A stretch of 46,343 nt of DNA from positions 1 to 46,343 of IMG/VR virus record IMGVR_UViG_3300020027_000002. The stretch is one strand, 5' to 3'. Positions 1-46,343 of this stretch are shown here, piece by piece. Source of the stretch: a virus. Position 1 is the stretch's first letter. The number at the start of each line of letters is the position of its first letter. The position numbers and the translations under genes are program-made. The notes under the pieces are model-generated. The model did not search any database and was not told the origin of the DNA. It saw only the letters and a list, made by a program, of their open reading frames with translations.

Positions 1-127
1 CGCACGAACCCTGAGTTATCTTCACGTGCTTACACAGTTATCAGCGGCGCATACAATGGTGAGCTTGCACGTCACAACATTCCAGTGACGAAGGCGAACG
101 CATACGCTGCATGGTTCCTCGGTCCCG
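1..127. repeat. Terminal redundancy of the contig, left copy
   Basis: Bases 1-127 are identical to 46217-46343. The repeat lies inside one open reading frame that continues in frame across the joint. A 127-base overlap equals a common assembler k-mer size, so I read it as the closing overlap of a circular assembly and not as a biological terminal repeat. The unique length is 46216 bp. The physical genome ends cannot be read from this. Confidence 0.93.
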
Positions 128-765
128 GTGATGCGCCGAAGGTGTTGACGGCACCTGATGATACGCCGTTGGCAAACATAGTGTCACCAGCTACGATGCA
201 AGCTAATGCATTTCTTAGGGGAATGACAGTTGCAGACTTCAAAAGAAACATTGAGCAATCACACGGCGGTGGTACTGCCGATGCGAGTGCGGAAACAGGA
301 AACAATGGGGTACGCAGGTATTCTGATCCAACGAACCAATCCACAATTCCTAACAGTGCGGGTACTCGTGAGAGTAGTGACGACGACGCAGTAGTTCCCG
401 TATCAAAAGGAATGCAGGAGTATCTTGACAAGAAAGGACTTGTTGCAGACGCTCGTAATGCATTCTCACAGGCCGCACTTGAACGCATACCACTTGATGA
501 ACGCGAGAACTGGATCACTGATCCTTGGACGACCGATCTTGCGAATACACCGAAGCGTGAGACACAGGAATACGTTCGTGTCCGTAAGAAGGAAATCGAC
601 GGCGCAGGTCCATCACTTGCTGAAACAGTTGGTAAGAAGAATACAACCGAAGCTAAGCCGGTTGAAATCAAAACCACTCCGAAGCCGTACATGCGTGATG
701 GCAGATACTATCAGAAGCTACAACGCTCGGACGGAACGGAATACGAGGCTGCTGTAAATGGCTGA
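1..765 (+). CDS. Virion lytic transglycosylase, C-terminal part (gene split by the contig ends)
   Basis: This is the 3' part of the gene that starts at 45608. Base 1 begins a codon, and the joined product is 457 residues. The catalytic Glu lies in the other part. Residues encoded here finish the lysozyme-like fold (the A-x-W-F-L-G-P-G segment just after base 100 is typical of the end of an SLT/GEWL-like domain). They are followed by a polar, low-complexity tail of about 200 residues with Pro, Thr and Lys. The stop overlaps the start of the 1375-residue ejection protein by 8 bases, so the two are translationally linked. In podoviruses such enzymes travel in the capsid and locally open peptidoglycan during DNA entry. 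The frame is certain; the role is inferred from the motif and neighbours. Confidence 0.85.
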   Translation, partial: RTNPELSSRAYTVISGAYNGELARHNIPVTKANAYAAWFLGPGDAPKVLTAPDDTPLANIVSPATMQANAFLRGMTVADFKRNIEQSHGGGTADASAETGNNGVRRYSDPTNQSTIPNSAGTRESSDDDAVVPVSKGMQEYLDKKGLVADARNAFSQAALERIPLDERENWITDPWTTDLANTPKRETQEYVRVRKKEIDGAGPSLAETVGKKNTTEAKPVEIKTTPKPYMRDGRYYQKLQRSDGTEYEAAVNG

Positions 766-3700
766 CATTAATGAGCTACGTGATAGGTTCATGGCTGAAC
801 AGCAACGCATCCGTGGTGTGAACGATGACCAACGTCGTCGTGTATTGGAGAGTGGGGAACAGCAATTCAAAGGTAACCCACTCTCGCTTGTTCCATTGCC
901 GATACAACAACTAGAAGCCAACATAGCGGTAGCAGTGCCGCGTGCTGTGACGGATACAGTTACGATGGCTGGTATGGTGCCTCCGATGGTGCGTGCCGGA
1001 CTGTCAAGTGATGTCGATCTTTCAGAAGCCATGATGGGTAAGGAAGGTGAAGACGAACTGACTAACTATATCGCTACGACCGCACAAAAGGAATTTGATG
1101 AGTTACCCGAAACGGTCAAGAATGATACCACACTCAAAAACCTTCAACAGACTATTGCCAACAGCGCTGAAGCAGAAGATATCCGTCTTAAACACTCCAA
1201 TCCCGTTGTCAACTATGGTACAAAGGCAAGCAATGCGATTAACAAATCAGTTGGCCTCGGACGCGTCTCGCAAGAAACAAACACGGATGATCTTGAACAA
1301 CTCGCAGCCGGTGTTCTCATTCCTGCTGGCGGTGTTAGCCGTGCTGTTGGGGGTACTGTTCGGCGCTTTATTGGGGATAGCATTGCTGGTAAAGTTGCTG
1401 GAAAGGCTGCTGAACTTGCCGCCGATTTGACTGTTCCCGGCACAACGAATTACACAGGTAAGGGTATCGCAACCAATGCCGGTGTTCAGATAGGTGTTAA
1501 CGAAGGCATTCGACGTGCATACGATCTTCCCGCAATTACAACGGGAGACGCATTCCTGACAACTGCTGATGTCACTACTGGACAACCGGACGGAGCAATC
1601 AGTGCTCAAGTTGATCCGGATAGTGATCCGGAAGGTGGTATGGGTGGCTTCCAACGTGCACGTGATTACGCTGTCGAAGGCTCTATGGTACTCGGCGCTG
1701 TCTTTGCCGCAGGACGTGCCAACAAAGTTGCGTCGAAAGTTGCGATGGAGACGGTTGATGAGATTAACACTAATCACATTGCACCGCCAAAGGCTCCTCC
1801 GATGGACCCGCAACTCAAGCCGCATCAACGTCTCGCATCTGAGGTTGTAGACGAAGCTGCACCGCTAGGAGATAGTCTCTGGAACGCTGATCCTGACACA
1901 TTCGTCAAAGAGAAAGCCAACATTGACCGTGTTGTGTCGGACGCGAACAGCATTAACATACACGGTACGTATGATAACTTCCTGAACACAGGTAATCTGG
2001 ACAACCTGACACGCAAGACCATTCCGATTGCGCAGATGGAACACACGTTGACGCGTATGTCGCCACCAGATCAAGATGTGTTCAATAATGGTATGTTGGC
2101 GAAACGCTTGCTTGACAACTTCGCGGTGCGAACGAAGTCAATTGATGAGCAACTGTACATCGCACAGATACGCGGTGATCAGACACTGTTGCATGCACTC
2201 CTCAAGGAGAAGAGCGAACTTGGAACTGACGCTGATGCGTTCGGTGGCAAGATGACACACGCCGATGCAACCGCTGCTGCACAGGCACTCGACAATCATC
2301 CACAAGCGGGTGTGATCGAAGCGATGTATCAACAGATACAGAACGACGGTCTTGAAGCTGACTTGAATGGTGGTTATCAAACTATCAAGTCCATCGACAA
2401 GATGAAGAAAGCCTACCCGAACTACATGACGTTACAGGAAGACAACGACGCTGGTGTATCTTACATGGGTAAGTTGTTCAAGAACGAGTTCATGGGTAAG
2501 GGGAAGTGGGACCGTCCTCCCATGTTCAATGCAGTGCGTCCCGGTACGCGTGCAACGAAGGAAACTGGAACAGTCAAGAACCCGATATCTCCGATGGAAG
2601 CGATCAAGGATCAGTTCTATCGCCGCATCGCTGACTTCAAACGTAACGACGCAATCAAAACGTACGTCGAAACGATGAAGATGGCACTAGATCACGAGAA
2701 GTCGATACGTCATATAGAGAGTGTATCACTCGATGACTTCAACCGCAGTGACTTCGACAAGATGACGCAGAAAGCGAACTACATTGCGTACCGCGAAAAC
2801 GGTATGATCCACTATTACGAGACTGCTGATCCTGAAGTTGCACGTGCGTTGGAATTCAATGCTGGTGGCACGCTCACAGGCTTCAACATGTCGCGCAAAG
2901 TGAAGCAATCGTGGACAACTGGTATCTATCGACCGATCTTCGCTACAACTGCGATGAAGATGGAGAACAGCATCATCAAAGCAACGCGTCCAGCTGGCAG
3001 AAGTGCTGGTATGTTGGATGCGGGGCTACGTCGTGCGTTCCCGGATAGCAAAGCGCTGTCGTTTTGGCTTGACAAGTTCGGTACGAACCCTGTTCTGGAC
3101 ACATTCGCGTTGCAACAGCTTCATGCCATCTTCATGCAGAACAGCATGACTGCATTGAAGGCTGTGGGCACTGGTATCGGTGACGCACTCGCTGAGAACA
3201 CCGCATTTGGACGTGCAATCAAGGCTATGCCGGGTGGTGAACAGGTGCTTTCACGTACTGGTGAAATCATGGTGCGTACTGCAAACGAAAGTCGCTACAA
3301 TGCAGCACTGCATGCTAACGCTCTGAATGGTTCACTGCTCACGTCACCGCTTGATGGAGCAAAACAAGGCTTCGACGCTGTTGACTACGCTATGAAGAAG
3401 TCTGGACTGCGTTCAACGTACAAGGGCTACAAAGCGTTCATCGACAGTATCCACAACTCTGGTAAGTATGCCTTCTTTGCACAGAACTTCGCTGCATTGG
3501 AACGCAAACACGGTGGACGTGCAAACATACCAGCTGCTGAACTGAAAAAGCTCTCACATGAGACACGTGTTGCATCTGGTGACATGAGTAAGATCGTCGG
3601 TAACAAGACGCTACAGAAGTTGCAGTCAGCTACACCGTATTCGAGCATTGCTGTCAACGCAACGAGGCACCTTGCTTCCGCGATCATCAATGATCCTAAC

Positions 3701-4885
3701 ACACGTTGGCGCATTGTGTCCGGTTCGATTGCTCCGAAGGTTGCAATGGTCGGATTGATCACAGCTGCATCACCTGAGATGCGTGAGTGGTATTGGGATC
3801 ACCTTCCGTCGTGGCAGCGTTCACAGAACATCCCGATCATCGGTCCAGATTGGTGGATGGATGCAGCAAGTGGTAACATGCGTGCACTGACACCGAATGA
3901 CATGTACCTTGTACGTGAAGACCCGGGCATTGCAGCTATCTCAAGCTCAGTGGTTGCAGCATTGCGCTCACTTGGTGCATTCGGTGACGAACAACAGTCA
4001 CATGCCAACTTCGCACGTGAATTCAAGGCTGCGGTGGGGGGTTCAATGAGCGTACCGCTACCGCCATTCCTTGACTTGATGCTTGCTGGTGGTGACTTCG
4101 ATCCAACTGCGTTCTTGTTGGGCGATCCAACAATTTCGACACCGTACGAGGATCGTGTGCAGGGTATCAACACTGACCAGATCAACGCTGACAGCGACTT
4201 CTCTAAGGGTTGGATGACGACGATTGAAAGTCTTGCTGGTGTCGGTGCTGCGAACCTTGTCGGATCGATTGACGTTGGCGTACAAGCGTATGATAACACG
4301 AATGACTTCACAGATGCACTCAAACAGACGTTCCAGTACATGGTTTACACAGGTGAGCGTGCAGCTGCTGAGACACCCGGAGTTCGTGAAGCTGGTGCGT
4401 CATTGTTCAGTGGTGGACAACGTCGTATTTATGCTGGTACAGAACAACGCGGACGCGTGACGGAGAACTTCGCTAAGGTGGAAGGTATTCGTAAGCAACT
4501 GTCAATGGAGAAAGACACAAAGAACGTCGATACCGAAATGACAGATGCAGGGTTCCAAGGCATGCAGCGCATACAAGACCCACAAGTACGCTCGATGGCG
4601 CAGGAAATAAGTAAAGCATTCTACAGTGGTAAATTGAAGTCACTATCTAGTGAACGTGCATCACGTACGAAGAAACTCGCCATGTTGGAAGCACAGAAGG
4701 ACAGTGTATCACCAACTGTGTTCGATATGGAACACCGTAAGACTGTTGGTGAGATGCATGCACTTGACGCGCAGCAGGAAGCTTACATTGACATGTTCGA
4801 AGAGAGATTGCGCCAACAGTACGGTGTTGATATTGATGGCGCAATCGATGTTATTCACCAGTCACTAGGACGTGGTCAAGAGTAA
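758..4885 (+). CDS. Very large internal virion (DNA ejection) protein
   Basis: A 1375-residue protein, the largest of the genome and the last gene of the late arm. It starts at ATG 758 behind a GAGG-type ribosome site inside the end of the transglycosylase gene. The N-terminal part is charged and helical. Alanine/glycine-rich amphipathic stretches lie around residues 185-225 and 300-325, and long helical segments with few cysteines make up most of the rest. No enzyme motif was found. Size, composition and position after two other ejection-type proteins fit the T7 gp16-like role of a channel-forming ejection protein, but the transglycosylase domain that T7 gp16 carries sits here in the neighbouring gene. 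The role is inferred from context, not from recognised homology. Confidence 0.7.
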   Translation: MADINELRDRFMAEQQRIRGVNDDQRRRVLESGEQQFKGNPLSLVPLPIQQLEANIAVAVPRAVTDTVTMAGMVPPMVRAGLSSDVDLSEAMMGKEGEDELTNYIATTAQKEFDELPETVKNDTTLKNLQQTIANSAEAEDIRLKHSNPVVNYGTKASNAINKSVGLGRVSQETNTDDLEQLAAGVLIPAGGVSRAVGGTVRRFIGDSIAGKVAGKAAELAADLTVPGTTNYTGKGIATNAGVQIGVNEGIRRAYDLPAITTGDAFLTTADVTTGQPDGAISAQVDPDSDPEGGMGGFQRARDYAVEGSMVLGAVFAAGRANKVASKVAMETVDEINTNHIAPPKAPPMDPQLKPHQRLASEVVDEAAPLGDSLWNADPDTFVKEKANIDRVVSDANSINIHGTYDNFLNTGNLDNLTRKTIPIAQMEHTLTRMSPPDQDVFNNGMLAKRLLDNFAVRTKSIDEQLYIAQIRGDQTLLHALLKEKSELGTDADAFGGKMTHADATAAAQALDNHPQAGVIEAMYQQIQNDGLEADLNGGYQTIKSIDKMKKAYPNYMTLQEDNDAGVSYMGKLFKNEFMGKGKWDRPPMFNAVRPGTRATKETGTVKNPISPMEAIKDQFYRRIADFKRNDAIKTYVETMKMALDHEKSIRHIESVSLDDFNRSDFDKMTQKANYIAYRENGMIHYYETADPEVARALEFNAGGTLTGFNMSRKVKQSWTTGIYRPIFATTAMKMENSIIKATRPAGRSAGMLDAGLRRAFPDSKALSFWLDKFGTNPVLDTFALQQLHAIFMQNSMTALKAVGTGIGDALAENTAFGRAIKAMPGGEQVLSRTGEIMVRTANESRYNAALHANALNGSLLTSPLDGAKQGFDAVDYAMKKSGLRSTYKGYKAFIDSIHNSGKYAFFAQNFAALERKHGGRANIPAAELKKLSHETRVASGDMSKIVGNKTLQKLQSATPYSSIAVNATRHLASAIINDPNTRWRIVSGSIAPKVAMVGLITAASPEMREWYWDHLPSWQRSQNIPIIGPDWWMDAASGNMRALTPNDMYLVREDPGIAAISSSVVAALRSLGAFGDEQQSHANFAREFKAAVGGSMSVPLPPFLDLMLAGGDFDPTAFLLGDPTISTPYEDRVQGINTDQINADSDFSKGWMTTIESLAGVGAANLVGSIDVGVQAYDNTNDFTDALKQTFQYMVYTGERAAAETPGVREAGASLFSGGQRRIYAGTEQRGRVTENFAKVEGIRKQLSMEKDTKNVDTEMTDAGFQGMQRIQDPQVRSMAQEISKAFYSGKLKSLSSERASRTKKLAMLEAQKDSVSPTVFDMEHRKTVGEMHALDAQQEAYIDMFEERLRQQYGVDIDGAIDVIHQSLGRGQE

Positions 4886-4888
4886 CGT

Positions 4889-5485
4889 TCACGTCCGTGA
4901 AGAACGTAGTCCTCCGGGACCAGCCTGACTTGCGACAGTTGCTCCCTCTCGACTAAGAACCGAGCGTTCTCCCGAAGCTCGTATATCGTAGCGATCGGGA
5001 GTTGGCTTGGTTGCGCGTGCTCGCTCAAGGTCTTCTTTGTAGGCTTTGAGTTTGCGTTCTTCGTCGGTACTCGTTTCGGCCGGCTTGTCGTCGGTTTCAA
5101 CGAAGGTACGGTCAAGTCCTTCTTTCGCGGCATTCATCACCTCGTTATCGTAGTATGACGTTGGCACTTTGACGCCGTTGTTTGCTTGCCATGCACGGAA
5201 CTGGTTCTGCGACATCTGACGTGTTTGCAATGCGTATTCGTACGCGTTACGCCAAATCCTCAGCGTTCGGTCATGATCCAACATCTGAATGTCATGATCG
5301 ACATGTTCACGTGCAGACCAACCGGCCTTGTCGGGGTAGTAGTAGCGCGTTGCGACTTCTTCTGACGCAAGTACCTTCTCCTTCAACGAGACAAGTACCT
5401 CGAATGAAGGTTTCTGATAAAAGTACGAATGCCAGAAATCGGGATCGAACACGGCTTGTGTATCTCCAGTTGTTTCACGCTGCAT
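4889..5485 (-). CDS. Unknown protein, last gene of the leftward arm; C-terminus uncertain (possible frameshift)
   Basis: About 198 residues if it starts at the ATG at 5485, which has GGAG six bases upstream; ATGs at 5488 and 5497 are alternatives. The start overlaps the end of the upstream gene. The product is rich in aromatic and charged residues (FDPDFW and RYYYPDK near the N-terminus) with a helical, charged second half. The last 40 or so residues in this frame are Ser/Gly/Arg-rich and look non-coding. The +1 frame over the same bases reads as a normal helical protein and stops at 4876-4878, inside the end of the convergent late gene. No family was recognised. Confidence 0.6.
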   Translation of the reverse strand: MQRETTGDTQAVFDPDFWHSYFYQKPSFEVLVSLKEKVLASEEVATRYYYPDKAGWSAREHVDHDIQMLDHDRTLRIWRNAYEYALQTRQMSQNQFRAWQANNGVKVPTSYYDNEVMNAAKEGLDRTFVETDDKPAETSTDEERKLKAYKEDLERARATKPTPDRYDIRASGERSVLSREGATVASQAGPGGLRSSRT

Positions 5486-5819
5486 CATCGTCTCCATTGT
5501 TCAAGTTAGTGTGTTCAGATACACCGTCGGTTGTTGTGATAGGATCAGCTTCCACAACGCCCGACGATGTCTCACTCTCAACGTCATCGTCAACATGCGG
5601 AACGATGCGAATGACGACAAGCCGTGTTGTTCCACCACCCCCTTCGAATACATTGTGACGCTCACTGTCAAGTATGCTGACAACCGTTTCGACATCCTCA
5701 TCTGGTCCGCTTCCGTCGAGATAGCTTGCGACTTCGCGATCAGTAGCTTCGATAAGCGAGTAATCGTCACCGTTGAGCATTTGAATTTCATCGGGTGTCA
5801 GTCCTTTTGCTTCACGCAT
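5475..5819 (-). CDS. Unknown acidic protein
   Basis: A 114-residue product starting at ATG 5819, behind a strong AAAGGAG site eight bases upstream. It is acidic, with runs of Asp and Glu and a glycine run (GGGG) near the middle followed by a hydrophobic beta-like segment (TRLVVIRIVP). It overlaps the next gene start by about 11 to 23 bases. No family was recognised. It belongs to the leftward run of small genes downstream of the DNA polymerase. Confidence 0.65.
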   Translation of the reverse strand: MREAKGLTPDEIQMLNGDDYSLIEATDREVASYLDGSGPDEDVETVVSILDSERHNVFEGGGGTTRLVVIRIVPHVDDDVESETSSGVVEADPITTTDGVSEHTNLNNGDDDAA

Positions 5820-6028
5820 TATATTAGCTCCTTTTCGAACGCAAGTTCTTCGGTTACGGTGAACTTGCATGTACCGTCTTCGTTATCAGTGAATTCGATG
5901 AGTGCTTTACGTGGTAACCACACATCATCACCGTGTTCACTGACAATTAGGATAGCCAACGCGGTCTCAGCCTTCAATTCAAGCTCAAAGTCCACTGTTG
6001 ACCTATCCAAGTGGGTTGTTTTCTTCAC
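5819..6028 (-). CDS. Small unknown protein with a GTG start
   Basis: A 69-residue product. Upstream ATGs exist at 6070 and 6106 in the same frame, but GTG 6026-6028 has AAAGGA six bases upstream and overlaps the preceding gene by only 26 bases, so I chose it. The protein has beta-like hydrophobic segments (TALAILIVSE, then WLPRKALIEF) and an acidic C-terminus. Its stop shares bases with the ATG of the next gene at 5819. No family was recognised. Confidence 0.6.
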   Translation of the reverse strand: MKKTTHLDRSTVDFELELKAETALAILIVSEHGDDVWLPRKALIEFTDNEDGTCKFTVTEELAFEKELI

Positions 6029-6233
6029 TTGGTGTCCTTTCTTCTTGAATTTTGTACTCAGATGCGCCATTTGCTTTCTCAATGATATCTCTCCCTTCTT
6101 TTTCACTCACGTCCGTCATTACAACGTACATGTCCGGGTTGTTGCGTGATACTCGTGCGTAATAGAACGTAGTCTTGTTCTTCACAAGGATATACTCACG
6201 CTGTCTACGTGGATTGTCTTTAGCTGCGACCAT
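6003..6233 (-). CDS. Small unknown protein overlapping the 3' end of the polymerase gene
   Basis: A 76-residue product starting at ATG 6233 with a GGAGGGG ribosome site. Its first 52 bases lie inside the end of the DNA polymerase gene in another frame. It is basic at the N-terminus and has the aromatic motif TTFYYARV. No family was recognised. Such out-of-frame overlaps are the rule in this arm and suggest translational coupling to the polymerase. Confidence 0.6.
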   Translation of the reverse strand: MVAAKDNPRRQREYILVKNKTTFYYARVSRNNPDMYVVMTDVSEKEGRDIIEKANGASEYKIQEERTPSEENNPLG

Positions 6234-8710
6234 CTGTGTACCCCTCCTTCATCTGGGTATGACATCTTGGTATCGGCAGGGATAATCATTGGCCTACCCC
6301 CCACCATGATAGGTGCCTCAGCATACGCCTTCATTACTGACAGTGCCATCGGGATTTCATCGATTGGCCCTAGTGTAATGAGTGCATCATGAATGTTGAG
6401 AGCAACACGGCAATGGCGCGGCCAACGTGGATCATCTTCCGACTGATAAATCACCTGACAGACCTTGTCACCTATTGTGCTTTGCGGCTTAAATGCTACA
6501 ATACTTTCCAACGCCTCTGGACTTGGCCGCTCCATTAGTATAAACCTACGTCCGAAGGCATTAAACAATGCACCGTTCTTGCGCAATTCCGCTTCCAGAT
6601 CGGCCCACCAAACGCGAAGTTCAGGAGTTTCCCTATGGTACACTCTGTACGCAAAATCGGCTTCCGCGAGGGTGAGGCCCGCCGTGGTAGCCAGACGATC
6701 CGGTCCCATTCGGTAGTTAAGTCCATGTCTGCACCGTTTGGCAATGTAGCGAATAGTAACGTCACCGTGTCTCTTCCCTTCGGGTATCACGTGCCCTTTG
6801 GTAGCGTCGTAACGGTCGAAGGTGGGAACTTCCGCGTATGGAATTTTGAAGAGATCGGATGCTAGAGCGCAGTGCGCGTCGTATGATTTATCGGCGCGCG
6901 CTCGTTCGAACTGTTCAATCCATCTTTCAATCTTAGCAGCCCAACCAACGTATCGGGCTTCTGCTTGGCTAAGATCAAAATATCCGAACGCGTAACCCGC
7001 ATCAGCAATGAACATAGGATGCGCGCGGTCAGGCTGGTTTTGTAGGTTGCCACCGGACCCCCACAAAGTCTGACTTGAACTAAGTCGTCCGGGAGCGGAC
7101 TGTGTTCCAGTTTGATTGTAGGTGCAACGAAAGCGATTGTCTTCATCAGCCTGTGCCTTTACATATGTTGAGTTGAACTTCATTTCCTCAGCGAGTTTGT
7201 TGTGCACACTGAGTATCTTGCGGGATGCTTCGTTGGTACGCGGATGCTTGAACATCCTGTCGCGGTTCTCCTTATCGGTGGATACTCCGCGCCCGACCAG
7301 TTTCAACTTCGAGAAGTACAACTCACTCATCTGCTTGGGAGAGTTGATGTTGTAGTATTTCTCTTCGTTTATCTGTGCAATGATCAGCGACTGAAACTCT
7401 TCGGTCAGTGTACCAATCACATCGTTCATGCTTTCCTTCAAGTCTTCTTTCATCTTGGTGTCTAGCATGATGCCACCAACAGTCATGCGTGCAAGATGAT
7501 GTTGCAGCCTCATTACGTGACTGAAGAAGAACTGATCCAACCCTTGTGTGCGTAACTCGCCAAGTTCTTTCGCTTGGATTGATAGTAGGTGTGCGCAGTC
7601 TTTACCGTTGTATCGCCAGAAGTCATCGATGTCACCGCCGTCACGCCACTCGTCTTTCTCATCCTTGTAATAAGGGTTGTCAGTGTATTGTGTAGTAAGG
7701 AAACCCAGATTGTGCGGGAGGCGTGGGTAGAGTGTGTGATGCGCCAACATAGTGTCGAACCATAACTTAGGAAGGTACAGTTTATCTTTGTACCATTGCC
7801 AAGTAATATCGAACATTCCATTCTGTGCGATGAATTGTGTCCCCGATTTATATAAGCGTTGCAATTGCCTCCTGATATGTGCTTCTTCTCGTATGGTATA
7901 GACGTGATCTTTCTGTGTCCGCATTGCAATGCAGATAGCAGTTGATGACGTATCTGCGAAGCCAAAGCAAGCTGTCTGTCCGGAGATAGTTTCGATGTCA
8001 TGCCCGATCGGATCAGTACATCCAGCCGCTTGGTTAATGAAGCGGTCAATTTCACTGATACTCGGATATAGGAGAGTGGATACCTCAGTCGGCGCATGTG
8101 TTCCATCAAGTAACCTCTTGAAACGTGCGATGTCCATCTTGAATGTTACTTCAAGGAGTGGTTCACGTATGACAGCTGCTGCATTGTTGACGCACATGAC
8201 CTTAACTGTTCTTGTCCCACCGCGCACATGATCAGGTATAACGCAATCGAGAACAGAACCACGCCAACTTGTGATCCCCGAATGTCCGGTAAGGGCATGC
8301 AAAGCCATATTACCCATAGCGATGATGTAACGAACGTGAGGAAGATAACCCAACTCCCAACGTAACAGTTGGCCCCATAGATCAAGCTCATGTTTGTTCA
8401 CCGCTTTCTTGTGATCGGAGAATGAAACTTGTCTCTTCGACACGTTGGTAATGTAGAAGTCTTTACGAGTAAGTCCTGTGTGCTTCTGCAATGTCCGCCA
8501 CAATAGTGCACCCGAACCGCCAACAAGAGGGAGACGCTGTTGCACTTCTCTGTCACCGGGAGCTTCCGCAACGATAACCTTGTCGGAGAAAAACGTTCCG
8601 TCCATTGGACATTCAACTTTGAGGCGTGATCCTTCCGCACGGTTAATGAATTCCTGTCTGAGTGTTTGTAAGTTCCGTACGTAGTCTACTGACCCTTGAT
8701 CGATGTCCAT
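6182..8710 (-). CDS. polA: UDG-like domain fused to a family A DNA polymerase
   Basis: An 842-residue replicative polymerase. The start chosen is ATG 8710, with AAGGGA 11 bases upstream; an upstream in-frame GTG at 8743 has no ribosome site. Residues about 37-200 resemble family 4/5 uracil-DNA glycosylases (EAPG at 49-52, the AMGNMAL and LTG blocks). The usual HPS motif is replaced by VNN (174-176), so that domain may be inactive. Residues about 232-385 form a 3'-5' exonuclease with all acidic residues (D238, E240, D301, Y367/D371). The polymerase part shows motif A (D579-L-S-Q-A-E), motif B (R654, K658, H662, Y666) and motif C (H774-D775-A776). Pol I has Phe at the H662 position and HDE in motif C. 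It neighbours the dNMP kinase-like and helicase genes and is the obvious replicase. Confidence 0.95.
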   Translation of the reverse strand: MDIDQGSVDYVRNLQTLRQEFINRAEGSRLKVECPMDGTFFSDKVIVAEAPGDREVQQRLPLVGGSGALLWRTLQKHTGLTRKDFYITNVSKRQVSFSDHKKAVNKHELDLWGQLLRWELGYLPHVRYIIAMGNMALHALTGHSGITSWRGSVLDCVIPDHVRGGTRTVKVMCVNNAAAVIREPLLEVTFKMDIARFKRLLDGTHAPTEVSTLLYPSISEIDRFINQAAGCTDPIGHDIETISGQTACFGFADTSSTAICIAMRTQKDHVYTIREEAHIRRQLQRLYKSGTQFIAQNGMFDITWQWYKDKLYLPKLWFDTMLAHHTLYPRLPHNLGFLTTQYTDNPYYKDEKDEWRDGGDIDDFWRYNGKDCAHLLSIQAKELGELRTQGLDQFFFSHVMRLQHHLARMTVGGIMLDTKMKEDLKESMNDVIGTLTEEFQSLIIAQINEEKYYNINSPKQMSELYFSKLKLVGRGVSTDKENRDRMFKHPRTNEASRKILSVHNKLAEEMKFNSTYVKAQADEDNRFRCTYNQTGTQSAPGRLSSSQTLWGSGGNLQNQPDRAHPMFIADAGYAFGYFDLSQAEARYVGWAAKIERWIEQFERARADKSYDAHCALASDLFKIPYAEVPTFDRYDATKGHVIPEGKRHGDVTIRYIAKRCRHGLNYRMGPDRLATTAGLTLAEADFAYRVYHRETPELRVWWADLEAELRKNGALFNAFGRRFILMERPSPEALESIVAFKPQSTIGDKVCQVIYQSEDDPRWPRHCRVALNIHDALITLGPIDEIPMALSVMKAYAEAPIMVGGRPMIIPADTKMSYPDEGGVHRWSQLKTIHVDSVSISL

Positions 8711-9315
8711 TGTTCGTGCCGTCCCTTCGCGATCTTGCCACACTTCAGGGCAAGGATGTCCAATGCTTCATTGTTGTGTAGTTTCTCACACCGTGAGCCG
8801 TTAAGGCAAAAGTAACTTCGGCTATCGTATGAGTAGTCGCATCCTTCACGATGCATCTGCACGATGGAGTAGAACTCCTTACCCATACAGTTCTGTACAG
8901 GTATCTGTTCTTCTTCGAACCCCGCATCAGTCATGACGAACACGACTTCCTTAGCGTGCATACCGTAGAACTCAGTGTAGTTCGCTTCGAGAACTAACAT
9001 CTGTTCGACAAGCTTCTTACCGAAGAAGTCTGCACCGAACATAGGCTTCGCGTACTGTTCACTGAAACAGATGAGTGCTTGACGAAACGTGATGTCACGA
9101 CCGGGGATCAGTTGATCCTTCACACGTTCGATGTCAGCTTCGTTCATGGTAGGGAACTCACCGAATGCGTGCTTCGCTACTGTTGTCTTCAACCAACCAG
9201 CAGCCTTACACAAGATCGCGTGATACCCTAACGCTTCGAACTCAGTCTTGATGTAGAAACCCGCAGTGTCTTTACCGCTACGGGGTGGACCTTGTATCGC
9301 AACGCAGTGCATCAT
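8686..9315 (-). CDS. P-loop kinase, probably deoxynucleoside monophosphate kinase
   Basis: A 209-residue protein with an N-terminal Walker A loop at residues 9-17 (G-P-P-R-S-G-K-D-T), followed by the helix expected in NMP-kinase folds. The G-x-x-x-S-G-K-D-T form is typical of phage dNMP kinases of the T4 gp1/T5 type, which phosphorylate dNMPs for DNA synthesis. Four cysteines lie in the second half. The ATG at 9315 has GGGGAG nine bases upstream and overlaps the helicase stop as ATGA. The end overlaps the polymerase start by 25 bases. The fold is clear; the exact substrate is inferred from family resemblance and position between helicase and polymerase. Confidence 0.75.
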   Translation of the reverse strand: MMHCVAIQGPPRSGKDTAGFYIKTEFEALGYHAILCKAAGWLKTTVAKHAFGEFPTMNEADIERVKDQLIPGRDITFRQALICFSEQYAKPMFGADFFGKKLVEQMLVLEANYTEFYGMHAKEVVFVMTDAGFEEEQIPVQNCMGKEFYSIVQMHREGCDYSYDSRSYFCLNGSRCEKLHNNEALDILALKCGKIAKGRHEQWTSIKGQ

Positions 9316-10706
9316 TTGACTAAACTCCCCTTGTTCTTTTCGTGTGACTCACGACGCTTACGCAGTACATCGTTCGTGATCTTGAGTGACAGTGACATTG
9401 ACTTCATGTCAGTGATGATCTCGCACCGTTCACGTGCACGTGTCACCGCTGTGTATATGTTCTCACGACAGAGCATGAAGAACACACTGTTGTTCATTAC
9501 GTAGATGACGTTACGATACTCCGAACCTTGCGCCTTGTGTACCGTGAGTGCATACGCGAGTTCAATTGAGCGTTGAGGGAACGTATCGATAATCGCCCCT
9601 CTCTTTTCCCACCATTCCTCGTAAGCGTAAGGAACTTCGACAACTCTATCTCCAAAATCGATTTCCATTCCTCCATCAGGATAAAGCTCAATGATCTTTC
9701 CTGTTTCTCCGTTAAGCATGTACTTGGTGTCGGGAGTGGGTATATACGAACTGAGGACTGGATTGCCGTTATCTTGCCACTCCATAAATCGTTCTGTGTA
9801 ATTTCGCATGTCGTAAGTATTTTCAGTGCAAACGACTTTGTCCCCGACTGAAACAGTGACTGGATTTTTCTCGTCCCAACTATACCGCGTGAGTTCTGTC
9901 TCGTCGCGTCCGTGAGGATTAAGCAATCCACGAAGCATGACATTAAGAGGTCCGGTTCCGATCCAACGAGTGCGCATCGGAGTGAGGATTTGATTGTCAA
10001 TAGATGCGTAGTCGATACCATGTTCTTCCGCTTCCATCACTAGCTGTTCAAGTTTCTTGACAGGACTGTCTGTGTAATGCATAAGGAACTTCTCACCACG
10101 ACGCGGCGGGAAACCTTTACGGATTGCAGTTGCTGCTGTGAGTACATCGGACCCTTCGGCCTGTCTGTATATCTCAGTCAACATGAATGCACACGACGCA
10201 CGTTTCAGGTGTTCGTTGAATGGTGATCCGTCTGCATTCTTGATGTGATACTTCTCGATAGGTGGAAGCTGTGCGATGTCACCAAACATGATCAATCGCC
10301 CACCCGGACGTAGTGCATCGATCAAGTTACGATTGAGTTCATGATTGATCATGGAGTACTCATCGCATAGGATGACTAGCTCATCGAACGGTGTGAACTT
10401 GTCACGTTTCGGATGAGTAATATCGGCGCTTTCACCAGTGTCTTTATCTCGTTCACCGGGACGACCGTATTCCAACAACTTGTGTACAGTGATGGCGGGA
10501 AGTCCGGTAACTTCTTTGATCCGCTTCGCAGCCTTACCAGTAGGTGCGCAGACTGCATATGAAATGCCGCGCTCGCTTAACTGTTCGGCGATGTACTTAA
10601 TGATAGTAGTCTTGCCTGTGCCAGCGCTACCCGTAACCGCAAACAATCTCTTGAGTGGGTCGAGGGCTGCATCTGCACATGCAAGTTGCGCTTGTGACAA
10701 CTGCAT
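9312..10706 (-). CDS. SF1 DNA helicase, RecD/Dda-like
   Basis: A 464-residue helicase complete in one polypeptide. Motif I is at residues 26-33 (GSAGTGKT), motif Ia follows (CAPTGKAA), motif II reads CDEYSM, motif III GDIAQLPP, and near the C-terminus are T-V-H-K-A-Q-G-S-E and the motif VI-like Y-T-A-V-T-R-A-R. This set is diagnostic of the SF1B RecD/Pif1/Dda group, which unwinds DNA 5'-3'. The start at ATG 10706 has GGAGA six bases upstream. As no DnaB-type helicase was seen, this may be the replicative or recombination helicase. The downstream gene overlaps by ATGA, so kinase and helicase are translationally coupled. Confidence 0.92.
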   Translation of the reverse strand: MQLSQAQLACADAALDPLKRLFAVTGSAGTGKTTIIKYIAEQLSERGISYAVCAPTGKAAKRIKEVTGLPAITVHKLLEYGRPGERDKDTGESADITHPKRDKFTPFDELVILCDEYSMINHELNRNLIDALRPGGRLIMFGDIAQLPPIEKYHIKNADGSPFNEHLKRASCAFMLTEIYRQAEGSDVLTAATAIRKGFPPRRGEKFLMHYTDSPVKKLEQLVMEAEEHGIDYASIDNQILTPMRTRWIGTGPLNVMLRGLLNPHGRDETELTRYSWDEKNPVTVSVGDKVVCTENTYDMRNYTERFMEWQDNGNPVLSSYIPTPDTKYMLNGETGKIIELYPDGGMEIDFGDRVVEVPYAYEEWWEKRGAIIDTFPQRSIELAYALTVHKAQGSEYRNVIYVMNNSVFFMLCRENIYTAVTRARERCEIITDMKSMSLSLKITNDVLRKRRESHEKNKGSLVK

Positions 10707-10725
10707 GGTGTGTCTCCGTTTCCGT

Positions 10726-11019
10726 TTATTCGTAGCCGGTTAGGTCCGGTCCTTTGTCGCCACCGTCATCGAAAGTCTTACGGTGTTGTTCTTCTACAAC
10801 TGCACGTGCAGCATAGATGGCTACCCACTTAACGAACTCACTGAAACCCATGTTGAGTGACATTGCAACCTCACGGATGTAACGTTTGTCAGCACTAGGA
10901 AAACGAATTGATGAAGGGGGGTCGATGTTCGGTGCCGTCTCATTAATGAAATGGCCACGATTGAGATGCGCAGTTGGGCGCGGGTATGGAATAGAGATAG
11001 TGACTTCGGCTTTGCTCAT
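10726..11019 (-). CDS. Small protein, possibly ribbon-helix-helix DNA-binding
   Basis: A 97-residue product from ATG 11019, with GGAGA six bases upstream. The in-frame start at 11064 would run through a strong hairpin and is rejected. The second half reads as a short strand (SIRFPSADKRYI) followed by two helices around FSEFVKWVAIYAARAVVEE, which resembles a ribbon-helix-helix repressor layout. No decisive motif is present. It lies just after hairpin 11039-11069 and just before the helicase, so it could regulate the replication genes. The function is a guess. Confidence 0.55.
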   Translation of the reverse strand: MSKAEVTISIPYPRPTAHLNRGHFINETAPNIDPPSSIRFPSADKRYIREVAMSLNMGFSEFVKWVAIYAARAVVEEQHRKTFDDGGDKGPDLTGYE

Positions 11020-11038
11020 CGTATGTCTCCAACGAGAA

Positions 11039-11069
11039 ACGGTGTGCATCCAGTTAAGCTGCACACCGT
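11039..11069 (-). terminator. Strong hairpin, probable terminator or attenuator (leftward)
   Basis: A perfect 10-bp inverted repeat (ACGGTGTGCA and TGCACACCGT) with an 11-base loop. Read leftward it is followed by a weak T-rich stretch (TTTCTCGTT). It sits between the 75-residue gene and the 97-residue gene, so it could partly terminate transcripts from the promoter at 11401-11429 ahead of the helicase and polymerase. Confidence 0.6.
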
Positions 11070-11124
11070 CCTACGTTAACCGGAACTGACATTCGGGGGA
11101 GTGATTGTCAGCTTGGTAGCCGGC

Positions 11125-11352
11125 TTACGCCTCGGGAGCGATCACCATGAGATGTTCGCCGTTCTGGTTTGCGGTCGCGACATACGAAGCCATCTTGCGG
11201 GGATCGCGGAACGATGCCGTAAGCTGAGGAACGCCGCCGTCATTGACCTTCACGAAGGCATAGAGCGGGGCAGGGGTACGAGGACCGGCAGGAGCGCGGC
11301 GCTTCTTGGGGGCTTCCGTAGCGGTGGCAGTGCCCTTGGACGCATCAGACAT
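11125..11352 (-). CDS. Small basic Ala/Pro-rich protein
   Basis: A 75-residue product from ATG 11352, with AAAGGA eight bases upstream; an upstream in-frame ATG lacks a site. The N-terminal third is disordered and basic (PKKRRAPAGPRTPAP). The rest looks like a small beta-rich domain ending VIAPEA. It has its own promoter (11401-11429) and a hairpin terminator downstream, so it may be expressed strongly and alone. A nucleic-acid-binding role is possible from the basic tail, but no family was recognised. Confidence 0.65.
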   Translation of the reverse strand: MSDASKGTATATEAPKKRRAPAGPRTPAPLYAFVKVNDGGVPQLTASFRDPRKMASYVATANQNGEHLMVIAPEA

Positions 11353-11400
11353 TTGAGTATTCCTTTTTACCATTGTGGGATTGTTCCCGTTGACCTTTAG

Positions 11401-11429
11401 AAAGTATTACCTAAGTATTACGATGTCAA
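11401..11429 (-). promoter_or_regulatory. Leftward sigma70-type promoter
   Basis: On the minus strand TTGACA (complement of 11424-11429) lies 17 bp from TACTTT (complement of 11401-11406). The first gene downstream starts at 11352. It belongs to the repeated leftward promoter set of this phage. Confidence 0.7.
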
Positions 11430-11466
11430 CCACAAAATGCAGTTGACACCGTTTTTATTCTACGCC

Positions 11467-11889
11467 TTACGACGCAGAAACTTTGCCGATCTGTGCGCGG
11501 TCTTCGCCCTCGTACTTCTCGTGCTTCACGCCGACCTTGCACGACAGACCCAACCATTCGGTAGGATCAACTCGCTTGCCAGCCTTCGCGCCAATGGTTT
11601 CGCACCACTTGCGCATGTTGTAGCGGGAACGTGCAGTGTCTTCAACCATAAGACGGTTGTAGTTCAGTGTGACACCTTCCGGGAACATCTCACGGTCTTG
11701 ATCGAAGTCAGCCGGATAGTCATCGGGACTGATCTTCAACGCAACAGACAAGTATTCCTTGCCAGTTGTGTTGCTGATCTTCTGTTCAACACTGTCGATG
11801 ACAGCAGGATAGTCGCCAACCGGGAGCGGTGGTGGTGCCTCGGCGGATGATACGTCACTGCTGTATTCGAGAATGGATACTTCACTCAT
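11467..11889 (-). CDS. DUF669-like protein, probable partner of the Sak4-like recombinase
   Basis: A 140-residue protein. ATG 11889 follows AGAGGAAAT, and the longer frame to 11961 would cover an intergenic inverted repeat. It has a Pro-rich lead (PPPLPVGDYPAVI), a central segment with LSVALKI and DDYPADF, and an internal block around LNYNRLMVEDTARSRYNM before a WLGLSC-type strand. This layout matches DUF669 phage proteins, which are commonly encoded beside AAA_24/Sak4-type ATPases and have been suggested to act in single-strand DNA binding. The neighbours here fit: the Sak4-like gene is one gene upstream. The family call is from remembered pattern. Confidence 0.65.
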   Translation of the reverse strand: MSEVSILEYSSDVSSAEAPPPLPVGDYPAVIDSVEQKISNTTGKEYLSVALKISPDDYPADFDQDREMFPEGVTLNYNRLMVEDTARSRYNMRKWCETIGAKAGKRVDPTEWLGLSCKVGVKHEKYEGEDRAQIGKVSAS

Positions 11890-11937
11890 GGTTATTTCCT
11901 CTTGAGTTTGTTGCAACAATACAGTAGACCATAGTTC

Positions 11938-11974
11938 AATCACACATACAAGCCACTGCATCTTGTATGTGATT
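11938..11974. promoter_or_regulatory. Inverted pair of AATCACA-type half-sites (operator-like dyad)
   Basis: A forward half-site at 11938-11952 (AATCACACATACAAG) faces a reverse half-site at 11962-11974 (complement AATCACATACAAG), separated by nine bases. It lies in the 116-bp gap upstream of the DUF669-like gene. The same half-site occurs as another inverted pair at 16706-16741 over a promoter. It could be a repressor operator or an RNA hairpin. Confidence 0.5.
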
Positions 11975-12005
11975 ACAAAGACCTACTAGATGTAGGCCCC
12001 TATCC

Positions 12006-12314
12006 TTAGTCGCGTTCTTCTTCGGGAGGTTCGTAACTTGGATTGCGAAGACGTTTCGCAAACAGTTCTTGTTCGTGTTCGATACGTGCAAAGAACATAC
12101 TACAGATGTACTGTCGCATGTCCAACCGGAACTGCTGATCATTCGTGCGCAATGCGCCTAGCACTGTACTGGCTAGATTGCTACCAGCCCACTCAATTAT
12201 GAATGGTTGCTTGCTGTCAGTGAATATCTTCAGTGCAGCACGCAAGTCAGCAAGTGCTTTGCCATGACGCACGATACGTTCAGCTTCCGTTAGTGTAATG
12301 ATTGGTTCACTCAT
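12006..12314 (-). CDS. Unknown protein between the DUF669-like and Sak4-like genes
   Basis: A 102-residue product from the ATG at 12314, which overlaps the stop of the Sak4-like gene as ATGA. It is largely helical, with a Leu/Ala-rich first half (ALADLRAALKIF), then an acidic/aromatic segment, and ends in a charged tail (PPEEERD). No family was recognised. Tight coupling to the Sak4-like gene suggests a role in the same recombination or replication step. Confidence 0.65.
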   Translation of the reverse strand: MSEPIITLTEAERIVRHGKALADLRAALKIFTDSKQPFIIEWAGSNLASTVLGALRTNDQQFRLDMRQYICSMFFARIEHEQELFAKRLRNPSYEPPEEERD

Positions 12315-13186
12315 GGCACAGTCTTCTTCCACTCCTTGTACATTGCTTCGAACTGTTTCGTTCCCGGCAACGGAAGTTTCTTGTTGAAGTAACACCACAT
12401 AGCGTGCCATGTATCCATGCGCCACATGTGATTACTTGGGTTGTCCCAATCATCTGGATTGAACCGCCAATCGAACTCAGGTTCATCCAATTGACTGAAC
12501 ATGCGTGTCTTCATAGGTTTACGGCGTCTACTCGGACTGACGGCGATCCGTCGATCCACTCTACCGTCAACTTGATAGATGGCCCACATTTCGCTGAAGT
12601 CAATTCCAATATTACTAGGCAATTGTCCACCAAGTGCGAGTGAGATATGTAAGATTGCCCCAGTTTTTTCGTCTGTAGTGGGTGCACCTTCATGCGCAAT
12701 AAACATGACATGTTTGTTCGCCTTACCAGTTACCTTGACAACGTTCTTAATCAAACGAATGGCAAGTGCGTTACGTGTGCCGTATGATCCGGGGGATGGA
12801 CGCTCGACAGTTGCACCAGTGTTCTTACTAATGCCTTCCATGAGTGTTTTGTCTGTGATGTTTGTGAGACTGTCGAAGATGAAACTGTCGTACTGATCAA
12901 GCACAGTGTTAAGTCCGAGAGGATTGCTTTCGTTCTTGAACTGTGCGGTGATTGATGATGACGAACCGGAGAAGTCCGCTACATCTACGTTGTCGACATG
13001 TGCGACGGAGTTCGTTCCGTCTGGATCAAATTGATAAAACAACTTACGACCGGGCATTGTTGCGGAGAGTGTAGTCTTACCTGCTCCAGCGTCTGCCCAT
13101 GCTAACGCAACTATACGCTTGTTAGCATCCGACGCTTTGTTGATGGGTACACCCGCCAACATGATTTGGGGTATTTCGTCTGACAT
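12311..13186 (-). CDS. Sak4-like RecA-fold ATPase (AAA_24), probable single-strand annealing recombinase
   Basis: A 291-residue protein with Walker A at residues 31-38 (ADAGAGKT), then a strand ending F-D-P-D-G, a Walker B-type segment (YDSFIFDSLTNI), and further core strands (VMFIAHEG). It is a minimal RecA/Rad51-like core without a DNA-repair helicase extension. This matches AAA_24 (PF13479) proteins, the group that includes the Sak4 annealing recombinases. ATG 13186 has AAGGAAA upstream, and its own promoter lies at 13212-13240. With the DUF669-like protein and the Cas4-like nuclease it makes a plausible phage recombination set. Confidence 0.8.
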   Translation of the reverse strand: MSDEIPQIMLAGVPINKASDANKRIVALAWADAGAGKTTLSATMPGRKLFYQFDPDGTNSVAHVDNVDVADFSGSSSSITAQFKNESNPLGLNTVLDQYDSFIFDSLTNITDKTLMEGISKNTGATVERPSPGSYGTRNALAIRLIKNVVKVTGKANKHVMFIAHEGAPTTDEKTGAILHISLALGGQLPSNIGIDFSEMWAIYQVDGRVDRRIAVSPSRRRKPMKTRMFSQLDEPEFDWRFNPDDWDNPSNHMWRMDTWHAMWCYFNKKLPLPGTKQFEAMYKEWKKTVP

Positions 13187-13195
13187 GATGTTTCC

Positions 13196-13582
13196 TTATT
13201 TCTTATGCTCTATAGTAACAATATCAATGTCTTTTGTCAAGTCAGGTGAGTTCAATTGAAGCTTGTCAAACTTCGCTTTCTTCGCTTGGTGTGACAGGAC
13301 AGTTCGCTTTGCATCGTTGTTGCGTCTGCGTACGTGACGGATGTTACCGATGATGTCTTCCAATGCAAAGTCACGCTTGTCAAGACGCTGATGACAGTAT
13401 GCATGTAAAAACCATTGCGCCTCGTCATGGAACATCGTCTTCTTAAACACCACTTCGATCGGTGTTACGCGGCGCTCTTCAATGAAGCCTTCGTGGTTCT
13501 TGTAAACGAATATGACTTGTCCAAACAAGTCAGAGTAGTTGATATTCGGATTGTCTCTGTCTACGTATCCTGACTTAGCCAC
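13196..13582 (-). CDS. WYL-domain protein without its own HTH
   Basis: A 128-residue product starting at GTG 13580-13582, with GGAGGG five bases upstream; the frame is open further upstream but without a ribosome site. Residues about 14-80 fit the WYL pattern: V-x-F-V-Y-K-N-H-E-G, E-E-R-R-V-T-P-I-E-V-V-F, then W-F-L-H-A-Y-C-H (57-64) and R-D-F-A-L-E-D-I. WYL domains bind ligands or nucleic acid and usually follow an N-terminal HTH in transcription regulators. Here the domain stands alone with a basic C-terminal tail, and the HTH is a separate gene immediately upstream that overlaps it by eight bases. The pair probably acts together as a regulator. Confidence 0.75.
   Translation of the reverse strand: MAKSGYVDRDNPNINYSDLFGQVIFVYKNHEGFIEERRVTPIEVVFKKTMFHDEAQWFLHAYCHQRLDKRDFALEDIIGNIRHVRRRNNDAKRTVLSHQAKKAKFDKLQLNSPDLTKDIDIVTIEHKK
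13212..13240 (-). promoter_or_regulatory. Leftward sigma70-type promoter for the Sak4-like gene
   Basis: On the minus strand GACTTGACA (TTGACA complement of 13235-13240) lies 17 bp from TACTAT (complement of 13212-13217). It overlaps the 3' end of the WYL gene. The Sak4-like start follows at 13186. Confidence 0.7.
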
Positions 13583-13802
13583 CGTAACCCTCCGGTAAAT
13601 GTGTCCAGCATTTGCGCTGTCCGATGTAACCAATGAGTGAGACTGACACACCGAAGTCTTCAGCGATGCTTGATTGGAGTTCACCCTCCTTCAATCGCTG
13701 ACGTATCTTCAACACATCTGTCTCTTTGAGCTTCGCATTTGGGTTGCGAGAACCTTCGTGAAAGAACTTCTTACGCACACCCTTACTATTGTACCATCCC
13801 AT
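13575..13802 (-). CDS. Small helix-turn-helix protein
   Basis: A 75-residue product from ATG 13802, whose start overlaps the stop of the Cas4-like gene as TAATG. Its second half shows a helix (KETDVLKIRQRLKEG) and then S-S-I-A-E-D-F-G-V-S-V-S-L-I-G-Y-I, the A-x-x-F-G-V-S-x-S-x-I pattern of a homeodomain-like/HTH recognition unit. The N-terminal part is basic (SKGVRKKFFHEG). It overlaps the WYL gene. A sequence-specific DNA-binding role is likely; the operator-like dyads at 11938-11974 and 16706-16741 are candidate sites, which is inference. Confidence 0.72.
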   Translation of the reverse strand: MGWYNSKGVRKKFFHEGSRNPNAKLKETDVLKIRQRLKEGELQSSIAEDFGVSVSLIGYIGQRKCWTHLPEGYGG

Positions 13803-14983
13803 TACCCGTTGCCTTCTTCTAATGGGTCCCACTCATCCGTTGCCATCTCATCTAACATTGCGCGTCGTTCGTCGTAGTCGCTGTCGCAAAATGGGATAAG
13901 TGGACACGGCCTGAAATATCGATTGCAAGAATGGGTATACTTTGGAGCATTCTCCGGCGTGTCCAGAAATGGTGCCGTAACATCCATCGTATGACATACC
14001 CATTCGGCCCACTCTTTGAAGTTCTGAAGATTTCGAGTGATGGGCTCGTTGACAATGCCACCGTAGTCAAATGTTTTCGGTAGTGGGATGGACATGCCTC
14101 TGATAACAGCGTCTTGAACGAGTTGTCCAAGGAGGTTTGAAGCTGCAAGCATGTATCCTGTTGGTTGATGACTGATGGTGAATGCAAGACGCCATGCATC
14201 GTCAAGTCTGCTTGCTGTTTTATTCTCTTCAACAGCAATCCGAGATAGCGTGCGGTCAATATATTGTAGGCCGTCAACTCGACCAACAAAGTGATATCGA
14301 CGGACACGGTTGATATGCGTGCCATTGTATCCGTACTCCGTGTCACTTGGTTCATCGGTTGTGATTTCGAGGTACATGTCTATACCGATTTCAACTCCCA
14401 CGAACCATTCTGATTTTTGTATGCCTTCCAGCCCGTTTTTGACGATGATGGGCATGGTTTTGCCAAGTGGGTATCGTGTGACATAAGCGATAAGAGCTTC
14501 TTCAATGTTAGCAATTGTCCGTTTACGGTCTCCGGGGTCTTCGTAATATCCGGAGGTGCCAAAGATTTCGAGAGCAGCAAGCATTGTAGCTCGTTCTGTA
14601 TCTTCGCCAGACGTGAGCGCACTAAGCCATCCCGCAGTTCGTTCTTCTCCGAAGATGGTTGTAGCCCGCGCGGTGGCAATTCGCTGTACATCGCTACTAA
14701 AATCCGCGTCTCGATAGAACTCAGGTCCATTGAAATACAAGTCGGCAAGTCGGACGGCTGCATAGGCTTCGTGTGCGGCACCACCTGCTTCGAGAGCCAT
14801 TGCGCGTGAGCCGGAAAGGTACGTTTTGTGATGCTCGTATCGAACAATTCCCCACGTCGGGCATGTGTTAAGAGCAACGAGCTTAGTGTTGTCGAATTTG
14901 CGTAGTGGTTTGCCATCACGATCCCTCAACTCGCCGTGGATCGAATTGACCCACGGCACCATGCTGATGTTAAGTATTTTCAT
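13802..14983 (-). CDS. Cas4-like PD-(D/E)XK exonuclease with four-cysteine cluster
   Basis: A 393-residue protein with the RecB-family nuclease core: G-R-V-D-G followed about 20 residues later by V-E-E-N-K-T, the D...ExK catalytic residues. One cysteine sits near the N-terminus (C41, in N-T-C-P) and three at the C-terminus (C353, C360, C366). This arrangement is typical of the iron-sulfur cluster of Cas4/AddB-type nucleases. In phages such enzymes resect DNA ends for recombination. There is no CRISPR array in the genome, so no link to adaptation is implied. The start overlaps the MazG stop as ATGA, and the end overlaps the HTH gene. The Sak4-like gene nearby fits a recombination module. Confidence 0.85.
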   Translation of the reverse strand: MKILNISMVPWVNSIHGELRDRDGKPLRKFDNTKLVALNTCPTWGIVRYEHHKTYLSGSRAMALEAGGAAHEAYAAVRLADLYFNGPEFYRDADFSSDVQRIATARATTIFGEERTAGWLSALTSGEDTERATMLAALEIFGTSGYYEDPGDRKRTIANIEEALIAYVTRYPLGKTMPIIVKNGLEGIQKSEWFVGVEIGIDMYLEITTDEPSDTEYGYNGTHINRVRRYHFVGRVDGLQYIDRTLSRIAVEENKTASRLDDAWRLAFTISHQPTGYMLAASNLLGQLVQDAVIRGMSIPLPKTFDYGGIVNEPITRNLQNFKEWAEWVCHTMDVTAPFLDTPENAPKYTHSCNRYFRPCPLIPFCDSDYDERRAMLDEMATDEWDPLEEGNG

Positions 14984-15411
14984 CGATTGTCACCGCTTCC
15001 TTGCAGTGCGTCACGTTCGGAGCGAGACTTCAACTTCGCAAGGTTCGTGCGTGCAACTTCCGCAAGTGTTGTATCAAGTTCCTTTGCAGCGGCTGCGACG
15101 TACCAGAGAACGTCACCAAGTTCTTTGACGAGTGACTGATAACGTTCAGGTGTGAGATTACCGAACTCGTATCCAGTACCGTAACCGATCTGCGACAATA
15201 GACCATCATCACGCATGGCTTTACCCATATGTTCGGCTGCTTCACCAGCTTCACCATTGAGTTTGGTGATCGTGTACCAAAGACCAAGTGTTGTGCCTTG
15301 ACCGGGATACACTGCGAAGCGGGTCGCAAGTCCCTGATACTCGTTGAGTGTAGGCACGTCGCTGAATGACGACATGTCTTCATCAGTTACCTTATTGATA
15401 GGTGTGTTCAT
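14980..15411 (-). CDS. MazG-like nucleotide pyrophosphohydrolase
   Basis: A 143-residue protein with the metal-binding E-A-G-E-A-A-E helix (E54, E57, E60) and the second helix K-E-L-G-D-V-L-W-Y (E97, D100), the ExxE...ExxD arrangement of all-alpha NTP pyrophosphatases. Phage MazG enzymes hydrolyse nucleotides such as dNTPs or alarmones and may tune host metabolism during infection. The start at 15411 overlaps the stop of the small membrane gene as ATGA, and the end overlaps the Cas4-like start. The fold is secure; the substrate is unknown. Confidence 0.88.
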   Translation of the reverse strand: MNTPINKVTDEDMSSFSDVPTLNEYQGLATRFAVYPGQGTTLGLWYTITKLNGEAGEAAEHMGKAMRDDGLLSQIGYGTGYEFGNLTPERYQSLVKELGDVLWYVAAAAKELDTTLAEVARTNLAKLKSRSERDALQGSGDNR

Positions 15412-15524
15412 TTCTGCTTCACCTTTATGATGTCAAGCAAGACGGCGATACGTTCAAGCTTGTTACCGATTTCGTTGAGCATCAACAATGCGATGATGGC
15501 ACTGATGACAATGAATGTGTTCAT
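15408..15524 (-). CDS. 38-residue single-span membrane protein
   Basis: A small gene with ATG 15522-15524 overlapping the upstream stop as ATGA and its own stop overlapping the MazG ATG the same way. The product begins with an uninterrupted hydrophobic span (MNTFIVISAIIALLML), then a charged amphipathic helix ending in KVKQK. The precise double ATGA linkage argues that it is real. It is one of several tiny membrane proteins in this arm; the role is unknown. Confidence 0.65.
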   Translation of the reverse strand: MNTFIVISAIIALLMLNEIGNKLERIAVLLDIIKVKQK

Positions 15525-15772
15525 CCGACCATGCCTCGCGTCGATGACGGGTCGCCATCTTTCGGTTTGAGTTCATCAATCGCGTCCGACATGTTGCCAA
15601 GTGCGTTGTTCAGCAACGTGTTGACACGCGCAAGTGCATCCATAGCAGCAGCCATTTCTTTGAATGCCTTGTTGTGATCTTCGACTTCCTCAGCGAGACG
15701 CAACAGACACTCTGTTACGCCTCGTTCCATGCCCTTGTTTTTCAACGTGAGCAGAATGTCATTTCCCTGCAT
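15521..15772 (-). CDS. Small helical (coiled-coil-like) protein
   Basis: An 83-residue product from ATG 15772 with AGGAAGGA eight bases upstream. The long in-frame extension above it is Arg/Ser/Thr-rich and looks non-coding. It has helical heptad-like stretches (LLRLAEEVEDHNKAFKEM, then ALARVNTLLNNAL) and a disordered tail. It overlaps the upstream gene by 14 bases and the next by ATGA. No family was recognised. Confidence 0.65.
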   Translation of the reverse strand: MQGNDILLTLKNKGMERGVTECLLRLAEEVEDHNKAFKEMAAAMDALARVNTLLNNALGNMSDAIDELKPKDGDPSSTRGMVG

Positions 15773-16205
15773 CGCGGCGATCCTTCCTGCGTGCATAGTT
15801 CGCCAAGAATGCTTCCTTGATCGGACCGTTGATCTGTGCGAGCGTGTAGTCAGCATTCTGTTCGAGGATTGCTTCCGCTCTCTTCTCCCATTCAGCGTTG
15901 TCGCGGTTGAGTTCCTGAATTGCAGCGTCACGTTTCATCCCGTTGCTCTCCATGATTGTCACTTCGATGTTGTCATAGAGTGTCATGAGAAGAAGGAGCT
16001 TGATACGTGTCCACTTGAGACAGTCTTTGTCCTCGTTGTAGTTCTTGATGACTTCCTCGCACGCTAAGTTGAGGACACCACCACACGTACCGCATCCGCA
16101 CAGGGTGCTTTCATACGTTGAGACACTGTTACGCACATCATCAGTGACAAGCGGGCGCACAAGTTCTGCGAGTATCTCATCCAGTATTGACTTACGTCCA
16201 TTCAT
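15759..16205 (-). CDS. Unknown protein with a cysteine cluster
   Basis: A 148-residue product from ATG 16205, with GGAG seven bases upstream. Residues about 35-50 contain C-G-C-G-T-C-G-G, with another Cys ten residues on. This could bind zinc, although no matching family was recognised. The rest is helical and charged. It lies in the operon led by the 123-residue gene and the promoters at 16599-16725. Confidence 0.65.
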   Translation of the reverse strand: MNGRKSILDEILAELVRPLVTDDVRNSVSTYESTLCGCGTCGGVLNLACEEVIKNYNEDKDCLKWTRIKLLLLMTLYDNIEVTIMESNGMKRDAAIQELNRDNAEWEKRAEAILEQNADYTLAQINGPIKEAFLANYARRKDRRDAGK

Positions 16206-16206
16206 T

Positions 16207-16578
16207 TTAAAACTCCAATCCCGATTGCAATCGCCATGCACGCATTTCGTTCACGGCTAGTTCAAGGTCGTCCAATGCTTTGAACGCCTTCTCCATCTTG
16301 GTAAAGACTTTGATACCAGCCTTATCCAATCTCATGTAGTTCTTTTCGTCTTGGATTTGTTGCTTCTGCACTTGAGTTTGCTCATAGATAAGCGTACTTT
16401 GCATACGCCGAAGCCTAACGAGTTGGAGTACCTGTTCCAACTGTTCATCACTCATCTTACTAATGTCAGAAGGCTCAATGAATTCCGGGATGGATACTGC
16501 GATGTCAGGTGCCGGTAACCCACCTAACCGCTCAAGCTTGCGTTGCGCCAAGTTAATGACGCGTCGTTCATCTGTCAT
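16207..16578 (-). CDS. Unknown helical protein, first gene of the MazG/Cas4/WYL operon
   Basis: A 123-residue product from ATG 16578, with AGGAAA seven bases upstream. It has a basic N-terminus, a Pro-rich linker, then a long helix rich in Gln, Glu and Leu (around DEQLEQVLQLVRLRRM) suggesting a coiled coil. It is the first gene after the promoter pair at 16599-16626 and 16697-16725. No family was recognised. Confidence 0.65.
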   Translation of the reverse strand: MTDERRVINLAQRKLERLGGLPAPDIAVSIPEFIEPSDISKMSDEQLEQVLQLVRLRRMQSTLIYEQTQVQKQQIQDEKNYMRLDKAGIKVFTKMEKAFKALDDLELAVNEMRAWRLQSGLEF

Positions 16579-16598
16579 ATCGCCGTTTCCTAATTATT

Positions 16599-16626
16599 AT
16601 TATAGTATACAAGTATTACCCCCCAA
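16599..16626 (-). promoter_or_regulatory. Leftward promoter with G-rich -35 (TTGGGG)
   Basis: On the minus strand TTGGGG (complement of 16621-16626) lies 16 bp from TATAAT (complement of 16599-16604), 20 bases before the ATG at 16578. The sequence ACTTGGGGGGT is shared with the rightward promoter at 25253-25281. Confidence 0.5.
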
Positions 16627-16675
16627 GTCCTACTACTACATATAGAAGAGATATACTATATATAGTTCTCGGATA

Positions 16676-16683
16676 TTGGGGGG
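16676..16683 (+). repeat. Third TTGGGGGG element
   Basis: TTGGGGGG preceded by GTTCTCGGATA, nearly the same lead as GTTCTTGGATAC at 25241-25252. A TATAAT follows after 14 bp, too close for a good promoter, and the genes to the right run the other way. Probably a protein-binding or structural element. Confidence 0.4.
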
Positions 16684-16696
16684 TTCTTGTTCTATT

Positions 16697-16725
16697 ATAA
16701 TAGCAAATCACATACACCTTGTCAA
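16697..16725 (-). promoter_or_regulatory. Leftward sigma70-type promoter
   Basis: On the minus strand GACTTGACA (TTGACA complement of 16720-16725) lies 17 bp from TATTAT (complement of 16697-16702). It lies in the 161-bp gap before the operon that starts at 16578. An inverted pair of AATCACAT half-sites overlaps its spacer and upstream side, so it is probably repressed. Confidence 0.75.
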
Positions 16726-16741
16726 GTCTGTAAATGTGATT
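16706..16741. promoter_or_regulatory. Operator-like dyad over a leftward promoter
   Basis: Forward half-site AATCACATACA at 16706-16716 and reverse half-site at 16729-16741 (complement AATCACATTTACA). The first lies in the spacer of the promoter at 16697-16725; the second is just upstream of its -35. This is the placement of a repressor site. Compare the dyad at 11938-11974. Confidence 0.55.
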
Positions 16742-17183
16742 AGGTATGTTTCACGACGACTGTATAAGTCTCCGCTGGTTTGTTTGGTGAGAGTGCTTTA
16801 GCGAACGCTTTGTTTACAATCTCAACATCAACACCGAGCTTCGCAAGTTCGTTCTTCAACACAATCGGATCGAGTGAGTTGCTTGGTGACTTCGTTGTCA
16901 ACGAACTGGAGTAATGTTCGGTATCGAAGAGCGCAACTGAACCAGATGAACCCTTTCGTGCATCATCAACAGCACGTGCGATGCGACCTGTGTTGTCGAA
17001 TGACTTCAACTTGGTCAATGCATCCTTCTTGCGCTTGTCAAACGCTGATCGTGCTGTCTCGCTGACGAAATACTCGTGGAGTACAGCGTCAATTGGGTCC
17101 TGTGACTTCGGGGGTTGGAATTCCCCCTGTCGGCCAAGCTTTTGTATAGCCGTTTGAAGTTTCGAATTGAATTGTATGTCCAT
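16740..17183 (-). CDS. Unknown protein
   Basis: A 147-residue product from ATG 17183, with AGAAAGG upstream. The first half is basic and helical (FDKRKKDALTKLKSF). The second half contains a Ser-rich stretch followed by a short hydrophobic domain (VLKNELAKLGVDVEIVNKAF), perhaps a UBA- or HeH-like helix pair. Its own promoter is at 17285-17313. No family was recognised. Confidence 0.65.
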   Translation of the reverse strand: MDIQFNSKLQTAIQKLGRQGEFQPPKSQDPIDAVLHEYFVSETARSAFDKRKKDALTKLKSFDNTGRIARAVDDARKGSSGSVALFDTEHYSSSLTTKSPSNSLDPIVLKNELAKLGVDVEIVNKAFAKALSPNKPAETYTVVVKHT

Positions 17184-17271
17184 GTTGTCGCGCCTTTCTT
17201 ACAAGCGTTGTACCGATATGACAAGTGAGCATGAATGCAAAGATTGTCATTGCGATAATGTTGTTGTTCAT
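17089..17271 (-). CDS. Possible small membrane protein overlapping the next gene
   Basis: A 60-codon frame from ATG 17271 with an N-terminal hydrophobic span (NNNIIAMTIFAFMLTC) followed by a polar tail. It overlaps the 147-residue gene by 95 bases. The start lies only about 13 bases from the -10 at 17285-17290, so the messenger would be nearly leaderless; that weakens the call. Other tiny membrane proteins in this arm make it plausible. Confidence 0.4.
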   Translation of the reverse strand: MNNNIIAMTIFAFMLTCHIGTTLVRKARQHGHTIQFETSNGYTKAWPTGGIPTPEVTGPN

Positions 17272-17284
17272 TACTTACACCCTC

Positions 17285-17313
17285 ATTGTAGCAATTGGTG
17301 TACAAAATGTCAA
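17285..17313 (-). promoter_or_regulatory. Leftward sigma70-type promoter
   Basis: On the minus strand TTGACA (complement of 17308-17313) lies 17 bp from TACAAT (complement of 17285-17290). It overlaps the stop of the 320-residue gene and leads to the ATGs at 17271 and 17183. Confidence 0.7.
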
Positions 17314-18272
17314 CCTTCGAGGGCCTTGCGCGCAGCTTCGAATTCAGCTTGTGCTTCCTTGAGTCGGCGTTCTGCTGTGTCCTTACGTGCACGCTTGGTG
17401 CGGTCAGCACGTAACGTAGCTGTTGTCTTCTCAAGTTCGACGTAACGTGTTGCATCGATCTGACTGACGATCCATTTGAATGCGTCAACCTTCTCCCAAC
17501 CGGGGAAATCGCCGCACGATACAACAGTTACAGTTGTAAATCCGGTGTAAGGAGAGTTGACAATTACCCTTTCACCCTTTTTAAGCTCGCGCGTCCACTT
17601 GTAGTAATAGACGTCGCCCTGTCCTGCACGCTCATTGTTGCGATCGAAGCGTACACCGATCTTGTAAACTGGAAGTTTCATTTTGTACCCCAACATTGCA
17701 TCACTGATGCCGGTTAAACTATCGAAGACAACTGTGCTGACTTCGTCTGGATAATCATCAAGTATCTGCATCGACATCGACAACACACCGTCTTTGAGTT
17801 CGGATGTAGCGATGCGAGCATTGTACTCCCCCGGAGGAAGCGGTTTTGCGGGAGTCGCTGCGGTGGCCTTCCTCCAACGATTGAACAGTTCACGCATGAC
17901 GATCTTGTGAAGCTCAAGTTCCGTGTGATAATGAATATTGATCTCACGCGGAGACACTCCCGTAGGATTACGCATGTATGGTGCGAAGTCTGCACCTTCC
18001 CAACCCTTCATATGATCAATGAATGACCGACGTTCTTCGTTACGTTTGATTATAGTATGCATTTTCATTTCCCTTTGGATGTGTATAAACCCACCACGAG
18101 TGAATACAACAGATGTAAGTGCACCATTCTTCATCATTTGCGCGACGGTACGTATGCGCTCAATCCAGAACTCATCAAAGTTTTCTGGTGATATTTTAAC
18201 CGGCTTTGAGTGCGTTCTCTTTCTCCAATCTCCTACGTATAAGTTGAGCTTGTCTGTCTCGTCGCGCACCAT
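17310..18272 (-). CDS. Unknown protein with a DUF669-like segment and coiled-coil tail
   Basis: About 320 residues from ATG 18272; the start is uncertain because it lies inside the HNH gene and has no clear ribosome site, and a start further in is possible. A middle segment reads PLPPGEYNARI, then LSMSMQILDDYPDE, closely paralleling PLPVGDYPAVI and LSVALKISPDDYPAD of the gene at 11467. A beta-rich part follows (YYKWTRELKKGERVIV, then FTTVTVVSCGDFPG), resembling a small barrel domain seen in many phage proteins. The end is a charged Ala/Lys/Arg/Glu coiled coil. The function is unknown. Confidence 0.6.
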   Translation of the reverse strand: MVRDETDKLNLYVGDWRKRTHSKPVKISPENFDEFWIERIRTVAQMMKNGALTSVVFTRGGFIHIQREMKMHTIIKRNEERRSFIDHMKGWEGADFAPYMRNPTGVSPREINIHYHTELELHKIVMRELFNRWRKATAATPAKPLPPGEYNARIATSELKDGVLSMSMQILDDYPDEVSTVVFDSLTGISDAMLGYKMKLPVYKIGVRFDRNNERAGQGDVYYYKWTRELKKGERVIVNSPYTGFTTVTVVSCGDFPGWEKVDAFKWIVSQIDATRYVELEKTTATLRADRTKRARKDTAERRLKEAQAEFEAARKALEG

Positions 18273-18720
18273 TGACAATATCCGATACACGTTGTTGCGA
18301 GAACTGGATGCCGAACTGTTCGGTAATAATGGCGGAGATGGCGACTTGGGGTAACGCACGAGCGGCGAGTTTAAGACATTCTTCAACAACTGCGACAGGG
18401 AAACCATATCGATCCCTTTCATACTTGTCTTGTTCATTTTGTGCATGTGTGCCTCGGATCAAGTGATACGGGTTACAACAGATAGGATTGTCGCACGTGT
18501 GTCGCACTTTCTCTTCAGGTCCAGCAAGCGGCCCATTAACTAGTTCAAATACCACTCGATACGCAAGGTACTTGATGCCTTTCATAGTGAAGTAGCCGCG
18601 CTGATCATCAGCACGACCACCTACACCACCTGTCCACGGCCAACAAGGCTTAGGATCACCGTTCTTAGGCATGTCAATAAATTTGAACACATCAATTGGT
18701 TCGTTGCGTTTTCTTGGCAT
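18196..18720 (-). CDS. Free-standing HNH endonuclease (HNH_3 type)
   Basis: A 174-residue protein from the ATG at 18720, with AGGAGG nine bases upstream; the in-frame ATG at 18726 is too close to that site. It has C-W-P-W-T-G at the N-terminus, a typical Y-L-A-Y-R-V-V-F-E-L helix, and the nuclease core V-R-H-T-C-D-N-P, C-C-N-P-Y-H-L and G-T-H-A-Q-N (H74, C76, C81, N83, H86, H92). A C-terminal segment (Q-F-G-I-Q-F-S-Q-Q-R-V-S-D-I) looks like a DNA-binding HTH. Such genes are usually homing endonucleases. Its 3' end covers the start of the next gene, which may reflect insertion. Confidence 0.88.
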   Translation of the reverse strand: MPRKRNEPIDVFKFIDMPKNGDPKPCWPWTGGVGGRADDQRGYFTMKGIKYLAYRVVFELVNGPLAGPEEKVRHTCDNPICCNPYHLIRGTHAQNEQDKYERDRYGFPVAVVEECLKLAARALPQVAISAIITEQFGIQFSQQRVSDIVNGARRDRQAQLIRRRLEKENALKAG

Positions 18721-19069
18721 TGACATTTGCCTCCTGTATCTTGTTCGCAGATATAAAATCAACGAACGTGATGTTTTTGAGTGACCAACGATACGGTTTG
18801 ATTGCTGTTATGATTTGGTTCAGCAAGTTAGCCGCACGTACCTTGATCAGTCCGCGCACTTTCGTGTCGTCCAACACCGACGTGTTCCAAACATGTTCAC
18901 ATGTGTATATCTCACCAGTTGGAATGAGAAGATAGACGTTCATGAGGATGCGGTATTCATCCTCACGAACAAGTTGCCATGTAAAGTACGGTTTAGCGTC
19001 CGGAAGACTGTGCGCGTAGCCCTCGCGGAGTATGTCTTCATATACTTTCCGGTTCAGTCTTATTGTCAT
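18692..19069 (-). CDS. Unknown protein
   Basis: A 125-residue product from ATG 19069, with GAGGA four bases upstream and a GTG three bases earlier. It is a mixed alpha/beta protein with aromatic strands (KPYFTWQLV, EYRILMNVYLLIPTG) and a Lys-rich end. It overlaps the GHKL gene by 32 bases and the HNH gene by 29. No family was recognised. Confidence 0.65.
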   Translation of the reverse strand: MTIRLNRKVYEDILREGYAHSLPDAKPYFTWQLVREDEYRILMNVYLLIPTGEIYTCEHVWNTSVLDDTKVRGLIKVRAANLLNQIITAIKPYRWSLKNITFVDFISANKIQEANVNAKKTQRTN

Positions 19070-20327
19070 CACGTCCTCGTAGTTGTTTTTCTAGTTTACG
19101 TTCACGTATCATGTGAACAACTGCACGACGCAACAACCAGTCTTGCATCTGTCGCGTCTCATCCCGGAAGTTGTATTCAATGTGTATGTATTCTTCGAGG
19201 AGTGTTCCCATCACCTGTTGCAGACCGTTTTCGAAGTTGACGGCTGATATAAAGATGACTTTGTTGTCACAGTCAGCGAGACCGATTGCATTTTCAGGCA
19301 ATGAGCGCATGACTTTGATTTCGTACTTGGTGACTTCATAACCGGCAGCACCAAGGAGTTGAATTGCATCAGCGAGGAGTTCTTCTTCGTCGCTATGCAG
19401 TGAATGTTGTTCGTGTACAACGTTCTTGACGCGCCACTGAATGATACATGCATTCATCTTCGCATCGACATGACCACCTCTACGAATGTGATCATCAACT
19501 TGCTTAATGACGTTCACATCCCAATTGTCACATGAATAACCAGCGAGATCGATGTCCCATTCCGCTGCTGTTGCAGTATCAAGGATACGTTTACGCATCT
19601 GTGTTGCATCAGCGTCGGCACTCTGTCGGAACATGCGTGCAATGCGTTCATTCGGATAGTATGAGTCCTTAATCACACGATCTTCTGACAACTCAACAGC
19701 ATCAGTGAAGTTGTACGTGTTGATGTACTGTTTCTTCTCCGGATGTTGATACACGCGTACGCCTTTGAAGTACAAATGTGCGCTACGATGCATTTTGTAA
19801 TCGACGTTGGGGTTTTTGTTCTTGGTGACAGGTCCCTCAATCAAATCGAAGAACATTGTGTGACGATGTTCACGGATTGCTTCATCGTAAGGCTGACCTT
19901 CGATGTAGAAACGTACGATGCCTTGTGTTGGCTCGAAGTAACGGTCACTTGTGTAGTAAGTGCCGCTCTCGTCACGCATGTTGGACTCAATCTCACGCAC
20001 AGCCATCCACATGTCCCATGACTTACCGAGTTCGGTCGTGAATGGGAGGTGAATGACGGCGTCTTTCTTGTCACGTGTATTGACGAGATACATCATGGTG
20101 AACTCTTTGCCACGGACTGTATCAACGCGGGAGTCGACGCGGTATTCCTTACCATCACCAGTTTGTATGGTGACAGTGCAGCCATAACGAGTGAGTACAG
20201 CAAGTGCGTACTTCATTCCCGTACCAAAGTGGCCGATTGCTGTGTCAGTTGTCTTCACGTTCATTGCCATGACGGTAATGAGGCGCAAATCAAGACCTTC
20301 GTCAGTCATGTTCTCATAGATATGCAT
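19038..20327 (-). CDS. GHKL-type ATPase with a C-terminal EEYIH motif
   Basis: A 429-residue protein from ATG 20327, with GGAAGGT nine bases upstream; the ATG at 20345 is inside the upstream gene and has no site. Residues 31-49 read I-G-H-F-G-T-G-M-K-Y-A-L-A-V-L, the glycine-rich ATP lid of Hsp90/MutL/histidine-kinase-type ATPases. The middle has no recognised domain. Near the C-terminus L-L-E-E-Y-I-H (378-382) is followed by a helix with D-E-T-R-x-x-Q, reminiscent of a zinc-peptidase HExxH helix with the first His replaced by Glu. The function is unknown; a chaperone-like or host-takeover role is possible. It lies in the leftward operon from 23074. Confidence 0.72.
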   Translation of the reverse strand: MHIYENMTDEGLDLRLITVMAMNVKTTDTAIGHFGTGMKYALAVLTRYGCTVTIQTGDGKEYRVDSRVDTVRGKEFTMMYLVNTRDKKDAVIHLPFTTELGKSWDMWMAVREIESNMRDESGTYYTSDRYFEPTQGIVRFYIEGQPYDEAIREHRHTMFFDLIEGPVTKNKNPNVDYKMHRSAHLYFKGVRVYQHPEKKQYINTYNFTDAVELSEDRVIKDSYYPNERIARMFRQSADADATQMRKRILDTATAAEWDIDLAGYSCDNWDVNVIKQVDDHIRRGGHVDAKMNACIIQWRVKNVVHEQHSLHSDEEELLADAIQLLGAAGYEVTKYEIKVMRSLPENAIGLADCDNKVIFISAVNFENGLQQVMGTLLEEYIHIEYNFRDETRQMQDWLLRRAVVHMIRERKLEKQLRGRDDNKTEPESI

Positions 20328-20331
20328 AATG

Positions 20332-20685
20332 TTAGTACCTTCCATTCGTTAGTGTTGTGACGATTGCTCTTCCGACTTCATCCCAATTGTGAGATGCTTT
20401 GTCTGCTTCGTACTCTTCAAGCAGTACGAGTGCTTTCGCAATACCGAGAAAGTGTGTAAGTTTCTCGATGTTGTCTTCTTTGTCTGGATATGTTGGAATG
20501 CGTTTCGTGTACGCAAGTACATCAGTGATTGCGTCTACCAGCCAACGCTTTTCTTCTGTTGTTGTGTCAACAGGACCTTTCTTGATCATCTGAGTGATAC
20601 GTGTCATCTTCTCAACCATGATGGGATCAGTGTTCCACACCATCAAGTTAATGCCAACGTCATCGCCTACGCCTTGTTTAGCCAT
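20332..20685 (-). CDS. Unknown helical protein
   Basis: A 117-residue product from the ATG at 20685, with AAAGGA eight bases upstream. It is mostly helical (IEKLTHFLGIAKALVLLEEYE) and slightly acidic. It overlaps the upstream gene by 19 bases, and its stop lies five bases before the GHKL start. No family was recognised. Confidence 0.65.
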   Translation of the reverse strand: MAKQGVGDDVGINLMVWNTDPIMVEKMTRITQMIKKGPVDTTTEEKRWLVDAITDVLAYTKRIPTYPDKEDNIEKLTHFLGIAKALVLLEEYEADKASHNWDEVGRAIVTTLTNGRY

Positions 20686-20915
20686 ATCAACAATCCTTTC
20701 AATGGCACTGCGTTATCGAAGCCCAACTTCTTGCACACGATTGTGTATGCAGCACCGTCGGGTGTCCAAGTCTTGTTACCCTTAGTGATAGTCTGCTCGA
20801 CCGCACTCATGAAGCGGTTGAGTTTGTCTGTGTCACGCGCCCAGCCGTCGCGGTATGTCTCCTTGACAGTCAAGCGCATGAGTGTAAGGAACTGTTCTTT
20901 CTTAGCGGCGTTCAT
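20667..20915 (-). CDS. Small unknown protein
   Basis: An 82-residue product from ATG 20915, with GGGGATA upstream; the frame is open to 20981, but that part belongs to the neighbouring gene. It has two helices (KKEQFLTLMRLTVKETY, DKLNRFMSAVEQTIT) and a hydrophobic C-terminus (PLKGLLIWLNKA). It overlaps the genes on both sides. No family was recognised. Confidence 0.6.
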   Translation of the reverse strand: MNAAKKEQFLTLMRLTVKETYRDGWARDTDKLNRFMSAVEQTITKGNKTWTPDGAAYTIVCKKLGFDNAVPLKGLLIWLNKA

Positions 20916-21075
20916 ACCGTATCCCCAATGCGTTATAGAGTTCACGTTTGCTTTCGTGATACTCTTCTGTGATCTCTTCACGAGTTTCGACAGGCTGTGA
21001 ACCTTTCCAACTCATGGCAATTGCTGATAGTTCGAAACGATCAAGCAACTCTTTAACGCGCTGCTTATTGATCAT
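20902..21075 (-). CDS. 57-residue unknown protein
   Basis: A small gene with ATG 21073-21075 overlapping the upstream stop as ATGA and GAGAGG eight bases upstream. The product is charged and helical (KQRVKELLDRFELSAIAM, EEITEEYHESKRELYNAL) and ends ERR. It overlaps the next gene by 14 bases. Codon use and tight packing support it. No family was recognised. Confidence 0.6.
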   Translation of the reverse strand: MINKQRVKELLDRFELSAIAMSWKGSQPVETREEITEEYHESKRELYNALGIRYERR

Positions 21076-21245
21076 TGGTTGTTCCTCTCGAATGCCAATA
21101 GCAAACGCTTGTAATGTGCAATGAGTTCGACATCAGTAGCGATTGCATGTTCTAATGCAGCAAGACGGTCGCGCTTGCTCTTGAGTATAGCACGTGCGCG
21201 ACCTATGTTGCGGTTGAGTTCCTCTATTTCGAGGTCGAAGATCAT
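21072..21245 (-). CDS. 57-residue helical protein
   Basis: ATG 21243-21245 to a stop overlapping the next ATG. The product is a single predicted amphipathic helix rich in Leu, Arg, Glu and Ala (IEELNRNIGRARAILKSK), consistent with a small coiled coil. There is no good ribosome site; initiation may depend on coupling to the frame directly upstream, which ends exactly over this start. Confidence 0.55.
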   Translation of the reverse strand: MIFDLEIEELNRNIGRARAILKSKRDRLAALEHAIATDVELIAHYKRLLLAFERNNQ

Positions 21246-21301
21246 GTAAAGTGACGGAAGTATCCGCCAACACAGCAGATTGCTATGATGACGAATACTA
21301 T
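21242..21301 (-). CDS. Possible 19-residue membrane peptide with an AUA start
   Basis: Between the DUF932 stop and the next gene is an AAGGAG site, six bases before ATA 21299-21301. From there the frame reads a hydrophobic peptide (VFVIIAICCVGGYF) and its TGA overlaps the next ATG as ATGA. No ATG, GTG or TTG is available. AUA starts are very rare, so this is a weak call; a sequencing error or chance is possible. Confidence 0.2.
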   Translation of the reverse strand: MVFVIIAICCVGGYFRHFT

Positions 21302-21320
21302 TGCCGTCTCCTTGTGTTCG

Positions 21321-22217
21321 CTAGACAGCGAGCGCCATGAACTCCGGATGCCTGAAAGCATTGCGGACATCATGTTCCCTTTTCAACATTGTTGCGGCGG
21401 TGTGATCGTTACCTGTATTGCGCACACCAAAGTCGCCCGACGCATGCGACGAATAGTATGTCATTGCACTATACAGAGCCCAGAGATTACTACCACCACG
21501 AACACGTTGTTCGATGAGGTACTGATGCAGTATCTTGTTACCAAGACGTTCACCGAAGCGATCATCAAGGAACTTCTTGACGTATTCAGGGTTCTTGATC
21601 TTGCTTTCGCGTAACCCTGTCCATGTTGCACGCTCTTTCCAAAACACATCGACTGACATCTTCACAATGTCTTCGAACTTCTGTATCTTGAGACCACTCG
21701 TGTGCTTGGCGTACTCACGAGTGTATTCACCGATGATCATACCGTTGGTGCAGAAGAAATCAATAGCACCAGCAATAAGTTTAACAGCACTCCCACCAAA
21801 ACCGTTAACTGCAATGATACGGAACTTAATACTGTCACGTTCAGGGCTGTCAACAGCAATGTTAGGGAAGATGTACTGACGCATACATGTCTTACCTTGG
21901 TAAGAAACTTGGTCGATGACCTGAGCATCATGAGCCTGAGTGCCAAGAGCGCGAAACAGACCACTGTCGATAACGTCAAACAGTTCAGCATTCTGCACCA
22001 CCTTGTATGTGTCCTTCACAACGTTGAGACACACTGGTTTGTCGTCTACCACGCGCACAAGTGCCTTATGTCCAGTGTTCTGGAAGACAGTTGTACCATT
22101 GCCACGGTATTCGAGAGGACGTTCCCACACATTGAACAGGATGGGTGACGCGGGGATCACGTCAGTGTGCGGCTGCGGCGAGACAGCGCGGTTCCCAAGG
22201 TTTACTACGTTATTCAT
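21321..22217 (-). CDS. DUF932 phage/plasmid-like protein
   Basis: A 298-residue protein from ATG 22217; upstream in-frame ATGs lie inside the previous gene. It has the DUF932 layout: a small N-terminal segment (L-N-V-V-K-D-T-Y-K-V-V-Q-N) leading to E-L-F-D-V-I-D-S-G, then a beta part (F-R-I-I-A-V-N-G-F-G-G-S), and the diagnostic I-D-F-F-C-T-N-G-M-I-I-G, followed by a helical C-terminal half. The family is widespread in phages and plasmids and its biochemical role is not established. It overlaps the upstream gene by eight bases. Confidence 0.8.
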   Translation of the reverse strand: MNNVVNLGNRAVSPQPHTDVIPASPILFNVWERPLEYRGNGTTVFQNTGHKALVRVVDDKPVCLNVVKDTYKVVQNAELFDVIDSGLFRALGTQAHDAQVIDQVSYQGKTCMRQYIFPNIAVDSPERDSIKFRIIAVNGFGGSAVKLIAGAIDFFCTNGMIIGEYTREYAKHTSGLKIQKFEDIVKMSVDVFWKERATWTGLRESKIKNPEYVKKFLDDRFGERLGNKILHQYLIEQRVRGGSNLWALYSAMTYYSSHASGDFGVRNTGNDHTAATMLKREHDVRNAFRHPEFMALAV

Positions 22218-22560
22218 TGTCGTTATCCTCTTCCTTGTTTTGTGCATCACGTGCGATGTTAAGTGATTGCACACTCTGTTTGAGTACGAAGTCGCTGAAC
22301 TTCTGCGGCCTGTCCTCCATTGGTGTTGTGTTAAAGATCAAACATATTTGGTAATCACCATCACGATCACCAATAGTGAATGATCCCGCACCTGTCTTGA
22401 GTAGTTCACACTCGAAGTGATATCCTGCTGCGAGTATGAGTTCAGCATGATCAGCTGCTTCTTGTGTTGCGGGGAAGTATATCTCGTACTGCTGACCGTT
22501 AGGTAAACGATACTCAGTCATTGGTATTGTTGCGGGATAGCGCGTTAGTAAGTCACTCAT
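22210..22560 (-). CDS. Unknown protein
   Basis: A 116-residue product from ATG 22560, which overlaps the upstream stop as ATGA. It has a beta-rich core (QQYEIYFPAT, YHFECELLKTGAGSFTIG, DYQICLIFN) and a highly acidic tail (KEEDNDNE). No family was recognised. Confidence 0.65.
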   Translation of the reverse strand: MSDLLTRYPATIPMTEYRLPNGQQYEIYFPATQEAADHAELILAAGYHFECELLKTGAGSFTIGDRDGDYQICLIFNTTPMEDRPQKFSDFVLKQSVQSLNIARDAQNKEEDNDNE

Positions 22561-22799
22561 TTCACTACCATCACTTCCTCATGTCCATCATCATAGATGG
22601 TTACACGTGTAATGCCACCGTCACGATCCAATGCAAGATATGTACCCTGCCATTGTGAATACGGGGCTTGAGGATCACGCACTGCTATCCAAAGATGCCA
22701 AGCTGTATCATTGAACGCATCTTGTACCTCAAACAGTGCTACTAAAGGCGTACGCGGTGGAATACCAACGCGTGCCTTGATGATGTCAACGTATGTCAT
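22557..22799 (-). CDS. Small unknown protein
   Basis: An 80-residue product from ATG 22799, inside the end of the small membrane gene upstream; the frame is open to 22844 but those codons belong to that gene. It is beta-rich with Trp (AWHLWIAVRD, WQGTYLALDRDGG, ITRVTIYDDG). No family was recognised. Its stop overlaps the next ATG. Confidence 0.6.
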   Translation of the reverse strand: MTYVDIIKARVGIPPRTPLVALFEVQDAFNDTAWHLWIAVRDPQAPYSQWQGTYLALDRDGGITRVTIYDDGHEEVMVVK

Positions 22800-22911
22800 T
22801 GCGCTTGCGCCTGAACGCATTACGCATTGCGATGATCTTGTCACATACTATGATACACAATGACAAGAACATGACGATCGTTGCACCAAAGAACATCCCG
22901 ATCCTATGCAT
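22786..22911 (-). CDS. 41-residue single-span membrane protein
   Basis: ATG 22909-22911 to TGA 22786-22788; an internal ATG five codons in, with a GG-rich site, is an alternative start. The product has one hydrophobic span (MFFGATIVMFLSLCIIVC), then a basic tail (RNAFRRKRNDIR), giving the positive-inside signature of an inner-membrane protein. It overlaps both neighbours. The role is unknown. Confidence 0.55.
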   Translation of the reverse strand: MHRIGMFFGATIVMFLSLCIIVCDKIIAMRNAFRRKRNDIR

Positions 22912-23074
22912 GTTCACGCACCAGCTTGATCTTCTTGATTGTGACGATGATGGGCTTGTATGCAGCTACGCACATCTTACGTGCGTCTTCGACTGTCTTA
23001 CACGAGGCTGTGTAAGTCTCGGATATGAATTCATCTGACTTCGTGTAAGCCAAATGCACCTTAAATGTAGGCAT
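22904..23074 (-). CDS. 56-residue unknown protein, first gene of a leftward operon
   Basis: ATG 23072-23074 with GAAAGGA eight bases upstream and a perfect-spacing promoter at 23120-23148. The product is mixed (FKVHLAYTKSDEF, then DARKMCVAAYKPIIVTIKKIK) with two cysteines. It leads the operon running to the GHKL and HNH genes. No family was recognised. Confidence 0.62.
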   Translation of the reverse strand: MPTFKVHLAYTKSDEFISETYTASCKTVEDARKMCVAAYKPIIVTIKKIKLVREHA

Positions 23075-23119
23075 TGCGATGATCCTTTCGTTAAGTTGTT
23101 GTTAATTCATTACTCTCTA

Positions 23120-23148
23120 AGTATAGCATTGCTACACCTTTATGTCAA
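23120..23148 (-). promoter_or_regulatory. Leftward sigma70-type promoter
   Basis: On the minus strand GACTTGACA (TTGACA complement of 23143-23148) lies 17 bp from TATACT (complement of 23120-23125). This is close to ideal. The first gene downstream starts at 23074, and palindrome TTACACGTGTAA lies about 30 bp upstream of the -35. Confidence 0.8.
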
Positions 23149-23177
23149 GTCTGCTACACCAATTGGATGTGCCTTAA

Positions 23178-23189
23178 TTACACGTGTAA
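23178..23189. promoter_or_regulatory. Palindrome TTACACGTGTAA, copy 1
   Basis: A perfect 12-bp palindrome upstream of the promoter at 23120-23148. The same 12 bases occur at 24357-24368 upstream of the promoter at 24263-24291. The matching placement suggests a regulator binding site. Confidence 0.45.
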
Positions 23190-23276
23190 GCGTAGCGCAA
23201 ACTACCGGCGTGAACGCAATGTTGTTGCGACGTTGTTGTTGTGGGGTAGCTGACGCGGTCCTAAAAATTGGGCACT

Positions 23277-23309
23277 AAAAAACCCCGCATCCACTAGGGA
23301 TACGGGGTT
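23277..23309 (-). terminator. Rho-independent terminator (leftward)
   Basis: Read leftward: AACCCCG, an A/C mismatch, a 4-bp ATCC/GGAT continuation, a short loop, CGGGGTT, then a run of six T. It follows the 290-residue gene by about 25 bases. This is the clearest terminator in the window. Confidence 0.9.
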
Positions 23310-23332
23310 GATTGGAGCTTAGTTAGTTCGGA

Positions 23333-24205
23333 TTACTTCTTGGCGTTGGTCTTTCCGTTGGCGCCATGCGTTTCGATGCGAACGCCTTTCATGACGTCCG
23401 ACTTGCGGAGGAAGTCAATCACTTGCGCGATGTCAATCATGTTCGTGTCGTCTGTGAAGCGTGCACGAATGTTGTGCGCAAGCATCGCTTCAAACTGTGC
23501 CGAAGTGGTGACTTCGATCCGGTCTTTGAGCGCAAGCTTGCTGACCGTGTCGCCGAACAGTGACGCTGTTTCAAGTATGGCCTTTTGTGCTCCGGTCGAT
23601 ACGCTTTCGCCTACCTTGCCATTGCGCGGTGTCGTGGCATAAATGCCGTGTGCTTTCGCCTCGTCCTTTCCGAGATGCATCAAGTCAGTTGCCGTGTACT
23701 GTTCAATGTGACCAGCATTATAGTCAACGTCCTTGATTTTGGTAGGCGCACCGAACTTGACCGTGACGATTGACGCGGTCGCATGCGTGATAACAAGCGA
23801 ATGTGCTTTGAAGAAATAGGCGATGAGCAATGCGCGCTCAAACAGGATAGTCGCGGCGGTCAATTGACGTTCAGCAGACTTGATCTGTTCGGACGCTTCG
23901 AAGGCACGCTTTGACTTTTGCTTTGCGAGCACCTTTGCATTGGCCTGTGCCTTCAACACGTTTGCAAAGCTTTCGTAATTCGACGCTGCGCACTCACGAA
24001 CAGCGGTCGCGCGCTTCTTATTCTTAGCAGGTGCACCGCTCAACACGTTGCCGACATTGATCAGGTTACCTTTGTTCTGGTGCACGTCAATTGCGAGCGG
24101 GAGAAGCTTCGAGCCTGCATTGTGAAGGCCATTCAAGACAGCAGTCATTGCGGCGTTACCATCAACCGAGACAGCGCGGACAGTGTTCTTTACATTAGTA
24201 GACAT
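23333..24205 (-). CDS. Unknown 290-residue protein, single-gene transcription unit
   Basis: ATG 24205 with AAAAGGAAA seven bases upstream, its own promoter (24263-24291) and its own terminator (23277-23309), so it is probably transcribed early and strongly on its own. The product is basic and Ala/Lys-rich: a first half with helices (LKAQANAKVLAKQKSKRAFEA), a middle with a hydrophobic segment (ERALLIAYFFKAHSL), and a C-terminal mixed domain ending GANGKTNAKK. No membrane signal, cysteine cluster or enzyme motif was seen. No family was recognised; a DNA-binding or host-takeover role is possible. Confidence 0.75.
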   Translation of the reverse strand: MSTNVKNTVRAVSVDGNAAMTAVLNGLHNAGSKLLPLAIDVHQNKGNLINVGNVLSGAPAKNKKRATAVRECAASNYESFANVLKAQANAKVLAKQKSKRAFEASEQIKSAERQLTAATILFERALLIAYFFKAHSLVITHATASIVTVKFGAPTKIKDVDYNAGHIEQYTATDLMHLGKDEAKAHGIYATTPRNGKVGESVSTGAQKAILETASLFGDTVSKLALKDRIEVTTSAQFEAMLAHNIRARFTDDTNMIDIAQVIDFLRKSDVMKGVRIETHGANGKTNAKK

Positions 24206-24262
24206 GACTTAGTTTCCTTTTATGTGCACGTGATTGTGCGGCGGTCTGTTTCGACCGTCTTT

Positions 24263-24291
24263 ATTATGGGCGTTTGCGTACATTATGTCAA
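24263..24291 (-). promoter_or_regulatory. Leftward sigma70-type promoter of the 290-residue gene
   Basis: On the minus strand GACTTGACA (TTGACA complement of 24286-24291) lies 17 bp from CATAAT (complement of 24263-24268). The gene starts at 24205. A small hairpin (GGTC/GACC) lies in the leader between 24242 and 24260. Confidence 0.75.
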
Positions 24292-24356
24292 GTCGCCTAC
24301 ATATAGACATAACATACACTAATACACTCACATACATACTACATGTTGTAGCACTC

Positions 24357-24368
24357 TTACACGTGTAA
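24357..24368. promoter_or_regulatory. Palindrome TTACACGTGTAA, copy 2
   Basis: An exact copy of the 12-bp palindrome at 23178-23189, about 65 bp upstream of the -35 of the promoter at 24263-24291. Confidence 0.45.
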
Positions 24369-24434
24369 GAACATGCATGACATGATCGTAGTGCAGAGTA
24401 GGACAATGCCAAACGCTATGCGCCAAACGTCACA

Positions 24435-24488
24435 CATCATGCGCGATGTACTGACATACGTCGACAGGTGTATGCATCATGCGATGTA
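24435..24488. repeat. Near-direct repeat pair, CATCATGCG(CG)ATGTA
   Basis: CATCATGCGCGATGTA at 24435-24450 and CATCATGCGATGTA at 24475-24488, 40 bp apart. Each copy is itself nearly palindromic. They could be iteron-like sites in a replication origin or binding sites of a regulator. Confidence 0.4.
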
Positions 24489-24541
24489 TAGAGGTGACAT
24501 GTCTTCACGGTGCAGCGATCCGCGTTAACCTGAATTAAACA

Positions 24542-24590
24542 GTCCCCCGTCAAGGGAAAACCGGGGGGCCAGCGAGGTTACGAAGCTGGC
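24542..24590. ncRNA. Compact hairpin pair in the gene-poor region, possible structured RNA
   Basis: GTCCCCCG (24542-24549) can pair with CGGGGGGC (24562-24569), and GCCAGC (24568-24573) with GCTGGC (24585-24590). The stems share two bases, so they compete or stack. No coding frame or tRNA pattern fits. Whether it is an RNA, an attenuator or DNA structure at an origin is unknown. Confidence 0.3.
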
Positions 24591-24791
24591 AAAGTGATCA
24601 GTGAGCGTCCCCCACCGAGTAGTTTCTACGTTGGTAGTGTAACAGATACTCCCCCTATGTTACTTCTGCTGCGTTATCGCCTAGAAGGTGGTCACATGAG
24701 GACTTAAAAGGTATTTGGTTCTCTATATATGTTACTTACGTTGCTCACTTATACATATGAGTCATACGTACACGTCATGTTACATATAGAC

Positions 24792-24824
24792 AAAAAGAAA
24801 CCCACATGATGGGTGTCATGTGGG
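24792..24824 (-). terminator. Rho-independent terminator (leftward)
   Basis: A perfect 9-bp stem (CCCACATGA/TCATGTGGG) with a 6-base loop, followed leftward by a T-rich stretch (TTTCTTTTTG). It lies about 60 bases after the 79-residue gene and closes that single-gene unit. Confidence 0.82.
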
Positions 24825-24886
24825 CTAAGTTGTACGTGCTCATGTCAACACGTAGAGGAAACAGTTACATGTATATGGGATGCATT

Positions 24887-25126
24887 TTAAGTTGTCAAGG
24901 TGTTAAATGAGTGCCCGCTCACTTCGTTCGCGGGTTCTTCTATCACGTTCGCTACACGTCCGAACTTCTCATGTAGCCTACACGTCTCCTTACACCTAAA
25001 GACACGCGTGCATACACCATACTTACATGCAACGATCTCTTCATTAGCTTTGACATGCATCATGTGTCCACGATGAGCAGCATTAGATAGATCGACTTCA
25101 ACAAAGCCTCGTTTGTGATAAACCAT
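24887..25126 (-). CDS. 79-residue unknown protein, first leftward gene
   Basis: ATG 25126 with AAGGAG eight bases upstream; the in-frame GTG at 25135 abuts that site and is less likely. The product is basic, with three cysteines in the middle (ACKYGVCTRVFRCKETC holds four in total), which could bind metal or form a small zinc finger. It has its own promoter (25153-25181) and terminator and is the first gene of the leftward arm, so it is probably made very early. No family was recognised. Confidence 0.68.
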   Translation of the reverse strand: MVYHKRGFVEVDLSNAAHRGHMMHVKANEEIVACKYGVCTRVFRCKETCRLHEKFGRVANVIEEPANEVSGHSFNTLTT

Positions 25127-25152
25127 GTTACGCACTCCTTAATTGATAGTTA

Positions 25153-25181
25153 AGTATAACACATTGCGTACAATTTGTAAA
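25153..25181 (-). promoter_or_regulatory. Leftward promoter of the first leftward gene
   Basis: On the minus strand TTTACA (complement of 25176-25181) lies 17 bp from TATACT (complement of 25153-25158). The gene at 25126 follows. Confidence 0.68.
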
Positions 25182-25252
25182 ACACCGTTGAGATTTCAAA
25201 ACGTGCGTTTCCCCCGCGTATGTATAAGAGTAACACGAAGGTTCTTGGATAC

Positions 25253-25281
25253 TTGGGGGGTGAAGGGAAGAACATTATAAT
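25253..25281 (+). promoter_or_regulatory. Rightward promoter of the late arm, G-rich -35
   Basis: TTGGGG at 25253-25258 is 17 bp from a perfect TATAAT at 25276-25281. This is the only good rightward promoter found ahead of the whole structural arm. The unusual -35 (within CTTGGGGGGT) also occurs at 16599-16626 and 16676-16683, suggesting a shared activator or a modified host polymerase. Confidence 0.6.
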
Positions 25282-25433
25282 GAAACTACGTCAACCTCTT
25301 GTCAATAGGTGTAGCGATCACGAATTGTTAAAGGATGAAATATACATACCTATATACAGACGTGTTGCGTTGTGACATATTGCACGCACAGTTCATGCAT
25401 TGTTCCACTCATTATAATATAGGGATCGCACCG

Positions 25434-25715
25434 ATGACAACCGAAGTCCGAATTAACACGAATGGCGGTCACAGTGTAAACGTGATCGTGCAGGATAAAG
25501 TTCGTGGGAAGTTCCCCGATAAGGTTAGTGACGACGATGCACGCTATCTAGTTGAAGCTGGTGTCTCGTCCTACATCACACACGTCCACAGTGGAAACCG
25601 CATCATCATCGAAGAAGTTTCAGCTGACAACGTTGCACCCGAGCCGGAAGTTAAACCGGAACAGGAAGACAAGAAGCCAGTTGTTACCGACAAGACGATC
25701 GGGAAGGACAAGTAA
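25434..25715 (+). CDS. Unknown small protein, first late gene
   Basis: A 93-residue product from ATG 25434, with AGGGATC upstream; the longer frame from 25335 is Cys/His/Tyr-rich and looks non-coding. The N-terminal 60 residues form a compact alpha/beta domain (VRINTNGGHSVNVIVQ, then DARYLVEAGVSSYITHV). The tail is acidic and Lys/Pro-rich. It leads the rightward operon. No family was recognised, though position suggests a virion or morphogenesis role. Confidence 0.68.
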   Translation: MTTEVRINTNGGHSVNVIVQDKVRGKFPDKVSDDDARYLVEAGVSSYITHVHSGNRIIIEEVSADNVAPEPEVKPEQEDKKPVVTDKTIGKDK

Positions 25716-26108
25716 ATGCCAGCATGGTCAGGACTATGGAATGGTGTGTACCAAGAGAACTACGCTACAATTGGTACAGCACAACAGCTACGTCGGTTGC
25801 GGAAGATACTCGGCAATCGTATGGTGTCGCGCAAAGCACGTGAACTGTTACGTACTATGGTGACAGATGACGTTGGTTCCGCTGCACTCGCAACGCATAC
25901 ACGCATCACATCGCAGACTGGATCGACATCGTATGATGTTGGTGCAACTCTCGGTGGCGTACGTGCTATCGAAACGATTACTGATATCAATCGCAACGTA
26001 ACAGCTGCGGATGAGACTGCAATCCTTCTGGAACTCGACGCGCTACACACACCAACGTTCCCGACTGAGAAGTCTGGTAACAGTGGTGGCGGCAAGTTGG
26101 GCTTCTAA
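25716..26108 (+). CDS. Unknown protein
   Basis: A 130-residue product from ATG 25716, with GGAAGGA upstream and immediately after the previous stop. A basic helical part (QLRRLRKILGNRMVSRKARELL) precedes a Thr/Ala-rich beta part, and the C-terminus is Gly/Ser-rich (NSGGGKLGF). No family was recognised. It is in the late operon. Confidence 0.68.
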   Translation: MPAWSGLWNGVYQENYATIGTAQQLRRLRKILGNRMVSRKARELLRTMVTDDVGSAALATHTRITSQTGSTSYDVGATLGGVRAIETITDINRNVTAADETAILLELDALHTPTFPTEKSGNSGGGKLGF

Positions 26109-27110
26109 ATGGGAACGTTCGACGGGGATATCAGATCAGCGATGCAGGGTGGTTCACTCCGTGACGCTGATCCCTATCAAACAGCGCGTGACAATGAAGC
26201 GCGTCAACGTAACATGGCGCAACGTGGTGTTAACAGCACTGCGTATCCTGCGCCACAACAAGCTGCACCACAACAGCAACCAGCACAATCGAACATACCA
26301 ATCCCTGCCGAACGTCCAACAAACGTGAGTGCATCGATTGACGAACAAGCTGGTGTTCCAATTCCAATGGATCGTCCTAACCCCGACGCAATGCAGATGG
26401 GTGATGGCAGTGCAATGGAATACGCTGCACAACAAGCACAGAACAAGTCAATGCTTGCAAGCAAAGACGCTGGTCTTGATCCGAGTGGTGGACAACCACA
26501 AAGTGTTGCTGCTGCAACTGGTGACGGTGGTAACAGCTTGATGAACTTAATGCTCGCTGCCGGTGGTAGCGCTGCTGCTGTCTACGGATTGTTGAAGCTT
26601 GCAACGATGGGCGATCAAGCTGCTGTTGCAGAAGTCGCTAAGAGTGGCATGACACCTGATCAGATTGAAGGTGCAATGTCATCTATCGAAGCAACTGCAC
26701 CGAACAGTGGTGCGAAGCAGAAGCCATCCAATCCACAGAACATGTACTCACAAGACTTGCCGATGGATGAACGCGGCTGGCCGAAGGGTACAGATAAGTG
26801 GGCTGTTCCGTACGACAAGGGGATTGAAGGCGAAATCATTCCTCCCGGTAAAGATGTCGGTAACGCAAAGATGTCACTCAACAATGCAGACGACAAGCTT
26901 GTCAATGCAATCGTGAGTGGCGACCGTGGTCAGCTTAGTGGACCGGGAGATCAGAAACGACTTCCTAATCCACAAAAGAAGATCGCGGATGAACGTCCGT
27001 CAACATCGCAATCTGCATCTGACAGCGACATGTCACGTAGGGGAAGCGCACGTTCTGCGAAGAACTTACCGAACAGTCGTCCTAAGGGCAAACTTCCGAG
27101 GCCGAAATAA
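26109..27110 (+). CDS. Low-complexity virion-associated protein (putative)
   Basis: A 333-residue product rich in Ala, Gln, Pro, Ser and Asn. Residues about 45-75 are Gln/Pro repeats (PQQAAPQQQPAQ). A single hydrophobic stretch (NLMLAAGGSAAAVYGLLKLA) lies near residue 150, and the C-terminal half is Lys/Asp/Ser-rich and ends in a basic tail. It could be an ejected or minor structural protein. It ends overlapping the next start as TAATG. No family was recognised. Confidence 0.65.
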   Translation: MGTFDGDIRSAMQGGSLRDADPYQTARDNEARQRNMAQRGVNSTAYPAPQQAAPQQQPAQSNIPIPAERPTNVSASIDEQAGVPIPMDRPNPDAMQMGDGSAMEYAAQQAQNKSMLASKDAGLDPSGGQPQSVAAATGDGGNSLMNLMLAAGGSAAAVYGLLKLATMGDQAAVAEVAKSGMTPDQIEGAMSSIEATAPNSGAKQKPSNPQNMYSQDLPMDERGWPKGTDKWAVPYDKGIEGEIIPPGKDVGNAKMSLNNADDKLVNAIVSGDRGQLSGPGDQKRLPNPQKKIADERPSTSQSASDSDMSRRGSARSAKNLPNSRPKGKLPRPK

Positions 27111-27406
27111 TGTCATGGGTAGCAAACAAAGACGGCTTCAGTCCAGCTGAAACGAAACGAAACCGATCTGCACAAGAAACAATGGGTCCCGCCGCAAAGG
27201 TTTGGGACGTAGTTGTTTCTGACACAGTGAAGTTCGATCAGCCGGCAACTGAGATATACGTTGGTACGGGTGGTGTTGTGTCGTGTCTTATGGATGACGG
27301 CTCAACACAGTTATACACAGTGCCAACTGGTGGACGCATTGCTGCACACGTCATTCGCGTGAACAGCACTGCAACAACTGCTGACCTAATGAAAGCATCA
27401 GTGTAA
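27110..27406 (+). CDS. Small beta-rich virion protein, spike-base-like (putative)
   Basis: A 98-residue protein. Its second half (ATEIYVGTGGVVSCLMDDGS, then YTVPTGGRIAAHVIRV, ending ATTADLMKAS) matches the general pattern of small phage and GTA proteins (A-L-Y-V-G-x-x-G, P-x-G, R-V, T-T-A) that form spike bases or decorate heads. It is linked to its neighbours by TAATG overlaps on both sides. The call is by pattern and position. Confidence 0.6.
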   Translation: MSWVANKDGFSPAETKRNRSAQETMGPAAKVWDVVVSDTVKFDQPATEIYVGTGGVVSCLMDDGSTQLYTVPTGGRIAAHVIRVNSTATTADLMKASV

Positions 27407-28686
27407 TGAGCAGACGCGGTCGTGGACGTGGACGTGCACTTGATGCAACACTTACGGGGGGAGGAACAGTCCCTCCGCAAGTTCTTAAACTATTCGGTAC
27501 ACCTGTCACGACAGGTTACGAAAACAGCGCATACACTCAGTGGGTGGCGCACGCCGTTGGGGGCACAGCACCATATGAGTATGCATTAGTTGGGACTTAC
27601 CCAACAGGCATTGTGATTGATAGTGTAACGGGTATAATCTCGGGCACTCCAACCGAAGACGGTACGTTTACCGCTCTTAATGTGGAGGTAACAGACGATG
27701 CAACTGACACAGATCAATTGGATAACGATTTTCAGATTGCCGTCACTACAGAACTCAACATCAGTGGCACCCCTGTCACTACCGGATGGCAGAATGAAGC
27801 CTATGACGGATTTGACGTTGACGCCACAGGCGGTGTTGGCGGATATACGTTCGAACTTCTCGGAAGTTGGCCCGACGGTTACGAAATTGACAGCGGAACC
27901 GGCGTTGTCAGTGGAACTACGGCTGATTTCGGATCATTTCCAACGTTGAGTGTTAAAGTTAGTGACACTGCATCACATGAGAAACAACTCACTAACTTTG
28001 ACCTCGACATCGGTGAAGAACTCAGCATTAGTGCAACACCTGTTACACCAACTGTAGAAGATGTTGCGTATGCAGGGTTCACTGTCTCAGGAGTTGGCGG
28101 TTTACCTCCATACGTCTACAGTAAGCAAGGAACTTGGCCAACTGGACTCGACATCGACGTCGATACAGGATTGGTTAGCGGCACTCCTACAACTCCGGGG
28201 ACTTATGGCAGTCTTACCGTTCGAGTTACAGATGACCGTGCAAGTGTCGTTACTTCAGCACCATTTTCCATCGTTGTATCAGCAGGTGGTCCGGACTTCG
28301 GTGATTGGATAGCTGGTGACGCAACAACGTTGTCACTTGAGAGTGGCGGAACACGTATTCGTTTCACAGCAACAGACATTGGAACAACCAACCCACGTGT
28401 TTACAAACTCATTCCAGATGGTGCATTCACTCCGTCATCGTCACGCACCTTTACTGGACATGCTGATCCTACTGGTGGTGATGGCGCAGGGTTTGCACGC
28501 GTAAGTAGTGATGCTGGCATTCCATCCGGTGACATTGGACAGTTCAACATCTTGCAGGGTGGAGGTAATCAAGTTATTGCTCTTGACTTCACATGTCCTG
28601 ATGGTGATTTCTATGTAGGTGTTGTGCAGATATGTTCTGCCAACGGACAGTTTGGTGAAATCGATTTCGATAGTGATGTAGTATGA
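27406..28686 (+). CDS. Three-Ig-repeat virion surface protein (He_PIG type)
   Basis: A 426-residue protein. After an Arg/Gly-rich start it has three repeats of about 88 residues at roughly 28-115, 116-203 and 206-292. Each repeat contains an Y-x-x-x-V/F-x-A/G-x-G-G stretch, a G-x-x-P-x-G turn, I-D-x-x-T-G-x-x-S-G-T and V-x-V-x-D, the pattern of putative Ig domains (He_PIG). A unique beta-rich C-terminus (293-426) follows with two Cys. Such proteins decorate capsids or fibres and bind carbohydrate surfaces. It sits just before the terminase genes and overlaps the small subunit start as ATGA. Confidence 0.78.
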   Translation: MSRRGRGRGRALDATLTGGGTVPPQVLKLFGTPVTTGYENSAYTQWVAHAVGGTAPYEYALVGTYPTGIVIDSVTGIISGTPTEDGTFTALNVEVTDDATDTDQLDNDFQIAVTTELNISGTPVTTGWQNEAYDGFDVDATGGVGGYTFELLGSWPDGYEIDSGTGVVSGTTADFGSFPTLSVKVSDTASHEKQLTNFDLDIGEELSISATPVTPTVEDVAYAGFTVSGVGGLPPYVYSKQGTWPTGLDIDVDTGLVSGTPTTPGTYGSLTVRVTDDRASVVTSAPFSIVVSAGGPDFGDWIAGDATTLSLESGGTRIRFTATDIGTTNPRVYKLIPDGAFTPSSSRTFTGHADPTGGDGAGFARVSSDAGIPSGDIGQFNILQGGGNQVIALDFTCPDGDFYVGVVQICSANGQFGEIDFDSDVV

Positions 28687-29354
28687 GCGATGAACACGAA
28701 GGAATTGGCGTACAGTTGATACGTCTTGCAGATGGCACACTTGTTGACCCGCTAACGCGTGAGCCTGTTAACAAAGTTGTGTCTCCACCGTCGAAAGGCT
28801 TGCAACCGGACGACGAGAACACGTCAGAGGGAGAACAGTCCCCCGATGACGACGAGGATGAGGGCGACGTTGAGTTAGTCATCCGACCGACAGAACGTCG
28901 CTCCATTCACGATCTTACACTTACACCCGCACAGATGGCATTCGTGAACAACATACTTGTGTATACGTTGTGGGGTTTGCCACTCGATGAGATTGCAATT
29001 CAATGTAACTGTTCCGTGACGCAGGTTGAAGCTGTGCGCGACATGGATGAATACAAGCGTATGCACGGCTACCTCATTGACGGATTGCGAGACGCATATG
29101 CAAACACAGTACATGGGATGCTCGCAGAAGCCGCACCGCAAGCTGCACGTAAACTGGTGCGCAACATCAAGCACAAGTCACCTGATATCAGCATGGCTGC
29201 TCTATCGAGTATTCTTGATCGCGCTGGCTACCGTCCCGCCGACAAAGTCGAACACACACATAACATTGGTAACGGAAGTGAACTCGTCATTCGCATTCTC
29301 AAAGACAGTGAACGTGACATCGTTCCGACACTGGATTTGAATGTAGATGCGTGA
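28683..29354 (+). CDS. terS: Terminase small subunit
   Basis: A 223-residue protein. The N-terminus is acidic and disordered. From about residue 75 a helical part with an HTH (LPLDEIAIQCNCSVTQVEAV) recognises DNA in typical small terminases. A long helical oligomerisation part and a C-terminal beta tail follow. It overlaps the large subunit start by eight bases. Small terminases bind the packaging site and regulate the motor. The call rests on the HTH, size and position. Confidence 0.8.
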   Translation: MSDEHEGIGVQLIRLADGTLVDPLTREPVNKVVSPPSKGLQPDDENTSEGEQSPDDDEDEGDVELVIRPTERRSIHDLTLTPAQMAFVNNILVYTLWGLPLDEIAIQCNCSVTQVEAVRDMDEYKRMHGYLIDGLRDAYANTVHGMLAEAAPQAARKLVRNIKHKSPDISMAALSSILDRAGYRPADKVEHTHNIGNGSELVIRILKDSERDIVPTLDLNVDA

Positions 29355-30903
29355 GTACCGAATTGATGAAGGATCGATACATGAAGGTTTCCTTGCATCA
29401 ACAGCAAAGATACAAATCTTTGGTGGAGGCTTCGGCAACGGTAAGACTGCTGCAAGTTGTATCAAAGCGATCAAACTCATCCGCGACTACCCCGGATGCA
29501 ACGGACTTATCGCACGCGCTACTTTCCCGAAACTCAACGATACCATTCGTAAAGAGTTCAAGTTCTGGTGTCCGCCATCGTTGATACGTTCGTTTCCTGA
29601 GAGCAAGAACAGTGACAACACTGCGAAGTTCACAATGGGATCACAGATCAACTTTCGGTACATCGCGCAGCAAGGCAAGATGATGGAGCAATCCACTTCG
29701 AACTTGTTGTCTGCAACGTACGACTTCGCGATCATCGATCAGATGGAAGACCCGGAGATAACTGAGAAAGACTTTTATGACATCCTCGGACGTTTACGCG
29801 GGAACACTATTTATCGTGGTACTGATCCTCGTATGCCTAAGACTGGTCCACGATTTCTTATAATGACTGTTAATCCAACGGGTAATTGGTTCTACAAGCG
29901 CATCGTGCGCCCGTTGCATTTGTACCATAAGACAGGTCGCATCACTGAAGACTTGTTGTGTGAGCGCGATGAAGATACAATGGAACCCATTCTTAAAGAT
30001 GGGAAACCAATCTTACTTGTAGAACTCTTTGAAGCACCAACGTACGCGAACCGTAAGAACCTTGGTGCAGACTTTATTAAGACACTCGAAAGCACGTATC
30101 GCGGACAGATGCGTGATCGTTTCTTGCTCGGTAAGTGGGCATCGTACGAAGGCATGATCTATCCTGAATGGTCCGACGAAGTTAACGTTGTTGAACAGAA
30201 GGCAATGCTTGAGTACCTTGAAGAGTTAACGCACCGCTTTCGCTGGAAAGGTAAATGGATTGAGGGATACGATTACGGCATTGCGTCACCGTCTTGTTAC
30301 TTACTTGCGTTCGTGGACCTTCAAGGTATCGTTCACATCGTTGACGGTTTCTACGAACGAGACTATTCAATCGCAAAACAAGCGAAGCACATTGCTAAGA
30401 TACGAGCAACTTACGGAGTTGACACCTCTGAGATTATCTATGCTGATCCGTCGATCTTCAGACGTACATCCGCTACTAGCGCTACAGTTGGGCCGTCCAC
30501 TGCCGGACTATTCAACGACGAAGATGACAGACTACAGTTCACGCGCGGCAACAACGACATCCTGAACGGTATCGCTAAGGTTGCTGCATACTTTGGTGTA
30601 CACAAGAACGTCACGCATCCATACACAGGTGACAGTGTGTCGCCAATGTTGTTCGTTTCATCTCATCTTGAGTTCATTGGTGAGGAAGCTACATCGTATG
30701 CGTGGATGAAAGACAGCAATGGACAACCAGTTGACAAACCTGTCGACAAGAATGATCACGCGATGGATACGATCAAGTACATGCTCTCCGATCGTCCAGA
30801 CGTTGCACAGATCATGTACGATATCCAGAAAGTCCCTGCATGGATGACATGGCAGGAAGTTGATAAGACACCTGAAGCTCGTCACGCAAGATATGGGAAC
30901 TAA
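29347..30903 (+). CDS. terL: Terminase large subunit (packaging ATPase/nuclease)
   Basis: A 518-residue motor. Walker A is at residues 26-34 (GGGFGNGKT), Walker B near 125-135 (Y-D-F-A-I-I-D-Q-M-E-D). The usual acidic residue after Asp131 is Gln, and Glu134 may take its place. Motif III-type M-T-V-N-P-T-G-N-W follows. The C-terminal RNase H-like nuclease has G-Y-D-Y-G, Y-A-D-P-S and N-D-H-A-M-D, giving the acidic triad. It packs DNA through the portal. Its stop overlaps the portal start as TAATG. Confidence 0.95.
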   Translation: MREYRIDEGSIHEGFLASTAKIQIFGGGFGNGKTAASCIKAIKLIRDYPGCNGLIARATFPKLNDTIRKEFKFWCPPSLIRSFPESKNSDNTAKFTMGSQINFRYIAQQGKMMEQSTSNLLSATYDFAIIDQMEDPEITEKDFYDILGRLRGNTIYRGTDPRMPKTGPRFLIMTVNPTGNWFYKRIVRPLHLYHKTGRITEDLLCERDEDTMEPILKDGKPILLVELFEAPTYANRKNLGADFIKTLESTYRGQMRDRFLLGKWASYEGMIYPEWSDEVNVVEQKAMLEYLEELTHRFRWKGKWIEGYDYGIASPSCYLLAFVDLQGIVHIVDGFYERDYSIAKQAKHIAKIRATYGVDTSEIIYADPSIFRRTSATSATVGPSTAGLFNDEDDRLQFTRGNNDILNGIAKVAAYFGVHKNVTHPYTGDSVSPMLFVSSHLEFIGEEATSYAWMKDSNGQPVDKPVDKNDHAMDTIKYMLSDRPDVAQIMYDIQKVPAWMTWQEVDKTPEARHARYGN

Positions 30904-33191
30904 TGATGGCCAAAGCACCACGTACTAACATTGATGCTACAATTGACGAGACAGACGGTGTCAATGCTGCAATTCCTCCTGCTGGTGAAGACGCAGTAGA
31001 GGAAGTATCTGCACCGTCATACCGCGTGTACGAAGATGCGCGCATTCCTGTATCGAAACAGGTTGGTCGTATCTGGAAGTCACGCCATGACACAGGTCGA
31101 GCAAAGATGAAAGCCAATGGCTCAATTGAAGCGTGGGATGAAGCGATCCGCTACTACAAGAACGATCAGACTGGTAAGAAGGATCGAAACAATCCAGACA
31201 GCCCGTCAGATACGTCCGCTTCTCGTGACATTGCAGGAGGCTTGCGTACAAACACGGAGAACGTGGTTTTCTCTAACGTATCCGCACTCGTACCGTCCAT
31301 CTATGCAAAGAACCCGGACGTTAGTATTCATTCACCGAAGGGTGATGATGATCTTGCGTTTACGACGTGCGCTCAGAAACTTATCCGCACACTCATGCAG
31401 AAGCGTACCGCCCCCGGTATCAATCTCAAGCCCAAGATGCGACGCAATGTTGTGATCACCACACTAACTAACATTGGTTGGATTGAAGTCGGTTACACGC
31501 GTCGTGAAGTCAGTTCAGATGCAACACTTGCGGAGATTGATAAGATTGCTGTACGCTTGCAGAATGCTAAAGATAAGGGTGAGATCGTCGCAATCGAAGG
31601 CGAACTACAAGCGATGGAAGACAAGATTGACTTGTTACAACCATCGGGACCGTGGGCTGTCTTCCGCAATCCTAAAGATGTGATCGTTGATCCTGATGCG
31701 TCACTCATTGACGGCACAGATGCGAAGTGGTCAATGGTACGCGATGTGTTCGAGACATCATTCATCAACGCAGTGTATCGTAAGAAAGACCCCGACACAG
31801 GTAAGTGGCAGTCACTATATAAGCCAACGCATGTGTTGAAAGCAAGTCCCGACGCATCAACTAACATGGCTGGTCATGATGAAGAAATCACGAACTTCCA
31901 ACTCATCAAAGACAACGACGACTGGAAACAGTTCGGCTTCGATAATGAAGACGCATACCGCCGCGCAGGACGTACATTCGTGTGGAAAGTATGGGATCGC
32001 ATCACGCGGCGTGTGTACTTGTTCGCCGAAAACGATTGGGCGTGGCCGATTTGGGTGTGGGATGATCCGTATGGACTAGATGACTTCTTTCCGTTGTCAC
32101 CACTCGCATTTCATACTGATCCTGAAGAACTGTACGCACGTGGTGAAGCGTCGTACTATCTCGATCAGCAGGATGAAATCAACGACATCAACTCACAAGT
32201 GTCGCGTATGCGTCGTCGTGTTGCTGATACACTCGTCTACGATAAGAACAAGATCAAAGACATCGAAGACGTACGCAAGCTGATCCGACCAACACATAAC
32301 GGTGACAATGTCGTCGGTGTTAACGTACCGGAAGGAATGAAAATTGCAGACATGTTATCCGCACCGCCTGTACCAGCAGTTGAATATGCGCAGTTGTTCG
32401 ATAAAAAATCCCTATTTGATGCAATCGACAGAGTGTCCGGAGTGCCTTCGGTTGTTAAGGGTGTCGAGTTTCGCACGAACACTACGAACAAGGCAATCGA
32501 CAGTTACGAAAGCACGTCAGCACAACGACTAGACGAGAAGATTGACGCGATTGAAGAGTGCATTGGACGTATCGGATACATGATCCTTGTCATGTGCTTG
32601 CAGTTCATGTCGAAAGCCGAAGTTATTGCGTTGATCGGTGAGAAGGAAGGTGCAGCATGGCCGGGACCGATGAGTGCGAAAGAAGCACAGACACGCTTCA
32701 CACTGACAGTGACAGGCGGCAGTTCCTTGAAACCTACGAGCAAGGTGCGGAAGGAACAAGCCAAAGAAGCTGCACAGATCATGGGTCAATTCGGTGCGAA
32801 CAATCCCGCCATCCTTCTTGTTGTCCTCAAGATGTTTGCACGTGCATACAGCGATGAGATTGTAATGGAGAAGAGTGATTGGGATTTGATCTTGCAGTCA
32901 GTGCAGGGACAGATACAACAGTCACAACAGCCACCCGCTGGTGCAGCACCGCCTCCCGGTGGAGAAGCTGCGAACGCGAATGCAGAACAACCACCACAAG
33001 TTGATCCGAAACAGATCATCAAGATGGTTAGTGAAATGTTCCGCAAGATGCCAGACAAGATACGTCAAGGTGTCGGACAGGAAATCGCGCAAGGCGAACC
33101 ACTTGAGAAGATACTACAGAAACTACAACACTTGCAGGGTGCTGGCGGCGGCGCACCTGAACAAGCACCACCACAACAAGCCGCTGAATAA
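30903..33191 (+). CDS. Portal protein
   Basis: A 762-residue protein immediately after the large terminase, the usual portal position. It shows the clip/wing/stem elements of podovirus portals: V-F-R-N-P-K-D-V-I-V-D-P-D-A and A-F-H-T-D-P-E-E-L-Y-A-R-G-E-A-S-Y in the middle, then a helical stem with Q-D-E-I-N-D-I-N and R-R-R-V. The last 100 residues are Gln/Pro/Ala-rich (PPAGAAPPPGG) and probably form a barrel or internal tail. First and second codons are both ATG, and either could be used. Confidence 0.9.
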   Translation: MMAKAPRTNIDATIDETDGVNAAIPPAGEDAVEEVSAPSYRVYEDARIPVSKQVGRIWKSRHDTGRAKMKANGSIEAWDEAIRYYKNDQTGKKDRNNPDSPSDTSASRDIAGGLRTNTENVVFSNVSALVPSIYAKNPDVSIHSPKGDDDLAFTTCAQKLIRTLMQKRTAPGINLKPKMRRNVVITTLTNIGWIEVGYTRREVSSDATLAEIDKIAVRLQNAKDKGEIVAIEGELQAMEDKIDLLQPSGPWAVFRNPKDVIVDPDASLIDGTDAKWSMVRDVFETSFINAVYRKKDPDTGKWQSLYKPTHVLKASPDASTNMAGHDEEITNFQLIKDNDDWKQFGFDNEDAYRRAGRTFVWKVWDRITRRVYLFAENDWAWPIWVWDDPYGLDDFFPLSPLAFHTDPEELYARGEASYYLDQQDEINDINSQVSRMRRRVADTLVYDKNKIKDIEDVRKLIRPTHNGDNVVGVNVPEGMKIADMLSAPPVPAVEYAQLFDKKSLFDAIDRVSGVPSVVKGVEFRTNTTNKAIDSYESTSAQRLDEKIDAIEECIGRIGYMILVMCLQFMSKAEVIALIGEKEGAAWPGPMSAKEAQTRFTLTVTGGSSLKPTSKVRKEQAKEAAQIMGQFGANNPAILLVVLKMFARAYSDEIVMEKSDWDLILQSVQGQIQQSQQPPAGAAPPPGGEAANANAEQPPQVDPKQIIKMVSEMFRKMPDKIRQGVGQEIAQGEPLEKILQKLQHLQGAGGGAPEQAPPQQAAE

Positions 33192-33212
33192 CACCCCCAT
33201 AGGAGAACTCAC

Positions 33213-34277
33213 ATGGCTGGTAAGAACGAAGTAGACATCATCGACGCTGCAATGAGTGGAGACGATTTCGATTATGGTGACAAACCCGTTGACACTGGTT
33301 CCGACGACACTTCGGGAGCAGATAACAACGATATCATTACGCAACGCGAAGACACATCAGGCAATGATGCACGTGATATCACACAACGCGACGATACTGG
33401 TACACGTCAGCCAACATCAAGAATTCCAGACACTGGTGGAGTACCGCAAGGACTTACACGTGTCGGACCTCAGTTCGCAGACGGTAAAGGAAATATCGTT
33501 GACAGATCGGGTAAGGTACTCGCACGCGCTGGAGAAGGTGCGCGTTTGTGGCAGGAAGCTTCAAGAGCTACAGCGCAGGTCGGCAATCTGCAACGCCAAC
33601 TTGACACTGCCACACGCAAGTTGCAAGGACAAGAACAACTGATCTCTCAGGCGAACGAGATTGTCAATCTTCCAGCTAAGTTGGGTATCAGTCGCGAAGA
33701 CTACAATGAAGGTGTTACCTTGATGTCTCGTTGGCGCGCTGATCCAGTCGGTGTTGCTAAAGAAGTCGTTGCAAGAACGTTAACTTTCGGGTATAACGTT
33801 ACTGATATCCTTGGAAAAACTGCCGGTGACGCACTTGAAATGCGCGGTATCTCGCAGATGATCAAGGAAGCCACCGCACCGCTCATTGCTGAACGGAACG
33901 CGCGTACACAGACAACGGAAGTTGATGCGAAGACACAACAAGCGTATCAGCACTTCGTTGATACTCACGAACATGCAGAAACACACGCGGAAGCTATCGC
34001 GAACTTGATGAACAACAACAAGCTTCCAGCCGTAGACGCATACTATCGTGTGCGTGAGTTTGCGCTAACAAATCAGTTAGACTTTACACAACCACTTGGC
34101 CCACAAATTGCTGCTCGCTCAGCGGGTGGAAATGGCCAACGACAAACACCGTCACGCCCACTCGTTAATGGAAGTGGTAACGGACGAGGTAGTCAAGACC
34201 AATCCACAACGCAACCAGTGTACGCGAATGCAGATGACACATGGGGTGACATCTTGAACAGCGTACTTAAAGAGTAG
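33213..34277 (+). CDS. Scaffolding protein
   Basis: A 354-residue protein between portal and capsid. The N-terminus is acidic and disordered. The centre (about residues 100-260) is predicted coiled coil and helix (ASRATAQVGNLQRQLDTATR). The C-terminus is basic/polar and ends WGDILNSVLKE, a short helix like the capsid-binding tip of scaffolds. The start has AGGAG nine bases upstream. The call is from position and composition, which is typical for scaffolds; no specific homology was seen. Confidence 0.82.
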   Translation: MAGKNEVDIIDAAMSGDDFDYGDKPVDTGSDDTSGADNNDIITQREDTSGNDARDITQRDDTGTRQPTSRIPDTGGVPQGLTRVGPQFADGKGNIVDRSGKVLARAGEGARLWQEASRATAQVGNLQRQLDTATRKLQGQEQLISQANEIVNLPAKLGISREDYNEGVTLMSRWRADPVGVAKEVVARTLTFGYNVTDILGKTAGDALEMRGISQMIKEATAPLIAERNARTQTTEVDAKTQQAYQHFVDTHEHAETHAEAIANLMNNNKLPAVDAYYRVREFALTNQLDFTQPLGPQIAARSAGGNGQRQTPSRPLVNGSGNGRGSQDQSTTQPVYANADDTWGDILNSVLKE

Positions 34278-34286
34278 GGCTAGACA

Positions 34287-35240
34287 ATGGCTGTTTTAAA
34301 TACAGTCCTTCACTCGGTTCTCACGAAGTCTCGTAAGAAGCTCATCATGGCGTCATTGCAGTCACATGCATTGATGGCATGGGCTTTCGCGAGTAAGCGC
34401 GTGGAGACTGAAGATGGTGGACGCAACATCACCAATCCAATCACTCTCGGTCGCAACCCGAATGTGACGTCAACCGAATACTTCAACACCGTCCCTGTTG
34501 CGCAGACTGATGAATTCAACACACTCGAATACACATGGTCGCGTGTCGTTGGTACTGTCATCATCTCCGATCAGGAACAGGATGAAAACAAAGGTGACAC
34601 GGCGATCTTCAAGTTGCTCAAAGCCAAGATGGAAGTCTTGGAAGAAAGCATCAAGGAGAAGTTCTCCGATTACCTGTACGGCGCTGGTGCTGGTACTGAT
34701 CCGATGGGTCTGCAAGCACTTATTCCCGATGATCCAACAACGGGAACAATCGGCGGTCTTTCGCGTGCTGAAACTCAGCTGCGTACGTCGGCATACGACT
34801 TCTCTGGCACACTCGATGCGACAAACATCGAAGAAGCGATGGATGACGTGTTGCTTGACTTGACTGTCGGCACTGAAAAACCCGATCTTATCCTTGCCGG
34901 TCGTAACTGGATACGCGCATATCGTGCTGCTGTCCGCGACAAGCTTGTTGTCAACCTTTCTGATCTTAAGAAGGGTGGCGCAAGTGGCATGGTCGATCTC
35001 GGTTTCGGTGGTGTCGCGCACGACAACATCCCGATGGTCTACGACGAGAACTGCCCCGTCAACAAGGCGTACTTCATCAATTCCAAGTACCTTCGTTTGC
35101 ACATCCTCAAGGGTGTGAACATGAAGGTGAAGGAACTGTCCGCACCTTGGGACATGGATGCCGTTGGTCGTCGTGTTCAGTGGCAGGGACAATGGTGCAT
35201 GTGGAAGATGTTCCGCACTCACGCCGTTGTAACGATGTAA
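34287..35240 (+). CDS. Major capsid protein (HK97 fold)
   Basis: A 317-residue protein following the scaffold, the usual size for podovirus capsids. The sequence layout fits the HK97 fold: an N-arm and a P-domain helix (ESIKEKFSDYLYGAGAGTDP), then the A-domain ending in I-P-M-V-Y-D-E-N-C-P, A-Y-F-I-N-S-K-Y-L-R-L-H and G-V-N-M, a signature of one large phage capsid family. Codon use favours common codons (many GTC, ACC, AAG), as expected for an abundant protein. It has no obvious frameshift or extended form. Confidence 0.9.
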   Translation: MAVLNTVLHSVLTKSRKKLIMASLQSHALMAWAFASKRVETEDGGRNITNPITLGRNPNVTSTEYFNTVPVAQTDEFNTLEYTWSRVVGTVIISDQEQDENKGDTAIFKLLKAKMEVLEESIKEKFSDYLYGAGAGTDPMGLQALIPDDPTTGTIGGLSRAETQLRTSAYDFSGTLDATNIEEAMDDVLLDLTVGTEKPDLILAGRNWIRAYRAAVRDKLVVNLSDLKKGGASGMVDLGFGGVAHDNIPMVYDENCPVNKAYFINSKYLRLHILKGVNMKVKELSAPWDMDAVGRRVQWQGQWCMWKMFRTHAVVTM

Positions 35241-35249
35241 GGAGCGGAT

Positions 35250-35573
35250 ATGCAACAGGTCTTTACGGCACAGATGATACAGCCGAACATCAAAGCGGCG
35301 TTCACTGTATCAAAACTCGAAGGCAACATCCAACGCCGGGTGCATGCCTTCGATAAGAAGTTGAACAAGATTGTCAGCAAAGTGATCGAAGAACCAGCTG
35401 GTTACCTCGTGAAGTTTGCGAAGGGACATTCGATCCGTTGCAAGGATGTTGAACATCTGAAGCAGATCGGCGCCGGATACAATCTCGTTCCGCTTGTCAA
35501 CACCGAAACTGGTGAAATCACAGGTGCCATCCAGAATTTGGACAGCATCCTCGATGACGCTGCAAACGTATAA
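35250..35573 (+). CDS. Unknown protein after the capsid gene
   Basis: A 107-residue product from ATG 35250, following TAAGGAGCGG, the same ribosome site used by the gene at 35585. It has a helical basic first half (QRRVHAFDKKLNKIVSKVIE) and a beta-rich second half (YLVKFAKGHSIRCKDVEHL). A virion role is likely from position between the capsid and the next head protein. No family was recognised. Confidence 0.7.
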   Translation: MQQVFTAQMIQPNIKAAFTVSKLEGNIQRRVHAFDKKLNKIVSKVIEEPAGYLVKFAKGHSIRCKDVEHLKQIGAGYNLVPLVNTETGEITGAIQNLDSILDDAANV

Positions 35574-35584
35574 GGAGCGGGTGC

Positions 35585-36259
35585 ATGACTTCGCATAACA
35601 CTCACGACTATGCGTCACACTTTCCGCGTCGGAGCAACATGCGTGTTGCGAACATGTCGTACAGTGCAGACGTGAATAGGGAAGGTCGCTTCCGTGCCGA
35701 ACTTGGTGCGGTTCCCGCTCTTCTTGCTACAGGTATCCTCAATGTGCAGTCGATTGCGGCTGCATCAACGAAGATCACTACCGGCCTTGTTGCAAACCAT
35801 CGCAACAACATGGGTAAGTACGGACGTGCAATCTCGGTTGTACTCTCCGGTGCTGGAACTCCTGCAATCGTCGTCTTCGGTCTTGACTATCTCGGTCAGC
35901 CGATGTCGGAAAGCTTCACTGGTGCAGGCACAACTCCTGTTGTCGGTAAGAAGGCATTCAAGGAAGTAACTGCTTACAGCGCGGAAGCTACGGCTGTCAC
36001 GATGTCAATCGGTTGGAACAACATCCTTGGACTTCCGTATGCAACGGGTGCCATCCTTGAAGAATATCTCAATGGTGCTGTCCCTGCAAACGCCGGCACG
36101 AAAGTCATTGCAATCTTGGTTGCACAGACTGCTACGACTGGTGATCCGCGCGGCACTTATACACCTGTAACTGTGTTGCCAGACGGCGCACGTGATTGGG
36201 TGTTGGTATGTCAAGCGATCGAAGGCGATTATCATGGCCTTCCGCACTTTACAGCGTAA
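35585..36259 (+). CDS. Head protein, possible decoration protein
   Basis: A 224-residue beta-rich protein with TAAGGAGCGG upstream of its start. Gly/Ala/Thr-rich strands dominate (AISVVLSGAGTPAIVVFGLD, MSESFTGAGTTPVVGKKAF). It lies directly after the capsid gene and its small partner, and ahead of a terminator, which suggests a high-copy head component such as a decoration protein. No homology was recognised. Confidence 0.6.
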   Translation: MTSHNTHDYASHFPRRSNMRVANMSYSADVNREGRFRAELGAVPALLATGILNVQSIAAASTKITTGLVANHRNNMGKYGRAISVVLSGAGTPAIVVFGLDYLGQPMSESFTGAGTTPVVGKKAFKEVTAYSAEATAVTMSIGWNNILGLPYATGAILEEYLNGAVPANAGTKVIAILVAQTATTGDPRGTYTPVTVLPDGARDWVLVCQAIEGDYHGLPHFTA

Positions 36260-36285
36260 GTCGCCTACGCTGTAGTGTTGGTGAG

Positions 36286-36320
36286 AAGGGGAGTGCACAC
36301 TGTGTACTCCCTTTTCTTTA
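36286..36320 (+). terminator. Rho-independent terminator after the head genes (rightward)
   Basis: GGGAGT (36288-36293 region) pairs with ACTCCC (36306-36311 region) across a short loop, with flanking A and T tracts and then TTTTCTTTA. It stands between the head and tail genes with no clear promoter following it, so it probably only reduces read-through. Confidence 0.72.
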
Positions 36321-36332
36321 TGGAGGAACGTG

Positions 36333-36980
36333 ATGCCAACTTTAGCTTCTGACATCGTTGATGATGTCCTAGATGAACTTCGTCTTGCTAGTGGTCAAGA
36401 CGTTCAGATACACTTACAGAACGGTGTGATGAAGAACATGGCTCGCCTGTTCCGCACACTCAGCAAGGAATACACGTTCGCTGATCAGATGAGTTACCAT
36501 ACGGTTGCGACAGCCTTGAGCGATGGCGCACCGACTACAGATGTAAGTTCATTCCTTGCAAAGTATTCTCGTCTGCACTCCGTGTTCCTTCCGAACACAC
36601 AAGACCCGCTTCCGCGCATACCTCCGGGACAGAACCCGTATCAGGTGAAGCGTCCTGCTGTCTTGCCGATGTCTGCTGCACCAACGAAGGTGTTTGCGAT
36701 CTATCCGAAGCTTGACCGTACCGACATTGTCATCGTCACGAAGGACTATCGTGAAGAAGACTTCGAGATGGACACAGCGATCACGTTTGATCGTGACATT
36801 CTCGCAGTCGGTACAGCATATCAATTGTCAGTGAAGATGGGTGTGAATGATCTGCTCACCAAGACACTGGAAACACAGTTCGCAAAGTTGTTGTCCATCG
36901 CGACACAGGCTGAGTTGGTAGACATTCAGGCTAACTTGCAGCGCGGTGCATACCCAACGGAGTGGCAAGTTAATGAGTAG
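36333..36980 (+). CDS. Head-tail connector / adaptor protein
   Basis: A 215-residue product from ATG 36333, with GGAGG six bases upstream; a GTG three bases earlier is an alternative. Helical N-terminal (LASDIVDDVLDELRLASG) and C-terminal parts flank a beta middle, a layout seen in gp11/T7-like adaptors that join portal and tail. It directly precedes the tail nozzle protein. The call is by position and fold pattern. Confidence 0.62.
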   Translation: MPTLASDIVDDVLDELRLASGQDVQIHLQNGVMKNMARLFRTLSKEYTFADQMSYHTVATALSDGAPTTDVSSFLAKYSRLHSVFLPNTQDPLPRIPPGQNPYQVKRPAVLPMSAAPTKVFAIYPKLDRTDIVIVTKDYREEDFEMDTAITFDRDILAVGTAYQLSVKMGVNDLLTKTLETQFAKLLSIATQAELVDIQANLQRGAYPTEWQVNE

Positions 36981-39327
36981 CACACAACTCGATGAGACAA
37001 CAATACGTGATTTTGGCGGTGGCTGGAATGTTAGCGATAGCGATAAGTCTCTTTCATCTCGCTATCAGACACTGTCCGACAACATCGTGCGCGGCACAGA
37101 CGGTCACTTCCGCAAGCGGTTTGGCAAGAAGCTTTTTGCACACCTACGAAAAGGAGTTGAAACCGTTGTCGCCGCCGCATCTCTCACCTGCGGAACGGTT
37201 AATGCGACCGGCGTTATCAAGATCACCAAGACCGCACACGGTTACGCCGACGGTCAACACATAACTGTCACAACGTTCGGTGGCGGTGACTTGAATGGGA
37301 TTGACGACGCACTGATCATCAACCGTAACTTCGGGATCAAAGTCAATGACGCAAACAACTTTTCCATTTATGTTAGAGCCGCCGCTACCAGTACGGGGAC
37401 TAGTAGTCGATCTATTGGATGGACGCACGATACTCATATCATGTCCTCACGTGACATTTATGGACGATATTACAAAGACAATCTTATCATCTTTAGCGAG
37501 AGTGGAGAGATTGTCGCTGTCAACTCTCTTGGCGTTCCAACAATCATATGGAATTACGCCATCGCTGCTGGTCTTACACTTGAACCGTGGTCATATACCA
37601 AACGAGTGTCAGCTGAAATTATTCGAGGAAAGTTGATCGCAGTTAACGGATCACTCAATGACAAACCTCTTAGCATTCTTAATACGACAGTCAACTATCT
37701 TGTTGATGCAGCCACTCTATCTAATGGTGCTATACCACGCGCTGAGTTCGTTATCGCTGCGGCTAGATATGTTGTTCTGGTTAACACTGAGTATGGCCCT
37801 ACCATGCTGGAAATCGGTGCGAAGAACACTGTGATGACGTGTTCGCGTGAGACTGATCCGAGTGATGCAGTCGAACTTGATCTAGGCATGTTGACGCAGA
37901 CGGTTGACGCAACGATACTTGGTGCATCCGTTGTACGTTCACGTGTGTTCATTGGCTTCACCGACAGATCGATGTTGGGAACATTGGGGATATATAATGA
38001 CAGCGGAACGGAACCGATCCACGAACCGGACTTCAACGACAACATTGCTGAATTCGGCACGTTCTCACATGCAAGCATCATCAGCCTTGGTAACGACCTC
38101 TTCTGTGCTGCCCTTAACGGTATCAACAGTCTCGAAATCTCCAAAGGATCGGGTGAATTTGTACCACAAACTGTATCGGACCTTATTCATCCGGTGATGT
38201 TGCGTCACTTTGGTAGACTGAGTGACAGTGATCGCAACTACCGTACGTTCTCTGTGTTTGAACCTACGTCACGGTCTTACATCATGTATGCACCGAAGTA
38301 CAGTGCTGGTTCATTCACACTCGATAAGGACCCTGTCATTGCATCCACGACGTTGCAGCAGCATGGGCTCATGTACTTACGTGTGTATGATCACGTGTTC
38401 GATGAAGGGGACGATCTTGTTATATCCGGTGTCGTTGGGATTACAGGTATCAGTGCTGGCTCAGTTAATGGTACACGAACCATACGCGCGGTGGTGGACA
38501 AAGACACAATCGTCATCGAGACAGGTGATTACTCCCCTAACCTTAACGAGACTTTTGGTGGTTCAGCAATTACAGTTGAGCCTGTCAATGATGAGAGTAT
38601 CGGCTACGCTTATGAATACAATCCCCGACTGAAGATCAGACGTTGGACGCGGTATCGTGGGCTTAATTTTGATTGGGGCGCGCGTTCACAATTCAACAAG
38701 ATGTTCTATGGAAAAGATGGTAAGATTTGGCACTTCGGTGACACGTCGTATCCGTACTCTGCTGACAACATTGGCGAATATGACTTTGCAGCATACGCAA
38801 ATTCACATGCGTACGCGGTGGATGATCGTGTTCTCGACGGTAGCGGGACTGTATATCAGTGCACTGTCGGTTACACTAGTAATGTTGGCGGCACCTTCGC
38901 AGACGACCGTGACGATCATCCCGACAATTGGGAAATCTACAAAGGCGAACCAATCTCGTTTGCAATGGAGACAGCATGGTCTGACTTCAACATGCGTATG
39001 GGAAACAAACAACTAGAGTTCGCTCGTTTCGATAGTAAGGGTGGCGCACAGTTCGACTTCTCTGTATTCACTAACAGTATCTACAAAGACTTCGAAAGTC
39101 AGCTACTTGCTCCTAATCGTGTCAGTGCGTTTGTTGGTGCGGAAACTCCGGGCTTCGGTGCTGGTGATCAACCGTTCGGCGGTGGTCGTAACACCTCTAC
39201 AGAGATGTTGCATAGTATTCCGGCCTATGGTAAGTTGTTCAAACTGCGCTGGTCAGGCAGTTCGATACACCCGCTAACTATAAACGCGGTGACTTTGCTT
39301 TATCACAAAACAAAGGTATCGACATGA
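36973..39327 (+). CDS. Tail nozzle / tail tubular B-like protein
   Basis: A 784-residue protein from ATG 36973, with CGGAGTGG upstream; the in-frame ATG at 36946 is inside the connector gene. It is beta-rich throughout, with repeated short strands and Asp/Gly turns, as in propeller-type nozzle proteins (T7 gp12, P22 gp10). A segment near residues 610-660 (D-D-R-V-L-D, Y-Q-C-T-V-G-Y-T-S, G-T-F-A-D-D-R, D-N-W) is related to the fibre protein encoded next and resembles small carbohydrate-binding modules. It closes the tail below the connector. Confidence 0.8.
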   Translation: MSSTQLDETTIRDFGGGWNVSDSDKSLSSRYQTLSDNIVRGTDGHFRKRFGKKLFAHLRKGVETVVAAASLTCGTVNATGVIKITKTAHGYADGQHITVTTFGGGDLNGIDDALIINRNFGIKVNDANNFSIYVRAAATSTGTSSRSIGWTHDTHIMSSRDIYGRYYKDNLIIFSESGEIVAVNSLGVPTIIWNYAIAAGLTLEPWSYTKRVSAEIIRGKLIAVNGSLNDKPLSILNTTVNYLVDAATLSNGAIPRAEFVIAAARYVVLVNTEYGPTMLEIGAKNTVMTCSRETDPSDAVELDLGMLTQTVDATILGASVVRSRVFIGFTDRSMLGTLGIYNDSGTEPIHEPDFNDNIAEFGTFSHASIISLGNDLFCAALNGINSLEISKGSGEFVPQTVSDLIHPVMLRHFGRLSDSDRNYRTFSVFEPTSRSYIMYAPKYSAGSFTLDKDPVIASTTLQQHGLMYLRVYDHVFDEGDDLVISGVVGITGISAGSVNGTRTIRAVVDKDTIVIETGDYSPNLNETFGGSAITVEPVNDESIGYAYEYNPRLKIRRWTRYRGLNFDWGARSQFNKMFYGKDGKIWHFGDTSYPYSADNIGEYDFAAYANSHAYAVDDRVLDGSGTVYQCTVGYTSNVGGTFADDRDDHPDNWEIYKGEPISFAMETAWSDFNMRMGNKQLEFARFDSKGGAQFDFSVFTNSIYKDFESQLLAPNRVSAFVGAETPGFGAGDQPFGGGRNTSTEMLHSIPAYGKLFKLRWSGSSIHPLTINAVTLLYHKTKVST

Positions 39328-40430
39328 CTGGTGCAGTTAAGTCTCGTACATCTGCTCTCGGATTAGCTCTTCTTAGGTTCGACTTCCCCAATTGGGGGGA
39401 TGATATGAATAAGAACCAGTTAATCATTGACGCATCCTACAGCATCTTTGGTCTAACGATCAGTGGTGCGTGGGATAACTCGACTATGTACACGTCCGGT
39501 GTCCTTGTTGTGGACATCGATGAGAATTCCATATACAGATGTAATGTTACGCATACGTCGGCTGCATTGGGAACGTTTGCAGAAGATCGGATTGCGAACC
39601 CAACTTATTGGGCTGCTTACAATTCGAACATCAAGTATCGCGGTGACTGGCTGACTGCCACGCAATACTACACAAACGAAACCTTCACGCACCTCGATGC
39701 TTGGTACATTGTCACGGTGTCTCACATAAGCGGTGTGTTTGCGGATGACCTCGCCGATGAATTATTCAGTGTATTCTTCGATCCTTCTGGAGCAGACGAC
39801 AGCGCTCAAGCTAGTGCTGACGCTGCTGCCGCTTCTGCTGTTGCTGCTGCTGCAAGCGCGGGTACCGCGTCAACCGGAGCGTCTACAGCCACAACGCAAG
39901 CAGGAATTGCCACAACCCAAGCCGGGACTGCTACAACAGGTGCTGGAACAGCTACGACCAAAGCTGCGGAAGCTCTTGCAAGTGCGGGTGCTGCAAGTGG
40001 TAGTGCATCGACCGCCACGACCAAAGCTAGTGATGCATCTTCCAGTGCCGATACTGCGACTGCCAGTAAGAACACTGCTGTTTCTTCTGCTGCTACTGCT
40101 GTCGCTGCTGCTGCTTCTCTAACAGGTCTTGAACTAAGTGGCATGATACAAGTGCCGCAAACTGGTGAGACGTACACGATCAAACTTCGTGCACGTCAAG
40201 CCGGAACGATCACGCGTACGACAACGAAGTGTGTTAGTGGTACGTGTACAGCGACGTTCAAGATCAACTCAACGAATGTCGGTGGTACAGCGCACAGTGT
40301 GTCAACTACTGAACAGTCAATTGCACGTACCACTAGCAACGCATTCGCTGTTGGTGATGATATTGTTGTTACTATCTCCTCCAATGCAGCGACTGTAGGT
40401 ATGTCGTTCAACATCGAGTATGATATCTAA
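39324..40430 (+). CDS. Tail fibre protein
   Basis: A 368-residue protein. The N-terminal 150 residues contain a W/Y-rich module with Y-R-C-N-V-T-H-T-S, G-T-F-A-E-D-R and Y-W-A-A-Y. Residues about 160-265 are a long Ala/Thr/Ser repeat (A-S/T-A-x-x-A-x-x-T) that should form a trimeric helical shaft. The C-terminal 100 residues are a beta domain (C-V-S-G-T-C-T-A-T-F-K-I, F-A-V-G-D-D-I-V-V-T-I) like receptor-binding tips. Its start overlaps the nozzle stop as ATGA. Likely the host-recognition protein. Confidence 0.86.
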   Translation: MTGAVKSRTSALGLALLRFDFPNWGDDMNKNQLIIDASYSIFGLTISGAWDNSTMYTSGVLVVDIDENSIYRCNVTHTSAALGTFAEDRIANPTYWAAYNSNIKYRGDWLTATQYYTNETFTHLDAWYIVTVSHISGVFADDLADELFSVFFDPSGADDSAQASADAAAASAVAAAASAGTASTGASTATTQAGIATTQAGTATTGAGTATTKAAEALASAGAASGSASTATTKASDASSSADTATASKNTAVSSAATAVAAAASLTGLELSGMIQVPQTGETYTIKLRARQAGTITRTTTKCVSGTCTATFKINSTNVGGTAHSVSTTEQSIARTTSNAFAVGDDIVVTISSNAATVGMSFNIEYDI

Positions 40431-41239
40431 TGGCCGGACGTCGTGACAGAGAATGGTTCAACGCGGATCGTGGTCTTGCATTTCTTGGGAGTGAGTGGAA
40501 CACACGACACGACATTCCGGGTGCTGCTGAGAGTAACGGCGTTCTCTTACCGACGGCATTGAACGGTACAAGCTTCGGTGCGGGTGACTTCTGTTACGTT
40601 GCTGAGATGATTGTCAGTGCAACTGCGACACCGCCACCTGATACTGCTGCAGGTGTGTGGACACAAGGCTTCACGAACGGTGGTTCGGGTACATTCGTAA
40701 GTATTGAAACTGGACTTGGTGTTCGATACGCGCACGCGTGGAAGATACTTACTAATGCTGATCCGGGAACGCGTGTGCGTAACCAACCAAGCAATGCTGG
40801 TACGAATACAAGACGTCTGTCGGTGTGTCGTGCGTTCCTTGCTAATCGACCGATACAAACGGTTACAGCTAGTGCACTCGCAGCACAATTCAGTGGTGAT
40901 GATCCTGCCGATCTTGTTATTAATGGCGGTTTGATCCTTCCGAGTACAACTGATTGGGATGCTGCGATTGTGCTTGGTGCGACGCTATCGAACTTCTCGA
41001 CAACTCCCGGTGGGTTGATATCATTCGCACCCGTTAAGGGAACTGAATACTTCGCGTACACAAGTGCAAGCCGCACACGTGCTGTAGAAGCTGGTAATCA
41101 TGGCACATCTGTTATCGGTGATGTGTTTCACAATGACTACAGTCGTGCAGAAGGAAACAACCCCGCATCCACAACGTTCAGCATGACGAACGTCGGTGAG
41201 TACAACCTGATCATCGGAGGTAACTTCAAGTTCACATGA
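40430..41239 (+). CDS. Second tail-fibre-like or receptor-binding protein (putative)
   Basis: A 269-residue Gly/Thr/Ala/Ser-rich beta protein with Trp and aromatic patches (GVRYAHAWKI, ATTFSM-type strands near the end), placed right after the fibre and before the endolysin. Its stop overlaps the endolysin start as ATGA. No enzyme motif was seen. Fibre- or tail-tip function is inferred from composition and position. Confidence 0.62.
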   Translation: MAGRRDREWFNADRGLAFLGSEWNTRHDIPGAAESNGVLLPTALNGTSFGAGDFCYVAEMIVSATATPPPDTAAGVWTQGFTNGGSGTFVSIETGLGVRYAHAWKILTNADPGTRVRNQPSNAGTNTRRLSVCRAFLANRPIQTVTASALAAQFSGDDPADLVINGGLILPSTTDWDAAIVLGATLSNFSTTPGGLISFAPVKGTEYFAYTSASRTRAVEAGNHGTSVIGDVFHNDYSRAEGNNPASTTFSMTNVGEYNLIIGGNFKFT

Positions 41240-41679
41240 CAAAAGGCCCGTACAACTATGGAACCAAAAGCAAAGCAGCGTACAGATCACTTCACCCGCT
41301 CTTACAGAAGTTGGCTGATGCTGTTATCAAGGAAATCGACGTCGCGATTACGGATAGTTCGCGAAATAAAGCGCAGCAAGAACTTGCCTTCAAACAGGGT
41401 AACTCGAAGGTGCATTTTGGAGATAGCGCGCACAATTGGGAAGTAGCCGTTGCTATGGACTTGCTTCCTATGGACATGAAAGATTGGAATGACATTGCAG
41501 CCTTCGTCCGTATGGGTAAGGTTGTAACGCGCATTGCTAAAGAGCTTAACATTCCTATACGTTGGCTAGGTGATCCTAACATGGATGGGAATACTAAGGA
41601 CGGATGGGACTATCCACACTTCGAGTTGCATCCGTGGCGATCCTTCGCAAACAAAGCCAAACCGTATAGAGGGAAGTAA
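41236..41679 (+). CDS. Endolysin, M15 peptidase (L-alanyl-D-glutamate type)
   Basis: A 147-residue enzyme with the zinc ligands H66 (S-A-H), D75 (A-M-D) and H128 (Y-P-H-F-E-L-H), and the catalytic D125 three residues before the last His, as in T5 endolysin. It cleaves the peptide stem of peptidoglycan. There is no signal peptide, so release needs a holin; a holin-like gene lies two genes downstream. The first gene of the lysis group, coupled by ATGA to the fibre-like gene. Confidence 0.9.
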   Translation: MTKGPYNYGTKSKAAYRSLHPLLQKLADAVIKEIDVAITDSSRNKAQQELAFKQGNSKVHFGDSAHNWEVAVAMDLLPMDMKDWNDIAAFVRMGKVVTRIAKELNIPIRWLGDPNMDGNTKDGWDYPHFELHPWRSFANKAKPYRGK

Positions 41680-41680
41680 C

Positions 41681-42004
41681 ATGAAACACATCGTCTTCGC
41701 TATTGCAGCGTGTCTTGCACTCTCCGGATGTCTCGGATCAGGTACACCTGAGACAACCGAAGCGTTCAAGGCACAGGTTGCTGCAACGTGCGCTAACATC
41801 AAACCGTTCTTCGACAGCATTCAGATCGTGGATGATGCCGGGGAACTGTCAGCTGCGAACCATAAGAAGTTTGCATCTGCCAAGATCGTTGTCGGTAACA
41901 TCTGCACTCCCGGTGCTGTTGTGAACTGGCAGACTGCTGTAACAAGCGCTGCACTCACATATGTCATCCTCGTGCAAATCAACAAGGATGAAAAGAATGG
42001 CTGA
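41681..42004 (+). CDS. Lipoprotein in the lysis group (possible outer spanin)
   Basis: A 107-residue product from ATG 41681, with GAGGGAAGT upstream. The N-terminus is a lipoprotein signal with the lipobox L-S-G-C, so cleavage should leave Cys at residue 18 for lipidation. The mature part is about 90 residues with two more Cys. Rz1-like outer spanins are usually shorter and Pro-rich, so this could also be another periplasmic or outer-membrane lipoprotein, such as one for superinfection exclusion. It overlaps the holin-like start. Confidence 0.72.
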   Translation: MKHIVFAIAACLALSGCLGSGTPETTEAFKAQVAATCANIKPFFDSIQIVDDAGELSAANHKKFASAKIVVGNICTPGAVVNWQTAVTSAALTYVILVQINKDEKNG

Positions 42005-42353
42005 CCTAACGCCGGTTGTAGCCGAAGCTCTACAGAAGCAAGCTGACAACAAGACGAATGATCTCACGGCTGCCGACGCATCCAAGGTGACACCACAAGT
42101 CGCTAAGGAAGTGAACAAGGAAGTCAATGCGATCATCACCAACATCACCAATCAGGAACCACTCTGGCAGTCCCGGATGTTCATTGGTGCGTTGGTAACA
42201 GCATTGTTGCAGCTTGCTTCACTCGCCGGTGTTATCACTGATAACATCAGTCCCGAAAGCACGACGAACTTGGTCATGCAGGGTATCTCCATTGTGAGTG
42301 CAATCTATGCCGCGTACGGACGTGCAGTCGTCAACAAGCCGCTCGGACAATAA
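41997..42353 (+). CDS. Holin-like membrane protein
   Basis: A 118-residue product from ATG 41997, with AAGGAT eight bases upstream. A charged N-terminal helix of about 55 residues precedes two membrane spans (about 61-82 and 95-110, the second S-I-V-S-A-I-Y-A-A-Y-G-R). A positively charged end follows. The size and topology, next to the endolysin, suit a holin that releases the endolysin. No family was recognised with certainty. Confidence 0.68.
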   Translation: MADLTPVVAEALQKQADNKTNDLTAADASKVTPQVAKEVNKEVNAIITNITNQEPLWQSRMFIGALVTALLQLASLAGVITDNISPESTTNLVMQGISIVSAIYAAYGRAVVNKPLGQ

Positions 42354-42354
42354 T

Positions 42355-42993
42355 ATGGCCAACGGAAATACACAAACACAGATGGACAGTGATAGCAGAT
42401 ACGCTCAACTTGGTGAACGTGTCTCGAACCTGTCCACCCGACAGCATGATCTAGAGACTGAAATGCGCCGTGGTTTCGGTGAAGTCAGTCAAGCGGTGAA
42501 CCTGTTATCGAACGAACTGCGGGGTTCAAGTAGAACACAGTGGCCGGTTATCTGGTCTGCTGTCGGTGTGTGTTTCGTTGTCATCGCTGCGATTGGTGGA
42601 CTTGCGTACTCACCTGTACTCGGGAACATCAGTCGCATCGACAACAGCCAACAATCGTTAGCAGCGCTGATCAAATCGGTGGATGACAATGCAATGCCCA
42701 TTCAAGCCTTCGCTGAGTTCAAGAACACCTACGAGAACAATCGTGTTCTTTCACGACAGGATTACAATGATAGGTTCGGTGTCATCAACGAAGCACTTAA
42801 AGATACCGTACCACGTGCTGAGCATGCCCGCGTGTGGTCAGCATATGATCAACGCTTCCTCGACCAACAAAGACAGATCGATGAAGTGAAAACTGCGCAA
42901 GGTAGTGTGTATGGTACTCGTGACCTGCTCATTGACTTGCGTAACAGACTGGACAGAGTTGAGACGTTGCGTGAAAGCGTGACGCCAAGATGA
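42355..42993 (+). CDS. Membrane coiled-coil protein of the lysis group
   Basis: A 212-residue product from ATG 42355, two bases after the holin stop. Residues 15-60 are a charged helix, 64-86 one membrane span (VIWSAVGVCFVVIAAIGGLA), and about 95-205 a long periplasmic or cytoplasmic coiled coil. The overall plan resembles an inner-membrane spanin with an additional N-terminal part, but no spanin signature was seen. The stop overlaps the next start as ATGA. Confidence 0.62.
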   Translation: MANGNTQTQMDSDSRYAQLGERVSNLSTRQHDLETEMRRGFGEVSQAVNLLSNELRGSSRTQWPVIWSAVGVCFVVIAAIGGLAYSPVLGNISRIDNSQQSLAALIKSVDDNAMPIQAFAEFKNTYENNRVLSRQDYNDRFGVINEALKDTVPRAEHARVWSAYDQRFLDQQRQIDEVKTAQGSVYGTRDLLIDLRNRLDRVETLRESVTPR

Positions 42994-43466
42994 GACTAGT
43001 CTGTGTCGAACTCCTGAATGATACTGATATACCGGCGCTTGTCGATATCGCACGTAAGATGCAGGAGGAATGCGAGCCTGACATACCCTTCGATGAAGTC
43101 GAGACATATGCGAACTGTTTGAAATGTCTCAAGGATATTCACAGGACAGGCATGAACTGTTGGATAGTTCGGGATGATCTTAGGGTTGTCGGGTTCGCAG
43201 TCGGCGTTCAAGGACGTTACTTGATGTTTACGAAAGCTGAGATAGCATCACTCACGTTGTGGTACGTCTTGCCTGAGTATCGTAATAGATCACGTGCCGC
43301 CTTTGAACTGCTGCACAACTTTGAGAGTTGGGCTATACTTAATGGAGCGTTCCGCATTGAAGTTGGTGCGGCACGTGTCGGTGTAGAAGACGCAACAAAA
43401 CTTAATCACATGTTCGCACGTCGTGGTTTCACATCGTATGGCGAACTGTTCTATAGGAAGTTGTAA
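42990..43466 (+). CDS. GNAT-type acetyltransferase
   Basis: A 158-residue protein with the GNAT fold: a central L-T-L-W-Y-V-L-P-E-Y-R-N-R-S-R-A-A segment matching motif A (the P-loop that binds acetyl-CoA), then A-I-L-N-G-A-F-R-I-E-V and a C-terminal R-R-G-F-T-S-Y-G-E-L-F. Proteins of this type occur in the virion regions of podoviruses (T7 gp13 has been related to this fold, from memory). It is linked by ATGA to the upstream gene and by overlap to the first ejection protein, so it may be a virion protein or modify a host protein. Confidence 0.75.
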   Translation: MRLVCVELLNDTDIPALVDIARKMQEECEPDIPFDEVETYANCLKCLKDIHRTGMNCWIVRDDLRVVGFAVGVQGRYLMFTKAEIASLTLWYVLPEYRNRSRAAFELLHNFESWAILNGAFRIEVGAARVGVEDATKLNHMFARRGFTSYGELFYRKL

Positions 43467-44602
43467 TGGGGAACTTTGATAGTTCGGGTTCTTTCGGTGG
43501 TTCTACTGGTATCGGTATCGGTGGAACATCAACACCTCGTCGGGTAGTTCCGACAAGCGGTAACGGTCCCGGTATGGGGCCACAAACAACAACATCAACT
43601 TGGCAGAGTGATCGTGGTATCCCTTCGACAAGTCCAGCAGGAGTTAACGCAGTGGGTGGAAAGTCAGCACCAGCGCCAAAGCCTACCGACCCGATGGAGT
43701 CGGCACGAGCACAGATGGCAATTGATGACGCAACGGCAGCACGTAACGCTACGTCTGCTGCTGCTGAACGAGATCGACAAGCACAAGAAGCACAGCGTGT
43801 CCGCGATCAAACGGGTGCAGCTGTCAACAGTGCTTATACAACTGGACAGGGATACGGTGCACAGAAAGCGGGTTCACTCGGTTTCCAAGACACGTACGGT
43901 TTGCTTGATAGCTATAATTCGAAGCTGTCTGCCGCACGTGGAGGCGTTCCTGAGACAGCTGGTAACAACGTCGGTAGTTACTTTAACTATGACGACCTCT
44001 GGAACAAGTCGATGAACGAGGCGACGACTGCACAGTCCACGAAACTGGACAATGCGTATCGCGGTATTGTTAAGCCCGGTTGGGAGAACAGTTACTTCGC
44101 TGATACAGCCGACGACAGCATTCTCGACAGCATTCTTGGTGAACAGTACAGCGGTGCGTTCGATACCATTGACGCTGCGCGTGCACGCGGACAGTTGTCA
44201 CAAGGTGCATTCGATAACACGATCCGTGGGCTTGACAGTAAGAAACTCGGCGCACGTTCGCAGCTTGAAGACACAGGCTTGGGGGTACTCGGTGGTTATC
44301 GTGGACAACTTGACGACACTGCGAAACAGTACAGCGATCAGATTGGCTCGTATAAGTTGGGCCAAAACATATCGATGGACGACATGCTTGCCGCTTTCGG
44401 TTCTCAGAGGGACACACTCACTGGTCGTCTCGGTGGTGACATCCGTAATGCCGTTGGCGACACGAACTACTTCAACACGGATACGTTGATGGCCAAGGGG
44501 AACAGTGCAGCTGGCGTTAGCAACAATCCGCTACGTGATGCATTCAAGGACTCCACAATAATTGATCCAACACGTACGACCGGAACGACGGGAGTATTCT
44601 AA
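43466..44602 (+). CDS. Virion protein, probable DNA ejection component
   Basis: A 378-residue product overlapping the acetyltransferase stop by one base. The first 80 residues are Gly/Ser/Thr-rich and disordered. A helical Ala/Arg/Gln-rich part follows (ATSAAAERDRQAQEAQRVRD), then a mainly helical region with Tyr and Asp. No enzymatic motif was seen. Position before the glycine-zipper protein and the transglycosylase suggests an internal ejection protein. Confidence 0.62.
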   Translation: MGNFDSSGSFGGSTGIGIGGTSTPRRVVPTSGNGPGMGPQTTTSTWQSDRGIPSTSPAGVNAVGGKSAPAPKPTDPMESARAQMAIDDATAARNATSAAAERDRQAQEAQRVRDQTGAAVNSAYTTGQGYGAQKAGSLGFQDTYGLLDSYNSKLSAARGGVPETAGNNVGSYFNYDDLWNKSMNEATTAQSTKLDNAYRGIVKPGWENSYFADTADDSILDSILGEQYSGAFDTIDAARARGQLSQGAFDNTIRGLDSKKLGARSQLEDTGLGVLGGYRGQLDDTAKQYSDQIGSYKLGQNISMDDMLAAFGSQRDTLTGRLGGDIRNAVGDTNYFNTDTLMAKGNSAAGVSNNPLRDAFKDSTIIDPTRTTGTTGVF

Positions 44603-45606
44603 TGATCGGCGCACTCATTGGTGCTGCTGCCACAATAGGAAGTAGTCTTCTCGGCGCGGGTGCTGCTGACGAAGCTGCGGATCAGAACTGGCAGATCAAT
44701 CTACTCAACTACTATCAGCGTGAGCAAGAGCGTTTCGATACGATCAGTGCTGCACGCAAACGCGATAATGAGACTAAACTCGGCTCGACTGACAGTGCCG
44801 GGAATAGAACTCACTTCGTTGATGGTGTTGGTTGGGTAAGTGACTTGTCCCCCGAAAGTCAACAGTTGCAGTCTCTCTATCAGAATGAAGAGATGCAGCA
44901 GTTCGATGATCTTAACAAGAAGCGTGACGTTCTCCAACAGAACTACACGCGCCAAGGTAAGGAAGACGTACAGGGGCAACAGCTTCTGGACGCATTCGGT
45001 CGTGTTCAGCGTTCATCTGGTAAAGATGAAGAGAACTTGATGAACCAAAGCGCTACCAAGGCCATCAATGAAGGCTACGACACGACACTTGAAGACGCAA
45101 TGCGTTCAGCTGTACGTTCCGGAGCTTCTAACAGTGGTAAGGTCGCTGCTGAAATCGGTTCGAAGAAATCCAATGCCTTGCTTGATGCGTTCCAGACGAA
45201 CAGAATGCAAGCAGGAGGCATGGCGGATGACAAGTTTAATACTGAGCGTGGCAATGTTGCTAACTTGTACAATATGTTCGCCTCACGAGCCTCCGCAATG
45301 CCAGATGTTGCATACAATCCTCGTAACATCGAAGGACTTACTGCACAACAGCAGTCGGGAGCTATGTCTGCGAGCGGTCAGTCTGCAAACGCCCTTATTA
45401 ATGCGTTCGCGAAGCAGGGTGGTAGCATGTCGGCTGTAGACCCGAACTATGGATGGGCGAATGCAATCGGCGCGAGTGGTCAAGCTGTCAGTTCTGCACT
45501 AGATGCAGCGAACAGTGACCGTCTGAAGCGACAAGCGTTTGAAAACTACGGTGGTAGCAACGGCCTTGACACATCGATGTACAAGGGTAACGTAGGATTG
45601 TGGTAA
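44602..45606 (+). CDS. Internal virion protein with an N-terminal glycine-zipper hydrophobic segment
   Basis: A 334-residue product. The N-terminus (IGALIGAAATIGSSLLGAGA) is a Gly/Ala membrane-inserting helix, and the rest is largely charged helix with Gln and Asn. This is the plan of T7 gp14-like ejection proteins, which form a pore in the outer membrane during DNA entry. The neighbouring transglycosylase and giant protein complete a three-part ejection set. It starts at the overlapping A of the previous stop. Confidence 0.72.
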   Translation: MIGALIGAAATIGSSLLGAGAADEAADQNWQINLLNYYQREQERFDTISAARKRDNETKLGSTDSAGNRTHFVDGVGWVSDLSPESQQLQSLYQNEEMQQFDDLNKKRDVLQQNYTRQGKEDVQGQQLLDAFGRVQRSSGKDEENLMNQSATKAINEGYDTTLEDAMRSAVRSGASNSGKVAAEIGSKKSNALLDAFQTNRMQAGGMADDKFNTERGNVANLYNMFASRASAMPDVAYNPRNIEGLTAQQQSGAMSASGQSANALINAFAKQGGSMSAVDPNYGWANAIGASGQAVSSALDAANSDRLKRQAFENYGGSNGLDTSMYKGNVGLW

Positions 45607-45607
45607 C

Positions 45608-46343
45608 ATGGCATCAATGATGACACCTTGGGATTTGGCGCGTGACTTCATTCAGAACCAGAACCAGATCGCAGCACAGAACCGTCAAACAGCGGATCAA
45701 GTCGCTATGCGTACGATTGGTGCTGGCGTGGATCGCAACGTCGCGCAAGTAGCACAGGGATATCAGCAAGCTAACATGGGCTTGCGGAATGACTACGCGA
45801 CGACGGCTGATACAACTGCGTATGGTCGCCAACAGGAGACAACTGCACTCGCTCGACAGAACGCACTTACTGATTACGGTACGGAGCGTAAGGACAAACT
45901 TGCTGACGCTGCTGTTTCCAGTCGTGCTGCATTGACGAAGGATGAACGCGACTTCGAACAGTTGAAGGAACTTGAGCGTATCAAGCTTGGTCAAACCGGC
46001 AACGGTACACGTCGTTACGGTCGTTTCGATGGTACAGATCAACCCGCTCCTAGTAGTGGTGAAGCACTTACAGTACAACGTGAAAGCGGTGGCAATCCGA
46101 ACGCGAAGAACCCATCGAGTTCCGCAACTGGCACACATCAAATCCTTGAGGGAACGTGGAATGAATTCGCAGATCGTGCGGGTGTTCCAAAGATCGTACC
46201 GGGACAGCCTGATCCACGCACGAACCCTGAGTTATCTTCACGTGCTTACACAGTTATCAGCGGCGCATACAATGGTGAGCTTGCACGTCACAACATTCCA
46301 GTGACGAAGGCGAACGCATACGCTGCATGGTTCCTCGGTCCCG
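45608..46343 (+). CDS. Virion lytic transglycosylase, N-terminal part (continues at base 1)
   Basis: The 5' part of a 457-residue protein that resumes at 1-765 after removing the 127-base overlap. The first 130 residues are helical (Gln/Ala-rich) and probably bind other ejection proteins. From about residue 150 it has the SLT/GEWL catalytic region: L-T-V-Q-R-E-S-G-G-N-P with E159 as the likely catalytic Glu, then N-P-S-S-S-A-T-G-T-H-Q-I. The ATG at 45608 follows the previous stop closely. It cleaves glycan strands of peptidoglycan while the DNA passes the cell wall. Confidence 0.87.
   Translation, partial: MASMMTPWDLARDFIQNQNQIAAQNRQTADQVAMRTIGAGVDRNVAQVAQGYQQANMGLRNDYATTADTTAYGRQQETTALARQNALTDYGTERKDKLADAAVSSRAALTKDERDFEQLKELERIKLGQTGNGTRRYGRFDGTDQPAPSSGEALTVQRESGGNPNAKNPSSSATGTHQILEGTWNEFADRAGVPKIVPGQPDPRTNPELSSRAYTVISGAYNGELARHNIPVTKANAYAAWFLGP
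46217..46343. repeat. Terminal redundancy of the contig, right copy
   Basis: Exact copy of bases 1-127. Joining the copies restores an uninterrupted 457-codon gene, which supports a circular or circularly permuted genome. True direct terminal repeats remain possible, but the length matching a k-mer makes an assembly origin more likely. Confidence 0.93.

Follow-up and report, generated by a model that had tools for sequence, protein, structure and literature searches.

Position 762 (E. coli Pol I numbering) is the residue by which viral family A DNA polymerases (PolA) are sorted and from which phage life style is inferred, and the locus analysed here raises the question of what a histidine at this position means and whether it is linked to the UDG domain fused to the same protein. 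The window, i.e., the whole stretch of DNA that was analysed, is an IMG/VR viral record of 46,343 bp. On its minus strand an ORF at 6182-8710 (ATG start, with a further in-frame GTG at 8743) encodes an 842-aa protein with the order UDG, 3'-5' exonuclease, family A DNA polymerase, as indicated by Pfam, PHROG (PHROG 17, DNA polymerase, 6e-83) and an AlphaFold model. Pfam placed the UDG superfamily domain (PF03167, 1.4e-12) at residues 42-146 (8273-8587), the exonuclease domain (PF01612, DNA_pol_A_exo1, 9.8e-8) at residues 220-380 (7571-8053) and the Pol A domain (PF00476, DNA_pol_A, 3.2e-25, above the cut-off) at residues 434-794 (6329-7411), all on the minus strand. The exonuclease residues D238, E240, D301, Y367 and D371 are all present in the DEDDy motifs (D-E, N..D and Y..D), and the residues that define motifs A, B and C of family A polymerases aligned with D579, R654, K658, Y666 and D775. 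In motif A (D579-L-S-Q-A-E584; 6959-6976, minus strand) the equivalents of D705 and of the steric gate E710 are both retained; motif C (H774-D775; 6386-6391, minus strand) contains the equivalent of D882, and the next residue is A776 instead of the E883 of Pol I. The AlphaFold2 model (50-sequence input alignment) reached a mean pLDDT of 94.3, and a Foldseek search with the whole-protein model returned the Bst, Taq and Klenow polymerases on top. Judged from its sequence, the gene is the family A DNA polymerase of a phage, and its predicted proofreading active site is intact.

Its gene context makes this polymerase most likely the replicative enzyme of the phage: nearby genes encode dNMP-kinase-like, AAA_30/UvrD_C-type helicase, DUF669/SSB-like, Sak4-like annealing and MazG-like proteins (a weak PD-(D/E)XK match was also found among them), and terminase, portal and head genes follow further along the window on the plus strand. 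The dNMP-kinase-like gene (phrog_139; 8686-9315, minus strand) lies directly upstream of polA and overlaps it, which could hint at unusual nucleotides. Elsewhere in the window, a 1375-aa ORF (758-4885, plus strand) had no Pfam or PHROG match; it probably encodes a large virion protein, judged from length and position alone.

Motif B, on the O helix, reads R654-Y-I-A-K658-R-C-R-H662-G-L-N665-Y666 (6713-6751, minus strand), with R654, K658, H662 and Y666 exactly where the original prediction had put them. That prediction placed a histidine at the Phe762 position of Pol I, and several alignments agree with it, H662 (codon CAT, 6725-6727, minus strand) falling on F762 of E. coli, F667 of Taq and Y526 of T7. 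MAFFT L-INS-i paired it with F762 of E. coli Pol I and Y526 of T7, phmmer against Taq structures paired it with F667, and Smith-Waterman alignments with the E. coli, SPO1-like and FF47 polymerases paired it with F762 or its equivalent (the 762 site is outside the stretch aligned by Smith-Waterman with T7). K658 and Y666 set the register, so that H662 falls on F762; in the AlphaFold model H662 is predicted to lie inside a helix formed by residues 653-664. The window thus has His in place of the F, Y or L of the published viral PolA types.

The histidine is shared by the relatives of the window polymerase. In a tblastn search with the whole protein, all five named phage relatives with the top bit scores among the matches listed (Microcystis phage Mel-JY34, ctMlz233, Desulfofustis phage LS06, Caulobacter phage Kuura and Polaromonas phage Tiera) have His at 762, and, because the whole protein was used to find them, they were unselected for this residue. 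Alignment revealed His762 also in Aeromonas phage P5 and Pseudomonas phage PaMx43 (PaP2, 119X and others are at least 98.5% identical to PaMx43). No relative turned up when viral contigs were searched with the protein sequence of the window polymerase; PolA domains were gathered from viral contigs with degenerate DNA patterns (two for His, one for Phe and one for T7-like Tyr), and further samples came from a UDG-motif DNA pattern blind to residue 762 and from relatives of Mel-JY34. In the collected domains residue 762 was His in 216, Phe in 157, Tyr in 130, Leu in 8 and Trp in 1, numbers that represent sampling and not abundance, because part of the survey started from His-containing DNA patterns. 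Among the rare cases, the Trp is found in a polymerase fused to UDG (L215), and one Tyr polymerase (L177) is placed inside the His clade or beside it.

A tree of 171 rows, from which motif B and positions 710 and 883 were left out, placed 53 of the 54 His rows within a clade of 55 (SH-aLRT 92), and the 762 label required 4 changes on this tree vs 45.8 in shuffles. The rows nearest to the window all have His and form with it a fully supported set of six; the window shows the features proposed for the His clade, namely H662, N665 (Asn765) and the corresponding position in the tree. Two foreign rows are found inside the clade (L250 with Leu, L256 with Tyr), and one His row on a long branch (L323) is just outside; L250 looks like a later substitution because it retains the Asn765 of the clade. 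Next to the clade stand a few Tyr, Leu and Phe rows on long branches, and many deep branches of the tree are weak; an AU test on a 54-row subset did not reject a single His clade (p-AU 0.386). His762 is a fixed, inherited trait of one large clade of phage PolA, a fourth type beside Phe, Tyr and Leu. The distinct clade suspected at the outset is thus real, but the His type had also been called uncommon, and this does not stand, since two His patterns match many viral contigs, one of them at least 120.

The distribution of the His type is almost purely viral. The pattern K-x3-HGTNYG had at least 120 matches in viral contigs, and 113 of the 120 among the matches listed contained a PolA domain; in the GTDB collection (84,980 genomes) the same pattern matched 42 stretches, only one of which was a PolA fragment, so that the type is near-absent from cellular genomes and from the prophages captured there. 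The window yielded neither a tyrosine integrase (PF00589) nor a serine recombinase (PF00239). This, together with the near-absence from cellular genomes, fits a virulent life style, but does not prove it. Isolated phages with the His type are Pseudomonas phage PaMx43, Caulobacter phage Kuura and Microcystis phage Mel-JY34.

Other positions of the nucleotide pocket differ along with 762. Asn765 was present in 206 of the 216 His rows, whereas in Phe and Tyr rows this position is mostly occupied by Leu, Ile or Val and Asn is outside their six commonest residues. The steric gate Glu710 is replaced by Asp in 70 of 213 His rows vs none of 154 Phe and none of 129 Tyr rows (the window retains Glu, E584), and 197 of 206 His rows have Ala or Ser in place of Glu883, the residue after the Asp of motif C, a replacement that is common among Phe rows as well. 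The catalytic D705, K758 and D882 are retained, as are the DEDD residues of the exonuclease, which stand in conserved columns. The histidine seems to belong to a rearranged pocket. In Klenow, Taq and T7 polymerases, residue 762 lies beside the sugar and the beta-phosphate of the incoming dNTP, and Tyr at this site lowers ddNTP discrimination. By analogy, His662 on the O helix would occupy the place of the Phe or Tyr and could hydrogen-bond at the dNTP as Tyr does, and N665, one helical turn on, may support or hold it; with such bonding and support, ddNTP discrimination would be expected to be weaker in the His type than in Phe enzymes. The consequences of substitution at this site are known from T7, in which Y526F halved the activity and phage with Y526L formed no plaques on the wild-type host (PMC13228545). 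Neither F762H, F667H or Y526H mutants nor biochemistry of a His762 enzyme were found in the searched literature (subscription papers lie outside it). As a tentative extension, which we regard as somewhat doubtful, His762 and Asn765, often with Asp710, might form a functionally distinct dNTP pocket with its own sugar discrimination and fidelity that evolved once in phages and was overlooked by surveys confined to F, Y and L.

The original prediction had further proposed that the His clade is linked to the UDG fusion, and suggested looking for an N-terminal UDG domain in other His762 polymerases. Of 135 His-selected loci with 2 kb or more of upstream sequence, 134 had such a domain, N-terminal or in the adjacent upstream ORF (76 of 76, 35 of 36 and 23 of 23 in the three His samples), compared with 20 of 78 Phe-type and none of 70 T7-like Tyr-type loci of the same minimum length, all called with a profile built in this analysis that is somewhat more generous than Pfam (e.g., the UDG of FF47 was called by the profile but not by Pfam). 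Pfam recognised UDG in 50 of 50 aligned His proteins, which validates the domain call but not its frequency, because these proteins had been preselected for an in-frame UDG with our profile. The link is nevertheless not exclusive: in the UDG-motif sample, drawn without regard to residue 762 (loci with 2 kb or more upstream), position 762 was His in 22, Phe in 25, Tyr in 9, Leu in 4 and Trp in 1 (three of the Phe and one of the Tyr loci had no UDG beside the polymerase), and Pfam recognised a UDG in the Phe types SPO1L1 and Zuko. Thus, nearly all members of the His clade carry UDG, but UDG also occurs on many Phe-type and some Tyr-type and Leu-type polymerases. Read most simply, the UDG fusion would be a wider trait, and the His clade would have arisen within or beside UDG-fused polymerases. 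On the tree, the association of His with UDG is reduced to only 2-4 independent contrasts, too few to show co-evolution of the two.

The N-terminal domain of the window matched structures of family 4 UDGs in phmmer (Thermus 1ui0, Sulfolobus 4zbx). Its motif 1, AEAPGDRE (8546-8569, minus strand), retains both Glu of the consensus GEAPGxxE, with Ala in place of the first Gly. Motif 2, which is HPAxxL in many relatives, reads NAAAVI (8168-8185, minus strand), i.e., the catalytic-type His of active family 4 enzymes is replaced by Asn; most near relatives have NPA. Family 2 TDG/MUG enzymes also have Asn at this place. Motif 2 is retained in the polymerase of Mel-JY34. In the His subclade of PaMx43, Tiera and Aeromonas phage P5, Pfam recognised no UDG. 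The N-termini of this group (L005, L159, L161, L284 and L329) seem to consist of a shortened, degenerate UDG-like domain without the catalytic motifs. By hhalign (probability 77, E 2e-5) the short domain aligned with one half of the UDG profile, the WRGS half, and the best match of its structural model was a family 4 UDG, a weak match (E 5e-3) that is partly circular because UDG rows were in the input alignment of the model. The His clade shares the UDG fusion and sometimes lets the UDG decay, and the domain is probably a DNA-binding or uracil-sensing module not causally tied to the histidine.

Many His-type polymerase genes are split. In about 60 loci (L009-L126) and in Caulobacter phage Kuura (L004, 7935-11339), a UDG-exonuclease ORF of ~365 aa stops between exonuclease motifs II and III, and a second ORF of ~520 aa comprises exonuclease motif III and the polymerase. 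The gap usually measures ~530 bp and holds between one and three small ORFs (DUF3310 in some cases), and the halves abut in L107 and L018. A second split point, just after NLQN-x-P and before motif A, is common to nine loci (L031, minus strand, 11258 onward; L016, minus strand, 1732 onward; L022, L062, L141, L145, L146, L147 and L152); between these halves L031 has a dUTPase (PF00692, 6.5e-24), L016 a weak dUTPase match (5e-4) and L152 a methyltransferase-like ORF. An Rfam intron search of ten split-gene relatives gave no match, and the intervening ORFs, where they could be named, are ordinary phage genes.

How, then, is the histidine best explained? One could regard it as a private mutation, a sequencing error or a misalignment without meaning for any clade, given the low identity to Pol I and a motif B that otherwise differs from it (N761 -> R, I765 -> N), but independent relatives, collected without regard to residue 762, all have the histidine and several alignment methods agree, and we reject this reading as extremely improbable. 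The histidine might instead be an adaptation of the active site to unusual nucleotides, such as those of modified or uracil-containing phage DNA. The dNMP-kinase-like gene directly preceding polA, the MazG-like gene nearby and the Asp at position 710 in a third of the His set would speak for such an adaptation; the window ORFs that were scanned, however, included no recognisable gene for base hypermodification or for a dUTPase, and the clade spans many phage groups that differ in gene content, so that we consider it quite improbable.

A functional coupling of His762 and UDG, in which the His active site evolved along with uracil handling by the fused glycosylase, would account for the high frequency of UDG in His loci relative to the Phe and T7-like Tyr loci and for the dUTPase gene between the polymerase halves of one split-gene relative. 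It is nonetheless unlikely: the 762-blind UDG sample is mixed, the association amounts to the few contrasts given above, the window's UDG lacks the motif-2 His, and the PaMx43/Tiera group has lost both UDG catalytic motifs while retaining His762. We think it probable that this phage family A polymerase owes its His762 to a clade-wide inherited type, the UDG being a wider fusion not causally tied to it.

The published types of viral PolA at position 762 are, in the accessible parts of these sources, Phe, Tyr and Leu (Nasko 2018, PMC6302109; Keown 2022, PMC9069017; Keown 2026, PMC13228545). The screen of Keown 2022 let pass F, L and Y at 762 and no other residue (PMC9069017), a filter that excludes His by design, so that a His class could not appear there; Nasko 2018 refers to nine deviant sequences but, in its accessible part, does not say which residue they have (PMC6302109). 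A description of a His762 phage polymerase was not found in the searched literature (subscription papers excepted), nor was anything specific on a UDG-PolA fusion. A fourth, clade-wide type has been discarded by the screen of at least one survey, and virioplankton polymerase censuses have therefore missed a branch. Beyond classification, Tyr or Phe at this site underlies the enzymes of Sanger sequencing. The His-Asn pair represents a natural test of rewired nucleotide selection, and the isolates that carry the trait (PaMx43 with its near-identical kin, Kuura and Mel-JY34) make the His type directly testable.

Compared with known systems, the His type corresponds to the Phe, Tyr and Leu types in family, in position and in that the residue tracks the clade, but is itself undescribed in the accessible parts of those surveys. 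The SPO1-type polymerases (Spounavirinae; SPO1L1, Exiguobacterium phage 132) are fusions of UDG, exonuclease and Pol A like the polymerase of the window (in SPO1L1 confirmed by Pfam), but they have Phe762 and occupy a separate part of the tree, whereas the window has His762 and is not placed with them. To family 4 UDGs the N-terminal domain of the window is detectably homologous, but it has Asn instead of their motif-2 His. The polymerase of PaMx43 has His762 in a motif B reading H-G-T-N-Y and falls within the His clade like that of the window, but its N-terminal domain is a degenerate UDG-like remnant unrecognised by Pfam, whereas that of the window is a Pfam UDG.
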